Below are positions 1 to 64,000 of a stretch of DNA of 64,000 nt, piece by piece; position 1 is the first letter of the stretch; every line of letters begins with the position of its first letter. The notes below the pieces were generated by a model. It saw only the letters and a program-made list of their open reading frames with translations. It ran no database searches and was not told the origin of the DNA. The position numbers were made by a program, and so were the translations under genes. Source of the stretch: Lentisphaeria bacterium (lineage in GTDB: Bacteria > Verrucomicrobiota > Lentisphaeria > Oligosphaerales > Oligosphaeraceae); contig JAEEYQ010000023.1 in assembly GCA_016288215.1 (NCBI GenBank), forward strand, positions 1-64,000. The letters are read 5' to 3'.

Positions 1-512
1 GGCACCGCGGGCGGCAGCAGAAAGGCCATGCTGAAGGGCAGGCCGACGGCGCCGCCGCAGTAGAAAATCTGGGTCAGGTTCATGTAGTATTTGCTGCGCT
101 CCGGATGAATGTCCGTAATCATGGCGGAGCCCACGCTTTCCAGCACGCCACCGCCGATGCCCATGACAAAGGAGAATGCATAAAGTGGCTTGGGAGAAGG
201 AGATAGACCCCATCCGGACACGCCAAGCAGCGACAGAAGGAAGCCTGCGCACAGAACCTGTTTCTTGCCTAGCCGGTCGGAGGCGATGCCCGCGATTAGA
301 CAGGCCAGCAGATAGCCGGAGAACTGCACAGACGTGACCGCCGCAAAGCGTTCAGGGACAGCATGAAAGCTTTCGCTTGCATGAAGCAGCGCCGCGAAGA
401 CGATATTGGCGGTGCATGCGTAGAGCACCATGCTGCCGAGGATGGTGCCCACGGCAAGGGCATAGCTTGGGGCGGAGTTTGGGACGGAGTTTGCGGGGCG
501 GCGGGGTTCCAT
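1..512 (-). CDS. MFS transporter, N-terminal part (truncated by window edge)
   Basis: The reverse strand is open from an ATG at 512 to the window edge, giving about 170 residues. Visible features are a short hydrophilic N-terminus, a first membrane segment at about residues 17-43, a second at about 58-75, and the loop 2-3 signature GIASDRLGKKQ (75-85), which matches major facilitator motif A. More hydrophobic segments follow, with small-residue-rich turns. It should be an inner-membrane secondary transporter; the substrate cannot be told from this half. Its ATG lies only 6 nt after the stop of the ATP-cone gene, so it probably ends the ymdB-nrdR operon and is translationally coupled. There is no good Shine-Dalgarno of its own. 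Confidence 0.8.
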   Translation of the reverse strand, partial: MEPRRPANSVPNSAPSYALAVGTILGSMVLYACTANIVFAALLHASESFHAVPERFAAVTSVQFSGYLLACLIAGIASDRLGKKQVLCAGFLLSLLGVSGWGLSPSPKPLYAFSFVMGIGGGVLESVGSAMITDIHPERSKYYMNLTQIFYCGGAVGLPFSMAFLLPPAV

Positions 513-518
513 GGGCGT

Positions 519-1589
519 CTAGCGGAAGGCGATGAGCACGGGAAAAGGCAGTCCCTGACGGATGCGATGCTCCATGCGGGCCTGCAGTTCGTGGAAAAAG
601 GAAAGTTTGGCCTTGCGGCTGCGGCCGGGCATGGCGTCATCCAGAAGGGAGGTCATGGAATTGAAGGCGATGGTGGCAGGAACTTCCGTCAGGGAAGGCA
701 CTTGAGCAAGAATTTCAGCTCTGAGTCGCAACAGCATGTTGCGCAGATAGGGGCCAAGTTCGTCAAAGGTTTTCAGGAGCGTCATTTCGGAAAGCCAGCC
801 GTTTGGGGCCAAAATGTCCATGACCACAGGGGGATTGACCAGAAGCCGCGAGGCGGGAAACAGGGCGGACACGGGAAGGGGGGTGACGCCATGGCGTTCC
901 AGAAGTGCCTTCTCCATGCCGTCCGCCTGCGTTTTCAGCAGCGAATCGGCCCGAAACAGCCACATGGAAGGGGTGGCGGGAGCGGCGGGGACGGTGGCGG
1001 GAGCTTCCGCTTCCTTTTGAATTTGGGGAGGGGGCGCGTCGGGGGGCGCATCCGGAAGCATGGACGCCATAATCGTGGATTTCCGTTCCATTTGGCGTTG
1101 CAGAAGATGGATGGCCAATTCGGTGATGAAGGCGGGGGAGGCTTGCTGTATCTCCCATTCCATCAGGAGGTTGGCACATTTTTCGCAGAGGTCGTCAAGG
1201 GCCTTGCCGGCCAGCGGAAGCTGTCGTTTGAACTGCTCCTCCAGACTGTCGCGGGTCCACGGCTGCATGTCGCGGCGAAAGCGGGCAAAGGGATCCATCC
1301 CGCAAAGCCGAATGTATTCTCTGGCCACATCCGAATAGCCGGAGGCGGTGAGCAAAGTGTCGACAAACCCATGAATATCCTGTTCGCTCAGGTGGATTCT
1401 CCCCTGGGCGTTGGTGAGGCGGATCTTCTCTTCGATGCTTAGCAGAAAATGGTCGATGATCCAGTCCTCATGGATGCCCTGACTGGAGAAGGCCTGAAAT
1501 AGCGTTGCTCTAAGTCCTTCGCTGTCAAAGGATTGCAAGATTCCGCTAGGTCCACTGATCATTAGACTGGCATCGGGAAGGTGTATCAT
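519..1589 (-). CDS. ATP-cone domain protein downstream of nrdR
   Basis: A protein of about 356 residues. Residues roughly 8-95 resemble an ATP-cone, the nucleotide-sensing fold of ribonucleotide reductase and NrdR: a hydrophobic strand, FDSEGLRATL, a helix ending in IEEKIR, LSEQDIHGFVDTLL, then DVAREYIRL. A helical region follows, then a Pro/Ala-rich linker near residues 185-210, and a C-terminal domain I do not recognise. It has none of the reductase catalytic features. It starts just after nrdR, so a nucleotide-dependent role linked to NrdR is plausible but inferred. The ATG at 1589 is used; an in-frame TTG at 1607 is possible, and neither has a clear ribosome site. Confidence 0.65.
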   Translation of the reverse strand: MIHLPDASLMISGPSGILQSFDSEGLRATLFQAFSSQGIHEDWIIDHFLLSIEEKIRLTNAQGRIHLSEQDIHGFVDTLLTASGYSDVAREYIRLCGMDPFARFRRDMQPWTRDSLEEQFKRQLPLAGKALDDLCEKCANLLMEWEIQQASPAFITELAIHLLQRQMERKSTIMASMLPDAPPDAPPPQIQKEAEAPATVPAAPATPSMWLFRADSLLKTQADGMEKALLERHGVTPLPVSALFPASRLLVNPPVVMDILAPNGWLSEMTLLKTFDELGPYLRNMLLRLRAEILAQVPSLTEVPATIAFNSMTSLLDDAMPGRSRKAKLSFFHELQARMEHRIRQGLPFPVLIAFR

Positions 1590-1613
1590 GGCATGGGCCA
1601 AAACCAAGGGGAT

Positions 1614-2126
1614 TCAGGGCTCTTCGGGCTGAGGGGGCAGAGGATGCTTTTCGTCCGCGCCGTCAGCTTCCGGCTGTTTGGAGGGAAGATCCTGCACGGC
1701 GTCGATGAAGGCGTCCGCATCTTTGAAATGGCGGTAGACGGAGGCGAAACGGACATAGGCGACTTCGTCCAGATTGCGGAGGGCCTCCATGACCAGCTCC
1801 CCAATGGCCTGAGAGGAGATCTCGCCATTGGGTGTCTGGGCCAGCTTTTCGCCGATGGTCTGAATCAGCGAATCGATGTCCTCTTCGCTGACGGAGCGTT
1901 TCCAGCAGGCGGAACGGATACCCTCCCGCAGTTTGTTCGGCTGATACTCCTCTCGGCGGCCATCCCGCTTGACGACATAGATGTCCGCCGGAACAATGGA
2001 TTCATATGTCGTGAAGCGGTGTCCGCAGTTCAGACATTGACGACGGCGGCGGATGAAGTCCCCTTCGCGGGAGATTCGCGTTTCGATGACCTTGTCATCC
2101 AAAGATGAACATTTCGTGCAGCGCAT
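1614..2126 (-). CDS. nrdR: Transcriptional repressor NrdR
   Basis: NrdR represses ribonucleotide reductase genes in response to dATP/ATP. All family landmarks are present in 170 residues: a zinc ribbon with Cys3, Cys6, Cys31 and Cys34, the RRRRQCLNCGHRFTTYE stretch, and an ATP-cone from about residue 49 to 140 (VVKRDGRREEY, LREGIRSACWKR, ISSQAIGELVMEAL, VAYVRFASVYRHF). The C-terminal tail is acidic and proline-rich. It begins 33 nt after the ymdB stop and is followed within about 25 nt by another ATP-cone gene, so the three are probably co-transcribed. No ribonucleotide reductase gene is in the window. Confidence 0.95.
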   Translation of the reverse strand: MRCTKCSSLDDKVIETRISREGDFIRRRRQCLNCGHRFTTYESIVPADIYVVKRDGRREEYQPNKLREGIRSACWKRSVSEEDIDSLIQTIGEKLAQTPNGEISSQAIGELVMEALRNLDEVAYVRFASVYRHFKDADAFIDAVQDLPSKQPEADGADEKHPLPPQPEEP

Positions 2127-2159
2127 ATTCGATAACCGATTTCGGATTGGAAGTGAGAA

Positions 2160-2942
2160 CTAATACATGTCCATGGCGATGCGTTCGATGCTGGTGGCGC
2201 GGCCTTCGTCGTTCACGGTCACCGCACATCCGCATAGACGGATGTTCTTGTCGTTGACGGCGAAACGGGCAGGCATGCCCGTGCGGAAGCGGCCGACGAC
2301 GGAGGCAATGTCCCTGCCGAGAATGGAGTCACGGGAGCCGACCATGCCCAAATCTGTCTGATAGGCGGTGCCGCCGGAGAAAATCTGCTGGTCGGCGGTG
2401 GCCACGTGGGTGTGAGTGCCCACCACGATGCTCACCTTGCCTTCCAAAAAGCGCCCCATGGCAATCTTTTCGCTGGTGGCCTCCGCATGGAAATCCACCA
2501 CGATGATGGCGGTCTGCTTTCGAAGCTCCGGAAGCAGCCGCTCGATGGTCTCGAAGGGACAGTTCGCCGCCGTGTGCATGAACGTCCGCCCCAACAGGCT
2601 GACGACGGCCACGGTCGCCCCGTCTTCCGCCTCGAAGAAACCGTAGCCGCGGCCAGGCTGGCAGTCGGGAAGATTGGCGGGCCGCAGGACGTTAGAAAAC
2701 GCGAGAATCTCCTTCTCGAATTCCTTTTGGTCCCAAACGTGATCGCCGGAGGTGAAGACGTCGACTTTGGAATTGGAAAGCTCAAGAAGGCATTGGCGGG
2801 TGAAGCCGTTGCCTCCCGCCATGTTCTCGCCGTTGGCGACGCAGAATTGGCAGTCGTAGTCCCGCATCAGCCGCGGAACCAGCAGATTGACCGCGTTGCG
2901 GCCGCCTTTTCCCACAATGTCACCGATTAACAGAATCCGCAT
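2160..2942 (-). CDS. ymdB: YmdB-family metallophosphoesterase
   Basis: A 260-residue protein of the YmdB/TIGR00282 family, a calcineurin-like metallophosphoesterase acting on cyclic nucleotides in the cytoplasm (family knowledge). The N-terminus MRILLIGDIVGKGGR carries the first metal-binding Asp. Then come NGENMAGGNG, TSGDHVWDQKEF, VDFHAEATSEK and GTHTHVATAD, in the family order and spacing. The length is normal. The start codon directly abuts the 7-bp repeat array, so its leader is made of repeats and no Shine-Dalgarno is visible. It heads the nrdR operon. Confidence 0.93.
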   Translation of the reverse strand: MRILLIGDIVGKGGRNAVNLLVPRLMRDYDCQFCVANGENMAGGNGFTRQCLLELSNSKVDVFTSGDHVWDQKEFEKEILAFSNVLRPANLPDCQPGRGYGFFEAEDGATVAVVSLLGRTFMHTAANCPFETIERLLPELRKQTAIIVVDFHAEATSEKIAMGRFLEGKVSIVVGTHTHVATADQQIFSGGTAYQTDLGMVGSRDSILGRDIASVVGRFRTGMPARFAVNDKNIRLCGCAVTVNDEGRATSIERIAMDMY

Positions 2943-2950
2943 TTTATGTA

Positions 2951-3097
2951 ATTAGGAATTAGAAATTAGAAATTAGGAGTTAGGAATTAGGAATTAGGAA
3001 TTGGGAATTAGGAATTAGGAATTAGGAATTAGGAGTTAGGAATTGGGAATTGGGAGTTAGGAGTTAGGAATTGGGAATTAGGAATTGGGAATTAGGA
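2951..3097. repeat. Tandem 7-bp repeat array (RTTRGGA), 21 units
   Basis: Twenty-one contiguous heptads can be counted. Most are ATTAGGA; the variants are GTTAGGA, ATTGGGA and ATTAGAA. There is no spacer, so it is not a CRISPR array. It fills the gap between the ymdB start and the end of the next gene upstream. The same unit recurs in arrays at 5642-5676 and 16337-16371 and, degraded, near 55795-55850. The 7-bp period resembles the short tandemly repeated heptanucleotide sequences known from filamentous cyanobacteria. Confidence 0.95.
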
Positions 3098-3115
3098 ATT
3101 TAGGTAGCAGTTAGC

Positions 3116-3150
3116 GGTTTGAAGTTAACGTTTTGAAGTTAACGTTTTGA
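3116..3150. repeat. Tandem 14-bp repeat, 2.5 units
   Basis: Two units of GTTTTGAAGTTAAC (one base different in the first) are followed by a half unit. The period is twice that of the adjacent heptad array, from which it is separated by about 18 bp. It lies just past the stop codon of the F420 ligase-like gene. Confidence 0.85.
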
Positions 3151-3173
3151 CTGCTCAGATCGTTATCAATGGT

Positions 3174-4364
3174 TTAGCTTGCGTAGTTGTCGAAATAGCC
3201 CTGAATGAGGACGACGGGCGTCCCTTTGTCTCCGGAGCCGCTGGTCAAATCGCAGAGGCTGCCCAACAGATCCGTCAGCTGGCGCGGCGTCGTGCCCAGG
3301 GACTCCTCCTTGCCCACCAGATTGCCGCCTTTGGCGCGGATGCGCTCCAAAATCTGCTCTCGGACGGTTTTGTCGTCTGATGTGGCTTTTTGGGCGGTAT
3401 CAGCTAAGTATTTGAGCTTCAGTTCGTTAGGTGTTCCTTTCAACCCGCTGGTGAAGCCGGGGGAGACCACGGGGTCCGCCAGTTCCCAAATCTTGCCGAC
3501 GGGATCTTTGAAGGCGCCGTCGCCATAGACCATGACCTCCACCTTCTTGCCAGTGGCGGCGAGAAGACGTGCCTGAATGTCCTCCACCAGCCGTTGGCAG
3601 TCTCTGGGGAACAGCTTCACGCGGTCATCGTCGGATTTGTTCGAGCCCAACAGTCCGTAGGTTTCGTTGTAGCCTGCGCCTGGCTCCACAGGGGCGGTGC
3701 AGATGTCGTCCAGCCCGAGGACGGTCTGGGCGCCGGCGGCGAGAAGCAGCCGTTTGCTGCGGCGGCGGGTATGGATGTCCGCCATCAGCACATGTTTGGT
3801 GAACGGAAGAATGGCGCGGACATCGTTGGCGAAATGGATGACGGCCTTCTCCGGCCCCACAATCTCCTTGTACATCGCCACATAGTCCATTCCCGTGAAG
3901 GGATGGAGCACCTTCTCGCCGAAGACGCGGCGGTACTGCGCCTCATCCAGCACGTCCGTGTGAGGGTCGATGCCGCTGGCGTCCAACGCATCCAAGTCCA
4001 TGAGATGGTTGCCCACCTCGTCGGAGGGATAGCTGAACATCAGATGAACTTTGTCCGCGCCCATGGCGATGGCCTTGAGCAGGATGGAGAAGCGGTTGCG
4101 GCTCAGGATGGGGAAGACGACGGCCAATTCGCCGCCGGGGAACTTCGAACGGATGTCCGCCGCAATCTGCCCGATGGTGACGTAGTTGCCCTGCGTTCGG
4201 GCCACCACGGATTCCGTGATGCCGACCACGTCTTTGTCACGGAGTTCATAATTGTCTTCACGGCAACTAGTTAGCAAAGAGTCTACAACTTGGCTGGCCA
4301 AATTGTCACCACTTCGGAAAATTGGGCAGCGGATGCCACGGACAAGGGTCCCAACAGTTCGCAT
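3174..4364 (-). CDS. Coenzyme F420-0:L-glutamate ligase-like protein
   Basis: A 396-residue protein that resembles the long bacterial homologues of CofE, the GTP-dependent F420-0 gamma-glutamyl ligase. The N-terminal TVGTLVRGIRCPIFRSGDNLA is followed by DVVGITESVVARTQGNYVTI, which matches the ligase's conserved D-x-V-V-x-x-E-x-x-V-A-x-x-x-G pattern. The middle contains FTGMDYVAMYKEIV and a GLDDICTAPVEPGAGYNETYGLLGSNK stretch starting near residue 220. No other F420 gene is nearby and PVC bacteria are not established F420 users, so the true substrate may be another acid-amine ligation. It has its own putative promoter and a leader hairpin, and an AGGAG ribosome site precedes ATG 4364. Confidence 0.65.
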   Translation of the reverse strand: MRTVGTLVRGIRCPIFRSGDNLASQVVDSLLTSCREDNYELRDKDVVGITESVVARTQGNYVTIGQIAADIRSKFPGGELAVVFPILSRNRFSILLKAIAMGADKVHLMFSYPSDEVGNHLMDLDALDASGIDPHTDVLDEAQYRRVFGEKVLHPFTGMDYVAMYKEIVGPEKAVIHFANDVRAILPFTKHVLMADIHTRRRSKRLLLAAGAQTVLGLDDICTAPVEPGAGYNETYGLLGSNKSDDDRVKLFPRDCQRLVEDIQARLLAATGKKVEVMVYGDGAFKDPVGKIWELADPVVSPGFTSGLKGTPNELKLKYLADTAQKATSDDKTVREQILERIRAKGGNLVGKEESLGTTPRQLTDLLGSLCDLTSGSGDKGTPVVLIQGYFDNYAS

Positions 4365-4392
4365 GGTTAAGCGTCTCCTAATTTACGTTGAT

Positions 4393-4430
4393 GCCAATGA
4401 GGCGACAAAAGCAAATTGCCTTTCATTGGC
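4393..4430 (-). promoter_or_regulatory. Leader hairpin upstream of the F420 ligase-like gene
   Basis: A strong inverted repeat with arms GCCAATGAAAGGC and GCCTCATTGGC pairs over about 11 bp with a small bulge. It lies between the putative promoter and the ribosome site. No T-run follows on the minus strand, so it is better read as a 5'-leader structure than as a terminator for rnhC. Confidence 0.5.
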
Positions 4431-4458
4431 GGGTCACCCATTAAAGTCACAAACTTAT

Positions 4459-4486
4459 AAGATAAAGGCATTCTCCCGTTCTGCAA
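4459..4486 (-). promoter_or_regulatory. Putative sigma-70-type promoter for the F420 ligase-like gene
   Basis: On the minus strand, TTGCAG (4486-4481) and TATCTT (4464-4459) are separated by 16 nt. The same -10 hexamer and spacing occur before the GH36-like gene. The predicted transcript would begin just upstream of the leader hairpin. Confidence 0.35.
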
Positions 4487-4592
4487 CTTGACAGCCCGTT
4501 ATTGCATCGATTTTGCGGGATTGGTCCATTCACAGAAGGCCATCGGATTGAGAAGATGAATGAGTGGCCGATTTTTGCAGTATTCTTGTAAC

Positions 4593-5522
4593 TTACTGAA
4601 TTGCAGCATCTTGTGTGGTTTTGAAATGCAGTTTGGCGATGGTGCGAAGCAGGTCAACGCCGCCTTGTGCCATGAGGGCCTTTGCACATTCAAGGACCAT
4701 GGGGCCGGCGCCTTTGGGAAGCGTCCTGCCCACGGTTTTGCCCAACAGCTCCAGCCGTCTCACAAATTCGTCGCGGGCCAGGATGGAGGCTGCCGCCACG
4801 GCGATGTCCGCCTCCGCCTTGGGGTGCTGTTCAAGCTGAATTGTGCGGCCGAGTTGCCCCAGAGCCTTTTCCACGGTAGCCTTGCTGGCGGCGAACTGGT
4901 CGGAGATGGCCTTGGGGCAGGAAGGGACTTTCTGCAGAAGATTCTCCAGACTTTTGGCATGGCCCCAGGCCAGCAGTCGGTTGAGATTGCCAAAGGAGTC
5001 GTAAAGTCGGTTGTAGCTTTCGGGGCCGATGGCCACCACGCTGTACTGCTCTGGACAGGTTTGACGAATCAAGCGGGCCAGCCCCGCGATTTTAGTGTCG
5101 CTCTTGATGCTTTTTGAATCCGTAACTCCCGCCTTTAGAAGCACTTCTGCGCTAGATGCCTCGGTGTGGACGCAGGCGATGACCAGCGGCCCGAAATAGT
5201 CGCCCTTGCCGCTTTCGTCAATGCCTGCATGGGGGAGAAACATGTCAGGATTTTCCACCTGGGCCAGTTCTGCTTCGTAGCCAAAACGCGCTTCATGAAG
5301 AACTTCCGGCTCCAGAAGGAACTGGACGAAGTCCGCCGTGCCTCGTCCCTGCACGGTCAGTTTGCCGGATTGATAGGCCACCACGGTGGTGTTGCCCTGC
5401 TTGACTCGCCAATGGGCGTAGGGAAGGGGGTCGAAGCTCCAGCCCTTCTCCTCCAGAAGATGATGGAGAAGGGAAATCTGTTCCGATGTCAAGGTGGCGG
5501 TATAGGAGGTGGATGTGGTCAT
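4593..5522 (-). CDS. rnhC: Ribonuclease HIII
   Basis: A 309-residue type 2 RNase H that cleaves the RNA strand of RNA:DNA hybrids. Residues about 1-75 form the TBP-like substrate-binding N-terminal domain that separates HIII from HII. The catalytic domain opens with HAGIDESGKGDYFGPLV, where Asp102-Glu103 with Gly-Lys-Gly is the RNase HIII signature. Further landmarks are DSKSIKSD, the Asn-rich YNRLYDSFGNLNRLLAW stretch and AAASILARDEFVRRLE. The length is usual for the family. ATG 5522 is used, although no ribosome site is visible and the upstream DNA is AT-rich. Confidence 0.93.
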   Translation of the reverse strand: MTTSTSYTATLTSEQISLLHHLLEEKGWSFDPLPYAHWRVKQGNTTVVAYQSGKLTVQGRGTADFVQFLLEPEVLHEARFGYEAELAQVENPDMFLPHAGIDESGKGDYFGPLVIACVHTEASSAEVLLKAGVTDSKSIKSDTKIAGLARLIRQTCPEQYSVVAIGPESYNRLYDSFGNLNRLLAWGHAKSLENLLQKVPSCPKAISDQFAASKATVEKALGQLGRTIQLEQHPKAEADIAVAAASILARDEFVRRLELLGKTVGRTLPKGAGPMVLECAKALMAQGGVDLLRTIAKLHFKTTQDAAIQ

Positions 5523-5607
5523 TATAATTATAAGATATTGGTATTCAGTATGTTACGCTTGTTGTCTTTGGGAGGTCATGAGGCGGAATATTTTCCAGCT
5601 AGAGCAG

Positions 5608-5638
5608 CTAGACTATCTAGACTATCTATATTATCTAG
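5608..5638. repeat. Tandem 9-bp repeat (CTAGACTAT)
   Basis: Two exact copies of CTAGACTAT and one variant CTATATTAT are followed by CTAG. It directly precedes an 18-bp segment, CTAGTAAAATTCCTAATT, that is identical at 16330-16347. Both copies of that segment lead into a heptad array. Confidence 0.85.
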
Positions 5639-5641
5639 TAA

Positions 5642-5676
5642 AATTCCTAATTTCTAATTCCTAATTCCTAATTTCT
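5642..5676. repeat. Tandem 7-bp array (AATTCCT), 5 units, overlapping the end of the giant gene
   Basis: Five heptads (AATTCCT/AATTTCT) form the same family as the 2951-3097 array, in the opposite orientation. The stop codon of the 2175-residue protein (5663-5661) lies inside the array, so its last residues (LEIRN) are encoded by repeat units. Confidence 0.9.
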
Positions 5677-8600
5677 AGCGCCTTCTGTCTGAAATTGTCA
5701 ATCAAGAAGGTGGTTTGGTTGGACATCTGCAGGTTGAAGGAGAAGAGGAGACCGAACGTGACGGGAGGCTGTTTTTTGGGGAATACCGGCGTCTTCTGGA
5801 ACGTGAAGGTCATCTTCTGCCATGGAGAATCTCCCTTGAACGCCACTGGCTCCGAGACCACAGGCGCCTTTTCGTTTTTGTAGTGGATGACCAGGCGCAC
5901 CTCTCCGGCGTTTTTGCCCATTGTCAGCATGTCCAAAGAGAAGGGTTGCTTCCAGTCCGGTGGATCCATGAGTTTTTTGGGGTTGACAAGGTACTGGAAG
6001 CCCTTGTCCTTTGCGACGTCGAAATCGATGTATCGGATGGCGAGCAGTTGATTGCCTTTTGGTGTTTGAGCCTGTCGCATCATGATTCTGGCGCCGCTTT
6101 TGGCGGTGACCGGTGCGACATGGCCGCCAATGGCGTGACAGACCTCCAGGCCATCCGGTCCCGTTTGCGGCGCGGCGCCCATTCCATCGGGGCAGATGAA
6201 GGGCCAGGTGCCGATGGCCCCCGCGTTGCCCGCGCCATCCACGCTGCGGGCATGGACGTACCAGAGGCCTTCACGGTCCGCGCAGGGAAGTTGCGTCAGA
6301 TTGGGCTGTTCGCTGGTAAGGAACGTGCCTTCCTCCCATGTTGTTGTGGGACTGCGGCTTATCTTGTATTCATGGTGGTGGATGCCCGTGGCATCCGAAT
6401 TGGAGAGGGTGGTGATCGGCAGAGGGCTGGCCGCCATGAAATAAAGCTTTTCAATGCAGAGGGCCGCATCCGACGTGGACGAACAGTAGAAGGAGAGCTG
6501 CTGGACCTTCTTTTCCATTTCGTTTGGTTGAATTTGGGCGACAATGGTTTCCAGATTAATGGCAAGGTCATGCCATTCGCCATCGGCGATGAAATCCGTC
6601 ACATGGAAGACGCTGTTGGGCTCCGCCGTCTCCGAAATCTGGACGGGATACCATTGGCCATTGACCATGAGCCCCATATTTATCTTGCTGTCGGGCGGGA
6701 GGTTATAGCTAAAATGCATCCATCGGCGATGCTCTTTCCAGAGGGTGGTGATGTCCTTTGCACCGCCGAAGCCCGGACGGGCTGACGATCTTGCCTTGAA
6801 TTCCGTCACGTTGATATGCTCTGGCGATTTGCCGACATTGCTAATGTCGGTGTTGGCTCTGTACTGGGGGAGCGGACGCCATGACACGGTTTGCTCGGGG
6901 CTACTGCCAAGGGCTCCTGTCATGGCGGTGGCGCGGGGGGCCTTGGGCGGCGTGGTGTCTTTGGAATAGTCGAGGCTCCAGGACGTGTCGGCGGTCGCCA
7001 TGGCGATGCCCGCGAAATTGCGGACACCGCTGAGTTTGGCGCGGAAGGTCTGGCCGTCGCTGAGGGGCTTTCCCTTGCGGGGGAGGGCGAGCAGATTGAA
7101 GCGCAGACAGCGGGTTTCGGGAGTCCATTGGGCGACTTTGCGCGTGACGGGAATGGTGAGGTCGTTGAACTCCAGCAGGGCGCCGTTGAGGTCGAGGCGG
7201 CCGACGCTTTCAGGCGTGAAGATGAAATCCAGGGTCTCGGGAGCGGACTGCTCCTGATTGGCGGGGGAAATGCGTTCCACCTCCGGCAGGGCGTTGTCCA
7301 CCAAAAAGGCGTAATGGGTTGTGGGGCCCCAGTTTCCGGCCATGTCGCAGGCGCGGATGTGGAAGAAGTTCAGCCCTTCCTGCAAATGGGCGAACTTGAG
7401 GCGGTTTTCCGTGGTGCGGATGGCTTTCTCCGCCTCTGTATCCTCTTGATTGTTCCAGAGATAGCTATAGCCACGGAGGCCGCCGGCGTCCATGCCGCTC
7501 CACGTGAGAATCAACGGTTCGTGCATCGGCGAAACCCGTTTTGCGAGCATGACGTTGGACAGGTCGTAGGAGTCGCCAGGGATGGCTCCGCTGTAGTTCC
7601 AATTGCCGAAGGCGAGTTTCTGCGTGTTCAGATTTTGGCGGAAGACATCGGTGACTTGGGGCAGCAGGAGAGTCTGCAAGTCCACGCGCGCACGGTGCCA
7701 CTGTCCGTCCGCCCTGAACTCGGGAAGATCACCTAAATACCTGTATCGCGAGGACTTCTCAAAATCGGTGAGGCCGACGATGCCTCCCCATCCGCCCATG
7801 CTCAGCTGGAGGTCGATTCGCGTGCCTTCATTCAGGCGGTAGTCGAAGAACATGATGGGGAAGCGGGCGATGTCGAATTTGGGCAGGTTGAAATGGACGC
7901 TGTGAGGAGAGCCGCAGATGGCGTTGATGACCTTGACGGCGGGCGTGCCGTCCTGCCGCAGGAAATGCTGCAGCTCGCAGTAGGGGTATTTGCCCTTGTC
8001 GGTGGCGCATTCATCCTCCCAACTCCTTGTGCCACAAAGACTTCCGGCAGTTCCAGCCACCAAGACCGGCCCTGGGGGCGTCTTGTCATCCTTTGGATTC
8101 AACGTGCAGGACCATGTGTGGGGCGGCCGTCCCTCCTGCTGGAAGCTGCATTCCAGTTTGCCATGGGAGAGCAGGCTGGCGGCATTGGGCAGACGGACGG
8201 CGATGGTGGCGCAGCGTTGCGTCTCATCCCATTCCACCGTCTCCGGACTGAGGGGGAGGGAGATGCCGCCGACCTTCAGGCTGCCGGAAAGCCGTGGCCA
8301 GCAGGGGATGTTTGGAGTGAACCACAGCTTCATGGGTCCCAGGTCCCACGCGCCGTTGTCTTTCGGCTCCGTCCGAATGACGGCGGATGGCGAGAAGACG
8401 GAGATGGTGCAGGGGGGAACCCGATGCCAAGTGTCCGACTCGTCACACCATTCGCCATGGACATAGTGGAGGCCGGCGGACTCTGGAATGAAGGTGCCCG
8501 TCCGGTTTTGGCTTGACGGACAGTCGTTGGGCGGCTCGCCCACAGGAGAGACGCTGAGCCATGTTCGGAACTCCTTTGGATTCAATGAGTTAGGAATATT

Positions 8601-11600
8601 CCATGTGCCAGTCACCGCGTCGCCGATGGAGCAGGCGGGAAGGATGTTCAGGTTGTCCATAAACCACACCGCGCCGGCGGAATTGCCCTCCAGACCCGCG
8701 TTCAGATAGCCCTCGTGGAGCATGCCGAACATGAGGCTGCTGACGGTCCAGCTTTCCCGCCATGGATTGTGCTTGTGGAGAAGCGCGGCCAAATCCACGC
8801 TGACGTGGCTCCATTGGCCAGGCACAAGACCGTGGAAGGCGCCAAGCACCTTGAAGTTCTGAAATTCCGCGTCGGGGCCACTGAGGGTGATGCTGTACAG
8901 GACAAGCGGCGCCTCTTGCGTGGTGAAGTAGAGGTTAATATGGCTGCCTTCGGGAATCATGGCGTCGAATTCCAGCCGTTCCACATTGTCCAGCCGCCAC
9001 TTGTCGGCGGGAATGCGGAAGCCGAAATCGCCGCCGGAATTCGCGTTGCGAGCCTGCAGACAGTGGCCGCCGCCGGGGCGGGACACGCGGCTGAGCTCCG
9101 CGCTTTGGTCGCCGTTCCATGGGGTGATGCCGTGAAGACCATCCTCAAAATCCGCCGTATAGCCTCCATAATTCAATAAGGATAATGAAATGTCGGAAGC
9201 CATTGATGGCGAGGTTGTTGTAGATGAATTGTAAGTTGTTGCGGCAGAGGATGTTATATGATTTGTTCCTGCAAGAGGGGCTTTCCGTTCCATGGTGGTG
9301 TAATTGACTTTCACACGGGCCAGAACGATGCTGTTGCTTTGGGTCCAAAGGGCGAGTTTGCCCATGGCCTGACGGGCTTGTTCGGGCTCTTTGGCATGAA
9401 AGATCAACGCGTTGTCAAAATAGATGTCAAACGTATCGTCGGTCTTGCGGATTTTGAGGGCGTACCATGCGCCGTGGACGGGACGGCCACCGGGGTCCCA
9501 ATCCACGGGAATGGCCCGCTCGGTGGGGCGGGTGGCGCGGCCTCGGGGGATGAGCTCCTGATCCGTTTGGTCAATCAACGTGTTCTTCCACAGCAATTTA
9601 GTCCAGGTTTCGCTCCATTTGGGATCCCACTGCTGGATGATCAGATTGAAGCCGGAGAACAGCTCTCGCCCGTCGGCGGCCATGGCCACGTTGATGTCTC
9701 CCACCCGCGGTTCACCGCTGAGGGCCGCGTTGCGGAACTCCCCCTGCCACATGCGCATGCCCGCGAAGCATTCGATGGTGAAATCCCCCTTCAGGTCGAA
9801 TTTGCTCCAGAGGGCGGCGGCGCCGGTGCTTTCTCCAGTCATGTGGGACCATCTGGGGTCGCAGGAGAAGCGGTTGGTGACCTCCCAACGACCCACGCTG
9901 GTCCAGTCGGTCTCCGCCTGCTCGAAGAGATAGTCTTTGACATGCTCCCGAGTCAGCTCAAGATGAATCATGTCCATGGGTTTGGGCAGGGAAACGGCCA
10001 TGCCGCGGCCGACGGCGGGGGTCGGCTCGTGGTGGCAGAAGAGCTCCCGTCCGTCCAAACAGACCCAGATGGCGTGGCCGTCTCGATGCAGTTCCACGGT
10101 TCCCCACGTCTCCGTGTCAGGCGTCTTGGGGCGGAGGCCGATCTTCTCGTCCACAATCTCCTGTCCAGGCAGGATGGAGGGTTTGCGGTTCTTGAATTCG
10201 GCGCTTTGGCAGAGCTGTCCGTCGCGGGAGAGGGAGATTGTGCCGCTGCCGTCGACGCCGTTGAGGCGGCAGCGCAGCATGTAGCCGTTGCCGCCGCCCA
10301 ATTCCGCGTCGTCGCAGCCAAAGAACACATCCAGCTGGTCCTGCAGGGGAATCTTGAGGGCGAAGGCGCCGTAGAGGTCGCCCGTGAAAGTGCGGAGCTG
10401 CGGAAAAGTCGTCTTGTCCTGGTCGGGTTTCGTCAGCCATGCGTAGCGGGTGGAGACCCAGCCCTGCATAAAGGGGTCGTTGGCGAAGCGGGAGATATCC
10501 ACCGGCTTCTCCCAATCCCGCTGGAGCGTGTCGAAGGCGCAGATGCCGTGGAAGCAGGCCCGGCCGTCGGCGAAGAGGCCGCAGGCGCCGCTGATATCCA
10601 CTTCCGTGGCGTGACGGAGGGCGAGTCGGTCGTCAATCCACAGTTCGAGATGATGGGGCGTGGTGCAGTCCAGGCTGATTTTCATGGGCTTTTCCGTTGT
10701 CCATGGCCACGGCAGCTCCTCCAGCAGATGATTTCCGTTCCAAATCTCGATGACGCCGCCATTTCGGGCGGACCAGCCGGCTTTCCAGAAGGGCCTGCCG
10801 TCCTCTCCGAGCCCGCAGACCAGCCCGCAGGAGATGGCTTCCTCCGGCGTGCAGACGGCGGTGAAGCGTTGGGGCGCCCAATGGTTCCAGCCGACTTGGA
10901 AGAGGGCGTCGGAGCCTTTGGAGCGGAGCACGCCTTCTTCCAGGCTCCATGAGCCATGGAGCGGTTTGCCGGCGGTGAGAAGAAGGTCAGGATCGTCCAG
11001 TCGGCGGAGGCTTCGGACGGACACATCGTCGAAATAGGTTTCGCCTTTTCCCTCCGTGCGGAGCAGAATGCCGCCGCCGGTGCCGTCCTCCGTCTCGTGC
11101 CGAAAGAGCTCAACGTCATCCAAAAGGACCACTAAGCGGTTGCCTTGGAGTTGGATGGCCAAACGCCACCAATTGGCGGTGCGCCCTTCCAGAAGGACGC
11201 TTTTCACTACCGTGTCAACACCGTTGACGCGATGGAGCAGCTCAAAGGGGGCGGCGGCAACGCCGAGGGAGGGGGGACGCCAGCGCACGTGCCAGAAGTT
11301 GTTCTCGTCCTGCACGGCGACGCCCATGCCGAAGCCCGTGCCAAAGGGTTTGACGGAGACCGCCGCCTCGTAGTCACTCCACCAGGCATGGCCGGTTTGG
11401 ATGAGGGCCTCCTGTCCCTCCTCCGCCGCATCGCCGGAGAGGCAGAAAGGGTTGGGGCTGCGGTCGGAGGCGGGTTCATAGCCTTTGCGGATGTTGGCGG
11501 TCCCCATGTCATGGACGTGCTCCATCACGGAGTAGATTTTCCATTGGCCGGAGACGGGGTGCCAGAGGCCCATGTCCTTCGCCTCCTCTTCCGTCCGCAT

Positions 11601-12188
11601 GAAATCATCGCCGAAGACAAAAGGCTCCAGCCGCTGATACTCCACGTCCTTCACGGCGAGACAGCCATCGCCGATGCCCACGGCGATGTCTCCCGACGCA
11701 AAGTCTTCCAGCAGGAAGCGGGCGTGGCGGTGGCCGTCCTGAATCAACTCCAGCACGTCGTCTTTGCGACGAAGCCGCAGACGGCCGCCGGCCAAATTGG
11801 CGGGCAGGGGGACGGAACGGCGGGCAACCACCTGAAGGCGCCCTTTGCGCGTGTGGGCGATGACCAGACCGTTGGCGTCCCAATGCAGTCGGGACTGTTT
11901 TTGGGGGGATTCGGTGAACTCCAGCCGCAGACAGTCCCCGACCGTCTCTCCCATGTGAAAGAGCAGGTCAAAATGCTCATGGCGAGCGGTTTTGACCCCT
12001 TGCGTGGGCAGGGGGCGCAGCGCCTCCTCCGCTTGCGGGGAGCCGTGGGTTCGCAGAACATAGAGGAGAAGCAGCAATGCGGCAGCCACGGGAACCAGAC
12101 TCCAGGCCAATTTGGCTAGACAGACTGGATCCCGCCAACTGAAATTCCGCTGAAATCGTTCCCGCCAACGTTGCATATTTATAACCAT
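5661..12188 (-). CDS. Giant membrane-anchored multidomain protein (2175 residues)
   Basis: A basic N-terminus is followed by one membrane segment at about residues 27-45 (LVPVAAALLLLLYVL) with no obvious cleavage site, so about 2100 residues should sit outside the inner membrane. The body repeats concanavalin-like beta-sandwich modules: for example, near residues 260-395 one ends with RLVVLLDDVELFRHET and YFDDVSVRSL, and near 815-985 another has GAWYALKIRKTDDTFDIYFDN. The second half alternates jelly-roll modules that have the pattern W-x-H-V/A-x-V-D-L and end in a V-W-F-M-D-N-L type edge strand with Ig-like modules containing LFTP-, DNALPEVERISPANQE- and DTTPP-type linkers. No catalytic motif is recognised. 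A carbohydrate- or surface-binding scaffold is the likely role. The C-terminus runs into a repeat array. Confidence 0.85.
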   Translation of the reverse strand: MVINMQRWRERFQRNFSWRDPVCLAKLAWSLVPVAAALLLLLYVLRTHGSPQAEEALRPLPTQGVKTARHEHFDLLFHMGETVGDCLRLEFTESPQKQSRLHWDANGLVIAHTRKGRLQVVARRSVPLPANLAGGRLRLRRKDDVLELIQDGHRHARFLLEDFASGDIAVGIGDGCLAVKDVEYQRLEPFVFGDDFMRTEEEAKDMGLWHPVSGQWKIYSVMEHVHDMGTANIRKGYEPASDRSPNPFCLSGDAAEEGQEALIQTGHAWWSDYEAAVSVKPFGTGFGMGVAVQDENNFWHVRWRPPSLGVAAAPFELLHRVNGVDTVVKSVLLEGRTANWWRLAIQLQGNRLVVLLDDVELFRHETEDGTGGGILLRTEGKGETYFDDVSVRSLRRLDDPDLLLTAGKPLHGSWSLEEGVLRSKGSDALFQVGWNHWAPQRFTAVCTPEEAISCGLVCGLGEDGRPFWKAGWSARNGGVIEIWNGNHLLEELPWPWTTEKPMKISLDCTTPHHLELWIDDRLALRHATEVDISGACGLFADGRACFHGICAFDTLQRDWEKPVDISRFANDPFMQGWVSTRYAWLTKPDQDKTTFPQLRTFTGDLYGAFALKIPLQDQLDVFFGCDDAELGGGNGYMLRCRLNGVDGSGTISLSRDGQLCQSAEFKNRKPSILPGQEIVDEKIGLRPKTPDTETWGTVELHRDGHAIWVCLDGRELFCHHEPTPAVGRGMAVSLPKPMDMIHLELTREHVKDYLFEQAETDWTSVGRWEVTNRFSCDPRWSHMTGESTGAAALWSKFDLKGDFTIECFAGMRMWQGEFRNAALSGEPRVGDINVAMAADGRELFSGFNLIIQQWDPKWSETWTKLLWKNTLIDQTDQELIPRGRATRPTERAIPVDWDPGGRPVHGAWYALKIRKTDDTFDIYFDNALIFHAKEPEQARQAMGKLALWTQSNSIVLARVKVNYTTMERKAPLAGTNHITSSAATTYNSSTTTSPSMASDISLSLLNYGGYTADFEDGLHGITPWNGDQSAELSRVSRPGGGHCLQARNANSGGDFGFRIPADKWRLDNVERLEFDAMIPEGSHINLYFTTQEAPLVLYSITLSGPDAEFQNFKVLGAFHGLVPGQWSHVSVDLAALLHKHNPWRESWTVSSLMFGMLHEGYLNAGLEGNSAGAVWFMDNLNILPACSIGDAVTGTWNIPNSLNPKEFRTWLSVSPVGEPPNDCPSSQNRTGTFIPESAGLHYVHGEWCDESDTWHRVPPCTISVFSPSAVIRTEPKDNGAWDLGPMKLWFTPNIPCWPRLSGSLKVGGISLPLSPETVEWDETQRCATIAVRLPNAASLLSHGKLECSFQQEGRPPHTWSCTLNPKDDKTPPGPVLVAGTAGSLCGTRSWEDECATDKGKYPYCELQHFLRQDGTPAVKVINAICGSPHSVHFNLPKFDIARFPIMFFDYRLNEGTRIDLQLSMGGWGGIVGLTDFEKSSRYRYLGDLPEFRADGQWHRARVDLQTLLLPQVTDVFRQNLNTQKLAFGNWNYSGAIPGDSYDLSNVMLAKRVSPMHEPLILTWSGMDAGGLRGYSYLWNNQEDTEAEKAIRTTENRLKFAHLQEGLNFFHIRACDMAGNWGPTTHYAFLVDNALPEVERISPANQEQSAPETLDFIFTPESVGRLDLNGALLEFNDLTIPVTRKVAQWTPETRCLRFNLLALPRKGKPLSDGQTFRAKLSGVRNFAGIAMATADTSWSLDYSKDTTPPKAPRATAMTGALGSSPEQTVSWRPLPQYRANTDISNVGKSPEHINVTEFKARSSARPGFGGAKDITTLWKEHRRWMHFSYNLPPDSKINMGLMVNGQWYPVQISETAEPNSVFHVTDFIADGEWHDLAINLETIVAQIQPNEMEKKVQQLSFYCSSTSDAALCIEKLYFMAASPLPITTLSNSDATGIHHHEYKISRSPTTTWEEGTFLTSEQPNLTQLPCADREGLWYVHARSVDGAGNAGAIGTWPFICPDGMGAAPQTGPDGLEVCHAIGGHVAPVTAKSGARIMMRQAQTPKGNQLLAIRYIDFDVAKDKGFQYLVNPKKLMDPPDWKQPFSLDMLTMGKNAGEVRLVIHYKNEKAPVVSEPVAFKGDSPWQKMTFTFQKTPVFPKKQPPVTFGLLFSFNLQMSNQTTFLIDNFRQKALEIRN

Positions 12189-12211
12189 GTGATAAAATAT
12201 GTCTAGAGTCC

Positions 12212-12236
12212 GTCCATCGCTGATGAGGGGATGGAC
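12212..12236 (-). promoter_or_regulatory. Leader hairpin of the giant gene
   Basis: GTCCATC and GATGGAC form a 7-bp stem with an 11-nt loop, placed between the putative promoter and the start codon of the giant protein. No T-run follows it. Confidence 0.4.
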
Positions 12237-12244
12237 ATTTCCTT

Positions 12245-12273
12245 AATATCGTCCCATTTCCACGTTTTGTCAA
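12245..12273 (-). promoter_or_regulatory. Putative sigma-70-type promoter for the giant gene
   Basis: On the minus strand, TTGACA (12273-12268) and GATATT (12250-12245) are spaced by 17 nt in the divergent gap between tmk and the giant gene. The predicted leader is about 50 nt and contains the hairpin at 12212-12236. Confidence 0.45.
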
Positions 12274-12283
12274 TAACTCGACT

Positions 12284-12922
12284 ATGCATAGGGTCAACGG
12301 CGGTTTGTTTATCACATTCGAAGGACCGGAAGGGTCAGGAAAAAGCACGCAAATACATCTGCTGGAGCAACATCTGACAGATGCGGGGTGTTCGGTCCTA
12401 ACGACGCGCGAGCCGGGGGGCACGCCGTTGGCGGAACATCTGCGCGGCCTGCTGATGTCCTTCTCGGAAGAGGGAATAACGCCCTTGTGCGAGCTGCTTC
12501 TTTTCGCCGCCGGCAGGGCGCAGCATGTGGAGAAGCGGATTCTTCCCCACTTGGCCCAAGGGGGCGTGGTGCTCTGCGATCGCTTCTGCGACTCCACCAT
12601 GGCCTATCAGGGCTTTGCTCGCGGTATGGATCATGATGTGATTAAGTTCTTGAATGATAAGACGTTAGGGAAACGAATGCCGGACCGGACCTTCGTGTTG
12701 GACATTCCTGTGGAGGAAAGCGTCCGAAGAACCACCCAACGGGACGGGGCGGACGCCGACCGCTTCGCCGCGGAAAAGCGTGCGTTTCACGAGAAGGTGC
12801 GCAAGGGCTTTTTGACCATTGCGGAAATGGAGCCCCAGCGGGTTCGTGTCATTGATGGCATGGCCAGCCGGGAGCAGATCGCGGAGACCATCTGGGAGGA
12901 TGTGCGTCATGCGTTGGGCTGA
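12284..12922 (+). CDS. tmk: Thymidylate kinase
   Basis: dTMP kinase makes dTDP for DNA synthesis in the cytoplasm. The P-loop is FEGPEGSGKST (residues 12-22). The DR[YFH] motif appears as CDRFCDSTMAYQGFARG. The TREPGGTPLAEHLR segment carries the substrate Arg-Glu, and VLDIPVEESVRRTTQRD leads into the lid. The 212 residues are the normal length. It overlaps the start of holB, a common gene pair in bacteria. No strong ribosome site precedes ATG 12284. Confidence 0.95.
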   Translation: MHRVNGGLFITFEGPEGSGKSTQIHLLEQHLTDAGCSVLTTREPGGTPLAEHLRGLLMSFSEEGITPLCELLLFAAGRAQHVEKRILPHLAQGGVVLCDRFCDSTMAYQGFARGMDHDVIKFLNDKTLGKRMPDRTFVLDIPVEESVRRTTQRDGADADRFAAEKRAFHEKVRKGFLTIAEMEPQRVRVIDGMASREQIAETIWEDVRHALG

Positions 12923-13928
12923 ATTCGCGGCATTGCATCCACGGGTCTGCGCCAGTCTGCAGCGTGCGAAACGGCAGGGGCGCACGGGCCAGGCCTACCT
13001 CTTTCAAGGGGACTCCACGGACTTTTTGGAGGAATTTGCCATGGCGTGGGCGCAGGCCGCCGCCTGCACGGACAGCGGCGACGACGGCGCGCCCTGCGGC
13101 GTCTGCCCCAATTGCCGTCAAGTCGAAAGCGGCCTCTACACGGAGCTGATCCGTCTTCGCCCTCAGTCCAAATCGCGAATCATCACGGTGGACGCCATGC
13201 GGCAGTTTGAGGCCGCGCTCTCGCTGGCGGTGCCCCCTGGCCGCCTCAAAATCGGCATCATCTCCGAGGCGGAAAACATGGGCGACGATGCCCAAAACGC
13301 CTTCCTGAAGACCCTGGAAGAGCCTCCCGCCTCCACCATGCTGCTGCTGCTGACGGTCAATGCCCGCCGACTGCTGCCGACCATCCGCTCCCGCTGTCAA
13401 TGCATCTCCTTGATGCGCAATCGTCAAGACTATTCCAAGGCCATGCAGGAGGGGCTTTTTGACATCTTGGCCCCGGTGCGGCGGCGGGCTGGAGCCTCCG
13501 TGGGCGTGCGGACGGCGGCCAAACTCCGTGCCCTCTTCGGCCGTCTCCACGACATGGCGGAGGAGACCGCAGAGCAGAATCGGGACCATAGTTGGGACAA
13601 CGTGGAAGACCCGACCCTGCGTAAACAGTTGGCTGATGAGCAGTTGGCACGGACGGAGGCGGAATATGTCCGTCTCCGCCAAGGCATGTTGGATGGCATG
13701 CAGGCGTGGTTCCTGCAGCGGATGCTGTTGGCTTCCGGCGTCCAAAAGGAGTTGCTTCCCCATCCGGAGATTCTGACGGGCCATGAGGAGCTTCTGACGG
13801 AGACGATTGACCCATGGGAGGCAGGGGAGGATGTGCGCCAGGTCGGCGATGCCCTGAAATGCCTTCAAAGCAATGTGGATGAACAGATGGTGATGGACAC
13901 GCTGCTTTTGGCGTTGACCGCGAGGTGA
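12909..13928 (+). CDS. holB: DNA polymerase III delta' subunit
   Basis: A clamp-loader component of the AAA+ family, 339 residues. Near residues 40-70 it has the cysteine zinc module CGVCPNCRQVESG. These follow: TVDAMRQFEAALSLAVPPGRLKIGII, then AENMGDDAQNAFLKTLEEPP, and IRSRCQCISL, the conserved SRC motif that contributes an arginine finger. As expected for delta', there is no functional Walker A motif. ATG 12909 is chosen because GGGAGGA sits 8 nt upstream and the 14-nt overlap with tmk suggests coupling. An upstream in-frame start at 12819 would lie wholly inside tmk. Confidence 0.9.
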   Translation: MRWAEFAALHPRVCASLQRAKRQGRTGQAYLFQGDSTDFLEEFAMAWAQAAACTDSGDDGAPCGVCPNCRQVESGLYTELIRLRPQSKSRIITVDAMRQFEAALSLAVPPGRLKIGIISEAENMGDDAQNAFLKTLEEPPASTMLLLLTVNARRLLPTIRSRCQCISLMRNRQDYSKAMQEGLFDILAPVRRRAGASVGVRTAAKLRALFGRLHDMAEETAEQNRDHSWDNVEDPTLRKQLADEQLARTEAEYVRLRQGMLDGMQAWFLQRMLLASGVQKELLPHPEILTGHEELLTETIDPWEAGEDVRQVGDALKCLQSNVDEQMVMDTLLLALTAR

Positions 13929-13933
13929 GTTCC

Positions 13934-16282
13934 ATGTCTCTATACAATATATATAATATAGGAATAAGAAAATGGTGCCTTCTTCTGCTGTGCTGCATCG
14001 GACTGGCCGCGGCGGAAAGTCCGCTGGCTGTCGTTCAGTTCCACGTGAATGACCCCAAGGCCCAGGCCGACCACAACACCAGCCTCAAACGGCTGTGCCG
14101 CTATCTGGATCGGCTTGGCCTGGAGAAGCGGCTGATGACGGAGGATGAGCTGACGGCGAAGGCCCTTGAGGGGGTCAGTCTTGTGCTGTGGCCTTCGGAT
14201 AAATCTCCACAACCTGTTGTAATGAAGGAACTTGCAACTTTTGTTGAAAATGGCGGCCAATTGGGCCTCTTCTATGTGAGCCATGGGCCGTTGCTGAAGC
14301 TGCTGGACATCGATTCCGTGACCTACGTGGGAGGCAAAGATTTGGGGACGATGACCGGCTTTCGGTTTCCCCAAGGCGGTCTGGAGGGAGCGCCGCTCAT
14401 CGTCAACCATGGCACGCGGAACATCATGGAGGCGAATCCTGCCCCGAAGGGCAAGGCGAAGGCGGTGGGCCAGGTGGTTGGCGAAAATGGTAAGGTGTTG
14501 AAACGACGTGGGTTAATGCTGCATCCGAATGGCTTCTATTTTCCCCATGTCCTGTTGGAGCAGGATAAGGAGGGCACGGGTCGGCTGCTGCTGGCCTTGT
14601 TGGGGCGTTCCGTGCCGAAGCTGTGGGAGACGGCTGTCCGTCATCGCATGGAGGAGGTGGGCCAGCTGGCTTCCGCCAAAGACCTGCAGGAGCTGAAGGC
14701 GCTTTTGGAGCCCCTGCACCACAAAGAGGCCGACGCCCTTCTGGCTGCGGCGGAAAAGAACGTGGCGGAGGGGGCGCGCCAGCTGTCGCTGAAGCACAAT
14801 GTGCAGGCGATGGAACGGGTGGAGACGGCGGCGGAGGAGGCGCTGCAGGCCTACATGAAAACCCGCTCCAGCCGTAAAGGCGAGTTGCGTGGCGTTTGGA
14901 TCCATTCCGCCTACGGCATTCGGGACTGGGGATGGGACAAAACCGTTAAAGTGTTGGCGGAGAATGGGTTCAATGCCATATTCCCCAATATGCTTTGGGG
15001 GTATGCGGCGGAATACCGCAGCGAAGTCCTCCCAGTCCATCCGGATGTGGAGACGCGGGGGGACCAGCTGGAACTGTGTCTGGCGGCATGCCGCAAATAT
15101 GGCGTGGAATGCCATGTGTGGAAGGTCTGCTGGAACATGGGCCATCGGACTCCCGCCGACAAAAAGCGGGAAATGACGGCCGCCGGCCGCACTCAGGTGA
15201 CGGATGAAGGCGCCCCCTCCGAGTTTCTCGCCCCCCATCTCCAAGCGAATCTGGATTTGGAAGTGGCTGCGCTTCTTGAAGTTGTGAAAAAATATCGGGT
15301 GGACGGCGTTCATCTGGACTATGTCCGCTACCCCAATGAGCATTGCGATTTCAGCGAAAGCGCCCGCCATGCCTTTGAAGAGGTTTTGGGCAAGCCGGTG
15401 GAGAAATGGCCAGCGGACTGTTTGGAGGAAGGTGTTCTCTATGAGGAATATACAGCTTGGCGGCAGGGGAACATCAACCGATTGGTGGAGCAAGTGCATG
15501 AGACTCTGAAGGCGGCGCGGGAGGACATCAAAATCTCCGCCGCCGTATATGGGGACTGGAAGAAGGCTGAGCATACGGTTGCCCAATGCGCCCAAACGTG
15601 GGTGGAAAACCAATGGCTGGATTTCATCTGTCCCATGAACTATTCGGACAAGGCGGAGGAGATGGCCGGATGGCTGCGCAGCCAGCTTTTGGTCGCAGGA
15701 GGTAAACTCCCTCTGTACACGGGGTTAGGAACATGGCTCCAGGCCAATCCCGCCGTCACGGCGGAGCAGATTGAGCTGGCCCGCAAGACAGGGGCGGATG
15801 GATTCATCTGCTTTGAGCACCGCCTGCCTTTCGCGGACCGCTTCCTTCCCGCCCTTCATGAAGGGGTGACTTCCCTTCCGGCTGGGAAGCTGTTGCCCCA
15901 TCACAGCCCGCCCCTGAAATTCATGCTGTTGAGCAAACCGGTGGAACGGCCACCAGTTAAAAAGTCACAAGTCATTGATAATAAGGAAGATAAGAATAAT
16001 CCCTTTGATGAGATTCAGCCGCCGGCCCTCAAAACGGGCAGCATGGTGGAATGGCGGGTGGAGTTCCCCTCCCTTGGACGCCTTCCCGCCAATGGTCTGA
16101 AACTGCGCGTCCTCAAGAACGGTCTGCCTTTCGGCACGGCGGGAACGGTGAAGTCCCGACGGCAGGGCAACGGCCTCCGCTGCCATTTCGTCAGCGACGC
16201 CCCTGGAGTCTATCAGCTGGAAGCCTACCATCCCCACTACGGCATGCTGCGGCGCAGTCAACCCGTTGAGCTAATCCGCTGA
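13934..16282 (+). CDS. Secreted GH10-like (GHL10/YddW-type) glycoside hydrolase
   Basis: About 782 residues. A signal peptide ends near AAAES after the hydrophobic CLLLLCCIGLAAA. Residues about 25-110 resemble a glutamine-amidotransferase-like domain (ALEGVSLVLWPSDKSP, FVENGGQLGLFYVSHG). A helical stretch follows, then a TIM-barrel beginning GELRGVWIHSAYGIRDWGWD. HLDYVRYP, ISAAVYG, WLDFICPMNYSDK and ADGFICFEHR are typical of the glycosyl hydrolase-like 10 family. A beta-rich C-terminal domain closes the protein. The substrate is unknown. ATG 13934 follows a perfect AGGTGA ribosome site that spans the holB stop. The signal-peptide codons lie inside a 31-bp AT-rich repeat. Confidence 0.85.
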   Translation: MSLYNIYNIGIRKWCLLLLCCIGLAAAESPLAVVQFHVNDPKAQADHNTSLKRLCRYLDRLGLEKRLMTEDELTAKALEGVSLVLWPSDKSPQPVVMKELATFVENGGQLGLFYVSHGPLLKLLDIDSVTYVGGKDLGTMTGFRFPQGGLEGAPLIVNHGTRNIMEANPAPKGKAKAVGQVVGENGKVLKRRGLMLHPNGFYFPHVLLEQDKEGTGRLLLALLGRSVPKLWETAVRHRMEEVGQLASAKDLQELKALLEPLHHKEADALLAAAEKNVAEGARQLSLKHNVQAMERVETAAEEALQAYMKTRSSRKGELRGVWIHSAYGIRDWGWDKTVKVLAENGFNAIFPNMLWGYAAEYRSEVLPVHPDVETRGDQLELCLAACRKYGVECHVWKVCWNMGHRTPADKKREMTAAGRTQVTDEGAPSEFLAPHLQANLDLEVAALLEVVKKYRVDGVHLDYVRYPNEHCDFSESARHAFEEVLGKPVEKWPADCLEEGVLYEEYTAWRQGNINRLVEQVHETLKAAREDIKISAAVYGDWKKAEHTVAQCAQTWVENQWLDFICPMNYSDKAEEMAGWLRSQLLVAGGKLPLYTGLGTWLQANPAVTAEQIELARKTGADGFICFEHRLPFADRFLPALHEGVTSLPAGKLLPHHSPPLKFMLLSKPVERPPVKKSQVIDNKEDKNNPFDEIQPPALKTGSMVEWRVEFPSLGRLPANGLKLRVLKNGLPFGTAGTVKSRRQGNGLRCHFVSDAPGVYQLEAYHPHYGMLRRSQPVELIR
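13938..13968. repeat. 31-bp AT-rich near-palindromic repeat, copy 1 (inside the signal-peptide codons)
   Basis: The segment begins CTCTATAC and ends near GGAATAAG around an ATATATATAATATA core. By eye it matches 34752-34782 at 28 of 31 positions. Here it encodes the residues LYNIYNIGI of the hydrolase leader. Confidence 0.8.
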
Positions 16283-16329
16283 GAATCAGGAATTTGGAAA
16301 ATGTCGTTTCTAGCTAGCCCCTAGAAGCC

Positions 16330-16371
16330 CTAGTAAAATTCCTAATTCCTAATTCCTAATTCCTAATTCTT
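16330..16371. repeat. Tandem 7-bp array (AATTCCT), 5 units, with shared lead-in
   Basis: An 18-bp lead-in identical to 5635-5652 runs into five AATTCCT heptads (16337-16371), 11 bp before the guaB stop codon. This is the 99-bp gap between two convergent genes; no clear intrinsic terminator is visible in it. Confidence 0.9.
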
Positions 16372-16381
16372 TAGCTCTCTT

Positions 16382-17893
16382 CTACATCGTCTGGGGGTGG
16401 TTCAGGCTGTCCTTGACCAGAACATCGTGAGCGCCGCCTTCCACCAACGAGACACTGGAGACCAAGGTCAGTTTGGCGTTCTTCTGAAGGTCGGGAATGG
16501 TCAGCACGCCGCAGTTGCACATGGTGTGGCGGATTTTCGCCAGCGTGATTTCCAACGTGTGATGCAGTGGACCGGCGTAGGGGACATAGCTGTCCACGCC
16601 TTCCACAAAGGACAGTTTCTTCTTGCTGCTCTGCCCGTAGCGGGCCACATTTTGGGCCCGTGCGCTGCCTTCGCCCCAATATTCCTTCATGTAGCTGCCG
16701 TTGATCTGGATGATTTCGCTGGGGGCCTCGTCAAAGCGTGCGAAATAGCGTCCCAACATGCAGAAATCGGCTCCCATGGCCAACGCCAACGTGATATGGT
16801 AGTCGTGGACGATGCCGCCGTCGGAGCAGATGGGAATGTAGATTCCGGTCTTCTTGTAGTATTCATCGCGGGCCTGGGCAATCTCGATGACGGCGGTGGC
16901 CTGGCCGCGGCCGATGCCTTTGGTTTCCCGCGTGATGCAGATGGAGCCGCCTCCGATGCCAATCTTCACGAAGTCCGCTCCTGCCTCCGCCAGGAACAGG
17001 AAGCCGTCTTTGTCCACCACGTTGCCCGCGCCGATTTTGACGGAGTCGCCGTATTTGGCGCGGACGAAGGCGATGGTGCGCTTTTGCCATTCCGTGTAAC
17101 CCTCGCTGGAGTCGATGCAAAGGATGTCCGCGCCGGCTTCCACCAAGGCGGGGATCCGCTCCTCGTAGTCCTTCGTGTTGATGCCCGCGCCCACGAGGAA
17201 GCGGTGTTGGGCGTCCAGAAGCTCCAGCGGATTCTCCTTGTGTTGGTCATAGTCCTTGCGGAAGACGAAGGCGACGAAATGGCCGTCCTTGTCCACCACG
17301 GGCAGGGTGTTGAGCTTGTGTTCCCAAATGCGGTCGTAGGCCTCCTGCAGGGTGATGCCCTCTTGGGCGGTGACCAGTTTGGAGATGGGGGTCATGAAAG
17401 AGGAGACCTTGGCGCCGGAGGCGATGCGCTCCAAGCTGTAGTCGCTGCTGGTGACCATGCCCAGCAGGAGCCCGTTGGGGGTGCCGTCGTCCGTGATCGC
17501 CACGGTGGAGTGTTTGGTGCGGTCCTTCAGCTCCAGCACGTCCTCCAAGGTGTTGTCTGGAGTCAGGTTGGAGTCCGACGAGACGAAGCCTGCCTTATGG
17601 GTCTTGACCGCGCGGACCATGGCCGCCTCGCTCTCGATGGTCTGATTGCCGTAGATGAAGGAGAGGCCGCCTTCGCGGGCCAGGGCGATGGCCAGCCGGT
17701 CGCCCGAAACTGCCTGCATGATGGCGGAGACCAGCGGGATGTTCAGCGTCAGGGAGGGTTTCTCCCCTTTGGCGAACTTGACCAGCGGCGTCTTCAGGGA
17801 GACGTTGGAGGGAAGACAGTCCGGTCCCGTGTAGCCTGGAATCAGAAGATATTCACTGAAAGTATGGGACGGTTCATCATAATAGAACGCCAT
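16382..17893 (-). CDS. guaB: IMP dehydrogenase
   Basis: Oxidises IMP to XMP with NAD+, the committed step of guanine nucleotide synthesis. There are 503 residues. Tandem CBS domains lie between about residues 95 and 215 ([30 protein letters not shown]). The barrel carries [28 protein letters not shown] and the catalytic loop [18 protein letters not shown] with Cys319. [19 protein letters not shown] and [12 protein letters not shown] follow. GGGSICITR instead of the common GPGSICTTR is typical of the eukaryote-like/protist branch. The ribosome site AGGAGGT is perfect. It is a single gene, convergent with the GH10-like gene. Confidence 0.95.
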
Positions 17894-18088
17894 GTCGGAC
17901 CTCCTGAAGAGACAGATTGAAACATGCCGGCCCTGAGCCAGCTTAAAGAATTAATCTATTAAAATGCTTCTGAAATGGAAAAAAGCAAACTCTTGCTGGA
18001 ATAAATTGCCTGAAATTGCCTGAATCGTGAGAATTCCACCCCAAACGCGGATAGTTTGCATGAAGAGGGGCGGCATTTGGAAAAATCA

Positions 18089-18129
18089 AGGGCCAAAGGA
18101 TTGAATTTCCCTCTTGGCCTGCGATATTA
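18089..18129 (+). promoter_or_regulatory. Putative promoter with overlapping inverted repeat before the deacetylase
   Basis: TTGAAT (18101-18106) and ATATTA (18124-18129) are 17 nt apart. An inverted repeat with core arms GGCCAA (18091) and TTGGCC (18114) brackets the -35 box, as an operator would. The rest of the 17894-18179 gap shows only a direct repeat of ATTGCCTGA near 18008-18026. Confidence 0.3.
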
Positions 18130-18179
18130 AGAGAGGATTTAGCATGTGTTGTGTCTTGAAAATGGAAAAGGAGTTGAAA

Positions 18180-18839
18180 ATGATTCGCGTTGCTCAGTGT
18201 TGGGATGATGGAGTGGTCAATGACGTTCGCGTGGCGGAGATTTGCCGCAAGTACCACGCCAAAGCCACGTTCAACATCAATCCAGGTTTGCGGAAGGCGG
18301 ACGAACGGGTGACCGGATGGCGCTTTCGGGACATGTTTGACGTGTGCGGACTGAGCTTGAAGGAGATGCCGGAGGTCTACAAAGGCTTCCAGGTGGCGTC
18401 TCACACCATGCACCACATGAATGCGGACAAGGGGACGGTGGAGGCGTTTGTGAAAGAGGCGGTTGACGCGCGCCATTTCATCGAGGACACTTTCGGACAG
18501 GAGGCCCCTGGCTTCGCATGGCCCTGCGGCGTGACAACGGATGCCACGGTCAAGGCTCTGGCGGACGCGGGCTTCGCCTACGGCCGCACAACCGTCAACG
18601 TTCCCCAGGTCCTTCCCGTGGCGGAGCCGCTGCGCCTCCACTCCAATTGCCATTTCCTCAATCCGAATTTTTGGGGGGCCTATGAGACGGCCAAGCCCTG
18701 TGGGGTCTTCTACTTCTGGGGACATAGCTATGAGATGATGGATGACGCGCAGCTGTGGGCGGGCTATGAGGAGAAGATTGCCCGCCTAAGCGCCGACCCC
18801 GAAGTGGAATGGATTGACGTGGTGGATATCGTTCGCTAG
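18180..18839 (+). CDS. Polysaccharide deacetylase (NodB-fold) family protein
   Basis: About 219 residues of the carbohydrate esterase 4 / polysaccharide deacetylase superfamily. Motif 1 appears as QCWDDGVVNDVR with the Asp pair, motif 2 as SHTMHHMN with the two metal-binding His, and motif 3 as FAWPCGVTTD. Phe-Trp-Gly-His near residue 180 provides a late motif. No signal peptide is present, so it may act in the cytoplasm on a soluble N-acetylated or related substrate. ATG 18180 is chosen because GGAG sits 6 nt upstream and because homology begins with MIRVAQCWDDG. proA follows after a short gap. Confidence 0.85.
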   Translation: MIRVAQCWDDGVVNDVRVAEICRKYHAKATFNINPGLRKADERVTGWRFRDMFDVCGLSLKEMPEVYKGFQVASHTMHHMNADKGTVEAFVKEAVDARHFIEDTFGQEAPGFAWPCGVTTDATVKALADAGFAYGRTTVNVPQVLPVAEPLRLHSNCHFLNPNFWGAYETAKPCGVFYFWGHSYEMMDDAQLWAGYEEKIARLSADPEVEWIDVVDIVR

Positions 18840-18862
18840 AACGTGTTGTCGTGGAAAGGGTT

Positions 18863-20143
18863 ATGATGAATATTCAGAAATTGGCGGCAACGGCTCGCGA
18901 GGCATCCATCGCGTTGGCGGCGGCGGGACATGACGTGAAGAATGGGGCCCTGGCGGCGGTGGCGGAGGCGTTGGAGCAGCGCGCTGACGAGATTTTCGCG
19001 GCGAATCAAGAGGATTTGCAACTTGCTGCGCAGGAAGGACTTGCAGAACCGCTTCTGAAACGCCTCGGCTTTGACCGACATAAGCTGAATGATGTCATTT
19101 CGGGTATCCGCTCCCTCATGGCCCTTCCTGATCCCGTGGGCCGCCAACTGGACCATACGGAGCTGGACACGGGACTGGACCTCTATCGGGTCACGTGCCC
19201 CATTGGCGTCATTGGCGTGATTTTCGAGTCCCGTCCGGATGCGCTGGTCCAGATTTCGTCCCTTTGCCTGAAAAGCGGAAACGCCGTCCTGCTCAAGGGC
19301 GGTCGAGAGGCTCTGCGCACCAACAGGGTTTTGGCGGACATCATCCAAAAGGCCACCGTCGCGACATGTCCCGCAGGCTGGCTGGCGCTGCTGGAGACCC
19401 GGGAGGACGTGAATGAGATGCTGAAACTGGATCAGTGGATTGATCTCATCATCCCCCGTGGCTCCAATGCCTTCGTCAAATACATCATGGAACACTCGCG
19501 GATTCCGGTCATGGGTCATGCGGACGGCATCTGCCACGTCTTCGTGGACAAGGCGGCGGATCTGGACATGGCGGTGGCCGTTTGCTGCGACTCCAAATGC
19601 CAATATGTCTCCGTGTGCAACGCCATGGAGACCTTGCTCATCCACGAGGCCGTGGCGGCTCCATTCCTTCAAAAGGTCGTTCCCGCTCTGCGGGAGCGGA
19701 AAGTCCGCCTCTTGGGCTGCGAGGCGACGCGGCGCATTATTCCAGACATGGAGGCCGCCACAGAGGCGGATTGGGACACGGAGTACCTTGACCGCATCCT
19801 TTCCATCCGAATCGTGCCCAGCCTGGATGCCGCCATTGACCACATCAATTGCCACGGCTCCGGCCACACCGATGCCATCGTGACGGCGGATGAAGCTCGG
19901 GCTGAACGGTTTATGAACCGAGTGGACTCCGGAGACGTCTTCTGGAACTGCAGCACCCGCTTTGCGGACGGCTTCCGCTTCGGCCTTGGCGCGGAGGTGG
20001 GCATCAGCACCAACAAGCTCCATGCCCGCGGTCCTGTCGGTCTGGAAGGCCTGACCATCTACAAATGGAAACTGAAAGGCCACGGCCAAATCGTGGCTGA
20101 CTATGCAGAAGGTCGTAAACACTTCACCCACAGGAAGTTGTGA
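18863..20143 (+). CDS. proA: Glutamate-5-semialdehyde dehydrogenase (gamma-glutamyl phosphate reductase)
   Basis: Second step of proline synthesis, reducing gamma-glutamyl phosphate with NADPH. About 426 residues. Recognisable segments are PIGVIGVIFESRPDALVQISSLCLKSGNAVLLKGGREA, IIPRGSNAFVKYI, VMGHADGICHVFVD, the catalytic-Cys region CCDSKCQYVSVCNAMETLLIH, and the C-terminal VFWNCSTRFADGFRFGLGAEVGISTNKLHARGPVGLEGLTIYKW. The start is one of the paired ATGs at 18863/18866 after GGAAAGGG. proB is not in the window. Confidence 0.95.
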   Translation: MMNIQKLAATAREASIALAAAGHDVKNGALAAVAEALEQRADEIFAANQEDLQLAAQEGLAEPLLKRLGFDRHKLNDVISGIRSLMALPDPVGRQLDHTELDTGLDLYRVTCPIGVIGVIFESRPDALVQISSLCLKSGNAVLLKGGREALRTNRVLADIIQKATVATCPAGWLALLETREDVNEMLKLDQWIDLIIPRGSNAFVKYIMEHSRIPVMGHADGICHVFVDKAADLDMAVAVCCDSKCQYVSVCNAMETLLIHEAVAAPFLQKVVPALRERKVRLLGCEATRRIIPDMEAATEADWDTEYLDRILSIRIVPSLDAAIDHINCHGSGHTDAIVTADEARAERFMNRVDSGDVFWNCSTRFADGFRFGLGAEVGISTNKLHARGPVGLEGLTIYKWKLKGHGQIVADYAEGRKHFTHRKL

Positions 20144-20337
20144 TGGTCTGACCGGGGCTTTGCTCTCTTTGGGGGCGCCATTGGATGGAAACATGAATTT
20201 CAACTTTGGTCGATGACGACTTCCATGAGGGATTATTCAATATCAAGTCCTCTTTGACAAGGAAACGGTTTTGGATGACGTCAGCATCAACAAGGGCTTG
20301 AATCTGCTTCTTCAAAAGGCTGTCAGGCCAGAGGAGA
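20124..20337 (-). pseudogene. Possible antisense remnant of an ATPase-type gene
   Basis: In the 198-bp gap before the defence pair, the minus strand has an open frame with no proper start. It reads, near its beginning, WPDSLLKKQIQALVDADVI followed by LVKEDLILNN. This helix-turn-like text resembles the C-terminal part of AAA-type or winged-helix ATPases rather than random translation. A TAA precedes it at the edge of ptuA. It may be the decayed end of a gene interrupted when the defence genes arrived; chance is also possible. Confidence 0.25.
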
Positions 20338-20341
20338 CATT

Positions 20342-21682
20342 ATGAAAATCAAAGAACTGCATTTGAAGAATTTCCGCTGTTTCGACGATTTCAAGATAGC
20401 GTTTAACACCGGTGATGACAATCATGGCGGAATGACAGTTCTTGTGGCAAAGAACGGCGAAGGCAAAACGGCTATATTGGATGCCATCAACATCGCCTGG
20501 GGAGCATATTTCCGAAAAATGCCTCTTGCAAAAGGGGCAGTTTTCCATCGGGATGACCGCAAAAACGTCAATGCCCTCAAGGAAATGGAGACATATGGCT
20601 ACACTTCTCTGAAAGCGTCTTTTGTCATATCCTCCAATGATATCGTGATTCAAAGAGACTGCTATTTGGATAAAAATCACAGAGCGAGAACCACTGTCAA
20701 AGAGTGCAAGGCGTTGGAAGAGTATGCCATGCATTGCCTTGATTCTCGTTTTGAGAAAGAGTGTTATCTTCCTTTGCTGGCATACTATGGTGATGATCGG
20801 CTTTTGTCAGAACAGTTGACAGAGGAAGATTCAAAACCTCTTCTGTATCAGGATCGCGCATTAGGGTACTCAGGGGCAAATAATAGAAAAGGCGATTTTA
20901 AATCCTTTTACAAATGGTATGTTGACCTATGGCGCTCTCTTATGGATCAGCAAATCAAACAAATGAACAAAAAAGTGTCCTTTAATGCAGAAGCCTTGAA
21001 CTATTATAAGATTTTAGATGAACTGATTTCACGTTCCATTGAAGTTGCTCTTGAAGTGACAGGATGGAATAAATTGGATTATGATAATGGAGAAAAAGTG
21101 CTATATGTGTTGAATTCGAAAACCAAAGAAAAGGCCAACATCAACTCATTAAGCGCAGGCAATCGAATTGTTCTTGCCGTCGTCGGAGACCTTGTTCATC
21201 GTGCTTCTGTCCTAAACCGCTTTGCGGGAATAGAGATATTGAAGAAAACTCCCGGCATTGTGCTGATCGACGAAATTGAACTCCATCTGCATCCCTCTTG
21301 GCAGCAGCAGATTCTGCCGACCCTTCAGAAGATTTTCCCGCAAATCCAGTTCATTGTCACCACCCACAGTCCACAAGTCGTTTCTTCCGTGCCGAAGGAA
21401 TGCGTGAGAATAATCAGCGATGGACAAATCATCCCGTTTGACACGCAAACCCAAGGCGTTGAGAGTCAGGATATTCTGGCGGAGATTTTCGGCACGAACC
21501 CTGCACCTCAGGACGATGAATATGTCCAGAAGTTAAATCGCTATGCCAGACTGGAAGCAGAGGGATCTGCAGACACAGAGGAAGGGAAACACCTCTATGA
21601 CCTTTTGGTTGAGCATTATGGAAAAATGTATCCTCCATTAATGCAAATACAGATACATAAAGAGTTTGCAAACAGAAAATGA
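20342..21682 (+). CDS. ptuA: Septu-type defence ATPase PtuA
   Basis: A 446-residue ABC/SMC-like ATPase. The N-terminus MKIKELHLKNFRCFDDF is the RecF/OLD-like start. Walker A is NGEGKT (38-43), the signature is NSLSAGNR (about 268-275), Walker B is GIVLIDE (305-311) and the H-loop is VTTHSPQVV (340-346). A tail of about 90 residues follows and ends in a short partner-binding-like segment. It is joined by ATGA overlap to an HNH nuclease, the PtuA-PtuB arrangement of Septu anti-phage systems and of retron Ec78-type systems. The two genes are clearly more AT-rich than their neighbours, which suggests transfer. GAGGAG lies 5 nt before the ATG. Confidence 0.85.
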   Translation: MKIKELHLKNFRCFDDFKIAFNTGDDNHGGMTVLVAKNGEGKTAILDAINIAWGAYFRKMPLAKGAVFHRDDRKNVNALKEMETYGYTSLKASFVISSNDIVIQRDCYLDKNHRARTTVKECKALEEYAMHCLDSRFEKECYLPLLAYYGDDRLLSEQLTEEDSKPLLYQDRALGYSGANNRKGDFKSFYKWYVDLWRSLMDQQIKQMNKKVSFNAEALNYYKILDELISRSIEVALEVTGWNKLDYDNGEKVLYVLNSKTKEKANINSLSAGNRIVLAVVGDLVHRASVLNRFAGIEILKKTPGIVLIDEIELHLHPSWQQQILPTLQKIFPQIQFIVTTHSPQVVSSVPKECVRIISDGQIIPFDTQTQGVESQDILAEIFGTNPAPQDDEYVQKLNRYARLEAEGSADTEEGKHLYDLLVEHYGKMYPPLMQIQIHKEFANRK

Positions 21683-21699
21683 CAATAGGAGAAGAACTC

Positions 21700-22326
21700 A
21701 TGCATCATTTTGAACGAGGGCTGTCTCCCGTTGATTTTCAAAAAGTCAAACGCCATTACATCACTTGGAACGATCGTTTTGGCAAATCCCATGAACACTG
21801 TTTGATCGGCGATGCCTTGTATGAAAGGCAGCATCATTATTGCGCCTACTGTGAAACATGGCTTAAACAAAAGACAGACGGATTCATCGAACACCTTGCA
21901 CGCCGAAGTGACTTTCCACAAAGAGCCTTTGACTGGAGCAATTTGTTCTTTTGCTGCAGACACAATGACTCATGTGGAATCTACAAGGATAATCAAAAGA
22001 TACGATTCGATGTCAGAGACATCGTTGATCCGTCCATGGAACATCCTCAGGACTTTTTCATTTTTGACCAATTAGGCCATGTTTTCCCTAAAAGAGGCAT
22101 GGCTCCTGAAGATGAAAAACGTGCAAGGGAAACGATACGGGTTTTTAATCTGGAGAACTCGGAACGTCTTCGCCATATTCGTCAAAAGGTGGCGAAAGCC
22201 GTTGCATATTTTTTGCAGAGCGATTGTCAGCCTGACGATTCTGCCATAGACCGCTTTCTTGAAATGGTTGGTGATGTGGATTGCATTTCGGTTTATTTCT
22301 CGCTTTTGGGGCGAAGAATGCCTTAG
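21700..22326 (+). CDS. ptuB: Septu-type HNH endonuclease PtuB
   Basis: A protein of about 208 residues with the HNH layout of the TIGR02646/PtuB family: CAYCETWL (Cys48, Cys51), then IEHLARRSDFPQRAFDWSNL, with the His of the catalytic motif at about 65 and Asn81, and a second Cys cluster, FFCCRHNDSCG. In the Septu model, PtuA oligomers hold PtuB and release DNA-nicking activity during infection. ATG 21700 is preferred for the GGAG 9 nt upstream; the overlapping ATG at 21679 adds 7 residues and would fit translational coupling. No reverse transcriptase accompanies it. Confidence 0.82.
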   Translation: MHHFERGLSPVDFQKVKRHYITWNDRFGKSHEHCLIGDALYERQHHYCAYCETWLKQKTDGFIEHLARRSDFPQRAFDWSNLFFCCRHNDSCGIYKDNQKIRFDVRDIVDPSMEHPQDFFIFDQLGHVFPKRGMAPEDEKRARETIRVFNLENSERLRHIRQKVAKAVAYFLQSDCQPDDSAIDRFLEMVGDVDCISVYFSLLGRRMP

Positions 22327-22385
22327 TCCATCCCTCCGACAACACCATCAAATCTTCCTGAAAGTTTATCTGCCTTGCGAAGGGG

Positions 22386-23414
22386 TTATGGCATGATCCA
22401 GCCGCTGGCGACCAGTTCGTCTCCGATGTAGGCGGCGGCCAGCTGTCCCGGCGGGGCAGTGGCGATGGGCGTCTGGAATTCCAGCCGAGCGGCATCGCTT
22501 TCCAGCGGGGTGAGGCGGGCGGCCGTCGCCGTCATGCGGAAGCGGACCTGTGCCATGACATCCAGACTTTGGCCGCAAGGCGGTACCGGCCAGAGCCAGT
22601 TCATGCCCTGAAGTGAAACGGAACGGACGCCGAGGCCATCTTCATGGCAGACAACTACCTGATTCTGAGCAAGATCCACATGGTTCACATACCATGGGCC
22701 GCCGCCCAGACCCAAGCCCCGTCGTTGTCCTTGCGTGAAGCGGAAGGTGCCGCCGTGGCGTCCCAGCCGTTTGCCGTCCATGTCCACAATCCAGCCTTCA
22801 CGGCCCAAATCCGGATGCCGCCGCAGAACCCATGGCGCAAAATCCCCTTGGGGCAGAAAACAGAGGTCTTGGCTTTCCGCTGTGGTGCGGGGAACCAGCC
22901 CCAACGCCTTGACCTGCTCTTGTATATCCTTTTTAAGTGATTCTCCCAGAGGGAAATATGCAGATGTCAGCTGAGCTTGGGACAGTTGGCCGAGAAAGTA
23001 GCTCTGGTCTTTGGCGGGGTCGCCGCCGCGATGCAGATGGAAGTGACCGTCGCGTTCCTCCAGGCGGGCGTAATGGCCCGTGGCCAACTTTTCGCAGCCC
23101 CATTCCCGCAGGGTGTCCAACATGGCGCCGAATTTCAAAAAGCGGTTGCAAATGACACAGGGAGAGGGAGTTAGCCCCTTGGCATAGCCATCAGCGAAAG
23201 GAGTCAGCACATGGCGTTCGAAGGCGTCCTCCAGATGGAGGACGTGGTGTTCGATGCCCAGGCGGGCGGCCACGGCGGCGGCCTCCTTCGCCGTGGCTTC
23301 CTGCCCAGGCAGCAACGCCATGGTGACACCGATGACCTCATGCCCCTGCTCCTTCAGCAGAAGGGCGGCGTAGGTGCTGTCCACGCCCCCTGACATGCCC
23401 ACTCCAATGCGCAT
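22386..23414 (-). CDS. mnmA: tRNA-specific 2-thiouridylase MnmA
   Basis: Makes the s2U34 modification in Lys, Glu and Gln tRNAs. There are 342 residues. The PP-loop is GMSGGVDSTYAA (6-17). The first catalytic Cys is in PSPCVICNRFLKF (Cys89), the second in ESQDLCFLP. LATGHYARL and KDQSYFLGQL follow the family order, and FRFTQGQRRGLGLGGGPWYV begins the central domain. The C-terminal beta-barrel is present. The start lies 9 nt after the stop of the HEAT/DUF1080 gene, so the two are probably co-transcribed despite unrelated roles. Confidence 0.95.
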   Translation of the reverse strand: MRIGVGMSGGVDSTYAALLLKEQGHEVIGVTMALLPGQEATAKEAAAVAARLGIEHHVLHLEDAFERHVLTPFADGYAKGLTPSPCVICNRFLKFGAMLDTLREWGCEKLATGHYARLEERDGHFHLHRGGDPAKDQSYFLGQLSQAQLTSAYFPLGESLKKDIQEQVKALGLVPRTTAESQDLCFLPQGDFAPWVLRRHPDLGREGWIVDMDGKRLGRHGGTFRFTQGQRRGLGLGGGPWYVNHVDLAQNQVVVCHEDGLGVRSVSLQGMNWLWPVPPCGQSLDVMAQVRFRMTATAARLTPLESDAARLEFQTPIATAPPGQLAAAYIGDELVASGWIMP

Positions 23415-23423
23415 GGCGTCCGC

Positions 23424-26400
23424 TCAATCCTCCAGCTCGCGGATGAACACGTTGCGGAACCAGAGCCGCGAATTGTGGTTCTGCAGCTCAATCTGGCCTT
23501 TGGGATAGATGGGAATGGCGCGGTTCCAATAGTTCTCCATGACCACATTGTCCACCACTTGGGTTCCGTTCAGCCAGACGGAGACCTTGTCATCCACCAT
23601 GCGGATTTTGAAGCGGTTCCACTTGCCCACGGGATTGTCCATGGTCCAGCTGGGCTGGCTGGGGTTCTTCTCGTTGTTGTAGAGGCCGCCGGAGCCGATC
23701 TTCCATTGGACGGCATCCCAAATCTGGACTTGAGGGCTGCCCCGCAGGTAGATGCCGGAGTCGCCGCCGGCGCTGATCTTCCAGTCCACCAGCAGCTCGA
23801 AATTGCGGTAATCCTTTGCGGTGCAGAGGGCTTGGCCTTTTCCGTCGAATTCCAGCATGCCGTCGACGACGTGCCAATGGGCGCGCATGTCGGCGTCAGC
23901 GGCCTTTTGGGCCTCGGCCAGCTGTTCCGCCGTCATCTGGGCGCGGACCTCCGGATTGGCGACGAGTCCCTTCCATCCATCTAAGTCTTTGCCATTAAAC
24001 AAGTTATGGAATCCTTCCGGCGGGATGTTGAAAGGCCCCTGCTCATAGGGCTCCAGCTCCTTGATGCGGATATTGCGGAACTCCACATAGTCCCCATGGC
24101 CCAGCCAGCCGATGTGACCGAAACGGCGACGAATTCCCTTGTGGACGTCAAGTCCCTTTCCATCAGCGGTTTCCGTGATCTTGGAGAGATCCGTGTCGGT
24201 GATGACCTGATCGTTTAGGACGACTTTGACATGGGGGCCGATGGCCGTCACCACCTGGTGGTTCCATTCCCCCGCCTTTTTCAGGGCGCCTTGCTTGGCG
24301 GGAACGACGCCGTAGACGGAGCCATGGTGCTGCCACGGAGCGAGAGCCCCGTTGGTCCGTGCCTTGTAGCCTTCATTGTCAATGATTTGCAACTCCATGC
24401 CCACGTAGGCGGCGTCCCCTTCGGTGGGGGCGCGGATGGCCAGCCCGTTGTTGGCGGCCTCGTCCAGCTTGAATTCGAAGTCAAGGACAAAGTCCGCAAA
24501 CTGCCATATCGTGTAGATGTAGCCGCCGATTTTGGGGTTGCAGTACATGATGCCGCCGTCTTTGACCCCATAGCCATTGACGCTCCCTCCCCATCCATAT
24601 AAATCCTTGCCGTTAAACAGGTTGCGGAATCCGTCCGCATCCGCTTCCGGAAGCGGCGGCAAATTCACCTTGCGGGGTTCGGCGGAGGGGAGGACCTGGG
24701 GGGCCTTGCCGGCGGCATAGGCTTCCAGCTCAACCACATGGACATAGCGTCCCATGACACCTTTGGTGACGTTCAGCCGCACATAGCGGGCTTTGACGGG
24801 ATCGAAAGTGTGGACGAAGCCGTAGGCTTCGGAGACGTCGGGATTGTCGGGGACGTCGGCGACCTTCGTCCAGTTCTTGTCGTCTTCGGATACCTCTATA
24901 TTATAGGAATAGGTGCGGGTTTCGTCCCAGAAGAAGATGACGCGGATGGTGTCGATAAGGGCGGTCTGCTGCATGTCGACCTTGACCCAGGTGGGACACA
25001 CGTCCGTGTGCCATCCATCCCATTTGCCGATTTTGCCGTCGGTCACCCTGTCCGGAGAGAAATGCTGCTCCTGTGGGGAGGCGGCGGTGACGGGCTGACG
25101 GAGGAGTAGATTGGGGCCTTGGGCGGGCCGTGCGGTGGCGGTCTCCGAATAGACTTCCAGTTCCACAAGATGGACGGACGTGTTGGCGCTGTTCTTGAGG
25201 ATGTTCAGGCGGACGTGGCGGGCCCTGACGGAGGGGATCAGAAGATGGCGGATGCCATCCTCCGTGGCGACGGCGGTGTTGTCGGAGGCGTCCACAATTT
25301 GCGTCCATGTCTTGCCGTCCGTGGAGATTTCCACTGTGTAGGCGTAATAGCGCGTTTCGTCCCAATAGAAGATGGGGCGGACGGCGCTGATGTCCTCCTC
25401 CTGCTCCAAATCCACGGTGATGGAGCAGGGGTAGGGGACGCCGAACCAGGCGTTGTTGTCCTTGTCGATGATGCCGTCCACCGCCTTGTCAGGCGTATGG
25501 TTGTCCTCATGGGCGCAGGTGGTGGTGACTGGTTTGCCGATGGCCAGATTGATGCCGTGGGGCGGCATCCGCTCCAACAGGGACTTGGCCTGGGCGGCGA
25601 GAGCCTCGTCCTTGCAGACGGTCAGCACCTTGCGGAGGGTGGTTCTGGCGGTTGAACTGGTGCACAGCAGCCGTCCCGTGCCGTCCTGCGCCACAATCTG
25701 CAAAGCGGCCTGAGTGGCTTCGGGGACCAGCTCCTCGTCGTCCAACGCGGGAAGGACGAGCTTCTCCAGCGCGGCGTCCACATGGAGGGTGTTCAGGCTG
25801 CCGAGAACGAGTTTTCGCTCATCCGGCTCCGTGCAGAGGGCCGCGGCGTCGGCTAGAGCCTCCGCCCGCGACGGCAGCGTGCGGCCGTCGTCCTGCGCGG
25901 CGAGGCGGACAAGCCCACGAAGGGCGAGGACGCGGTTGACGGGTTCGTCCTGCCGCCCAGCCCAGGTCTTCAGCAACGGCGTGGCCTTTTGGTTCGGCCA
26001 GTCGGCGAGGGAGCGGACTGCCGCCGTGCGCATATCCGCGTCGGCGTTGTCCAAATCGGCCGTCAAGGCGTCGAAGGCGGCATCGGTGCCGATGCGGGGC
26101 ATGAGGGCCAGCAGGATGCGGTGGGCGGCGCCGTCCTGTGTCTTCACGGCGTCAACCAGGACGGCGGCGGCCTCGGCGTCCTTCGTCGCCAGCGCCGTGA
26201 GCACCGCCTGAATGCCCCGCTGATCCGCCGCCTTCTCCATCTTTGGCAGAACGGTCAGCAGCGCGGGCAGATCCTGCGGTGTGACGGTGACTTCCAGCGC
26301 CTTCAAAGCCGCTTTCCGGACGGCGCTCTCTTTTGCCGTCACCAGCGGCAGCATCAGTGAATTGGCGTCGGCGACATTACGGGAGGCGAACAGTTCGCAG

Positions 26401-27683
26401 ATGGCCGCCTGTCCATGGGGAGTGGCGGTGGGCAGGATGTCGGCGAGCTGTTTGTGTAACACATTGGTATTCAATGATTTAAGCAAATTCATAAGAGCAT
26501 TGGCGGTGGTGGCGTCTGCCTGTTTCATGGCTTCGACCAGAAGAGGCATGGCCTGAGCGGCGTCCAATTGGACGAGGGCGCCGATGGCATGGAGGCGCAC
26601 GTCGGCGTTTTCATGGGCGGCCAACGCCGCGATGTCTGCCCAGGCGGCTTTGTCGCCACGGCGACCGAGCATGTCCAGGACGTCCGTCAACATGTCGGAA
26701 TTGTCACGTCCCGTCTTCAGCAAGACGATGGCGGCTCGAGTGGCCCTGTCCCCTTGCAGTTCCTGAAGCTGGTTCAGGGCGGCGTTCCGCAGAACGGCGT
26801 CGCCGGGCAGGATGGTGTTGGTGAGCAGGGGGATGGCGTCCGTCTCCGAACAGCAAAGGGTGACGGCCCGCAGAGCGGCCTCGGAAGACTCCGCCTGAAG
26901 GTGGCGATAGGCCAGCTGGGCGGCCGCCTCCGGTTTTTCCGATTTCAGGTTGACAGCCAGATTGACCAAGGCGGCGCGGGCTCCGTCCCGTTCGGTTTTC
27001 ACAGTGGATTTCAGCGCATCAAACAGCAATTCCGCCGCTGGCTCGTGGGCGCAGACGGCCAACGCATGCATGACGGCAGGGCGCCGATGGGGCGGGACCG
27101 CCTTCAGCGTCTCCATCAGGGCAGGGGCGGCGGCTTTCGCCCGCAGGGTGGTGACGGCGGTCACATAGTCCAGCCGGGCGGCGGCGTCCACTTTGGCGAC
27201 GGCATTGACAATGACGGTGACGGCGGCGGGCGTGCCGATGGCCGTGATGGCGCGGATGGCGTAGGGGCGGCGTTTCTCCAATGTCAGTTGTGCTTCCAGC
27301 GCAGGGATTTCCGCATCTGTTCCGCAGTACTGCAGCTCCTGCAGAATCACATTGGCGGCCACATCGTCTGCCGCCAGGGGCAGTCCTGTGGCGAGGGCGT
27401 GAGCCAGAGCCTTGCGCTCCGCCTCCGCTCCGGGGCGGGTGACATGGCGGGTCAGCCCGTCCAACGCGAAACTGGCCAGGTTGGTCTTGCGGTCGTTTGC
27501 CTCCGAAAGGGCGGCGATCAGCTCATGGACGGCAGGTTCTCCGGCTTCCGTCAGCGTGGCGATGATGCGTTTGCCCTCGGCGGGCGCGGCCCATTCCAGC
27601 TGTTCCGCAAGCGCCATGGCCTGCTGGCCGAAAAGGGGACTGACGGCGAGCGTCATGATGAAGAGGAGCATATATCGTTTCAT
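23424..27683 (-). CDS. Secreted HEAT-repeat / F5-8 type C / DUF1080 protein (1419 residues)
   Basis: A signal peptide (about 1-24, ending MALA) leads into roughly 650 residues of HEAT-like helical repeats with recurring A-A-V-x-A-L patterns. Two F5/8 type C (discoidin-like) domains follow: about 705-845 (IGKPVTTTCAHEDNHTPDKA) and about 855-1000 (LRQPVTAASPQEQHFSPDRV). Two DUF1080 domains end the protein, each starting F(R/H)NLFNGKDL-x-G-W, near 1035-1215 and 1225-1415. DUF1080 proteins include 3-keto-glycoside hydrolases/lyases (family knowledge). It sits directly downstream of a Tat-exported Gfo/Idh/MocA oxidoreductase, a pairing that fits oxidise-then-eliminate glycoside cleavage. An AGGAAG ribosome site precedes the ATG. 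Confidence 0.88.
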   Translation of the reverse strand: MKRYMLLFIMTLAVSPLFGQQAMALAEQLEWAAPAEGKRIIATLTEAGEPAVHELIAALSEANDRKTNLASFALDGLTRHVTRPGAEAERKALAHALATGLPLAADDVAANVILQELQYCGTDAEIPALEAQLTLEKRRPYAIRAITAIGTPAAVTVIVNAVAKVDAAARLDYVTAVTTLRAKAAAPALMETLKAVPPHRRPAVMHALAVCAHEPAAELLFDALKSTVKTERDGARAALVNLAVNLKSEKPEAAAQLAYRHLQAESSEAALRAVTLCCSETDAIPLLTNTILPGDAVLRNAALNQLQELQGDRATRAAIVLLKTGRDNSDMLTDVLDMLGRRGDKAAWADIAALAAHENADVRLHAIGALVQLDAAQAMPLLVEAMKQADATTANALMNLLKSLNTNVLHKQLADILPTATPHGQAAICELFASRNVADANSLMLPLVTAKESAVRKAALKALEVTVTPQDLPALLTVLPKMEKAADQRGIQAVLTALATKDAEAAAVLVDAVKTQDGAAHRILLALMPRIGTDAAFDALTADLDNADADMRTAAVRSLADWPNQKATPLLKTWAGRQDEPVNRVLALRGLVRLAAQDDGRTLPSRAEALADAAALCTEPDERKLVLGSLNTLHVDAALEKLVLPALDDEELVPEATQAALQIVAQDGTGRLLCTSSTARTTLRKVLTVCKDEALAAQAKSLLERMPPHGINLAIGKPVTTTCAHEDNHTPDKAVDGIIDKDNNAWFGVPYPCSITVDLEQEEDISAVRPIFYWDETRYYAYTVEISTDGKTWTQIVDASDNTAVATEDGIRHLLIPSVRARHVRLNILKNSANTSVHLVELEVYSETATARPAQGPNLLLRQPVTAASPQEQHFSPDRVTDGKIGKWDGWHTDVCPTWVKVDMQQTALIDTIRVIFFWDETRTYSYNIEVSEDDKNWTKVADVPDNPDVSEAYGFVHTFDPVKARYVRLNVTKGVMGRYVHVVELEAYAAGKAPQVLPSAEPRKVNLPPLPEADADGFRNLFNGKDLYGWGGSVNGYGVKDGGIMYCNPKIGGYIYTIWQFADFVLDFEFKLDEAANNGLAIRAPTEGDAAYVGMELQIIDNEGYKARTNGALAPWQHHGSVYGVVPAKQGALKKAGEWNHQVVTAIGPHVKVVLNDQVITDTDLSKITETADGKGLDVHKGIRRRFGHIGWLGHGDYVEFRNIRIKELEPYEQGPFNIPPEGFHNLFNGKDLDGWKGLVANPEVRAQMTAEQLAEAQKAADADMRAHWHVVDGMLEFDGKGQALCTAKDYRNFELLVDWKISAGGDSGIYLRGSPQVQIWDAVQWKIGSGGLYNNEKNPSQPSWTMDNPVGKWNRFKIRMVDDKVSVWLNGTQVVDNVVMENYWNRAIPIYPKGQIELQNHNSRLWFRNVFIRELED

Positions 27684-27711
27684 GATGTCTTCCTTTCCTG
27701 TTCTCAGACGC

Positions 27712-29019
27712 TTACAAGAGGCACCACGGCGCCCGCATGGGCTGCTCCGCCAGACGGTTGGCCTCCGGGTCGTTGATGAAACGCAGCGCGACGGGGTCGA
27801 AATGCAGCTTTCTGCCCAGCCGGATGGCGCAGTTGGCCAGATGCACGAGAAGGTTGCTGCGGTTTCCGTTCATCTCGTTGAGGCCGAATTTCCTGCGGGT
27901 GCGGACTGACACGTTGAAGTCGCGAATCATGGGCTCCATCTCCGGCAGGAACTTGACGGCGGTGGCCAAGCTGGCCGGCTCCGTACGGAAGCCTTGGTAG
28001 ATTTTGCCTTCAGGGCCTTCGATGTAGGGTTTGCCTTTGGTCTCCTCGCCACCCCAATCGCAGGATTCCAAAATGATTTTGCAGCCATCGGCATAGGTCA
28101 TGTGAACCTGGCCCCAGAGGCCCACGGCGTCCGGATGCTGCGGCCAGGGGGCGTTGGCCTCAATTTCCACGGGACTGGTGTCGTCTTTATTCAAAATGTA
28201 TTGGACGGGGTCCAGATAGTGCTGCCCCATGTCCGCCAGACCACCGCCGTCATAGTCCCAATAGCCACGGAAATGTCCCGACGCGCGGTGTTCCGTGTAG
28301 GGTTTCCACGGCGCGGGGCCCAGCCAGCGGTCGTAGTCCAAATCCTCTGGCACGGGTTCCGGCGGCAGGCCAATGGCTCCCATCCACATTTTCGTCTTCC
28401 AGTCGAAGCCTGTGTGGGCGCTGACGCGGACGGTCAGAGGCCAGCCGAGCAGGCCGTTGCGGACCAGGCGGGCCACGGGATCCACCGTCGTGCCAAGGCC
28501 ATAGAACTCGCCATAAAGGCGGAACCAGGTGTTCAGCCGGAAGACCCTTCCGTTCCGATGGACGGCCTCGGCCACGCGTTCTCCCTCCGCGATGGTGCGG
28601 GTCATGGGCTTCTCGCCCCACACGTCACAGCCTGCGTTCAGCGCATAGATGTTCTGCAGGGCATGCCAATGGGGCGGCGTGACGACGTGGACCACGTCAA
28701 TGTCCTCATTGTCAATCATTTCCATGAAATCCAGATAGGGCTTGCAGGGATGCCCCGCCTGAACGGCCCGCGCGGCCTGCTCCTCTCGACGGGAGCGGCG
28801 CACGTCGCAGACGGCCACCAATTTCGCCTGGGGGTCGCCCAACACCATGCCCACATGGCCTGAGCCCATGCCGCCTACGCCGATGATCGCATGGTTGATC
28901 TTGTCGTTGGCGCCTGGCCTGCCTTGTGCCGCAAGAATGCCCTGCGGCAGAATGCTGACGCCGGCAAAGGCGGCTCCCGCCTTTAGAAAGTCCCGTCGTG
29001 TGGTTTGCGGTGCGTTCAT
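27712..29019 (-). CDS. Tat-exported Gfo/Idh/MocA family oxidoreductase
   Basis: A 435-residue NAD(P)-dependent oxidoreductase. The N-terminus has the twin-arginine signal TRRDFLKAGAAFAGVSILP. The Rossmann motif is IIGVGGMGSGHVGMV. Next come VCDVRRSRRE, DVVHVVTPPHWHALQNIYALNAGCDVWGEKPM with the conserved Glu-Lys-Pro, and YWDYDGGGLADMGQHYLDPVQY with the catalytic Gly-x-x-x-Asp-x-x-x-His. Tat-dependent members are abundant in PVC bacteria and are thought to bind cofactor before export. The nearest downstream gene carries DUF1080 domains. The exact sugar oxidised cannot be told. GGAGG precedes the ATG. Confidence 0.9.
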   Translation of the reverse strand: MNAPQTTRRDFLKAGAAFAGVSILPQGILAAQGRPGANDKINHAIIGVGGMGSGHVGMVLGDPQAKLVAVCDVRRSRREEQAARAVQAGHPCKPYLDFMEMIDNEDIDVVHVVTPPHWHALQNIYALNAGCDVWGEKPMTRTIAEGERVAEAVHRNGRVFRLNTWFRLYGEFYGLGTTVDPVARLVRNGLLGWPLTVRVSAHTGFDWKTKMWMGAIGLPPEPVPEDLDYDRWLGPAPWKPYTEHRASGHFRGYWDYDGGGLADMGQHYLDPVQYILNKDDTSPVEIEANAPWPQHPDAVGLWGQVHMTYADGCKIILESCDWGGEETKGKPYIEGPEGKIYQGFRTEPASLATAVKFLPEMEPMIRDFNVSVRTRRKFGLNEMNGNRSNLLVHLANCAIRLGRKLHFDPVALRFINDPEANRLAEQPMRAPWCLL

Positions 29020-29112
29020 GGATGCGGTCCTCCGTTTAGGGAGTGGTTCAGTCTATTTTGGGGGAGTGAAAGGAACAAATGGGACGAATGGTTGTGACGT
29101 GTTGCCAACGGC

Positions 29113-30228
29113 TTAGTCCATGTGCAACGCCTGCTTGACCACGGGAAGGATCTTCTCGTACATGCGGTAGAAGCCCAAGTCATTGGGATGGCAGCCGTCA
29201 ACGGTGCACCAGTTTAGACCATTGATGCCAAAAAGGGAGTCGCCAGGGATGAAATAGACGTTCTTGTCTCCGGCGGCGACGGCATTTGCGTAAGTCTGGC
29301 GGATGATTTCCATGCGCTCGCCGCCATTGTCCGTGTCCGGCCTGGAGAGGAAGATGACGGGCAGGTCGGGGTGCGCCTCGCGGATGATCTTGAAGAAGGG
29401 CTCATGGGTTTGCCGCAGATGCTCCGCCGTGGGGGCGTTGTGGTCGTAGTCGAAGACGAAGACGCTGGCGTCGATTTGGGCGATGGCGCGGGCCACGGCG
29501 GGCTCGCCACGACCGCTGCCGGAGAAGCCCAAGTTGACCTGCGGGGCGTCCAAAGCGCGGCAGATCATGGTGGTGTAGTTGTTGGCGGGGCGGGAGGCGC
29601 ATCCGCCCTGGGTGATGGAGGAGCCGTAGAAGACGATGGGCTTCTGGAGCTTCTGGGGCGTGGGCTCCTCGAATTTGGCGTCGGGAGCGACGCCGATCTC
29701 CAGCGTGTCCGTGCCCGCGTAGAGGGGAAGATAGAGGATATAGTCGCACATGGTGTTGCGGATCCAGCCCTTGGACAGGACGGTGCCGCCGTTGGGTATC
29801 GAATTGCTGATGAAGCGTTCGCCGCCGTTGTAGCCGCGTTCGTAGAGGTCATAGCCGGAGACGCCGGTGGAGGGCATGTGGAACATATCTCTCATCGTTG
29901 GCGCAGAGGCTCTTATGGCGATGAAGGGCGAGTTGGTGCGGAAGAGGACGGCGCCGCCGGTGTGGCACCGCGCCAGCTGGAGGGCGCCATTATTGACGTC
30001 CGCCTCCGTCATGTCCGCCGGCAACCGCAGCAGGGGCGCGTCCTCCGAGGTGCGGAAGGGGAAGCCCGTGACGACGAAGGGGGCTTTTCTCACGTCTCCG
30101 AAGCGGATGGCGCGGCCGTCAAACTCCTCCTGCTTGAAGTTTGCGTCAATCGCCGTGATGTCCATGGCGTTGACGGCGCAGCAGACCGCGATGGCGAGAG
30201 TGGTTGTCATGAATGCAAAATGTTTCAT
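29113..30228 (-). CDS. Secreted SGNH/GDSL-family esterase
   Basis: There are 371 residues with a signal peptide (about 1-22). An N-terminal beta-sandwich of about 190 residues precedes the hydrolase domain, as in the family with GDSL-like acylhydrolase domains. The nucleophile block is VFYGSSITQGG (Ser204), the oxyanion Gly is in NLGFSGSGRGE, an Asn or Asp block is FDYDHNAPTAEH, and DGCHPNDLGF gives the Asp and His of the triad. It probably removes acetyl or other acyl groups from glycans in the periplasm. It is next to Gfo/Idh/MocA and FAD oxidoreductase genes on the same strand. Confidence 0.88.
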   Translation of the reverse strand: MKHFAFMTTTLAIAVCCAVNAMDITAIDANFKQEEFDGRAIRFGDVRKAPFVVTGFPFRTSEDAPLLRLPADMTEADVNNGALQLARCHTGGAVLFRTNSPFIAIRASAPTMRDMFHMPSTGVSGYDLYERGYNGGERFISNSIPNGGTVLSKGWIRNTMCDYILYLPLYAGTDTLEIGVAPDAKFEEPTPQKLQKPIVFYGSSITQGGCASRPANNYTTMICRALDAPQVNLGFSGSGRGEPAVARAIAQIDASVFVFDYDHNAPTAEHLRQTHEPFFKIIREAHPDLPVIFLSRPDTDNGGERMEIIRQTYANAVAAGDKNVYFIPGDSLFGINGLNWCTVDGCHPNDLGFYRMYEKILPVVKQALHMD

Positions 30229-30339
30229 TTTTATTCCTTTCTTTGCGATATATGAGATGATGATTCAAAAGGAGTCCACAGAATTCACAGAATAACATTG
30301 TGTTGCAAGCGGCAGTTTGTATCTGTGTATTTAGTGATT

Positions 30340-31590
30340 TTATAAGATGGGATTCAGCAACGACTTGTCCAAAATGACGCGATGGCGTTTCAGATGCCGT
30401 TGAAGGGCGGCGATGTCCAGTTTGGCGAATCGGCTGACCTCCGTGTCCTTGGCGAGGAAGGCGGCGGCGGTGCCTGCCGCCTCTCCCGTGACGGCGCAGG
30501 TGGGGATGACGCGCATGACATCCCATGTGTCTCCAGAGCAGGAGATGCAGCGGCCGGCGGTGATGAGATTGGCGGTCTTTCGGGCGGCGAGGGCGCGTAG
30601 AGGCACGGTGTAGACGGGACCGGCCTTGCGCCAGTCGCCAGTCATGCCCACGGCGTCCTCAAACCACCGTTGCGCGTCGCTGGATTTCAGGGTCACGGTG
30701 GCCTGAAGGTGTCGGCTCATGCGTGTGCAGGGGATGGAGGGCATGGCCAGCGGATAGATGTCCTGCTTCTCCGTTGCCTTCAGACGGGCCATGTCCTGCA
30801 GCATCAACTCTCTGGAGGCAATGCACATGGCGGTCACATCCTCCACGCGGGTGCCCTTGAAGGTTCGTCCATTTTCGGGAAAGCGCTTCGTGGCGGAGAA
30901 GGGCTGAGTCAGTATGCGACGGTGCATTTTGCCATCGCCGTCCGCGTAGTAGTACCAACCGCAGCGGACATTGCCGCCCGGGGCCACGGTGCGTTCGCCG
31001 GCGGCCACGCACACATCCGCGTCGCCGCTGGCGTCCACCACGGTCTTGCAGCGGATGGCGGTGCGGCCGCTTTTGCTTTCCACAATCAGGGCGTCGATGG
31101 TGTCTCCCTGCACATGGACATCGCAGAATCGCATGTCGTAATAGAGGGTGACATGGCTTTTCCGCAGCAGCTTCTCCAGTTTGCAGGCGTAGGTGACGGG
31201 ATTGAAATCCACCATGTGGCGTTGCTGCGCGCGGTCATTCACGTTGCCTCCGGGAAGCCAGCAGGAGGGGATTCGGCCGATGCACATGGCGGTGGAAGGG
31301 GCCACCTCGTCATCCACGGAGAGTTTCAGCAGCTCTTCGCCGATGCCGCCGATGACCTGTCGGCCACGGCCGTCGCAGAGGGGAAGGTAACAGGTGACCA
31401 GTCCGGCGGTGGCGAGGCCGCCCAGCAGGCAGCTTTTCTCCAGCAGGCAGACTTTCGCTCCAGTCCGAGAGGCGGCCAACGCGGCGGCGGCGCCGGCGAT
31501 GCCGCCACCGACGACGGCGACGTCAACGTCCGTCAGGATCTTCAGATTTCGGGACTTTTCTTGGATGGTCATGGCCGTCATGGGGTGCAT
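30340..31590 (-). CDS. FAD-dependent oxidoreductase
   Basis: A 416-residue flavoprotein of the FAD_oxidored (PF12831) type. The dinucleotide motif is VAVVGGGIAGAAAALAASRTGAKVCLLEK. GGLATAGLVTCYLPLCDG and the second FAD-contact segment TVVDASGDADVCVAAGE follow. The C-terminus has NLITAGRCISCSGDTWDVMRVIPTCAVTGEAAGTAAA, with its run of cysteines. The N-terminus has no signal peptide, so it should be cytoplasmic. The substrate is unknown. Start choice is uncertain among ATGs at 31590, 31581 and 31572; no clear ribosome site separates them. It is 24 nt downstream of plsY. Confidence 0.85.
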   Translation of the reverse strand: MHPMTAMTIQEKSRNLKILTDVDVAVVGGGIAGAAAALAASRTGAKVCLLEKSCLLGGLATAGLVTCYLPLCDGRGRQVIGGIGEELLKLSVDDEVAPSTAMCIGRIPSCWLPGGNVNDRAQQRHMVDFNPVTYACKLEKLLRKSHVTLYYDMRFCDVHVQGDTIDALIVESKSGRTAIRCKTVVDASGDADVCVAAGERTVAPGGNVRCGWYYYADGDGKMHRRILTQPFSATKRFPENGRTFKGTRVEDVTAMCIASRELMLQDMARLKATEKQDIYPLAMPSIPCTRMSRHLQATVTLKSSDAQRWFEDAVGMTGDWRKAGPVYTVPLRALAARKTANLITAGRCISCSGDTWDVMRVIPTCAVTGEAAGTAAAFLAKDTEVSRFAKLDIAALQRHLKRHRVILDKSLLNPIL

Positions 31591-31614
31591 TATTTGTAAC
31601 TTGTTGTATTAGAG

Positions 31615-32253
31615 TTACTTGCGAAAAGCCAGCTCGGTGCCGTTGCGGAGCCGTTTGAGGTTTTCCTTATGCCGCCAGATGATGAGGGCGGCCAGCACGA
31701 TGAGGAGGATGCATTCTGGCCACGTGGCCTTTCCCCAGCCGCAGAGGTTCATGATCAAAGAGCTCAAGGCCATGCAGATGCCGGCTCCCATGCTGGCCAG
31801 GGACACGATTCGAGTGGAGTAGAAGAGGATGAGCCAGACGATGGCGGCCACGATGACGGACCAGAAGGCCAACGCAAGCACGACGCCCAAGCTGGTGGCG
31901 ACGCCTTTGCCGCCCTTGAAGTTCAGCCAGAGGGGAAACAAATGTCCCAACACCGCGCCGCAGCCCGCGATGAGCTCGCCCCAGACGGGGCCGATAACCA
32001 ATTGCTGCCCAAGGTGTTGGCCAATGAAGATGACAGGAAGGGCCCCTTTGAGAAAATCCAGCAGGAAGCAGATGATGCCCCAATCTCTTCCCAGCACACG
32101 GAGCACATTGGTGGCGCCGATGTTCTTGCTGCCATGGGTCCGAATGTCTATCCCGTTGAGTTTGCCGATGATAAAGCCAAAGGGGAGGGAGCCGGCAAGA
32201 TAGGAGGCCAGGAGGACAAAGAGGCCGCCGGCAAGAAGTTGCACTAAGATCAT
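31615..32253 (-). CDS. plsY: Acyl-phosphate:glycerol-3-phosphate acyltransferase PlsY
   Basis: A membrane enzyme making lysophosphatidic acid from acyl-phosphate. The 212 residues include five or so hydrophobic segments and all three conserved motifs: GSLPFGFIIGKLNGIDIRTHGSKNIGATNV, FPLWLNFKGGKGVATSLG, and a C-terminal IIWRHKENLKRLRNGTE. AAAGGA precedes ATG 32253. It lies in a minus-strand run after nadK. Confidence 0.95.
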   Translation of the reverse strand: MILVQLLAGGLFVLLASYLAGSLPFGFIIGKLNGIDIRTHGSKNIGATNVLRVLGRDWGIICFLLDFLKGALPVIFIGQHLGQQLVIGPVWGELIAGCGAVLGHLFPLWLNFKGGKGVATSLGVVLALAFWSVIVAAIVWLILFYSTRIVSLASMGAGICMALSSLIMNLCGWGKATWPECILLIVLAALIIWRHKENLKRLRNGTELAFRK

Positions 32254-32292
32254 GGTTTAGAGTCCTTTCTGTCAGTCTTTCCAAACGGGAGG

Positions 32293-33045
32293 TCAAGTCA
32301 ATCCGTTTTGGCGGAGGTGATAGCAGTCTGGGCATCGGAAGACGTCGATGCCATAGATGTCTGTCATTTCAGGGACGACGCGGATGGTGGCGGTGTCGTC
32401 TTGATGGAGGGAAATTTGCGTGGGATCATTGTCCGCGATCATGATGGCGGGGCCCCGCAGCAGCTGGACGGTGATGACGCTGGCTTCGGGCAGGACGGAG
32501 AAGTTGCTCAGGTCCATGGCGTTGTTGAAGGCCAGGCCGAGGCCGCAGAGCAGATGCCCACGGGTGATGCTTTGAAAATAGCCTGTGCTGCCAAAGGGGG
32601 TTGCGATGACCAGGCTGTCCGCCACGACTTGGGGGCAGAGCAGCTCGTCGTTGACCCAAATTCGATAGCGGATGGCGCTTTGCGCCTGCGTTTTTGTGAT
32701 GACGATATCGTTGATGCCCAACAGGTTCTGTTTGTTTGCCGCTGCCTTCAGCTTGATGAGGCGGGTTTTCTTCAGCTGACCGTCAAAGAGCCGCTGCAGG
32801 GTGGAGGTTTCGGCATGTTTGGGGCATTTTGGGTTTTGGCGATGGTCGCGGATGGGGCATTTGGGGACGCCGGGGAACTGACGTTCTGCTCCCAGAAGGC
32901 AGCCGTCGCCGCCATGGGAAATGACCAGATCCGGCTTCTCCTCCACGATGGCCACGGGAAACGGCTTCAGAAGCGGCATCAGGTCATCCAGATTTCGGCC
33001 TGAAACGGCGACTCGGACAGGGCGTTTGTCAAATGGCGCGTCCAT
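32293..33045 (-). CDS. nadK: NAD kinase with a putative Cys/His metal site
   Basis: Phosphorylates NAD to NADP. The 250 residues contain the GGDG motif (45-48), the GINDIVITKT segment, the ATP/NAD loop DSLVIATPFGSTGYFQSI and a C-terminal beta-domain with ISLHQDDTATIRVV. Unlike standard family members, it has C-x10-C-x2-H (Cys63, Cys74, His77) and a C-terminal C-x2-C (Cys238, Cys241). Together these could bind zinc or another metal. GGGAGG precedes the ATG and the gene follows the FG-GAP lipoprotein by 12 nt. Confidence 0.88.
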   Translation of the reverse strand: MDAPFDKRPVRVAVSGRNLDDLMPLLKPFPVAIVEEKPDLVISHGGDGCLLGAERQFPGVPKCPIRDHRQNPKCPKHAETSTLQRLFDGQLKKTRLIKLKAAANKQNLLGINDIVITKTQAQSAIRYRIWVNDELLCPQVVADSLVIATPFGSTGYFQSITRGHLLCGLGLAFNNAMDLSNFSVLPEASVITVQLLRGPAIMIADNDPTQISLHQDDTATIRVVPEMTDIYGIDVFRCPDCYHLRQNGLT

Positions 33046-33057
33046 CTGAAACCTCCC

Positions 33058-34728
33058 TCAATCGGCCACCGTGCGGGGCGGCATGTCGTAGGTGTTGATT
33101 TGGCGGGGCAAAGCCCGATGCCAGGTTTTGACGCCGTTGGGCCACAGAATCTCCAGATTCACTTCCCGCTCCGGCGGAAAATGGCCCAGACCGAAATGCA
33201 GCAGCGGGTCGTTCTGCTGGCTCAAGGTGCTGGTTCCCGCTCCATGAATTCGCGTCAGCGTGCCTTGGCGGGGCAGCTTTGCCCGCACCACGGCGCCCAG
33301 ACAGGTGCCGTTGCGATTGGAGCGCAGCCTGACCTTCAGCCACTGTCGCGGGGCTCCGTCGTCATCCCCTTTGTTGTGGAAGAGGGCCAGCGTCGCCGGC
33401 GCGTCCTTTTCAGGACGTCCCGCAGTGATTAGATCCATGAGGCCGTCGTCGTCAATGTCTGCCCAGGCGCCTGCATAGGTGTCCAGACGGACAATGCCGG
33501 ATTTGAGGGCCACGTCGCTGAATTGCCGCCCTTGGCAGTTCATGAACAGACGGGTTCGGGCGTAGCTCAGGTTGTAGACTTGGGGGACGAAGATGTCCTC
33601 ATAGCCGTCATTGTTGGCGTCGGCGGCGGCACAGCCCGACCACAGTTCATCCCCTTTGAAGACGCCGCTTCCGCCGATGGGCAGGGTGGCGGGGCCGGTG
33701 GCGTCCCGCCAGTCCGTGAAGAAGCCATGGCGGTAATGGAGGATGGCGGAATCATCGCAGAGATAGCCCCGAATATCGTAGTTGTTGCCGTTCTTGCTGA
33801 TTCCCACATACTTATGAACCAGGTTCGAGATCCACAAATCCAGATTGCCGTCATTGTCGAAGTCTGTCCAGCAGGCTCCGATGCAATGGCCGTAGCGGTA
33901 GCCGTAGTTGGCGTTTTTGTTGGCGTCGAAGAAACGGTTGGGCTCAAAACGGCCCTGGACGCCGCGCAATTTCGCCTCCTCCCGAAAATGGCCGTTGCCT
34001 TCGTTGATCCAGAGGAGATTCGGCTGCAGGCGGTAGTTGGCCACGAAAATGTCCTGAAGGCCGTCTCCGTTGACGTCCCCAATCAGCAGCCCGCGCACGT
34101 AAGTCTTCTGGCGGATTCCGGCGGCTTCGCTGCTTTCCACGAAACGCAGTCCTTTTTTGTTTTTCCAAAGTTCTGTGGGATAATAGGTTGGATTGCCGTC
34201 GTTCCAATCCTCCGACATGCCGATGACAAGATCCGCATAGCCGTCTTGGTCCAGATCGCCGGCGGCCATGGTCATGGATTTGGGGTTTGGCTTGAAACCG
34301 AGGGCTTCGGAGATGTCCTGAAAGGTGCCGTTCCCTTGGTTTCTCCAGGCCTTGCCGGCGGTGGTGAAGATGTCCGTCCATCCGTCATTGTCGTAGTCGA
34401 AGCAGAGGGCATCGCCGCTTCCTGTAAGACCCGCTTCCGCCGTGACTTCCGTAAAGACCACCTGGCCGTCGTGACTGTCGTTGCGGAAGAGCCGGCCACC
34501 GGTGACGAGAAGGTCGGGCCGATTGTCATTGTTGTAGTCCAGCCAATTGACGTTGTTGCTGTTCGGCCGGTCGGGAAGAGCGGCGCTGATGTTGTCGAAT
34601 TGGGGCGCCACAGGGATGAAGGGGCGATATTTGGTCGGTTGTGGCCGGTCCGGCGGCGTGGCCGTGGAGCAGGAGACCAGAACGAAAAGGAATGAGATGA
34701 ACGGACACAGAAGGCGAATGGCATGCAT
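33058..34728 (-). CDS. FG-GAP repeat / UnbV-type lipoprotein
   Basis: About 556 residues. The N-terminus has a lipoprotein signal with LVSC at Cys20. The body contains calcium-binding-like FG-GAP repeats of the form D-x-N-x-D-G/N-x-x-D: DYNNDNRPDLLVTGG, DYDNDGWTDIFTT, DLDQDGYADLVIG, DVNGDGLQDIFVA, DFDNDGNLDLWIS, DANNDGYEDIFVP and DIDDDGLMDLITA. The C-terminus has the UnbV/ASPIC pattern (LKVRLRSNRNGTCLGAVVRA, EVNLEILWPNGV). A seven-bladed propeller exposed at the cell surface and binding ligands is likely. ATG 34728 has GGAG 8 nt upstream. Confidence 0.88.
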   Translation of the reverse strand: MHAIRLLCPFISFLFVLVSCSTATPPDRPQPTKYRPFIPVAPQFDNISAALPDRPNSNNVNWLDYNNDNRPDLLVTGGRLFRNDSHDGQVVFTEVTAEAGLTGSGDALCFDYDNDGWTDIFTTAGKAWRNQGNGTFQDISEALGFKPNPKSMTMAAGDLDQDGYADLVIGMSEDWNDGNPTYYPTELWKNKKGLRFVESSEAAGIRQKTYVRGLLIGDVNGDGLQDIFVANYRLQPNLLWINEGNGHFREEAKLRGVQGRFEPNRFFDANKNANYGYRYGHCIGACWTDFDNDGNLDLWISNLVHKYVGISKNGNNYDIRGYLCDDSAILHYRHGFFTDWRDATGPATLPIGGSGVFKGDELWSGCAAADANNDGYEDIFVPQVYNLSYARTRLFMNCQGRQFSDVALKSGIVRLDTYAGAWADIDDDGLMDLITAGRPEKDAPATLALFHNKGDDDGAPRQWLKVRLRSNRNGTCLGAVVRAKLPRQGTLTRIHGAGTSTLSQQNDPLLHFGLGHFPPEREVNLEILWPNGVKTWHRALPRQINTYDMPPRTVAD

Positions 34729-34751
34729 GAAGGCATCTCCAGAGAAACCGC

Positions 34752-34782
34752 CTCTATACCATATATATAATATAGGTATAGG
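34752..34782. repeat. 31-bp AT-rich near-palindromic repeat, copy 2
   Basis: CTATACC and GGTATAG form 7-bp arms around an AT core, and the whole segment matches 13938-13968 at 28 of 31 positions by eye. It lies 23 bp upstream of the FG-GAP lipoprotein start, in the opposite orientation relative to the gene compared with copy 1. The rest of the 34729-35006 gap holds only a small hairpin, GCGTCT-CGAA-AGACGC, near 34925. Confidence 0.8.
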
Positions 34783-35006
34783 AGAGGAGAATGACGTTGA
34801 CGAATGCGGTGGCCCCCGCTGGTCCTTTTGTCCGCGTGAGGCCATGTTTGGCGAACCGAAGGGAAACCCTTCCTCCATAATGTAAGCTGCCCTTTCCACG
34901 AATCAAGTTCTGGGCAGCCCATTTCTGCGTCTCGAAAGACGCCGTTGAGGGAATCGCTCCTCCGACCGAACGGGAGTAGGATTCCCAAGTTCCTCTTGCA
35001 CAGACA

Positions 35007-37166
35007 TTAGCGCTGATTGCGGTAGCCGATCATGCCGCGAGTCAGATCCGCGAAGATGAGCGGGCGGAGCATGGCGAGGGTTTCCGTGTAGAGCTGCTCC
35101 GTGGTGAAGGAGCCTGCCTTGAAGCGGAAGCGGAAGACATGTTCGCCGCGGTCGCTGTAGGGGCGGTCGATGGCGCCGCCGGGGCAGGGGTCATGGTGCG
35201 CCATCTGCGGGGAGCGCAGCAGGGTGAAGCGGAGACGCTCCGCCGTGGCGTCCATGGCGAAGACATCGGGGCAGAGGACCGCGAGGGATTCGCTTTCGTC
35301 CAGATCGACTTTTGTCCAGCCTTGGATGGGGCGTTCCTTTCCGTCAAGCTTGCGTTTCAGGCCGGCTCCGGGGATGGCGTCCAGCCGATCATCCCCAAAG
35401 GCGGAGATGGGCATGACGAGCTTCAGGATCTTGTTGTGCTCCAGCCAGTTAACGCGAAGGATAAGCTCCACGTCGCCGCTGTCCGCATAAAGGCGGAAGG
35501 TCTCGAGCAATTCGCTGTCTCCGATGCGGCCTTTGCGGAGAATCTCCTTGAAATGCGCGCCGTTGTGGATTAGTTCGGGCATGCTCCAGGAGGGCAGGGC
35601 GTCGGGCGTCTCCGAATAGCGGTCGATGCTGTGGGACCAGGTGTCGGAGGGGTCGGAGTAGAGAATGGGTTCCGGAAGTGCGAGCATCCATGATCCGACG
35701 ACGAGTTCAGGCGGATAGAAGGCGACGGCGGCGCCGTTGGCGTTGCCCATGGAATAGGCGTCTCCCATGAAGCCATCGCCATCCAGGGGGCTTTCGGTGG
35801 CCTCCGTCTCCATGGGCTGCAGGCGGATGACCTTCATCTCATTGGGAGCGAGGGAGATGCGCAGGAGGAAGGCATCGTCGCGGGCGGTGCTGAGGAGGCA
35901 TTCGCGGGCGATGAGCTGATAGGGGATGGGCTTGCCGTCTTCGTCGATGAGGCGGTAGGCTTTGGGCGGCTTGCCCTCCAGCCACGGCTCCACGGCGGTC
36001 CATCCGTCGAAGGGATGGTCGGAGGCGTTGAGGAAGACCATGCGCTGCATGACATCGTCCGGAAGCGCCGCCATTTTCTTGCGCAGGAGATACTGCAGCT
36101 TCTCTTCGGCCCAAGCTTCGCCGGCGCCCAATTGGTTGCGGACATGGCGGTAGGCGGAGGGGATGCAGGTTCCGCCGAGGGTGTCGTGGAACTGATGGAA
36201 GACCACGTTTCGCCAATGCTCCTCCAGCTGTTTTGCGTCTCCGGCTTCCTTGGGCATGGACTTGAGGGCGATTTCCGCCTGCGTCATCCGCTGCGTCGCT
36301 TTCTGCAGTGCCAGCTTGCCTTCCCGATGAACCGTGTAGCAGCCGATGGCATGGTGCTGCAGCTCGCCGGTGACGACTGGCAGCTTGTCCAGCTTCTTCT
36401 CAATGGCCTTGAAGAAGCGCGACGGCGTGGAGAAGATGATTTTGAAGCCGGGGAAATCGCCCATGACCTTCTTCAGCTGATTGATGAGACGCTCCGTGGG
36501 GCCGCCGCCATGGTCGCCGATGCCCGCGAAGATCATGGTATGGGTGATTCCCTTCGGCAGGAGAGTCACGTTGGCCTGCAGGCGACTCAGCATGCGCTCG
36601 TGGGAGAAGGCCTCGTCGTTCAGGCCATAGCTTTGGCCGATGCGGAAGGCGGTGACTGCTGGACCATTCTCGAAGCCTCTCCAGCGGAACAGGTTAGCCG
36701 GAAGCTCCAGCTCATGCTCCTGCGGGCGCATGAAGATGTAGTTGTGCTGGCCGGCGGCGGTCATCAAGCCGGGCAGGCTGGCGTTGTGGCCGAAGGAGTC
36801 CGGATTGAAGCCGTAGTCGGGGAAGAAATTGAAATTCTTCTTGAAATAGGCTTTCCCGATGCTGATCTGATGCTCTAACCCATTGAAGTCAGGGGCGTTG
36901 CAGTCTGGTTGCGTCCACCATCCGCCGCCGATTTCCCAACGGCCGGCGGCCACATGGGCCTTGATCCGCTCGAAAAGGGCGGGGTCCAGCAGCTGGATTT
37001 GGCGGTAGACCCATGCTTCGCCTTGTGTGAAGAAGATGTCCGGATGGGCGTCAAGACGGTCGCAGGCGCTGCGGCAGGTGGCCAGCGCCTCGTCCAGTCC
37101 CGCCTGCCATGGCCAGAGCCAGATGGGATCCAGATGGGCCTGAAACACCAGATGAACGGTATACAT
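35007..37166 (-). CDS. Glycoside hydrolase family 38-type alpha-mannosidase
   Basis: There are 719 residues. The catalytic domain begins VFQAHLDPIWLWPW with zinc ligands His11 and Asp13. GGWWTQPDCN follows, and the nucleophile block is GFNPDSFGHN with Asp123. IFAGIGDHGGGPT provides the later metal-binding His. A three-helix bundle (QLEEHWRNVVFHQFHDTLGGTCIPSAY) and beta-sandwich domains follow, as in GH38 enzymes. There is no signal peptide, so it probably trims imported mannosides in the cytoplasm. It is two genes downstream of a sugar ABC importer and next to mazG on the same strand. Confidence 0.9.
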   Translation of the reverse strand: MYTVHLVFQAHLDPIWLWPWQAGLDEALATCRSACDRLDAHPDIFFTQGEAWVYRQIQLLDPALFERIKAHVAAGRWEIGGGWWTQPDCNAPDFNGLEHQISIGKAYFKKNFNFFPDYGFNPDSFGHNASLPGLMTAAGQHNYIFMRPQEHELELPANLFRWRGFENGPAVTAFRIGQSYGLNDEAFSHERMLSRLQANVTLLPKGITHTMIFAGIGDHGGGPTERLINQLKKVMGDFPGFKIIFSTPSRFFKAIEKKLDKLPVVTGELQHHAIGCYTVHREGKLALQKATQRMTQAEIALKSMPKEAGDAKQLEEHWRNVVFHQFHDTLGGTCIPSAYRHVRNQLGAGEAWAEEKLQYLLRKKMAALPDDVMQRMVFLNASDHPFDGWTAVEPWLEGKPPKAYRLIDEDGKPIPYQLIARECLLSTARDDAFLLRISLAPNEMKVIRLQPMETEATESPLDGDGFMGDAYSMGNANGAAVAFYPPELVVGSWMLALPEPILYSDPSDTWSHSIDRYSETPDALPSWSMPELIHNGAHFKEILRKGRIGDSELLETFRLYADSGDVELILRVNWLEHNKILKLVMPISAFGDDRLDAIPGAGLKRKLDGKERPIQGWTKVDLDESESLAVLCPDVFAMDATAERLRFTLLRSPQMAHHDPCPGGAIDRPYSDRGEHVFRFRFKAGSFTTEQLYTETLAMLRPLIFADLTRGMIGYRNQR

Positions 37167-37209
37167 TGCAATTCCTTTCTTCTTCTACGACAATGGGATA
37201 GAAATGCCT

Positions 37210-37887
37210 TCAGGTGGCGGGGCCAGCCGAAGGAGCGGAGGCGTATTCCGTCAGTTTTTGGCGGAGAGTCTCCTGAAGAATCTCCTCCGCCTGACAGTCG
37301 TTGGCCTGACAAAGGGCCGCGATGTCCAACAATAGATTGCCGATGGACTCCCGAAAGGCCGATTTGTCTTCCTGGTCGGCAACAAGTTCTGTAAGTTGTT
37401 CCTGTGCAATAGGATACGAAATTCCCTTCTGCCGCAGCCGCGAAAGAAACTTTTGGGCGCGGGCCAAAGCGGGAAGGGAGCGGGGCACGTCCAGCGGCGT
37501 CGTGGAGGCGATGTGGGCCTTCTCTTTCGCCTTGATGGCGTCCCATCGGCGGTGAATCTCCTCTTCGCTGGCGGCCGGCTGGTTGCCGAAGATGTGTGGA
37601 TGCCGTCGTATCATCTTGTCGGACTCTGACTTGGCCACGTCCTCAAAGGTGAAGCGGCCTTGCTCTTCGGCGATGCGGGCGTGGAGGACAATCTGCAGCA
37701 GAATGTCCCCCAGCTCCTCACACATGGCTTCCGGCCGGTCCTCCTCCATCGCGTCCAAAAACTCGCCGCACTCCTCCACCAGAAAGCGGCGGAGGCTGAG
37801 ATGGGTCTGGCGGCTGTCCCACGGGCAGCCGTGCTCCGGATCCCTCAATTTGGCGACTATTTCTATAAGATGTTCTATTTCAGGCAT
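37210..37887 (-). CDS. mazG: Nucleoside triphosphate pyrophosphohydrolase MazG
   Basis: House-cleaning NTP pyrophosphatase. The 225 residues are slightly short of the 260 in E. coli. The N-terminal domain has CPWDSRQTHLSLRRFLVEECGEFLDAM and EELGDILLQIVLHARIAEE, the E-x-x-E and E-x-x-D metal-binding helices. RRHPHIFG and WDAIKAKEK mark the linker. The second domain is present (LADQ-type NLLLDIAALCQANDCQAEEILQETLRQKL). HisE, absent here, belongs to the same all-alpha fold. Confidence 0.93.
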   Translation of the reverse strand: MPEIEHLIEIVAKLRDPEHGCPWDSRQTHLSLRRFLVEECGEFLDAMEEDRPEAMCEELGDILLQIVLHARIAEEQGRFTFEDVAKSESDKMIRRHPHIFGNQPAASEEEIHRRWDAIKAKEKAHIASTTPLDVPRSLPALARAQKFLSRLRQKGISYPIAQEQLTELVADQEDKSAFRESIGNLLLDIAALCQANDCQAEEILQETLRQKLTEYASAPSAGPAT

Positions 37888-37937
37888 TTAGGCATTGCAT
37901 TTTGGTCGAAAACCATAAGTTACTGCCGCAGAGCGAC

Positions 37938-38900
37938 TTAGTACATAGAGTCGGGGAAATAGAAGTCAGCGGCGTTTTCGGGGGTGATGACTTCGGCAGG
38001 GACGATAACGGTCTCTCCCGCAGGACGTTGGCCAGCGGCGAGGGCGTTGTAGGTGTTCAGCACGGCGTTTTCAATCATGCGGGGCGGATAAGTCACGTCG
38101 CTGGGGACCAGCGGGTTCTTGTCAAGAACCATCTTGACGATGGCCTTGCTGCCGGCGCCGCCGATGAAGCATTTGATGTCCTTGCGTCCGGACTCCTCAT
38201 AGGCCTTGAGGGCGCCGAGGAGCACATCGTCGTCGCCTGTCCAGACACCGTCGATTTCCTTGAACTTCTGCAGATAGTTCTCCATGAGCTTCAGGCCCTT
38301 TTCCGTGTTCCAGTCGGCGGACTGGGAGGCGAGAATCTCGATGCCCGGGTTGGCCTTCATGACCTCGTTGAAGGCGTTGACGCGGTCGCTGTTGACGGCG
38401 CAGGGGATGCCTTCCATGACGACGATGCGGCCTTTGCCGTTGAGCTGCTTGACCATGGTCTCCGCGCTGAGGCGGCCGAAGCCCGCGTTGTCTCCCGCCA
38501 CGTAGAGGTTGTGCACGGGTTCGTCCAGTCCGCGGTCCACGACAGTCAGGAAGATGCCCTTTTCGGCGACTTTCTTGCAGATGGCGGTCAGCGGCGAGGG
38601 CTCGTGAGGCAGGATGACCAGCGCGTCAAGATCTTGAACCAGAAGGTTTTCCACCTTGTCCACCTGTTCTGCGGAGTCTTTTGCGGTGGAGAGGATGACC
38701 TTGCAGCCCTTTTCCTCCAGCTGCTTCTTGGCCTGTTCCGCCCACCAGACGATGCCGCCGGTCCAGCCGTGGTCGGCGCTGGGGATGGAGATTCCGATGA
38801 CAAAGGACTTGGCGTTGGCGGCGTCCTGCTTCTTGCCGCAGGAGACGGCCAGCAGCGCGACAGTCAGAAGAGCCAGAGAGACGGTCAGGAGCTTTTTCAT
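37938..38900 (-). CDS. Ribose-type ABC transporter substrate-binding lipoprotein
   Basis: About 320 residues. The lipoprotein signal MKKLLTVSLALLTVALLAVSC places the modified Cys at 21. The fold is that of periplasmic sugar-binding proteins (peripla_BP_4): VIGISIPSADHGWTGGIVWWAEQAKK, VDALVILPHEPSPL, TVVDRGL, YVAGDNAGFGRLSAETMV and DGVWTGDDDVLLGALKAYEESG. AGGAAG lies before ATG 38900. It is the last of three importer genes (ATPase, permease, binding protein). The sugar is unknown. Confidence 0.92.
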   Translation of the reverse strand: MKKLLTVSLALLTVALLAVSCGKKQDAANAKSFVIGISIPSADHGWTGGIVWWAEQAKKQLEEKGCKVILSTAKDSAEQVDKVENLLVQDLDALVILPHEPSPLTAICKKVAEKGIFLTVVDRGLDEPVHNLYVAGDNAGFGRLSAETMVKQLNGKGRIVVMEGIPCAVNSDRVNAFNEVMKANPGIEILASQSADWNTEKGLKLMENYLQKFKEIDGVWTGDDDVLLGALKAYEESGRKDIKCFIGGAGSKAIVKMVLDKNPLVPSDVTYPPRMIENAVLNTYNALAAGQRPAGETVIVPAEVITPENAADFYFPDSMY

Positions 38901-38941
38901 GATGACTTCCTTTCTAAATGATTGGATTTCAATGCATTCGA

Positions 38942-39907
38942 CTATTTCTGCCGTTGAATGAGGACGGCTATGATGATGACGATGCCCTTCACGGTGCCCT
39001 GCAGGTTGACGGAGACGCCCCACATGTCCAGCACGTTGGAGACGATGCCCAAAATCAGGGCGCCGGCCAACGTACCGACGATGGAGCCCTTGCCGCCGGA
39101 CATGGCGGTGCCGCCGATAATGGTGGCGGCGATGGCGTCCAGCTCATAGTTGAGGCCGGCGGTGGTGGAGCTGAGGGAGTTGAGGCGGCCTCCCAAAAGG
39201 AAGGCGCTGAAGCCGGCCAGGGCGCCGGCGATGACGTAGGTCTGGAACTTGACCCAGTTGGTGCGGATGGCGGCGTATCTGGCCACCCGCTCGTTGGAGC
39301 CCACGGCGCAGATGTGGCGGCCCGTGCGGGTTTGGGTCAGGAAGAGGGTGCCGATGGCGGTGAAGAGCAGCAGCGTCCAGGCGGGCAGGGGGACGCCCAG
39401 CCAGACGAGGCCGCCGATTTGCGCATAGCAGGCGTTCTTGCTGGTGACCAGGCCTGCGTTGGCGATGTAGAGGCTCAGCGAGCGGAAGATCGACAGGGTG
39501 CCCAACGTGACGATGAAGGGCGGGATCTTGCCCGCCGTGACCAAAAGGCCGTTCAGTGCGCCGGCGGCGATGCCCACAAGCAGCGTGGCGAGGAAGGCGA
39601 CGGCAACGCCGCCCCACGGGGAGGCCACTTGGTTCATGGCGAAGATGCCGATGCAGCCGCTGAAGGCGAGCATGGAGCCCACGGACAGGTCGATGCCGCC
39701 GCCAATGATCACGTAGGTCATGCCAATGGCGATCATGCCCGAATAGGAGATCTGGCGGGTGATGTTAAGCAGATTCTGCGGCTTGCGGAAGGCGGGGCTG
39801 GAGACCATGCATACCAACAGCAGCAGCGCCAGCGCGATGTAGGGGCCGTATTCGCTCAGCAAATCCATGACGCCGCGACGGCGGCCTGAAAGCGGGGTGT
39901 TTTTCAT
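38942..39907 (-). CDS. Ribose-type ABC transporter permease
   Basis: A 321-residue RbsC-like inner-membrane permease with about ten hydrophobic segments. The signature GKGSIVGTLAGALILGIVSN near the C-terminus and GGGIDLSVGSMLAFSG near residue 70 are typical of the BPD_transp_2 family. AAAGG precedes the ATG, 3 nt after the ATPase stop. It forms the channel of the importer. Confidence 0.93.
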   Translation of the reverse strand: MKNTPLSGRRRGVMDLLSEYGPYIALALLLLVCMVSSPAFRKPQNLLNITRQISYSGMIAIGMTYVIIGGGIDLSVGSMLAFSGCIGIFAMNQVASPWGGVAVAFLATLLVGIAAGALNGLLVTAGKIPPFIVTLGTLSIFRSLSLYIANAGLVTSKNACYAQIGGLVWLGVPLPAWTLLLFTAIGTLFLTQTRTGRHICAVGSNERVARYAAIRTNWVKFQTYVIAGALAGFSAFLLGGRLNSLSSTTAGLNYELDAIAATIIGGTAMSGGKGSIVGTLAGALILGIVSNVLDMWGVSVNLQGTVKGIVIIIAVLIQRQK

Positions 39908-39910
39908 CGT

Positions 39911-41416
39911 TTAGCCTTTGACTCCCGTGGCCAGATACATGATTTCCTCATCCGTCAGCTTCTCCCCCTCCAGAATGCCCGCCAGACGGCCGCCGCGCAT
40001 GACGGCGATGCGTTCGCACAGGCCGAGAACCTCCTCCAAGTCGGAGGAAATCAAGATGCAGGAGACGCCGGTGGACACCAGTTCGCGGATGAAGGCATAG
40101 ACTTCGCTCTTCGCGTTGATGTCGATGCCGCGGGTGGGTTCGTCGAAAATGAACAGCCTTGGAGATGTGTCCAAGTTCTTGGCAATGGAGACCTTCTGCT
40201 GATTGCCCCCGCTGAGGTTCTTCAGCTGGGTCTGGAGGGAGTCCGTCTTGATGCGGAACTTCTCGATGTAGGACTCCGCCTTCGCGGCCTCCTCCTTTTT
40301 GCGGATGAAGGGGTGGCAGTAGGCCTTCAGCGACGCCAGCGTGACATTGGCGGCAAGGGGGAATTCCGTCAGGATGCCCGTGCCTTGGCGGTCCTCCGAA
40401 AGATAGGCGAGGCCGGCCTTCAGGGCCTCCTGCGGAGAGGAGAAGCGGCCGGGGCGGCCGAAGAACTCCACTGTGCCCGCCGTTGCCTTTCGGATGCCGT
40501 AGAGGGTCTCCGCCAGCTCGGTGCGGCCAGAGCCCACCAGCCCTGCAAAGCCCAAAATCTCCCCCTGCCGCAGGGAGAAGGTCACGTCCTCCAAAACGCC
40601 GGGAACCGTCAGATGTCTCACATCCAGAACGACTTGCGCGTCCGGAGCAGGGGAGACTTTCGGCGGGAACATCTGATGGAGCTCCCGTCCCACCATGCGG
40701 CGGGCCATTTCCGCCTCGTCTAGGGCATCGATGGGGTCATGGCTGATGAACTGACCGTCCCGCAGCACCACCACCTCATCGCATATCGTCTTGACTTCCT
40801 TAAGCTTATGGGAAATATATAGGATGGAGACGCCGCTTTCCTTCAGCCGTCGCATGACCTTGAAAAGGGTGGCCACCTCGTTCTGGTTGAGCACGGTGGT
40901 CGGTTCGTCCATGATCAGCAGTCGGCAGGGGCTCGTGAGGGCCTTGGCGATTTCCACCATCTGCTTTTCGGCGACGCCAAGGGAGCCGACTAGCTGGTCT
41001 GGCGGGATGTCCGCCTCCAGCTCGGCCAACAGCTCCGCCGCCCGCCGCCGCATGCGACGGCGGTCCAGAAGGCCCAACGGGGTGCGGAGTTCGTGGCCAA
41101 GGAAGAGGTTCTCGTAGACATTCAGGTCGTTGACCAGATTGAACTCCTGTGGAATGGTGACCAGCCCCTCCGCAATGGCGCCGGCCACGCTGCAGTTCCC
41201 CCACGCCTGGCCCATGAAGCGGATTTCCCCCGAACTGGGCTCCGTCATGCCGTTGAGACATTTGATGAAAGTGGACTTGCCGGCGCCGTTTTCACCGATG
41301 ATTCCAAGGACAACGCCTTTGCGCACCTGAATGGAGATGCCTGTGAGCACAGGCACCCCCGAATAGGACTTCGCCAGATTCGTCGTTTCCAGAATGACGT
41401 CGGACATGGGGGCCAT
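39911..41416 (-). CDS. Ribose-type ABC transporter ATPase (two nucleotide-binding domains)
   Basis: There are 501 residues with two ABC domains as in RbsA/MglA. Domain 1: Walker A GENGAGKST (41-49), signature LGVAEKQMVEIAKAL, Walker B LLIMDEPTTVL. Domain 2: a non-canonical Walker A, GLVGSGRTELAETLYG, signature LSGGNQQKVSIAKNL, and Walker B IFDEPTRGIDI. One good and one degenerate site is usual in this family. The start is 9 nt after the hisG stop, so the importer is likely transcribed with hisI and hisG. ATG 41416 or the in-frame ATG 41407 could be used. Confidence 0.93.
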   Translation of the reverse strand: MAPMSDVILETTNLAKSYSGVPVLTGISIQVRKGVVLGIIGENGAGKSTFIKCLNGMTEPSSGEIRFMGQAWGNCSVAGAIAEGLVTIPQEFNLVNDLNVYENLFLGHELRTPLGLLDRRRMRRRAAELLAELEADIPPDQLVGSLGVAEKQMVEIAKALTSPCRLLIMDEPTTVLNQNEVATLFKVMRRLKESGVSILYISHKLKEVKTICDEVVVLRDGQFISHDPIDALDEAEMARRMVGRELHQMFPPKVSPAPDAQVVLDVRHLTVPGVLEDVTFSLRQGEILGFAGLVGSGRTELAETLYGIRKATAGTVEFFGRPGRFSSPQEALKAGLAYLSEDRQGTGILTEFPLAANVTLASLKAYCHPFIRKKEEAAKAESYIEKFRIKTDSLQTQLKNLSGGNQQKVSIAKNLDTSPRLFIFDEPTRGIDINAKSEVYAFIRELVSTGVSCILISSDLEEVLGLCERIAVMRGGRLAGILEGEKLTDEEIMYLATGVKG

Positions 41417-41425
41417 GAAGCGGTG

Positions 41426-42298
41426 CTACATGATGACTTTGTTCAGGCTGTATTCCACAAGCCCCTGACCGCCGGCGGCGATGATGGCCGGAATGATGTC
41501 CCGCGCCACGTCCTTGTCAATGACGGTGGTGAGGGAGAACCAGTTTTCGTCGGAGAGGTGGGCCACAGTGGGTTTGTTGAGGGCGGGCAGGATGCTCAGC
41601 ACGTCCTGCAGCTTGTCCTTGTGGACGTTGATCATGAGGCCGACCCGGCTCTCGGCGGCCAGAACCGCCTTCAGCAGCAGGACAATCTTCTCCATCTTCG
41701 CGCGCTTGAAGGGATCGGCGGCGGCCTGTTTGTTGGCGATGAAGCGAGTCGTGGTCTCGCAAAGGGTGTCCACAATACGCAAGTTGTTGGCGCGGAGGCT
41801 GGAACCGGTCTCCGTGATCTCCACAATGGCGTCCGCCAAATGGGGCGGCTTGACTTCCGTTGCACCCCAGCTGAACTCCACGGACGCGTGGACACCGTGT
41901 TTGTCCAGATAGCGCTGCGTCATGCCGACGGCCTCCGTGGCAATGCGCTTTCCCTCTAAGTCCTTGGGGCCGTTAATCTTAGAATCATTTGGAACGGCGA
42001 GGACCCACCGCAGCGGGGCGCGGCCAACCTTGCCGTAGACCAATTCGGCGATCTCCTCCACGTCCGCGCCGCTTTCCATGACCCAGTCATAGCCGGTCAG
42101 GCCGCAGTCCAGAAGGCCTTCGCCCACATAGCGGGCCATCTCCTGTGCGCGGATGAGGACGCATTCGATCTCTTTGTCGTTGATGGACGGATAGTAGGAG
42201 CGCGACTGGATGTCAATTTTGTAGCCGGCGCGGCTGAACATGTCCACCGTGGTTTCCTCTAAACTGCCTTTGGGCAGGCCTAAACGCAGAACAGCCAT
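41426..42298 (-). CDS. hisG: ATP phosphoribosyltransferase, long form
   Basis: First enzyme of histidine synthesis. There are 290 residues of the long HisG type, with the C-terminal ACT-like regulatory domain (AAESRVGLMINVHKDKLQDVLSILPALNKPTVAHLSDENW), so HisZ is not needed. The catalytic part has LRLGLPKGSLEETTVDMF, CGLTGYDWV, IATEAVGMTQRYL and the PRPP loop DAIVEITETGSSLRANNLRI. GGAGGAG precedes the ATG. hisI lies upstream in the same orientation; other his genes are absent here. Confidence 0.95.
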   Translation of the reverse strand: MAVLRLGLPKGSLEETTVDMFSRAGYKIDIQSRSYYPSINDKEIECVLIRAQEMARYVGEGLLDCGLTGYDWVMESGADVEEIAELVYGKVGRAPLRWVLAVPNDSKINGPKDLEGKRIATEAVGMTQRYLDKHGVHASVEFSWGATEVKPPHLADAIVEITETGSSLRANNLRIVDTLCETTTRFIANKQAAADPFKRAKMEKIVLLLKAVLAAESRVGLMINVHKDKLQDVLSILPALNKPTVAHLSDENWFSLTTVIDKDVARDIIPAIIAAGGQGLVEYSLNKVIM

Positions 42299-42311
42299 GG
42301 AATCTCCTCCA

Positions 42312-42341
42312 ATTGGTGTATATAATATATATGGTATATAT
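42312..42341. repeat. AT-rich near-palindrome before hisG, related to the 31-bp repeat
   Basis: On the minus strand it contains TATACCATATATAT followed by TATATACAC, sharing the core of the repeats at 13938 and 34752. It fills most of the 57-bp gap between hisI and hisG, 14 bp before the hisG start. Confidence 0.55.
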
Positions 42342-42355
42342 AGGACGGATGCGGC

Positions 42356-42742
42356 TCACTTCTTGCCGTAGACGTCTTCAGGGTTGAAGACACGCTCGCC
42401 AATGACCTTCAGCGTGCCGTCCGCCTCCACGCGGCGGAAGAAGCAGCTGCGGTAGCCTTCGTGGCAGGCGGAGCCGCCGACCTGCTCGATCTTGAAGATG
42501 ACCGTGTCCAGATCGCAGTCCACCAGAATCTCCTTGACCTTCTGGATGTTGCCGGAGCTTTCTCCCTTGACCCACAGCTTCTTGCGGGAACGGGTCCAGT
42601 AGGTGGCCACGCCAGTCTCCAACGTCTTCTGCCACGATTCCTTATTGATGTAGGCGAGCATGAGGACTTCGCCCGTCTGCCAGTCCTGCGCGATGGCGGG
42701 AATCAGACCGTCCGCGCTTTTGTTGAAATCAAGTTCAACCAT
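42356..42742 (-). CDS. hisI: Phosphoribosyl-AMP cyclohydrolase
   Basis: Third step of histidine synthesis. The 128 residues form the stand-alone cyclohydrolase without the fused HisE pyrophosphatase. Motifs: [53 protein letters not shown] and [15 protein letters not shown] with the Cys and His zinc ligands. GGGAG precedes the ATG. It leads the hisI-hisG-ABC importer run. Confidence 0.95.
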
Positions 42743-42919
42743 TTGTCAACTCCCATGGGTGAAAACGGATACGTTTAGGAAAAAGAACACTATAATGCGG
42801 ATAGAGGGAATTTCAATTCGCCATCTTCCATTTGTCCACCCTCGTGCCTTGAGGGAATCCGATAGGTGGGGCGGCTGTCACTTGTACACTCTTCACTTTT
42901 CACTTTCCCGTGCCTTCCG

Positions 42920-42973
42920 TTGACAATCCACCGCGGAACATTATCTTATGAAAAGCCTCTTTTGTAAGAGGCT
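42920..42973 (+). promoter_or_regulatory. Putative promoter followed directly by a perfect hairpin, before the GH36-like gene
   Basis: TTGACA (42920-42925) and TATCTT (42942-42947) are 16 nt apart. A perfect 8-bp stem, AGCCTCTT-TTGT-AAGAGGCT (42954-42973), begins about 7 nt after the -10 box, so the transcript would start with a hairpin. No T-run follows, which argues against a terminator. This also supports the downstream start at 43014. Confidence 0.5.
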
Positions 42974-43013
42974 CCATCGGCAAGTGCAAACCATAACCAC
43001 GGCGAGTTTTTCA

Positions 43014-45137
43014 ATGAAGACGCTGATATTCAAGCAGTTAGAGGTCCGTATTGATGCGGAGCGGCAGGCCTTAACGGCGACCTACACCCCGCCTGACGGC
43101 GAAGGCATCCTCCTGATGGAGGCCACGTTCGCCTTGCGGAACGCCGACGGGACGCCGCTTCCCTTTGACGCGCTGTCCCATGTCCAGACCGAAACGCAGG
43201 AGGACATTGACGGCGTCTGTTGGTCCTGCACCATGGATGACGGGGCGCCTGCAAGCCGCCATGCATCATTCTCTATCATATTGGGCAACAGGAAGTTACG
43301 ACTTTCATTTGGTGGTGGCTGCCGTTTGGTGCTGCAAGGGCATCTATTTCCAGAAATCCCTTATGATGAACTACTTAGCGTGAACACTGGGCGGGCCAGC
43401 TCCACGCTTTGCGCCTCCTCCGGGCCGGCCACGGCTCCAGGGGACAATGCTTTGTTTGACCGACAGCGCGACCTGCTTCTGGACTATTCCTGCACGGGGA
43501 CGTTCTCCACGTCATTTGATTGGGGGAGAATGCGTTATGGCTTTTCCTGCGAAAGTGACGGCAAGGCCGTGAGCGAGCTGGACTTCGGCGTCACGGAGGA
43601 TGCCTGCAAAACTCGTTTCAACCTGCCCTACAGGGGGATTCGAAAGCGGAAAGGCTTTGAGACCCCGTCGGTGGGCTGGATGACATGGTATGCGGTGAAG
43701 TTTGACGCCTCGGAGGCCGTCGTCCTTGAAAACGCCGCCGCGTTCATGCGGCATTTCGGCGGCCATCTGGCGGCGCGGCCTGTGCTGTGGGTGGATTGGG
43801 AGTGGTGCCATCGGGACTTGACGGGATTGGGCGTGGATGGCTGCACCATGTTTCAGCCGCGAAAGGATGTGTATCCCAATGGACTCGAGGCAGTTGCGGA
43901 GAAACTGAAGGCCATGGGCTTTTTGCCGGCTCTGTGGGTGGGGCCGACGAACGACGGCCGCCCCAACGCCATAATGGAGGAGCATCCGGAGTGGATTCTC
44001 TGCCAAGCGGCCCGCTGGTGCGGACAATATTGGTTCGACTTGTCCAATCCGAAGGTGCGCGACACGGTCATCCCACGTCTGTTCCGTCAGGTCATGGCAT
44101 GGGGCTACGAGGCAATTAAATGGGACTGCATCCCATTGACTATCAAGATGTTGGCGGATTATGCGGATAAGCGCTTCGACCCCAGAACCTCGCCTGCGCA
44201 GATTTTTCGGGACACCGCCCGCACCGCCCGTGCCGCCATTGGCGACGATGTGTACATGATGTCCTGCTGCGGCTATCAGGAGATGGACATCGAATGGGGC
44301 ATGGACTTCTTTGACGGCGCCCGCATCGGCGGCGACATCTTCACGTGGGAGGAGTTCCTGAAAGAGGGAATCGGCCGCATCCTGCGTTTCTATCCGCTGC
44401 ACAACACCGCACTCTACATCGATGCGGACAATCTGATTCTGCGGGAGCAATTCTCCAGCGTGGCGCAGGCGCGGACCCGCGTCTCCGTCTATGGCCTCGC
44501 CGGCCTTCCCGTCACCATCGGCGATGCCTTCCGTGATCTTGACGAGCCCCGCCTGGCCATGCTGAAGACCATCATGCCTGTCATCGACATCCGGCCCGGA
44601 GAGCTTGAGCCCAAAGCCATTGACGGCGACTTCCAGCTGATTCGCCTGAATGTGGCGCGGCGCTTCGGACAATGGATGGTGGCCGCCGTCTCCAATCTGA
44701 CGGACAAGGACCACGACCGCCGCCTCCGTCTGAAGGAGGAGCTGAACCTGCCAAAAGGCGAATATGCCGTCTATGACTTCTGGAACCGTCGGTTCATGGG
44801 AGTCTTCACGGAGACGATTCCGCTTTCCGTTCCGGCCTTTGACACGGTGGTGCTTCGCCTGGTTGCCGTCACAAATGACGTTCCGGCAGTGATTTCCGTC
44901 TCTCGTCACATTACCCAGGGCGGCTATGAGCTGGAGGCATTGGCGGTCTCGGCGGAGGAAATCGGCGGGACGGTGCGCGTCGCGGCGGGGGAACCCTGCA
45001 CGGTGACGTTGCTTCTGCCGGAGGGCAGGACGATCCAAACTGCCACGGCCCCTGTGGAACTGGAGGGGCGAGTGGCGGTTCTGCGGCTCCTCTCCTCCCA
45101 ACAGGAAAGCGTGAAATGGCATTGCCGCCTGAAATGA
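43014..45137 (+). CDS. GH36/GH27-like (clan GH-D) alpha-galactosidase-like protein
   Basis: About 707 residues. An N-terminal beta-sandwich precedes the barrel. VLWVDWEWCHRDLTG and GFLPALWVGPTND are barrel strands. AIKWDCIPL holds the K-W-D nucleophile motif (Asp371), and ARIGGDIFTW gives the likely acid/base (Asp441). A C-terminal beta-domain completes the clan-D architecture. There is no signal peptide, so it would act on imported galactosides. ATG 43014 is chosen over 42948 because the promoter and hairpin precede it and homology-like sequence starts there. Confidence 0.8.
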   Translation: MKTLIFKQLEVRIDAERQALTATYTPPDGEGILLMEATFALRNADGTPLPFDALSHVQTETQEDIDGVCWSCTMDDGAPASRHASFSIILGNRKLRLSFGGGCRLVLQGHLFPEIPYDELLSVNTGRASSTLCASSGPATAPGDNALFDRQRDLLLDYSCTGTFSTSFDWGRMRYGFSCESDGKAVSELDFGVTEDACKTRFNLPYRGIRKRKGFETPSVGWMTWYAVKFDASEAVVLENAAAFMRHFGGHLAARPVLWVDWEWCHRDLTGLGVDGCTMFQPRKDVYPNGLEAVAEKLKAMGFLPALWVGPTNDGRPNAIMEEHPEWILCQAARWCGQYWFDLSNPKVRDTVIPRLFRQVMAWGYEAIKWDCIPLTIKMLADYADKRFDPRTSPAQIFRDTARTARAAIGDDVYMMSCCGYQEMDIEWGMDFFDGARIGGDIFTWEEFLKEGIGRILRFYPLHNTALYIDADNLILREQFSSVAQARTRVSVYGLAGLPVTIGDAFRDLDEPRLAMLKTIMPVIDIRPGELEPKAIDGDFQLIRLNVARRFGQWMVAAVSNLTDKDHDRRLRLKEELNLPKGEYAVYDFWNRRFMGVFTETIPLSVPAFDTVVLRLVAVTNDVPAVISVSRHITQGGYELEALAVSAEEIGGTVRVAAGEPCTVTLLLPEGRTIQTATAPVELEGRVAVLRLLSSQQESVKWHCRLK

Positions 45138-45139
45138 AA

Positions 45140-45167
45140 AGGTTAACCTAAAAACGCGGTTAAACCT
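45140..45167 (+). terminator. Weak hairpin after the GH36-like gene
   Basis: AGGTTAACC and GGTTAAACCT pair with a single bulge, 3 nt after the stop codon. The downstream CTCTTTATTC is only moderately T-rich, so terminator function is tentative. Confidence 0.4.
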
Positions 45168-45304
45168 GCTCTTTATTCATAATATACTTTGTATAAGTAT
45201 GTTATGTATATGTAAAAACAACGGGTGAGTGTTGCATGAATTGCGTGGTAGAGAGAATTTTAAGCCGACAAAGCGGCTCTTTGATCTACAACGACAAAGA
45301 GTGA

Positions 45305-45570
45305 AAAGTGCCCCCGTCTCCAGTCCCCCGTCTCCAGTCCCCCGTCTCTCGTCCCGTGGTTCTCGTCTCGCGTCTCGCGTCTCGCGTCCCGCGCCAGATT
45401 CCTGCCTGTTCGTGGGCTTCGCTTCACCCACATTAGGCTCCTGCCACCGATTCGCGGTTCTATAACTCTAACTTTCTCGTATACCGTGGGTTACGCTTAT
45501 GCCTACGGCGTTGCGCTTACCCACGGCTATTATCCTGCCGCCGCCATAGCGGCTCTTCTTTTTCCGCATG
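45305..45570 (-). repeat. ~200-bp interspersed repeat, copy A (inverted partner at 50144)
   Basis: Read on the minus strand, this copy matches 50144-50349 closely over about 190 bp, by eye roughly 80-85% identical with small gaps. It starts with a GCCGC/GCGGC hairpin, then CCGTGGGT...ACCCACGG around GCC-GTA-GGC, and ends in 7- and 14-bp tandem units (GACGCGA; GGAGACGGGGGACT). The whole gap 45138-45709 holds no convincing gene: besides this repeat there is the hairpin at 45140 and a GCCTT-AAGGC hairpin near 45582. Confidence 0.8.
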
Positions 45571-45709
45571 TCCCGCCGTAGCCTTGGAGAAGGCGGATAG
45601 GGTGCGCAGCCTGCGGAAAAAGCCACTCCAAGTCCCTCTGCATCCGCAAGGGCGCAACAGAATGGTTGTTTTGGCTATCTTACTGGAGAACAGAGCCTTA
45701 CAAAATGGT

Positions 45710-47674
45710 CTATTTTTTCAGAACCTCACGGTAGTGGGTTTTGACTCTGCCATCTTGGTCGGTAAGCTGGACGGTTATCAGATTGTATCCAGGCTGGAGC
45801 ATGATTTCGGTGGAGCATGCGCTGCCGTCGGACGCGATCCAGTTGGGGACTTCGCCGTTGATTTTGAACGTGCAGCCTTTTTCGGCGAGACACCGAACGT
45901 GGAGCGCCTCCACGGCGCGGGCATCCGTCGGCTGAATATCCACCAACGCCAGCGGTTTTTCATGGTGGGCGGAGATTTCATGGGCGAGCAGCTGGCGGAA
46001 TCGGTCAATATAAAGTGGCTCTGCAAAATAGTTCTGCACGCGAAAACTGGAGCCGAGCATGGCCCAGAACATCTCCAACGCCGCATAACCGTCAAAATCC
46101 TCCGACTTGACGTTCAAGGTCTTGCGTGTGTTTTCCCAACGTTCCTTGAGCAGCATCATCAGCGAATAGTCTTCGGTCCCCTGCACATAGTTTTCCCAAC
46201 GCAGGGAGCTTGACCAGCGCTCTTTTTCCGTGCGCGGCGGATAAAAAAGGTAGCCACTGCCGTAGAGCCGCTCAGGACTGTTTGGCCGGCTGAGCGTTGG
46301 AACAGGCTCTGTCCAGACATTGCTTTCGGGGTCGTCTACGTGAAAGGAGAGATGCCACCACAGGGCGCCTCGGTATCCGTATCCCGCCAGAGCGATGGGG
46401 AAAAAGCGCATGCCCTTTGGATTCCATGTGGCGTTGATATGATAGAGGCTGTTCATATAGGCCCAAAATATGAGGCCGTTCTCCTTCTGCAGCTTTTTCC
46501 ATCGGGCGGTGTGCTCTTCGCGTGTGATAAAAAAGTGCCAATTGACGCACCAGATGTTGCTGTTCTGTAGCAGTTCATCGCTTGCGGGCTCTCCAGGCAG
46601 GACCATGACCGGCAGTTCGGGGAAGACCTTGCGGCTCTGCGCCGCCGCCATATTGAACGCGGGAAAGTTTTTCTCCGGAAACTCATCCATAATATAGTAG
46701 AACATGTCATGCTCCATATGGCGGGCTTTGAGCTGCTCCCGCATTTGGGCAAGAAACTGTCCATGAATCGCTTCGAAACCAGGTTCGCCGGCCTTCTTGT
46801 CTGAATGCATGTAATCGTTCAGCTTGCTGCCGCCGCCGAGCAGAGTTGGAGGAAGCGCGAATTTCACATGGTACTCTTTGCCATATTTTTCAATGGCGTC
46901 AAGATAGCCTGAGGCGTCAACGGTGAGCTTGTCTGACGTTTTGTCGTAGTCAACCTTCAAACCGGAGTTCACGCCATATTTGACATGGGTGACAACGCCT
47001 TTCATCAGCTTCATGAGTTCCGGATTGTCCTCAAAGGAGACCCCGCAGGCGACTGTGTCCAGCTTGTGTTCGGCGGGGAAGCGGAAGTCCCACACCTGAA
47101 GCTCGATGGGAATGCGCTGTTTGAAGCGGTCGGAGTCCAAAGTGACAAATCCGCTATAACTTCCTGATGGGATGGTATTTGGAATCTTGAGCGTGAGCAG
47201 CATGGAGCCGTATTCGTTGGCGGCAAAGCTCATGGTCTCCTCTTCAACGACAGGGTCAGGAATCATGCCAGTCTGGCTGGCGATGATGCCGTACCAACGG
47301 CCAGCCATGGGAATGTGGACATGGTGAATACGGCGACAGTTCCATTGCTTTGGAGGGATTTCGCCCTCAGCGCCTTTCAGCGTGTCAAAAGAGAGGGAAA
47401 CATGGCTCAGCTCCTGATCGGGCTTGACGGCAAGTTGAATCTGTTCACTCTCTCCAGGGGCGCCCGCGAGGTAAATTCTCCTATACTCCCGATTGAGCGA
47501 TTCCTGTGTAAAGCTTTCTGTTGGAAGCACTTTCAAGGTCGGGCTCAACGCCACGACTGAAACCTGACCAGAGGCGAGCTCCACTGGCCTTATGGTGGGC
47601 GGCATCGGCAGACCAGCGGCCTTGGCAATCATCGTCAAGACGATTATGGCATGCACAATGAAATGCTTTTTCAT
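45710..47674 (-). CDS. Secreted GH123/DUF4091-type glycoside hydrolase
   Basis: There are 654 residues with a signal peptide (about 1-20). An N-terminal beta-sandwich contains REYRRIYLAGAPGESEQIQLAV, the DUF4091-type lead domain. The barrel has FYYIMDEFPEKNF with the adjacent Asp-Glu pair used by GH123 N-acetylgalactosaminidases for substrate-assisted catalysis, and later GYRGALWWHLSFH, YGSGYLFYPPR and SSLRWENYVQGTEDYSLMMLL, a close match to the family's end motif. GGGAAG precedes the ATG. The likely substrate is an N-acetylhexosaminide in host glycans. Confidence 0.85.
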   Translation of the reverse strand: MKKHFIVHAIIVLTMIAKAAGLPMPPTIRPVELASGQVSVVALSPTLKVLPTESFTQESLNREYRRIYLAGAPGESEQIQLAVKPDQELSHVSLSFDTLKGAEGEIPPKQWNCRRIHHVHIPMAGRWYGIIASQTGMIPDPVVEEETMSFAANEYGSMLLTLKIPNTIPSGSYSGFVTLDSDRFKQRIPIELQVWDFRFPAEHKLDTVACGVSFEDNPELMKLMKGVVTHVKYGVNSGLKVDYDKTSDKLTVDASGYLDAIEKYGKEYHVKFALPPTLLGGGSKLNDYMHSDKKAGEPGFEAIHGQFLAQMREQLKARHMEHDMFYYIMDEFPEKNFPAFNMAAAQSRKVFPELPVMVLPGEPASDELLQNSNIWCVNWHFFITREEHTARWKKLQKENGLIFWAYMNSLYHINATWNPKGMRFFPIALAGYGYRGALWWHLSFHVDDPESNVWTEPVPTLSRPNSPERLYGSGYLFYPPRTEKERWSSSLRWENYVQGTEDYSLMMLLKERWENTRKTLNVKSEDFDGYAALEMFWAMLGSSFRVQNYFAEPLYIDRFRQLLAHEISAHHEKPLALVDIQPTDARAVEALHVRCLAEKGCTFKINGEVPNWIASDGSACSTEIMLQPGYNLITVQLTDQDGRVKTHYREVLKK

Positions 47675-47719
47675 AACGGCTTCCCTCGCTGTTCCGCACG
47701 ATGCCGCCGGCGGCTATGG

Positions 47720-49015
47720 CTACCAGCCGCCGTACAGGTTTGTCCAGAGGGTGTTGGCCTCCTCCTTTTGGACGTCGCTGATGTCCTTGCCGAAGGGGAA
47801 GACCTCGGCGTTGGCCAGATTGTCCAACAGGGAGACGGAGGCGTTGACGTGGATGGCCAGCTCGTCGCCGGAGATGTGTCGCAGGTCATCGTCGAAGCGA
47901 TGGTGCCAGACGCATCCGTCGGTGCAGCATGGACGATAGATCCAGACGCCGGGGACGCCGCACATGACGAAGGGGAACAGGTCCAGATAGGGGCTGACTT
48001 CGTCAAAGACGTTGCAGTAGGAGTCCTGCTTCTTCCATTCCGCGTGGATGAGGTCGAACATGGCCTTGGGGCCGCAGCCGCTGATGTTGGTCCAGCCGAG
48101 GGCGGCGCCGCCGCCGTCATAGTTGAGGACCAGACGGCCCCGCTTGGCGATCTCCTCCCGAAATTCCCTTGCGTAGCAGGCGCTGCCCACGGAGAGCTGC
48201 TCCTCCGCGCCGAAGGCGATGAAGCGGAGCGTCCGTTTGCGGGGCCGTGACGCCATGAGGCGGGCGATCTCCAAAATGATGGTGGTGCCGCTGCCATTGT
48301 CATCCGCGCCGACGGTTCCCGCCTGAGTGTCATGATGGGAGGTCAGATAGATGATGTCGCCGTCCGGATCGCTGCCCGGCAGATCGCAGATGACGTTGCG
48401 GGAGGTTTTGTGGGGGCGTTCCGCGTCGGCGTAGAAGCGGGCGGCGTCCGCATGGCGGAGTTTCCAGGAAAAGGCGTCAGCGAAGGCCACATTGGTCACG
48501 GGGCGGGCGCCCAAGGCGTCGGTGTAGGCAGGGAACATGCCATCGGCCAGGGGAACGTCTCCCGGATGGCGGGTGTCCACAAACAGCAGGAAGGCGGGTT
48601 CCGCCTCCATGAGCCGACGATAGCTTTCGCGGTTGGGGATATGGCAGCCCAAATGGACCACGGCCTTGCCGCGGAGATAGGACAGGTCCGGCCGCTGATA
48701 GTCCGTCATGGAGCTGAAGAAGACCAGCGGGGCCTCCAGCCATTTGGCGTCCGTCCCCGGCACGCTGCTGAAGAGGGAGCTGGGGTATTTCCGCCATTCG
48801 CCGTCGATGTGGATTTCCAACGCCTCCGAATGGACGAGCCGCTCGCGGACAGGAAACTCATGGAAGCGGACATGGGGGCTGACCTTCTTGAATTCGCTGT
48901 AGAGAAAATCCGTGGCGCGGGCATCGTTGGCCGAGCCACTCAGCCGAATGCCGATGTCTTGGGTTAGAATCCGTAAAGTGGACAGCAAGCGTTCTGGAGA
49001 AGCCTTTTCCATCAT
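47720..49015 (-). CDS. M28-family zinc peptidase
   Basis: A 431-residue protein. The zinc site is seen as YLTSHHDTQ, GADDNGSGT, FGAEEQLSVGS and a later Asp and His (YRPCCTDGCVWHHRFDDD). An N-terminal region with an inserted PA-like domain (LSYLRGKAVVHLGCHIPNRESYRRLME) precedes it. No signal peptide is visible, so it may be a cytoplasmic aminopeptidase. It lies between a GH123-like gene and an M55 peptidase gene, all on the minus strand. AGGAG precedes the ATG. Confidence 0.88.
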   Translation of the reverse strand: MMEKASPERLLSTLRILTQDIGIRLSGSANDARATDFLYSEFKKVSPHVRFHEFPVRERLVHSEALEIHIDGEWRKYPSSLFSSVPGTDAKWLEAPLVFFSSMTDYQRPDLSYLRGKAVVHLGCHIPNRESYRRLMEAEPAFLLFVDTRHPGDVPLADGMFPAYTDALGARPVTNVAFADAFSWKLRHADAARFYADAERPHKTSRNVICDLPGSDPDGDIIYLTSHHDTQAGTVGADDNGSGTTIILEIARLMASRPRKRTLRFIAFGAEEQLSVGSACYAREFREEIAKRGRLVLNYDGGGAALGWTNISGCGPKAMFDLIHAEWKKQDSYCNVFDEVSPYLDLFPFVMCGVPGVWIYRPCCTDGCVWHHRFDDDLRHISGDELAIHVNASVSLLDNLANAEVFPFGKDISDVQKEEANTLWTNLYGGW

Positions 49016-49096
49016 TATTGCTCCTAGTTGACGGTTGAAAAAAGTTGATTATTCTATAGCTAATTGATTATCAATGAGTTATGACTAAATATGCAG

Positions 49097-49945
49097 TTAT
49101 TGGCGTTTTCGCATGGAGAGCAGGTGGGCGTAATGGGCGGTGACGGAGGAGTCGCTGTGTTGGGTGTCGAGCCAGACTCGCATGAAATCATCGCCTTTGT
49201 AGCGGACGGTGCGGAAGTCCTGCCGTTCCCCGCCCAGATTCTCCATGCCGTCCGCCAGATTGGGGCACATGAGCTCGTAGACCAATTCCACGTCTTTCGG
49301 AATGGGGGGCACGGTGAAGCGGGGCAGCTTCTCCAAAGCTCGTTTGGAGTTTTCCCTCAAGGCGGCATAAACCTTTGTGGGAGAATAGTTTCGGACTGAA
49401 TAGCGGCTGTGGGCGATCTTGGTCGGCACCGTCTCCACCATGGGGCCGATGAAATTCTGCGCTTCGGCGCAGGCGGCCTCGTCGCCGGAGACCAAAATGG
49501 TGGGAATGCCAAACCAGGCGCAGACCAACGTGCAGATGCCGATTTCGCCGATGGGCTCGCCGTTGAGTCGCATCTCGCTGATGCCGTGGCTGCTATAGGA
49601 ATGGCACAGGTAGCCGCCGCTGTTCTGCATGGCATGGACACCGATCTGCACGGCCGCGTCGTAGTTGCCGTCATCGGGGAAGGCGCCGTGGAAGACGCCG
49701 CCGTACTGGAGCAGTTCCGCGGCGGGATGGAGCTTGAAGATGTCGATGGAGTTGCTGCCGCCATGGGCGTCCACCACGGTGACGCTTTCCGCTCCCGCCT
49801 GGACCAGCCCTTCGATGCAGGCGTTCACTTCGTTGACCAACGCCTGTTTGGCGGTCTCCTCGTTGAGGATCTTGTTGCCGATGCCGTCCGAACGGCCATT
49901 GACGCCGCAGGGCCCTTCCAGGTCCGTTATCATGAAAACCCGCAT
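49097..49945 (-). CDS. M55-family D-aminopeptidase (DppA-like)
   Basis: About 282 residues. Asp8 and Glu10 in MRVFMITDLEGPCGV match the first zinc ligands of DppA. VVDAHGG provides a His ligand, VHAMQNSGGYLCHSYSS follows, and the active-site region includes NGEPIGEIGICTLVCAWFGIPTILVSGDEAACAEAQ. The family cleaves D-amino acid peptides such as those from cell-wall turnover. The ATG at 49945 follows a perfect GAGGAG; longer in-frame starts upstream lack one. With the M28 gene it suggests peptidoglycan or peptide scavenging. Confidence 0.9.
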   Translation of the reverse strand: MRVFMITDLEGPCGVNGRSDGIGNKILNEETAKQALVNEVNACIEGLVQAGAESVTVVDAHGGSNSIDIFKLHPAAELLQYGGVFHGAFPDDGNYDAAVQIGVHAMQNSGGYLCHSYSSHGISEMRLNGEPIGEIGICTLVCAWFGIPTILVSGDEAACAEAQNFIGPMVETVPTKIAHSRYSVRNYSPTKVYAALRENSKRALEKLPRFTVPPIPKDVELVYELMCPNLADGMENLGGERQDFRTVRYKGDDFMRVWLDTQHSDSSVTAHYAHLLSMRKRQ

Positions 49946-50014
49946 GTGTGTCTCCTCGGTATTTTGGGGTGGTTCAGACGGCCGCCTGTAGAGCCGACGC
50001 CGTTGACTCCTCTT

Positions 50015-50044
50015 AATATACAGCCCAAATCCATGAAAGGGCAA
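50015..50044 (-). promoter_or_regulatory. Putative promoter for the M55 peptidase
   Basis: On the minus strand, TTGCCC (50044-50039) and TATATT (50020-50015) are 18 nt apart, with a leader of about 65 nt before the M55 ATG. The rest of 49946-50143 shows nothing else I can support. Confidence 0.35.
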
Positions 50045-50143
50045 ACAAAATGGAAGGTTACTATTCAGAACCTGTCCATAAAACCTAAAAACAGCGGTTG
50101 GTTTTTTCTTCCACGGAAATGACTATGGTGGCAGAAAGCGAGG

Positions 50144-50349
50144 CATGCTGAAAAAGAAGAGCCGCTTTGGCGGCGACAGGATATTAGCCGTGGGAAAGCG
50201 CAACGCCGTAGGCGTAAGCGTAGCCCACGGTGCACGAGAAAGTTAGAGTTTTGGAACCGCGTAGCGGTGGTAGAAGCCTGATGTGGGACGCGAGACGTGA
50301 ATAGCGGGATGGGGGACGTGGGACGCGAGACGGGAGACGGGGGCGCTCA
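50144..50349 (+). repeat. ~200-bp interspersed repeat, copy B (inverted partner at 45305)
   Basis: Plus-strand copy of the element described at 45305-45570. It contains CATGCTGAAAAAGAAGAGCC, a GCCGC-TTT-GGCGGC hairpin, a second structure with CCGTGGG/CCCACGG arms and a perfect ACGCC-GTA-GGCGT inner stem, then degenerate GGGACGCGAGACG units. Together with copy A it brackets the GH123, M28 and M55 genes. Confidence 0.8.
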
Positions 50350-50389
50350 GCCTGTTGCGTCCTCCTGCATTTTTGCAACAAGGTGCAAC

Positions 50390-50431
50390 AAAAAAGCCTC
50401 TGTTTGGCATCTAAATGCTTGAAACAGAGGC
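50390..50431 (-). terminator. Intrinsic terminator of the tRNA-Val gene
   Basis: On the minus strand a perfect 10-bp stem, GCCTCTGTTT/AAACAGAGGC, is followed by six T residues. It starts 7 nt after the tRNA 3' end, so it is placed to end the tRNA transcript. Confidence 0.85.
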
Positions 50432-50438
50432 GGATAGT

Positions 50439-50515
50439 TGGTGCGCGCAACTGGACTCGAACCAGTGACCTCTACCGTGTGAAAGTAGCGTTCTAACCAA
50501 CTGAACTATGCGCGC
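50439..50515 (-). tRNA. tRNA-Val (CAC)
   Basis: A 77-nt cloverleaf with the CCA encoded. The acceptor arms GCGCGCA/TGCGCGC pair perfectly. The D-arm contains GTTC/GAAC, the anticodon stem is CTACT/GGTAG (one G-T pair) with loop TTCACAC and anticodon CAC, and the T-arm is ACTGG-TTCGAGT-CCAGT. CAC reads GUG. It lies in the gap downstream of the clan GH-A gene. Confidence 0.95.
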
Positions 50516-50616
50516 GGGTCATTGATGACAGTTATAAAGATACTTGTCTTTTTCGGCTTTGCAACTTGCCTAACCGTAAAAAGTGCGATTTTGGGCAAAA
50601 AAGTGCAAGAGGGGCG

Positions 50617-53600
50617 TCAGAAGGAGTAGATGCCATGGAGAGTGGCGTCTTTGGAGTGGCCGATGCCCGAATGGAACTCCAGCCAGCCGCGGCGTCCCTT
50701 GCCGTCGTTGTCGTTGACGAGAAGAGACAGGCGGACCTGGCCCATGGGACGGACGCCCGGCAGGGTTTCCCACGGGATGAGGACCTCATACAGCATGCAG
50801 GTGTCGGAGAGCGCAGTGCAGGCGGCGGGAACTTGCATGGCCTCGTTGGAAACCGCGGGGAATTTGGAGCAGCAGACGACTTTGGTGCCTTGGGGCAGGC
50901 TGGCGATGCAGAGCTCCAGGCGGTTCATGCAGTCCATGGAGCCAAGGGACAGCTGGATGGAGTCGCCGTCCCAGATGTTGTCGCTGGTGGAGAAGGGCTG
51001 GAAGAAATGGTCGTCCGTGACGCGGATGGCGACGCGGATGCCCTGGTCGTCGCAGGCGACTTTGGCCACGGCGGACAAGTCGTCGTCGCCTTCAATGGGC
51101 GGTTTGGCAATGGAGACGACCAGGGGTTTCACCGCCAGCGTGAGGGCGTCCTTCCAGTCGTCCCAGTTGCCGCGGAAGTCGACGGGTGCGTGGAGGGCCG
51201 GAATGACGGCGGAGAAGAGGGGGACGGTCTGCTGGAAGGGCATGGCGCCGTCCGCGAAGGTGACCTGCACGTCCAAGGCCTCGCCATCGGCGGGCAGGCG
51301 TTCCATGGACAGCTCAAGAACCTGGCGGCCGTGGGGCTTGAACTGCATTTCCTTGGTCAGCGGGGTTTTCATGGTGGGGGCGGAAAGGGTGATGTGGGCT
51401 TGGCGGGCGTCTGCGGAATTGTTCTCCAGCTGGATGACGGCGATGGGCTTGCCGTCACGGAGCTGGACGCCGCCCGCATTGAGGAAGATGCTCTCCTGCA
51501 AGGGGATAGAGCGGGTCTTGGTGGCGTGTATGCCGTCTATGGTCAGGGTGGCTTCACAGAGGATGGACTGACCGACGAGGGCTCGGAGAATCTGCGGCTC
51601 CATCGTGAAATCAAAGACATCGGTCAGCGGGGCGCCTTCCGGATGGCGGGGCGGCGGCGTCTTCAAAAGGAGGGGACGGCCGTCTTTGGTCTTGAATTGG
51701 ACCGTGACGTCTCCGCCTTCCCGCGTCCGCGCGACGGAGACCTGGAGGGGGGAGCCAATCAGCGCCGCCGTGTCCGAGAAGGAGACGGCGAAGCGGGGGA
51801 TGGTGGTGAATGAGTCGGGGGCGCAGCCGGTGAGGTAGACGGGCAGCTCCGTAAGCGTCAAGGTGTTCTCCTTCAAGGGGATAGGGGCCGGGTTGCCCTG
51901 CAGGTCGAGGCAGCGGACGGGGCGGGGATCCCAGCCTGATGGCAGCGCGACGTCAACGGTGTCCTGCACCGCATAGGCAAAGAAGACGTTCTGACCGTCC
52001 GGTTGACGGAAATGGTAGAGGCGGAATTTCTCCGGATCATAGGAGAGGTCGCCCAACGGCTCCGCATCGCCCAATAAGCGGGCGAGGAAGGCGACGGCGC
52101 TGGCGGCGGGCTTGGGAGTCAAATCGTTGTGGACCAAGCCGAAATTGTGTTCCGTGTAGTTTTCGCGGGTGCCGTCGTTCATGAAATCGTATTGGCAGGC
52201 GTAGTCCAGCCCCAGCTGGCGGGATAGGACATACATTCGTGTAATATATTGCGCCTGATGGACATAGGAGGAACGCGGATAGCCGCCGGCCACTTCAAGG
52301 TACTTCATGTCGCCCTGATAGGTCGTCCAGCCGGCCTCCGTGACGCAGAAGCGGGAGCAGCCGCCGTTGCGGCGGGCCAGCCCCTTGTGGAATTCGCCGT
52401 CATCGCGGAAGAACCATTCGTGTTCGGGGCGGGGCTGACCGTGGCAGTAGGGGTGGATGGAGACCATGTCGCGGTCGGTGGCGATGCCCTGAAGCAGCAT
52501 TTTCTCCAGGAAGGGAGGGCAGTCCTCCGCCGTCAGGGCCACGTTCACCTCGGGGTCGGCCTCATGGATGGCCTCCGCCCCCATGCGGGACAGCTCGACG
52601 AATTTCCCTATCCAGAGGGAATCGCCGTAGTGCTTCATGAAGAACACGTTATGGGGTTCGTTCCAGATCTCGAACGTGGTGATGCGCCCCTTGAAATGCC
52701 CTGCCATGAAGCGGGCCCACGCCGCGAAGGCCTTGGGATCCAACGGGTTGTCGTAAATTTTGTTGGGGAAGTTCAAAATGGCGTTGAGGCGGATGCCGTG
52801 GGCGTTGAGGGCGTTGACCATGGCCTCCATGGCATCTGGCACCTCATAGACGCCCTTCTCGTGTTCGAAGGATGCCCAGCTCATGTCGTCGCGGACGATG
52901 CCGACGCCGATGGCGTCCAGCACATCCAAAAAGCGGTAGTCGTAGGTGACCCAGCCGTGGCCGGCGTGGATGCCGGTTCCAATCCAGGGGCAGTGCTTCT
53001 TCGGGGCGGAGGTCAGCCGCGCGAACCAGGTCTCGATGCGATGGGGAAGGTCCGGCTGATCCGACGCATGGACTTCCACCGTGAGCTTGAAGGCCCCAAA
53101 ACGCCCCTTAAGCTGCTCTGCCGTAAGCTCTAGGGGATGGACGGCGGCCTTCAGGTGCTCCATGCGGAGGGACAGGACAGGCTTGTCCTGCCAGTCGGTC
53201 ACGGTGACGGCGGCATGGTATTCCACGTTGCGGTTCAACGCGTTGCCATGAATGTTCAAGTGATAGGGGATGGTTTCGTCCGGATAGAAGAAGGCGCCGA
53301 TGCGGGCGGTTTTGCAGGAGATGTCGTCCAAAGGCTGTTTGACTGAGGTGGTGGTCACGATGGCGTCCCGAATGTCCAGTGCTCCGACGCTCTTTTTTGT
53401 TTCGATGCCGACCATGAGGATGCGGATGGGCCAATGGATGGTGTCGTCTTTGGCGCCGCCCCAATGGCTCTTGAAATCGTTGAAGGAGATGGAATAGTCA
53501 TGCCACTGGCCGTCCGTGTTCATGGGGATGCCAACCAGATGTTCTTGAGCTGTCGCGTCTTGGGCACGGAAAAGAAGGGTGGCGGCATGGGTGGAGGTGG

Positions 53601-53904
53601 CGCGGAGGGACACGGTGAGTTGGGTGGCGCCCTCCGCGATGTCCACAGGGAGGATATGGCCCACGTAGTTCCCTTGGGTCAGATCGAAATCCAGTCGGTT
53701 GAAGACATTTCCATCTTCCTCCAGCTGAATGAGTTGGCCCTTTGCACCGGGGAATTCGCCGCCCAAGGTGATCTGGCGGTTGGGGGAGGAGAAGTCTGCC
53801 AGACGGATTTGGGTCGGCGTGGCGGACTGCAGGGTGACCGCAAGGGACAAGGACGCCATTAGCGTGAGGGTGCAGGGGAACAGAGTGGTGGGGAAGCAGC
53901 GCAT
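50617..53904 (-). CDS. Secreted clan GH-A glycoside hydrolase with CBM9-like domain
   Basis: There are 1095 residues with a signal peptide (about 1-28). Residues 30-190 form a beta-sandwich. The TIM barrel (about 305-640) has GVGIVRDDMSWASFE, the acid/base FEIWNEPHN (Glu416), HPYCHG and the nucleophile FCVTEAGW (Glu523), as in GH39/GH5-type enzymes. Ig-like regions follow. The C-terminal about 200 residues (FRGNWDDWKDALTL, DDQGIRVAIRVTDDHF, NIWDGDSIQLSLG, YEVLIPWETL) match the CBM9-like sugar-binding fold. AAAGG precedes the ATG. The exact substrate is unknown. Confidence 0.88.
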   Translation of the reverse strand: MRCFPTTLFPCTLTLMASLSLAVTLQSATPTQIRLADFSSPNRQITLGGEFPGAKGQLIQLEEDGNVFNRLDFDLTQGNYVGHILPVDIAEGATQLTVSLRATSTHAATLLFRAQDATAQEHLVGIPMNTDGQWHDYSISFNDFKSHWGGAKDDTIHWPIRILMVGIETKKSVGALDIRDAIVTTTSVKQPLDDISCKTARIGAFFYPDETIPYHLNIHGNALNRNVEYHAAVTVTDWQDKPVLSLRMEHLKAAVHPLELTAEQLKGRFGAFKLTVEVHASDQPDLPHRIETWFARLTSAPKKHCPWIGTGIHAGHGWVTYDYRFLDVLDAIGVGIVRDDMSWASFEHEKGVYEVPDAMEAMVNALNAHGIRLNAILNFPNKIYDNPLDPKAFAAWARFMAGHFKGRITTFEIWNEPHNVFFMKHYGDSLWIGKFVELSRMGAEAIHEADPEVNVALTAEDCPPFLEKMLLQGIATDRDMVSIHPYCHGQPRPEHEWFFRDDGEFHKGLARRNGGCSRFCVTEAGWTTYQGDMKYLEVAGGYPRSSYVHQAQYITRMYVLSRQLGLDYACQYDFMNDGTRENYTEHNFGLVHNDLTPKPAASAVAFLARLLGDAEPLGDLSYDPEKFRLYHFRQPDGQNVFFAYAVQDTVDVALPSGWDPRPVRCLDLQGNPAPIPLKENTLTLTELPVYLTGCAPDSFTTIPRFAVSFSDTAALIGSPLQVSVARTREGGDVTVQFKTKDGRPLLLKTPPPRHPEGAPLTDVFDFTMEPQILRALVGQSILCEATLTIDGIHATKTRSIPLQESIFLNAGGVQLRDGKPIAVIQLENNSADARQAHITLSAPTMKTPLTKEMQFKPHGRQVLELSMERLPADGEALDVQVTFADGAMPFQQTVPLFSAVIPALHAPVDFRGNWDDWKDALTLAVKPLVVSIAKPPIEGDDDLSAVAKVACDDQGIRVAIRVTDDHFFQPFSTSDNIWDGDSIQLSLGSMDCMNRLELCIASLPQGTKVVCCSKFPAVSNEAMQVPAACTALSDTCMLYEVLIPWETLPGVRPMGQVRLSLLVNDNDGKGRRGWLEFHSGIGHSKDATLHGIYSF

Positions 53905-53954
53905 GGGGGGAACCTTTGGGTCTATGGCTTATGGTGCATGATGAATTGTTTTAT

Positions 53955-54006
53955 GGGACGGGAGACGCGGGACGTGGAACGCGGGACAATATATTATGGA
54001 ATATAT
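53955..54006. repeat. GACG-type degenerate array and AT inverted repeat
   Basis: GGGACGGGAGACGCGGGACG-like units resemble the tail of the ~200-bp repeat. An inverted repeat, ATATATT-ATGG-AATATAT (53989-54006), adjoins them. They occupy the gap upstream of the clan GH-A gene; nothing else is visible between 53905 and 54073. Confidence 0.6.
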
Positions 54007-54073
54007 AGAGCAATTTTCATGCCAAGTTTCACAAAAGAACTGCTCCATGCGTCTCTTTCGTCCTATGAAACTG

Positions 54074-54859
54074 CTAATTGTTCAAGAGGGTTTTCAGGCC
54101 GTCGTAGGCCAGTTCATAGCCTTCGGTGGCCAGTTTGGGGGCGAATTCCTCATGGGGAGGGCAAAGGGAGCGGGCCAGATGAGTGCAGAACTGACGGGTT
54201 GTCGGTTTCAGGGTTCCGACGAGCCGAAGGGTTTTGGTCATCAGGCGAATCATGTCCAAGTTATTGTGTTCAAACAACCTCCAGTCATCATTGTCGCCGC
54301 TGGTCGAGTCCCAGATGATGCCGTCAATCGATCGTGTGCGAAGGAATTCGAAGGTCTTCCGCAATAGCCAGGCGCCGTCTAGGCCATAGAACAGGGTCTC
54401 ATGGGAGTCGGACTCAATGAAGAGCTGGGCGGCTTTGACGCCGTCAAAGTGGTTGGCGAGAAAGGAAGTGATTTGGAAGCCGTTGCAGCATATGCAATCT
54501 CCTGGAAGATAAGGAGATACAGAAAAAGTGGAGGCAAAATCCGGCTGTTGTTCAAGCAACTCGGCGACCGTGGGCGCGTTGAGATGCAGAGTCAGGGGCG
54601 GAAGGGAAGGCAGACGCCGTTTTGCCACGGCCATCAGCCCGTCCGGACTGTAGTGGTCGCCGTGGGGATGGCCGATGACGATGTCCGTCAGCCGATTGAC
54701 ATCCACGGCGAACTCGTCACAGGCGGCGGGCGTCATGGCATTGCAGTCCACCAGCAGAGTTTGGTTCAGCAGGAGAGAGGAGAAGCGCCGTCCTTTGCCG
54801 ACGCGGGGGCCTGGATCTGGCCAGTCCGCCGCGCCTGTCCCGAGAAAGAGCAGTTCCAT
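54074..54859 (-). CDS. Metallo-beta-lactamase-fold hydrolase
   Basis: A 261-residue protein. LFLGTGAADWPDPG opens the fold, LLVDCNAMTPA leads to the metal motif VIGHPHGDHYSPDGL (H-x-H-x-D-H), and IIWDSTSGDNDDW and FCTHLARS give later ligand positions. Similar to the PhnP/RNase Z-like branch that cleaves phosphodiesters. AGGAA precedes the ATG. A second protein of this fold is encoded directly upstream on the same strand. Confidence 0.85.
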   Translation of the reverse strand: MELLFLGTGAADWPDPGPRVGKGRRFSSLLLNQTLLVDCNAMTPAACDEFAVDVNRLTDIVIGHPHGDHYSPDGLMAVAKRRLPSLPPLTLHLNAPTVAELLEQQPDFASTFSVSPYLPGDCICCNGFQITSFLANHFDGVKAAQLFIESDSHETLFYGLDGAWLLRKTFEFLRTRSIDGIIWDSTSGDNDDWRLFEHNNLDMIRLMTKTLRLVGTLKPTTRQFCTHLARSLCPPHEEFAPKLATEGYELAYDGLKTLLNN

Positions 54860-54920
54860 CGCGGAAATTCCTTGAATTTTTTATAACATATTTATAATAA
54901 GTAAGTTGCGAATTTAACGA

Positions 54921-55769
54921 TCAAAGTTGGATGCGCATGCCGTCATAGCCCACTTGAATGCCTTTGGGCACAAAGAAGGCCTCCAGCAGCTCGTGGATGG
55001 AATTGCCATTGTGGGAGAAATGGTTGACGATGGCCTGGCCGTTGGGGGCAAGGACTTTGTCCTGCAGAAGACGGTCGCGGAATTTCACGGCGATGTTGGC
55101 GCCCATGTGTCCGTCCACGCTGTCGGGGTAGGCTAGGGCGCAGGTGCAGTCGATGATGGCCAGTTCCACGTTGGCGCCGGCGGCGATCTGCCATGTCTCT
55201 TCGGACCAGAAGCCGGTGTCATTGGCGATGAGAAGGGCGTGGTTGCCGCGGCGGATGATGTAGTTCAGGCAGGCCGCCTCCTTCCATGCGCCGTGGTTGG
55301 CGCGAAGCGGCAGGATTTCCATGTCGCCGGACTGGATGGGGGCGCCTGGCTGGGCCTCCACGAAATGGATGTGCAGGGTCTCCTCAAAGAGATTGCCGTT
55401 CATCTCCTCATTGCCGATCAGAACGTTTTTGATCATGTCCTTCACTTTGGGGGAGCCCACCATCTCCAACGGCCGGACAAAATTGGCGAAGCCTTTTCGG
55501 CGCCAGCTCATCTCGATGGCGTCGCAGTGGTCCGAGTGGGGATGGGTTATCAGCAGACGGTCCAGCTTCTCCCATTTCATGCCGTAGCGGACGCTTTGGG
55601 TGAAGATGTCCGGCCCGCAATCGACGCATGTGTCATCGTCGATGAGGTATGCCGTGCGGCAGCGGATGTCTTTGCCGCCGTTTTTGATGGCCGTTTTGCA
55701 GCATTCGCAGTTGCACCAAAGAGAGGGAACAGCCTCCGCGGCGGCCGAACCCATGATCGTGATGTCCAT
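54921..55769 (-). CDS. PhnP-like metallo-beta-lactamase-fold hydrolase
   Basis: About 282 residues. The N-terminus MDITIMGSAAAEAVPSLWCNCECCKTAIKNGGKDIRCRTAYLI is like PhnP, with a Cys-rich metal-binding loop. The metal motif is LLITHPHSDHCDAIEMSWRRKG; LIANDTGFW and AIIDCTCAL follow. PhnP is a phosphodiesterase for cyclic ribose phosphates, but the substrate here is not proven. The ATG at 55769 follows AAGGAG; longer in-frame starts would run into the degenerate repeat region. Confidence 0.85.
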   Translation of the reverse strand: MDITIMGSAAAEAVPSLWCNCECCKTAIKNGGKDIRCRTAYLIDDDTCVDCGPDIFTQSVRYGMKWEKLDRLLITHPHSDHCDAIEMSWRRKGFANFVRPLEMVGSPKVKDMIKNVLIGNEEMNGNLFEETLHIHFVEAQPGAPIQSGDMEILPLRANHGAWKEAACLNYIIRRGNHALLIANDTGFWSEETWQIAAGANVELAIIDCTCALAYPDSVDGHMGANIAVKFRDRLLQDKVLAPNGQAIVNHFSHNGNSIHELLEAFFVPKGIQVGYDGMRIQL

Positions 55770-55794
55770 ATAAAACTCCTTAAGTTGTTGGGAA

Positions 55795-55850
55795 TCAGAA
55801 ATTAATAATTGAAAATTGGGAAATAGGAATTGGCGGTTAGAAGTTGGAGG
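55795..55850. repeat. Degenerate heptad-like repeat stretch
   Basis: Units resembling GAATTGG, AAATTAA and GGTTAGAA occur at roughly 7-10 bp spacing between the PhnP-like gene and the kinase-fold gene. They look like a decayed version of the RTTRGGA arrays. Confidence 0.45.
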
Positions 55851-55914
55851 AGGGGGAAATCGGGCTGGCTTATCATGCAATGCATATTTCCAATTTCCTA
55901 ATTACTTAGAGATA

Positions 55915-56766
55915 TTATCTCCGGCCGAAAGTGCACAGTTCGGCCCAGAGGGTGTCCACGGTGAAGCCAGTTGTGGGGTTGCAGGCCAGATAGATTTCGC
56001 ACAGCTCCTTGATTTCGAGAGCCTGCATTCTCAAGTCGATGAAGATGGTGACCAGATCGGCGGCAATGGCATGCCGCAGGGAGATGAAGGGGAGGAACGT
56101 GCAATGGGCGGCATTGATCCAGATGAGGGCAGGGGCTTCGTCATTTTTTTCAATGGAGCTGTTCTGGATCATCAGGTTGTGGGCGTAGAGGGCGCGGTGG
56201 AAGAAGAAGCAGCGGTGGGCGACGGCCAGCTGTTCGAGACAGACGCGGCAGAAATTGAAGCGAAGCCGCGTTTTGTCGGCCCACTCGCCGGCGCTGGTGA
56301 GGAGGGCGCCGTCCGCCGCATCCTCCACGCATCGTGTGATGATGAAGGCCTTGTCCAGCACGCCCGAATGCCGCTGTTCACCGCAGGCGAGCACATCGGA
56401 GATGGAGAAGCCGAGGGTCTTCAGCGTGGCGAAATTGGCGGCTTCCCGTGCGGGGAGGGAGTGCTGCAGCAGGCCCTGATAGGGATGCATCAGACCCGGA
56501 AACTCCTTATAGATAATGGGATAGCCACCGTATTTCTGCGGCAGGGAGACTCGCCATACCTCCTTTGATTCGGAGGCTCTCAGATAATCTCCCAAGCGCA
56601 CTCGCCCCGGCTTTGCCATAAGCCATTCAAAGGCAGGCTTGAAGGACTCCTCTGTCCACTTCCATGAGTGGGTGCGGCTGGCCCCCATGGCATGAAACTG
56701 GCGGCTGAGGGCAAGTTTGCCGGCAAGGCTCATGGAATCGTTGGTGTGAAGGGGGGATTCTGTCAT
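55915..56766 (-). CDS. Lipopolysaccharide-kinase-fold protein lacking catalytic Asp
   Basis: There are 283 residues resembling the WaaP/Kdo-kinase family: EVWRVSLPQKYGGYPIIYKEFPG (Lys87), REAANFATLKTLGFSISDVLACGE (Glu108), AFIITRCVEDAAD, and the loop FFFHRALYAHNLMI. In active kinases that loop reads H-R-D; here the Asp is Ala192. The later metal-binding Asp in the IDL motif also appears lost (IWINAAH, Asn218), while Asn197 is kept. It may be a pseudokinase or use an altered mechanism. No good ribosome site is seen, and rmlD lies divergently. Confidence 0.75.
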   Translation of the reverse strand: MTESPLHTNDSMSLAGKLALSRQFHAMGASRTHSWKWTEESFKPAFEWLMAKPGRVRLGDYLRASESKEVWRVSLPQKYGGYPIIYKEFPGLMHPYQGLLQHSLPAREAANFATLKTLGFSISDVLACGEQRHSGVLDKAFIITRCVEDAADGALLTSAGEWADKTRLRFNFCRVCLEQLAVAHRCFFFHRALYAHNLMIQNSSIEKNDEAPALIWINAAHCTFLPFISLRHAIAADLVTIFIDLRMQALEIKELCEIYLACNPTTGFTVDTLWAELCTFGRR

Positions 56767-56837
56767 GGTGGTTGAAGGGGCATTGGACGACTGGTTGAAG
56801 CAGCTCCTGAAGGGGACGGAAAATGCGATTGGATATG

Positions 56838-56866
56838 ACTATAATGCCGTAGTCACTTTTATGCAA
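56838..56866 (-). promoter_or_regulatory. Possible promoter for the kinase-fold gene
   Basis: On the minus strand TATAGT (56843-56838) lies 17 nt from a weak TTGCAT (56866-56861) in the 231-bp divergent gap with rmlD. Only the -10 box is convincing. Confidence 0.25.
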
Positions 56867-56997
56867 CCCGACAGAGTTGTATGATTTCCATGGAGGCTTA
56901 TATTTACCATTATAACATGAAACGTGGACGGGCGGTTTCGGAAAGCGGCAGGCGTTGCGAAGTGCGCGGAGGCAAGGTCGATGAAAGGAGACGGCAA

Positions 56998-57846
56998 ATG
57001 AAGGTGATGATAACCGGCGGCAAGGGTCAGCTGGGCCGAACATTGCAGAATGTGTTGGTCTCCAATGAGTTGTACATCGCGGACTTGCCGGAGCATGATG
57101 TGACGGACGCCGCGGCGGTCGATGCGTTGGTGGCCCGTGTCCGACCGGATGCGGTCATCCACTGCGCCGCCAAAACGCAGGTGGACGCCTGCGAGACCGA
57201 TCCGGAGGGGGCCTTTCGGCTCAATGCGGCCGCCAGCGCCAACGTGGCCATGGCCTGCAATCGCCATGGAGCACGGCTCGTGGCCATCTCCACGGACTAT
57301 GTGTTCGGCGGCGACAGCCCGTCGCCCTACGATGAATTCGACCCGCCGGCGCCGCGGACGGTCTACGGGAAGAGCAAATGGGCGGGGGAGCAGCTGGTTC
57401 GGGAGCTGTGTCCCAACCATCTGATTGTGCGGATCGCCTGGCTGTACGGGCAGGGCGGCCCCAGTTTCCTCCATACCATGCTGTCTCTTGCGGATGGCTC
57501 CCGTCCCGTGCTGAAGGTGGTGTCGGATCAGGTGGGCAATCCCACCAGTTGTCTGGCGGTGGCGCGGCAGCTGGTCGTGTTTTTGGCCCATCCGGAACTG
57601 GGTGGCACCTTCCACGCCACCTGCGAGGGGGAGGCCAGCTGGTTCGAGTTCGCGTCGGAAATCTTCCGGCTGGCTGGACGGCGACAGGCGCTGCAGCCCT
57701 GCACCACGGCCGAGTTCCCCCGTCCCGCTCCACGGCCGGCGAACTCCCGGCTGGACAATCGGCGGCTGCGGCTCCACGGGCTTCCGCCCATGCCGGATTG
57801 GCATGAGGCCCTGGAGGAGTTCCTGAAAACGGAGAAATTTCTATAA
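56998..57846 (+). CDS. rmlD: dTDP-4-dehydrorhamnose reductase
   Basis: Last step of dTDP-rhamnose synthesis, feeding cell-surface polysaccharide. About 282 residues. NADPH motif MITGGKGQLGRTL, DVTDAAAVDALV, VIHCAAKTQVDACETDPEGAFRLNAAASANVA, STDYVFGGD and the catalytic YGKSKWAGEQ (Y-x-x-x-K) are in family order, then VRIAWLYG and VSDQVGNPTS. ATG 56998 has AAAGGAG 7 nt upstream. rmlA, rmlB and rmlC are not in the window. Confidence 0.93.
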   Translation: MKVMITGGKGQLGRTLQNVLVSNELYIADLPEHDVTDAAAVDALVARVRPDAVIHCAAKTQVDACETDPEGAFRLNAAASANVAMACNRHGARLVAISTDYVFGGDSPSPYDEFDPPAPRTVYGKSKWAGEQLVRELCPNHLIVRIAWLYGQGGPSFLHTMLSLADGSRPVLKVVSDQVGNPTSCLAVARQLVVFLAHPELGGTFHATCEGEASWFEFASEIFRLAGRRQALQPCTTAEFPRPAPRPANSRLDNRRLRLHGLPPMPDWHEALEEFLKTEKFL

Positions 57847-57901
57847 CATATTGATTGTCAAATAGTTAAAAAATAAATCATTGAAGAGGAAGGACACGAC
57901 A

Positions 57902-58783
57902 ATGAAAAAGGCTAATTTTGTATTACTGCTGTTGTTCGCATGCTTGTCGATGAAGGTCATGGCGGAGCCGGAGGTCATCAAAGAGGGGGCGGCCCCTGGA
58001 GTCTGGTCCATGGACCTGGATGCGGTCATGAAACAGGCAAAAGAGCTGAAAATGCCTGTGCTGCTGCTATTTACAGGTTCCGACTGGTGCCATTGGTGCA
58101 CCAAGCTGGACACGGACATTTTGGACAAGGAGGTGTGGAAGGACTTCGCAAAGGAGAACCTGATGTTGGGGTATTTGGACTTTCCGCAGGACGAGTCCAA
58201 AGTGCCTGAGGCCTTCCGCGCCAGAAATCGCGCATTGTCAGAGAAATACGATGTGGAGGGCTATCCCACGCTGATTTTGGTGGATGCGGAGGGAAACGTC
58301 ATTGCCCACATCGAGGTTCCCGATGACCGGAAGCCGGAGTCCTTGATCTTCTGGATTCGCCAGCCTCTGCGCTTTGTGCCTTCGGTTTTCGAGCAGTTGA
58401 CGGCCACCATGCCCGAAGAGCAGAAGACGGCGATGAAGTCAAATCTTAACCGTTTGAAAGAGAACAAGAAACGGCTTGAGGAGTTGAATCAGGAGATAGA
58501 AAAGTTGAATGAGGAGTCGGTGGAGCTTGACCAGAAGGTGGACAAAGAGATGGACTTGTGGATCATCCAGAGCCGTCTTCCGGACAAACTGGATGCCTTC
58601 AAAAAGGCGCAGGAGGTTGAAAAGACGGTTTCTGAGGAACTGAAGGCATGGTTGGAGACCCAACCGGAAGGCACGGACGAAAACAAGAAGAAATTCGCGC
58701 AGTTCAAGCAGCGGCTGAAGGACTCCTCCGAAACGATGATATCCCTTTTGACGGAGGCCATGGAGAAGAAGCCGGCCAATTGA
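57902..58783 (+). CDS. Secreted thioredoxin-fold protein with coiled-coil tail
   Basis: About 293 residues with a signal peptide (about 1-21, ending VMA). The thioredoxin-like domain has LLLFTGSDWCHWCTKLDTDIL, with active-site Cys63 and Cys66 in W-C-H-W-C, and a cis-Pro segment YDVEGYPTLILVDAEGNV. From about residue 175 the sequence is charged and heptad-like (NRLKENKKRLEELNQEIEKLNEE), predicting a coiled coil that may oligomerise it. It probably acts in disulfide exchange in the periplasm. AGGAAGGA precedes the ATG. Confidence 0.88.
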   Translation: MKKANFVLLLLFACLSMKVMAEPEVIKEGAAPGVWSMDLDAVMKQAKELKMPVLLLFTGSDWCHWCTKLDTDILDKEVWKDFAKENLMLGYLDFPQDESKVPEAFRARNRALSEKYDVEGYPTLILVDAEGNVIAHIEVPDDRKPESLIFWIRQPLRFVPSVFEQLTATMPEEQKTAMKSNLNRLKENKKRLEELNQEIEKLNEESVELDQKVDKEMDLWIIQSRLPDKLDAFKKAQEVEKTVSEELKAWLETQPEGTDENKKKFAQFKQRLKDSSETMISLLTEAMEKKPAN

Positions 58784-58795
58784 GGCGACTCGTCG

Positions 58796-60100
58796 ATGCC
58801 AACCGTTGCGTTTTTCACATTGGGCTGCCGTTTGAACCAGGCGGATACCGCGCTGGCCGCCGATGATTTGTGTCGCTATGGATTCACGGTGGTGCCATGG
58901 GGGACGCCAGCGGATGTGATCGTAATCAACAGCTGCGCCGTCACGGCCACCGCCTCCCAGAAGACGCGGCAGGCGGTGCGGGCGGCGCGACGGCGTTTTC
59001 CCAAGGCCTTTGTGGTGCTCATGGGCTGCGAGGCCAGCGCCCCCAAGACGGAGTGGAGCGGCCTTGGGGCTCCCGATCTGCTGTTCCCCAACCCGAAGCC
59101 GGGCCCTTTGAGCCAGTTTCTTCCCCATGATTTGACTCAGGGCGGCCCAACCGTCCGTTTGGCGGCCGGCTCTCCGACGGAGGATTTTCTCCAGCCGGGA
59201 GTCGGGCTGTTCACGGAGCGGACCCGCGCCAATCTTAAGATACAGGAGGGCTGCAACTTCCGCTGTTCCTACTGTATCGTGCCCCAGACCCGTGGCCCCG
59301 CCCGTTCCAGAGACTGGCAGGATGTGCTTCGGGAGGCGGAAGCGCTGTTGGAGCGGGGGCATCGGGAGCTGGTGCTGACAGGTGTCAATGTGACCCAATA
59401 CGCCAGCGGCGGCATGGATTTGGCTGCGCTCATGGAGAAGCTGCTGGCTTTGGGGACGGGCTATCGACTTCGCATCGGTTCCGCAGAGCCGGGGGCGGCC
59501 ATTCGGCGGGTCATTCCGCTGATGGCATCTAACCCTATGGTGTGTCGCTTCTTGCATCTTCCTGTCCAATATGGGGAAGACCGCATTTTGAAGGCGATGC
59601 GGCGGCATTACACGGCGGCGGCCTACGCGAAGCTGGTGGAGGAGGCGGCCGCCACGGTTCCTGGAGTCTGCATCGGCACGGATGTCATGGTCGGGTTTCC
59701 CGGAGAGACGGATGAGACGTTCGCCCAATGCAAGGCCCTTCTTGAGGCTCTGCCGTTGGGGCTCATGCATGTCTTCGTCTACTCGCCGCGGCCGGACACG
59801 GATGCGGCCACCTATCCCCAACGGCCGGAGCACCATGTGGCCGAACGGCGCTCCGAGGAGCTTCTGGCGTTGGGCAGACGGAAGGCGGAGGCCTTCGCGC
59901 AGAGTCAGGTCGGCAAGATCCTGGAGGTGCTCGTGGAGGGCGAAAAACCGTCCACAGGATGGTCGGACAATTATCTTCAAGTGACGATAAAATCTCCTAA
60001 GTTATTGAAAATAAATGAGTTATATAAATCCTTGATTACCTGTGCAATCGGTGGCCGCGGCGTTTGCGGCGATGAGGTGCACGAGGATGGGAAACCATGA
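58796..60100 (+). CDS. mtaB: tRNA threonylcarbamoyladenosine methylthiotransferase MtaB
   Basis: Radical SAM enzyme that converts t6A37 to ms2t6A37 in tRNA. The 434 residues have the N-terminal methylthiotransferase domain with Cys11, Cys47 and Cys78, which bind a second 4Fe-4S cluster, the radical SAM loop EGCNFRCSYCIVPQ (Cys153, Cys157, Cys160), LVLTGVNVTQY, LRIGSAEP, FLHLPVQYGEDRILKAMRRHYT and GTDVMVGFPGETDETF. A shortened TRAM domain closes the protein. CRLNQADT rather than a MiaB-type CQMNxxDS start marks the MtaB branch. Confidence 0.93.
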   Translation: MPTVAFFTLGCRLNQADTALAADDLCRYGFTVVPWGTPADVIVINSCAVTATASQKTRQAVRAARRRFPKAFVVLMGCEASAPKTEWSGLGAPDLLFPNPKPGPLSQFLPHDLTQGGPTVRLAAGSPTEDFLQPGVGLFTERTRANLKIQEGCNFRCSYCIVPQTRGPARSRDWQDVLREAEALLERGHRELVLTGVNVTQYASGGMDLAALMEKLLALGTGYRLRIGSAEPGAAIRRVIPLMASNPMVCRFLHLPVQYGEDRILKAMRRHYTAAAYAKLVEEAAATVPGVCIGTDVMVGFPGETDETFAQCKALLEALPLGLMHVFVYSPRPDTDAATYPQRPEHHVAERRSEELLALGRRKAEAFAQSQVGKILEVLVEGEKPSTGWSDNYLQVTIKSPKLLKINELYKSLITCAIGGRGVCGDEVHEDGKP

Positions 60101-60109
60101 GGGAATAAA

Positions 60110-60736
60110 ATGGATAAGTTATTGATACGCAGAATGTTGATGTGTCTTTCAGGGGTTTTGGTAGTGTCCTGCACCACTGTGGAGCCGCCGTCCCGTCCCG
60201 TTGGCTATATGGTGCCGACGGTGCGAACAGGAACCAGTTTGGGCAGTTTGGCGCCTAGGGAAATTTCGTCTCAGGCCCTTGCCATCTGTCTGCGCACCAA
60301 TGGTTGCATGGAGCCATTGGTGAATGCGGGCATGCTGCCCCATGAACTGGAGATTGTGTCCAGGGGCTTGGCATCCAAAGGCTATGCGGAGATAGACGCC
60401 CGCAACGCGCGGGGGCTTATTCGCTGGCTGGCCTTCAGCAGCCATCCCAACGGCATGCTGGAGATTCGGGCCAGCTTTGCCGAACAGCCGCCGGCGGCCC
60501 TTTGCGGAGGGCTGTCCCCCGAACAGGAGCCGGATCAGGTCACCCGCCAAAGCAATGCCTTTGGGGATGTTCTGGAGCTGTCGACGTGGCGGAATGACAC
60601 CATGAGCCTGCGCCGCATCGCTCCCGCAAAGGCTCCAAAGGACCCAAAGCCGAAAAAGTCAAAAAAGGGCCAAAAGACTCCAAAGCCGAAAAAGGAGCCG
60701 GTCTTCTGGGAGATAATCTGGTGGCTAAAGCTTTGA
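60110..60736 (+). CDS. Small lipoprotein with a Lys/Pro-rich tail
   Basis: A 208-residue protein I do not recognise. The lipoprotein signal has VVSC at Cys21. A compact region of about 150 residues contains two Cys (CLRTNGC) and GYAEIDARNARGLIRWL. It is followed by a basic tail rich in Lys-Pro repeats (PKDPKPKKSKKGQKTPKPKK) that may contact the cell wall or nucleic acid. GGGA lies before the ATG, directly after mtaB. Confidence 0.75.
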   Translation: MDKLLIRRMLMCLSGVLVVSCTTVEPPSRPVGYMVPTVRTGTSLGSLAPREISSQALAICLRTNGCMEPLVNAGMLPHELEIVSRGLASKGYAEIDARNARGLIRWLAFSSHPNGMLEIRASFAEQPPAALCGGLSPEQEPDQVTRQSNAFGDVLELSTWRNDTMSLRRIAPAKAPKDPKPKKSKKGQKTPKPKKEPVFWEIIWWLKL

Positions 60737-60782
60737 TGGACAATTATATACAAAGGAACGTATACAGCTTTCAGGAAACAAC

Positions 60783-61577
60783 ATGAGATACGCCGTTTTG
60801 ATTAAGCAAGTTCCAGACACACGAACGGTGCGGATGGACGAGAAGACGGGAACCGTCGTGAGGGACGGCAGTCAGGCCGTCATCAATCCATTGGATCTTT
60901 ATGCGCTCAAAGCCGCCCTTTCCCTGAAGACGGAGGACGCCGCCGCCAACGTCACCGTCATCAGCATGGGCCCCGCCGCCGCGGAAAAGGCGTTGCGGGA
61001 GGCTCTTGCGTTGGGGGCGGACGACGCCCTGCTCATCTGCGACCGCGTGGCGGCGGGCAGCGACACCATGGCCACCTCCAAGATTCTGGCGGCCGCCTTG
61101 CGGAAATTCGGTCCCTTTGACGCCATTTTCACAGGCGAGCGAGCCACGGATGGAGACACGGGCCAGGTGGGGCCGGAGATTGCCTCCGCCTTGGGCGTCG
61201 GTCTTGCCACCTACGTTGGTTCCGTGAAGACGGGGCAGGGGGGCCTTGAGGCGGAACGGAAGACGGAAAATGATGTGGAGCAATGGCTTGTGCATCTGCC
61301 CGCCGTGATTTCCGTCACCAAGGCCATTGGTGAAGTCGGTCTTCCCACGCTGGCGGGCAAAAAGGCCGCCCGCCGCCGCCCGATTCCGACGGTGACGGTG
61401 GCGGAGCTGGGGTTGGCCGCCGAAGAGGTGGGTCTGAACGGCTCTCCCACGCGGGTCGTCAAAATCTTCCATCCGTCCATTGGACGCAAAGGCAGACGGA
61501 TAACCGTGGTGGACGAAACCACGCTGCAACAGGCCACCGACGCCATCGCCGCCATGGTCAAAGGAGGAGCACAATGA
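60783..61577 (+). CDS. etfB: Electron transfer flavoprotein subunit beta
   Basis: There are 264 residues. MRYAVLIKQVPDTRTVRMDEKTGTVVRDG and NPLDLYALKAALSLK are typical of the EtfB branch linked to bifurcating or NAD-coupled complexes. VISMGPAAAEKALREALALGADDALLICD and TGERATDGDTGQVGPEIASALG bind AMP or FAD. It pairs with EtfA to carry electrons between a dehydrogenase and a partner. It starts the operon, with AGGAAA before the ATG, and overlaps etfA by ATGA. Confidence 0.95.
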   Translation: MRYAVLIKQVPDTRTVRMDEKTGTVVRDGSQAVINPLDLYALKAALSLKTEDAAANVTVISMGPAAAEKALREALALGADDALLICDRVAAGSDTMATSKILAAALRKFGPFDAIFTGERATDGDTGQVGPEIASALGVGLATYVGSVKTGQGGLEAERKTENDVEQWLVHLPAVISVTKAIGEVGLPTLAGKKAARRRPIPTVTVAELGLAAEEVGLNGSPTRVVKIFHPSIGRKGRRITVVDETTLQQATDAIAAMVKGGAQ

Positions 61578-62554
61578 AAGTCTGCATCATTGCCGAAGCA
61601 TTGAATCATCGACTCCAACCCATTTCCTTTGAACTGCTTACACGTGCGCTGGCGTTGGCTCCAGGGGACATTGGCGCCCTTGTGGTCTCCGACGGCCTGT
61701 CCGACTCCGAACTTCATCGGCTGGTGGCGGCGGGGGCGGACGTGGTCCTTTCCTATGAGGGGGACTTCCTTGGCCGTTTCCGTCCGGAGCCCTATGCCCA
61801 GGCGCTGTTGGCGGCAGTCAAAGAGCTTGAGCCGGAGATACTTATCGGTGGAGCCACCACGACAGGACGGACCTGGCTGCCCTACGCCGCCATGAAAATG
61901 CAGACAGGACTGACGGCGGACTGCACTGAACTGGCCATCGAGCCGGATAGCGGCCTGCTTTTGCAGACCCGCCCCGCCATCGGCGGCAACATCATGGCGA
62001 CCATCCGCACGCCTCATCATCGGCCCCAAATGGCCACCGTCCGGCCCCATGCCACGCCTCCTTCTATGGAAGTTGCTGGTAGAGAAGGAGTTATACGACA
62101 TATTGCCGCGCCGTCGGAATGGGACAATTCGGCGCTTTCCCTCATGCAGAGCACGCCGTTGGATGAAAGGCAGGAGCTTGCCAACGCCAAACGCATCGTC
62201 GCGGTGGGGCGTGGCATCCGCAAGCCGGAGCATCTGCCCATGATCCGTGAACTGGCCTCCCTTCTGGGAGCCGCCTTGGGGGCCACGCGGGAGATTGTGG
62301 ACAGGGGATGGCTTCCGTACAGCTGTCAGATTGGCCTTTCCGGCCGCACCGTGACTCCCGAACTCTATCTGGGGCTTGGCGTCTCCGGAGCCATACAGCA
62401 TTTGGCCGGCATGCAGACCGCCGCCCGCATCATCGCCGTCAACACGGACAGCGAAGCCCAAATCTTCTCGCTGGCGGACTTGGCCATCGTGGGGAGCTTG
62501 CATGATGTGGTTCCGAAACTCATTGAAACCGTCCGCAGAGGAGGTCAGCTCTAA
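61574..62554 (+). CDS. etfA: Electron transfer flavoprotein subunit alpha
   Basis: There are 326 residues. The N-terminal domain is MKVCIIAEALNHRLQPISFELL. The FAD domain has IVAVGRGIRKPEHLPMIRELASLLGAALGATREIVDRGWLP, the GLSGRTVTPELYLGLGVSGAIQHLAGMQTA loop, and INTDSEAQIFSLADLAIVGSLHDVVPKLIETV. No ferredoxin domain is fused at the N-terminus, unlike some lactate-dehydrogenase-coupled EtfA proteins. The ribosome site AGGAGG is strong. It overlaps the next gene at TAATG. Confidence 0.95.
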   Translation: MKVCIIAEALNHRLQPISFELLTRALALAPGDIGALVVSDGLSDSELHRLVAAGADVVLSYEGDFLGRFRPEPYAQALLAAVKELEPEILIGGATTTGRTWLPYAAMKMQTGLTADCTELAIEPDSGLLLQTRPAIGGNIMATIRTPHHRPQMATVRPHATPPSMEVAGREGVIRHIAAPSEWDNSALSLMQSTPLDERQELANAKRIVAVGRGIRKPEHLPMIRELASLLGAALGATREIVDRGWLPYSCQIGLSGRTVTPELYLGLGVSGAIQHLAGMQTAARIIAVNTDSEAQIFSLADLAIVGSLHDVVPKLIETVRRGGQL

Positions 62555-63984
62555 TGGATACCTATTCCCCTGTCACCGCTGAAATCGCCGCGCTTCTGGA
62601 GGAAATCTGCGGCGCGAACCATGTCATTTTCCGTGATGAGGAGCGGCTGGAGCCCTATTCCCACGATGAGATACCCGGAAAGCACTATCGACACATGCCG
62701 GAGATCGTGGTTCGCCCCTCCACCACGGAGGAGGTCTCCCGCATCGTGGCCCTTGCCAACGAACGGCATATTCCCGTGACTCCGCGGGGGGCCGGCTCCG
62801 GACTCTCCGGCGGCGCCGTTCCTGTCTTTGGCGGCATCGTGGTGGCCACGGACCGAATGAACAAGATTCTGGAGCTGGACAAGGAGAACATGATGATTGT
62901 GGTCCAGCCGGGTGTGGTGGCCAACGACATCAATGAGTTCCTCAAACCCCATGGGCTGTTCTACGCCGGCTATCCCATGAGCATGGAAACCTGCTACATC
63001 GGCGGCAACGTGGCGGAGAACGCCGGCGGCGGCAAGGCGGTCAAATATGGCGTTACAGGTCGCTATGTCCTTGGGCTGGAGGTGGTTATGCCTTCTGGGC
63101 AGATTTTGGAGGTGGGCGGCAAGCTGCTTAAGGACGTGACGGGATACAATCTCCTTCCCCTGCTGACCGGCTCGGAGGGCACGTTGGGCATCTTCACGAA
63201 AATCATCCTCAAGGTCATCCCGCGGCCCAAATACCAATTTGATCTGCTGGCGTTGTTCAAAGACAGCCGAACGGCCATCAACGCGGTGCCGGCCACCCTG
63301 ACCGGCTCCGGAATCACGCCCACATCCATAGAATACATGGACGCGGACTCCTTCAAAGCCGCCTGCCGCTACCTCAACGAGACCTTGCCCTATGATGAAT
63401 GCGGCGCCATGCTGCTGGTCTCCGTGGACGGCAATGACCCCGAGCAGATGATGGACGACATCGAGCTTCTGGGGGATTTTTTGGAGAAGCAGGGGGCCTT
63501 CAATGTGTATGTGGCGGACACGCAGGCCAATTCGGAGCGGATTTGGAAGATTCGCCGCAGCGTGGCGGAGGCATTCAGCCTGTATTTCCCCCGCCAGTCC
63601 GGAGAGGATGTGGTGGTGCCTCCCGCAGCCATCGCCGACGTGGTGGAGGAGTTTCAGACGCTGGCGGAGAAGTATGGCGTTGCCATTCCCTGCTATGGCC
63701 ATGCGGGGGACGGCAATCTGCACAGTCGAGTCAGCGCTCCAGACTCATGGAGCGACGAACAATGGGAGCAGACTCTGCCGAAGCTTCTGGAGGAGCTCTA
63801 TGGCGTGGTGGCCCGTCGCGGCGGCCGCATCTCCGGCGAGCACGGCATCGGCTGCAAGCGGCTCAAATACATGCCATGCGTGGTCTCCGAGGCCTTCATT
63901 GATGTGCTGCGGGCCATCAAGGCGGCTTTGGATCCCAACAACATCATGAACCCCGGCAAGATTTTCGCCATGACGGCCAAATGA
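62554..63984 (+). CDS. FAD-linked lactate/glycolate-type dehydrogenase (GlcD/LctD-like)
   Basis: A 476-residue FAD-binding oxidase of the GlcD family. PRGAGSGLSGGAVPVFGGIVVATDRMNKI is the FAD pyrophosphate loop, followed by GYPMSMETCYIGGNVAENAGGGKAVKYG and TGYNLLPLLTGSEGTLGIFT. The C-terminal metal/substrate part has CYGHAGDGNLHSRV and SGEHGIGCKRLKYM. Its position after etfB-etfA points to a lactate- or 2-hydroxyacid dehydrogenase that passes electrons through ETF. The substrate is inferred from context. Confidence 0.92.
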   Translation: MDTYSPVTAEIAALLEEICGANHVIFRDEERLEPYSHDEIPGKHYRHMPEIVVRPSTTEEVSRIVALANERHIPVTPRGAGSGLSGGAVPVFGGIVVATDRMNKILELDKENMMIVVQPGVVANDINEFLKPHGLFYAGYPMSMETCYIGGNVAENAGGGKAVKYGVTGRYVLGLEVVMPSGQILEVGGKLLKDVTGYNLLPLLTGSEGTLGIFTKIILKVIPRPKYQFDLLALFKDSRTAINAVPATLTGSGITPTSIEYMDADSFKAACRYLNETLPYDECGAMLLVSVDGNDPEQMMDDIELLGDFLEKQGAFNVYVADTQANSERIWKIRRSVAEAFSLYFPRQSGEDVVVPPAAIADVVEEFQTLAEKYGVAIPCYGHAGDGNLHSRVSAPDSWSDEQWEQTLPKLLEELYGVVARRGGRISGEHGIGCKRLKYMPCVVSEAFIDVLRAIKAALDPNNIMNPGKIFAMTAK

Positions 63985-64000
63985 ACACCCCTTGCGGCAA
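63981..64000 (+). CDS. Start of the next operon gene (cut by window edge)
   Basis: An ATG overlaps the stop of the dehydrogenase gene (ATGA at 63981) and reads M-N-T-P-C-G up to the edge. The overlap suggests a continuing operon. A cysteine-rich iron-sulfur partner (GlcF-like) would be usual, but only six residues are visible. Confidence 0.5.

Follow-up and report, generated by a model that had tools for sequence, protein, structure and literature searches.

The heptad repeat arrays of a Lentisphaeria bacterium, encountered in a 64,000-nucleotide stretch of its genome (contig JAEEYQ010000023.1; hereafter the window), may well be the terminal repeats of small non-coding intergenic insertion elements, with a number of units that is altered by slippage. 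The observations behind this reading comprise a genome-wide excess of period 7 carried by several sequence families, a strand polarity at gene edges, a composite order of heptads and inner repeats, a dispersed element with heptads at its ends, and reciprocal filled/empty sites. Heptad repeats have been on record for years, but their origin is not agreed upon; the combination of a cross-phylum, multi-unit polarity with heptad-bounded copies and empty sites makes both their period and their placement testable.

Heptad arrays of the window

TRF delimits an AATTAGG heptad array at 2950-3100 (+ strand; period 7, 21.6 copies, 88% matches, score 225), and the window holds 18 matches to three RTTRGGA units in a row, versus 0 in 100 dinucleotide shuffles. 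The initial annotation had counted 21 contiguous RTTRGGA units at this site; 21 units do run from position 2951, but units 2 and 3 read ATTAGAA, so that 19 of the 21 fit the pattern. The 5′ edge of the array lies 7 bp off the start codon of a YmdB-like metallophosphoesterase gene (2160-2942, - strand), in whose sense the repeat reads CCTAATT and which is devoid of a Shine-Dalgarno sequence. Homologues of this gene are found in 26 of 29 family genomes, with the alignment beginning at residue 1 or 2 in nearly all of them. Across the array lies the stop codon of an F420-0:gamma-glutamyl ligase-like gene (3174-4364, - strand). The inner side of the array is occupied by a 14-bp tandem repeat, (AGTTAACGTTTTGA)x3, at 3109-3150 (no strand assigned; TRF period 14, 3.0 copies), whose unit in its exact form is confined to this single site in a 798-kb sample of the genome. 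It had been described as 2x7, and the repeat is indeed present, but its two halves are unlike. In three relatives (L135/G009, L140/G019 and L138/G027) the YmdB orthologue also has C-rich-sense repeats upstream, near its start, of a different sequence (CTCACCT heptads and CGTCCCAAT-like nonamers).

The related arrays reported elsewhere in the window all exist. An AATTAGG array at 5642-5677 (- strand) provides the stop codon of a 2175-aa ORF (5661-12188, - strand) and is flanked on its inner side by a CTAG nonamer array with the consensus CTAGACTAT (5608-5638, - strand), both being recognized by TRF. This ORF is the longest of the window, and its C-terminus enters the heptad array. Another TRF-recognized AATTAGG array (16337-16369, - strand) is located between two convergent genes, just past the adjoining stop codon of an IMPDH-like gene (16382-17893, - strand), with a CTAG nonamer stretch (16310-16333, - strand) on its inner side. 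TRF also returned arrays of a second family, GRGACGN, at 45311-45393 (- strand), 50304-50343 (+ strand) and 53955-53987 (+ strand), and a weak array of a third, GTGAARA-type family at 42878-42906 (- strand). The AATTAGG array described as decayed at 55795-55850 (+ strand) is so by its sequence, and strongly; it has an inverted arm at about 55886-55906, the two forming an inward-facing pair. The genes beside the arrays in the window are unrelated to one another, and an Rfam search of the window yielded one tRNA only.

Excess of period 7 in the home genome

The home genome (G000, in which the window is contig C30) comprises 3.70 Mb in 73 contigs, with 57% GC in the 798-kb sample, and carries three heptad families (AATTAGG, GRGACGN and GTGAARA). 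Triple-unit matches amount genome-wide to 122 (overlapping) for RTTRGGA and to 254 for GRGACGN, versus 0 for the respective reversed patterns. The GTGAARA family is abundant across the genome and weak within the window; its reversed-pattern control is invalid because the reversal matches the same arrays. The genome-wide count proposed in the initial annotation thus finds the arrays beyond the window, and its view of two sequence families sharing one period is upheld as to multiple families, but there are three of them, GTGAARA having been missed.

In the 798-kb sample TRF detected 92 period-7 and 41 period-14 arrays, whereas a first-order Markov shuffle had 21 arrays over all periods, none of them of period 7. 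AATTAGG arrays number 51 in these 798 kb. Mostly coding arrays make up 2/92 at period 7 versus 23/25 at period 12. The period statistics come from sampled stretches, the 798-kb sample being partly picked for array-bearing contigs; in a 212-kb subset picked by contig number only, period 7 also leads (14 of 34 non-ORF arrays, with 6 of period 14). The suspected excess over other periods is therefore real: period 7 dominates the intergenic tandem arrays of the home genome, and 7-bp tandem units in clear excess and mostly outside genes are what Rehm et al. described for other bacteria (see below).

Strand polarity at gene edges

In the AATTAGG elements of the home genome the G-rich strand sets out from the border of a gene and points away from it. 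A gene border lies at most 20 bp from the 5′ edge of this strand in 45/62 elements (null mean 12.8, maximum 25 in 10000 placements) and from its 3′ edge in 3/62, so that an ORF is close on the 5′ side of the G-rich strand, as in the repeats of Rehm et al. Gene calls were mechanical or based on a simple codon model. Since ORF callers can misplace starts, stop codons were used for a clean test of polarity; AATTAGG has stops in all frames of both strands, and each side of an array is therefore equally able to end an ORF. Stop edges in the home genome gave 29/31 on the left versus 4/34 on the right. Over more than ten other phyla, sampled as stretches and with all heptads taken together, the values were 96/130 versus 16/107 (p 1.5e-20), and the polarity persisted with one array per locus (44/57 versus 12/52). 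Arrays of other periods in these phyla displayed no significant stop-edge asymmetry, though their numbers are few. By phylum, the polarity is clear in Bacteroidota, Bacillota and Acidobacteriota; in Chloroflexota it is reversed, with very small numbers, and counts are also small for the remaining phyla. In additional genomes of the same phylum 12/13 arrays obey it.

The stop codon lies inside the array in 19/36 same-strand genes, and 14 genes begin 3-20 bp past an array, nearly all of them without a Shine-Dalgarno sequence (55% of all genes have an SD-like one). Docked arrays are found at stops more often than at starts. By rewriting stop codons and displacing Shine-Dalgarno sites, the arrays bear on the annotation of gene ends in heptad-rich genomes. 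In tandem gene pairs the two orientations with respect to transcription are about equally frequent (22 and 24), and the polarity rule therefore operates at the level of DNA rather than mRNA. Neighboring arrays on opposite strands in other phyla face each other with their G-rich strands inward in 48 cases and outward in 1, and in 22 of the 48 inward-facing pairs both arms have an identical unit consensus.

Two further ideas on the gene-edge placement were rejected. An R-loop forming behind the terminating ribosome would fit the stop edges, but neither the C-rich-sense arrays at starts nor the balanced orientation. A left-to-right gradient of decay is not apparent either, as right-side units are more numerous in the home genome and elsewhere differ little when the longest core is used; we therefore claim no direction of growth.

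Composite structure of the elements

CTAG nonamers, (TTCTAGAGC)n, adjoin the AATTAGG elements of the home genome on the inner (right) side in 33/63 cases and on the outer (left) side in 0/63. Conversely, of the 19 CTAG arrays with nine-base spacing, 18 lie next to AATTAGG on its inner side, and 167 of the 379 CTAGs of the sample are located within 150 bp on the inner side of an AATTAGG array. In 16/32 nonamer composites no more than 50 bp of spacer separates the composite from the far gene; five of these stop 11-15 bp short of a start codon. Further AATTAGG arrays run inward into REP-like palindromes (TCAGCCCCGAAGGGGCGG); the association is modular, because REP-like bodies are also present without heptads. 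The same order recurs in a relative, G012, where some AATTAGG arrays are followed by other nonamers (AAGGGACCC, CCTAGGCTC).

Several additional observations concern the same spacers. CTAG is about eightfold depleted in the 798-kb sample (379 seen, ~2985 expected). Many intergenic regions of the home genome, with and without heptads, hold dispersed copies of a REP-like palindromic element, TCAGCCCCGAAGGGGCGG...CAGCCCGGGGTAAGCG...CAAGCCCTGAAGGGGCGGCAGAAA (e.g. L087:7877-7966, L054:1255-1341 and L086:13775-13863, also L064, L079 and L083), and a second family is built round GTAACGATTCAGAACC...CAGCCCCGTTGGGGCTG. At L076 (G000:C17), L061 and L064, GRGACGN and GTGAARA arrays cluster round a shared non-tandem motif, AACGATTTATCAGTGACTTACG, often with at least two copies per spacer. 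In G012 (L162-L174) arrays of an AATGCTT heptad are repeatedly followed by GGAGGGGGAGGTATCCCCCTTGCCCCCTCTTC, and one spacer consists of three such array-plus-element units at a 69-bp spacing.

Evidence for insertion

In rumen Clostridiales we found a dispersed element of ~170 bp, present in five copies with a conserved core and unrelated flanks, which ends in a GGAATTA array on the left and a TAATTCC array on the right, the array lengths varying among copies. In being dispersed, set in unrelated surroundings and built of a conserved core with repeats at either end, the copies resemble a MITE-like, non-autonomous element with terminal repeats. In the home genome inner parts recur as well, but the arrays are mostly at one end only. 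Two Selenomonadaceae loci form a reciprocal filled/empty comparison (two sites, in genomes that are 75-80% identical), each genome having a heptad insert that is absent from the other; at both loci the insert falls precisely in the interval between a stop codon and the next gene's Shine-Dalgarno sequence. Within the family of the home genome orthologous spacers have diverged too far and gene order is not kept.

Inspection by eye revealed no target-site duplication, neither in the two filled sites nor in any of the five Clostridiales copies. Insertion after TTGAT, a target pentamer of the IS200/IS605 type, was rejected, as it applies to 6/63 elements only. A search for a mobilizing enzyme, with Y1 transposase as the sole candidate, found none: Y1 (RAYT) gave 4 hits in the home genome and 0 in the heptad-rich G012 (88% complete), and is present in heptad-poor relatives, its absence in G012 ruling it out as a general mobilizer.

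Distribution among bacteria

At a length of 3.5 units AATTAGG occurs in 6 of 388 genomes of the phylum, more than once in four of these only, while other family members have different heptads or none and the unit sequences vary freely between relatives. Many of the compared genomes are metagenome bins. Among the matches listed for public genomes, the same query is found in more than ten phyla, including Bacteroidota, Bacillota, Acidobacteriota, Chloroflexota, Planctomycetota, Verrucomicrobiota/Kiritimatiellota, Patescibacteria and Spirochaetota. The arrays are therefore sporadic and recurrent rather than specifically cyanobacterial. Heptads, which the initial annotation had called a hallmark of filamentous cyanobacteria, are common in that group, but AATTAGG is spread over many phyla, and heptads are also on record in Xanthomonas (PMC4692102) and Beggiatoaceae (PMC4679880).

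Origin of the arrays

In the insertion-element reading, the array would be the outer, gene-facing end of an element that carries heptads at a single end or at both, with their G-rich strand running inward as seen from the adjacent gene. The interior would be variable, consisting of CTAG nonamers or REP-like palindromes in the home genome, of other nonamers in its relative, and of hairpins or a conserved core in other phyla. Such elements may insert or spread into the few bp between genes and thereby replace a native stop codon or Shine-Dalgarno sequence, after which the heptad number would shift via replication slippage. Their spread could proceed by mobilization in trans or by template switching, and the arrays would probably be without gene-specific function.

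Growth of arrays by local slippage, with a DNA polymerase slipping preferentially by ~7 bases (the polymerase-contact idea cited in PMC4692102) wherever selection tolerates it and no element involved, appears unlikely to us, even though it would suit both the strong preference for period 7 regardless of unit sequence and the varying unit number among copies of one element. Independent loci would not be expected to yield one dominant unit (the 51 AATTAGG arrays) or shared inner neighbors, nor would slippage yield a fixed strand polarity, or arrays that enclose conserved cores at loci unrelated to each other. The shared slippage mechanism put forward in the initial annotation can thus explain the change in unit number, but not why dozens of loci share one unit, why the polarity is fixed or why there is a link with nonamers and palindromes. 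For its other suggestion, a protein with a 7-bp reading register, none of the results gives any indication. A functional untranslated-region element (a leader for translation without a ribosome-binding site, a site for an RNA-binding protein, a quadruplex or part of a terminator) is improbable in our assessment. The arrays do abut starts and stops, many of those in other phyla appear by eye to have a stop codon on one side and a terminator-like hairpin on the other, and translational control has been proposed for TAACTGA arrays before RBS-less starts (MacGregor 2015, PMC4679880). On the other hand, such a role is at odds with the equal frequency of both orientations in tandem pairs, with the unrelated genes adjoining the arrays of the window, and with the sporadic occurrence within the phylum of units that differ freely between relatives; moreover, Rehm et al. 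could identify no regulatory role for their repeats (PMC4692102).

Healing of broken ends, in which a template-directed or slipping polymerase would add heptads in a telomere-like manner before the ends are rejoined, with breaks surviving only between genes, would explain the inward-facing pairs (48:1) as well as the lost native stops and Shine-Dalgarno sites. We regard it as very improbable: Ku is encoded in 0/29 family genomes, which rules out Ku-dependent end joining, no such polymerase has been identified, and conserved cores between arrays would still require a donor. Insertion of heptad-ended elements remains our preferred reading. Ordinary transposition, however, does not account for a polarity shared by unrelated heptads across unrelated phyla. 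We tentatively entertain a wider, rather speculative extension, namely that the heptad arrays of many phyla could stem from one shared and unrecognized process (mobilizing or template-switching) that always directs the G-rich strand from a coding boundary inward, and that they could be the ends of cross-phylum minimal non-coding mobile elements rather than simple sequence repeats.

Relation to known repeats

A heptad excess in bacteria and heptads beside ORFs (in Xanthomonas, Nostoc and Beggiatoaceae) are already published; for the composite architecture, the heptad-bounded element copies and the cross-phylum test of polarity we found no description in the literature searched. REP/RAYT systems are similar in that REP-like palindromes form the interior beside several heptad arrays, but heptads are not palindromes, and the heptad-rich carrier genome G012 is without a Y1 transposase match. 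Tandem heptads enclosing small dispersed repeats (SDR) are reported to have been described in Nostoc by Elhai et al. in 2008. These reportedly likewise combine small dispersed non-coding elements with heptads, whereas the elements described here are longer and heptad-bounded.

The TAACTGA direct repeats of marine Beggiatoaceae (MacGregor 2015, PMC4679880) end a few nt before mostly RBS-less starts and are sporadic across phyla, a few sets being reversed near stop codons. The arrays studied here share the location of heptads just before starts mostly without an RBS and the sporadic distribution, but have another unit and are docked more often at stops, whereas TAACTGA is mostly directed to start codons; the sections consulted describe no nonamer or palindrome partner. 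Closest are the heptads GGGAATC of Xanthomonas and GGGGA(C/T)T of Nostoc, which are genome-wide, intergenic and variable in length (Rehm et al. 2015, PMC4692102). Their placement relative to ORFs is in both organisms the one seen here, the Xanthomonas repeats being closer to the 5′ neighboring ORF (28 nt versus 160 nt), with 70-75 convergent pairs, and the authors quote earlier work on heptad excess and the idea of a polymerase contact (PMC4692102). Our arrays agree in period 7, genome-wide and intergenic occurrence, variable length and ORF-relative placement. They differ in that AATTAGG is joined to CTAG nonamers or palindromes and three unrelated units coexist in one genome, and the placement rule is tested here over many phyla and units. 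As AATTAGG has GG runs only, its predicted quadruplex formation is weaker than that of the units of Rehm et al.
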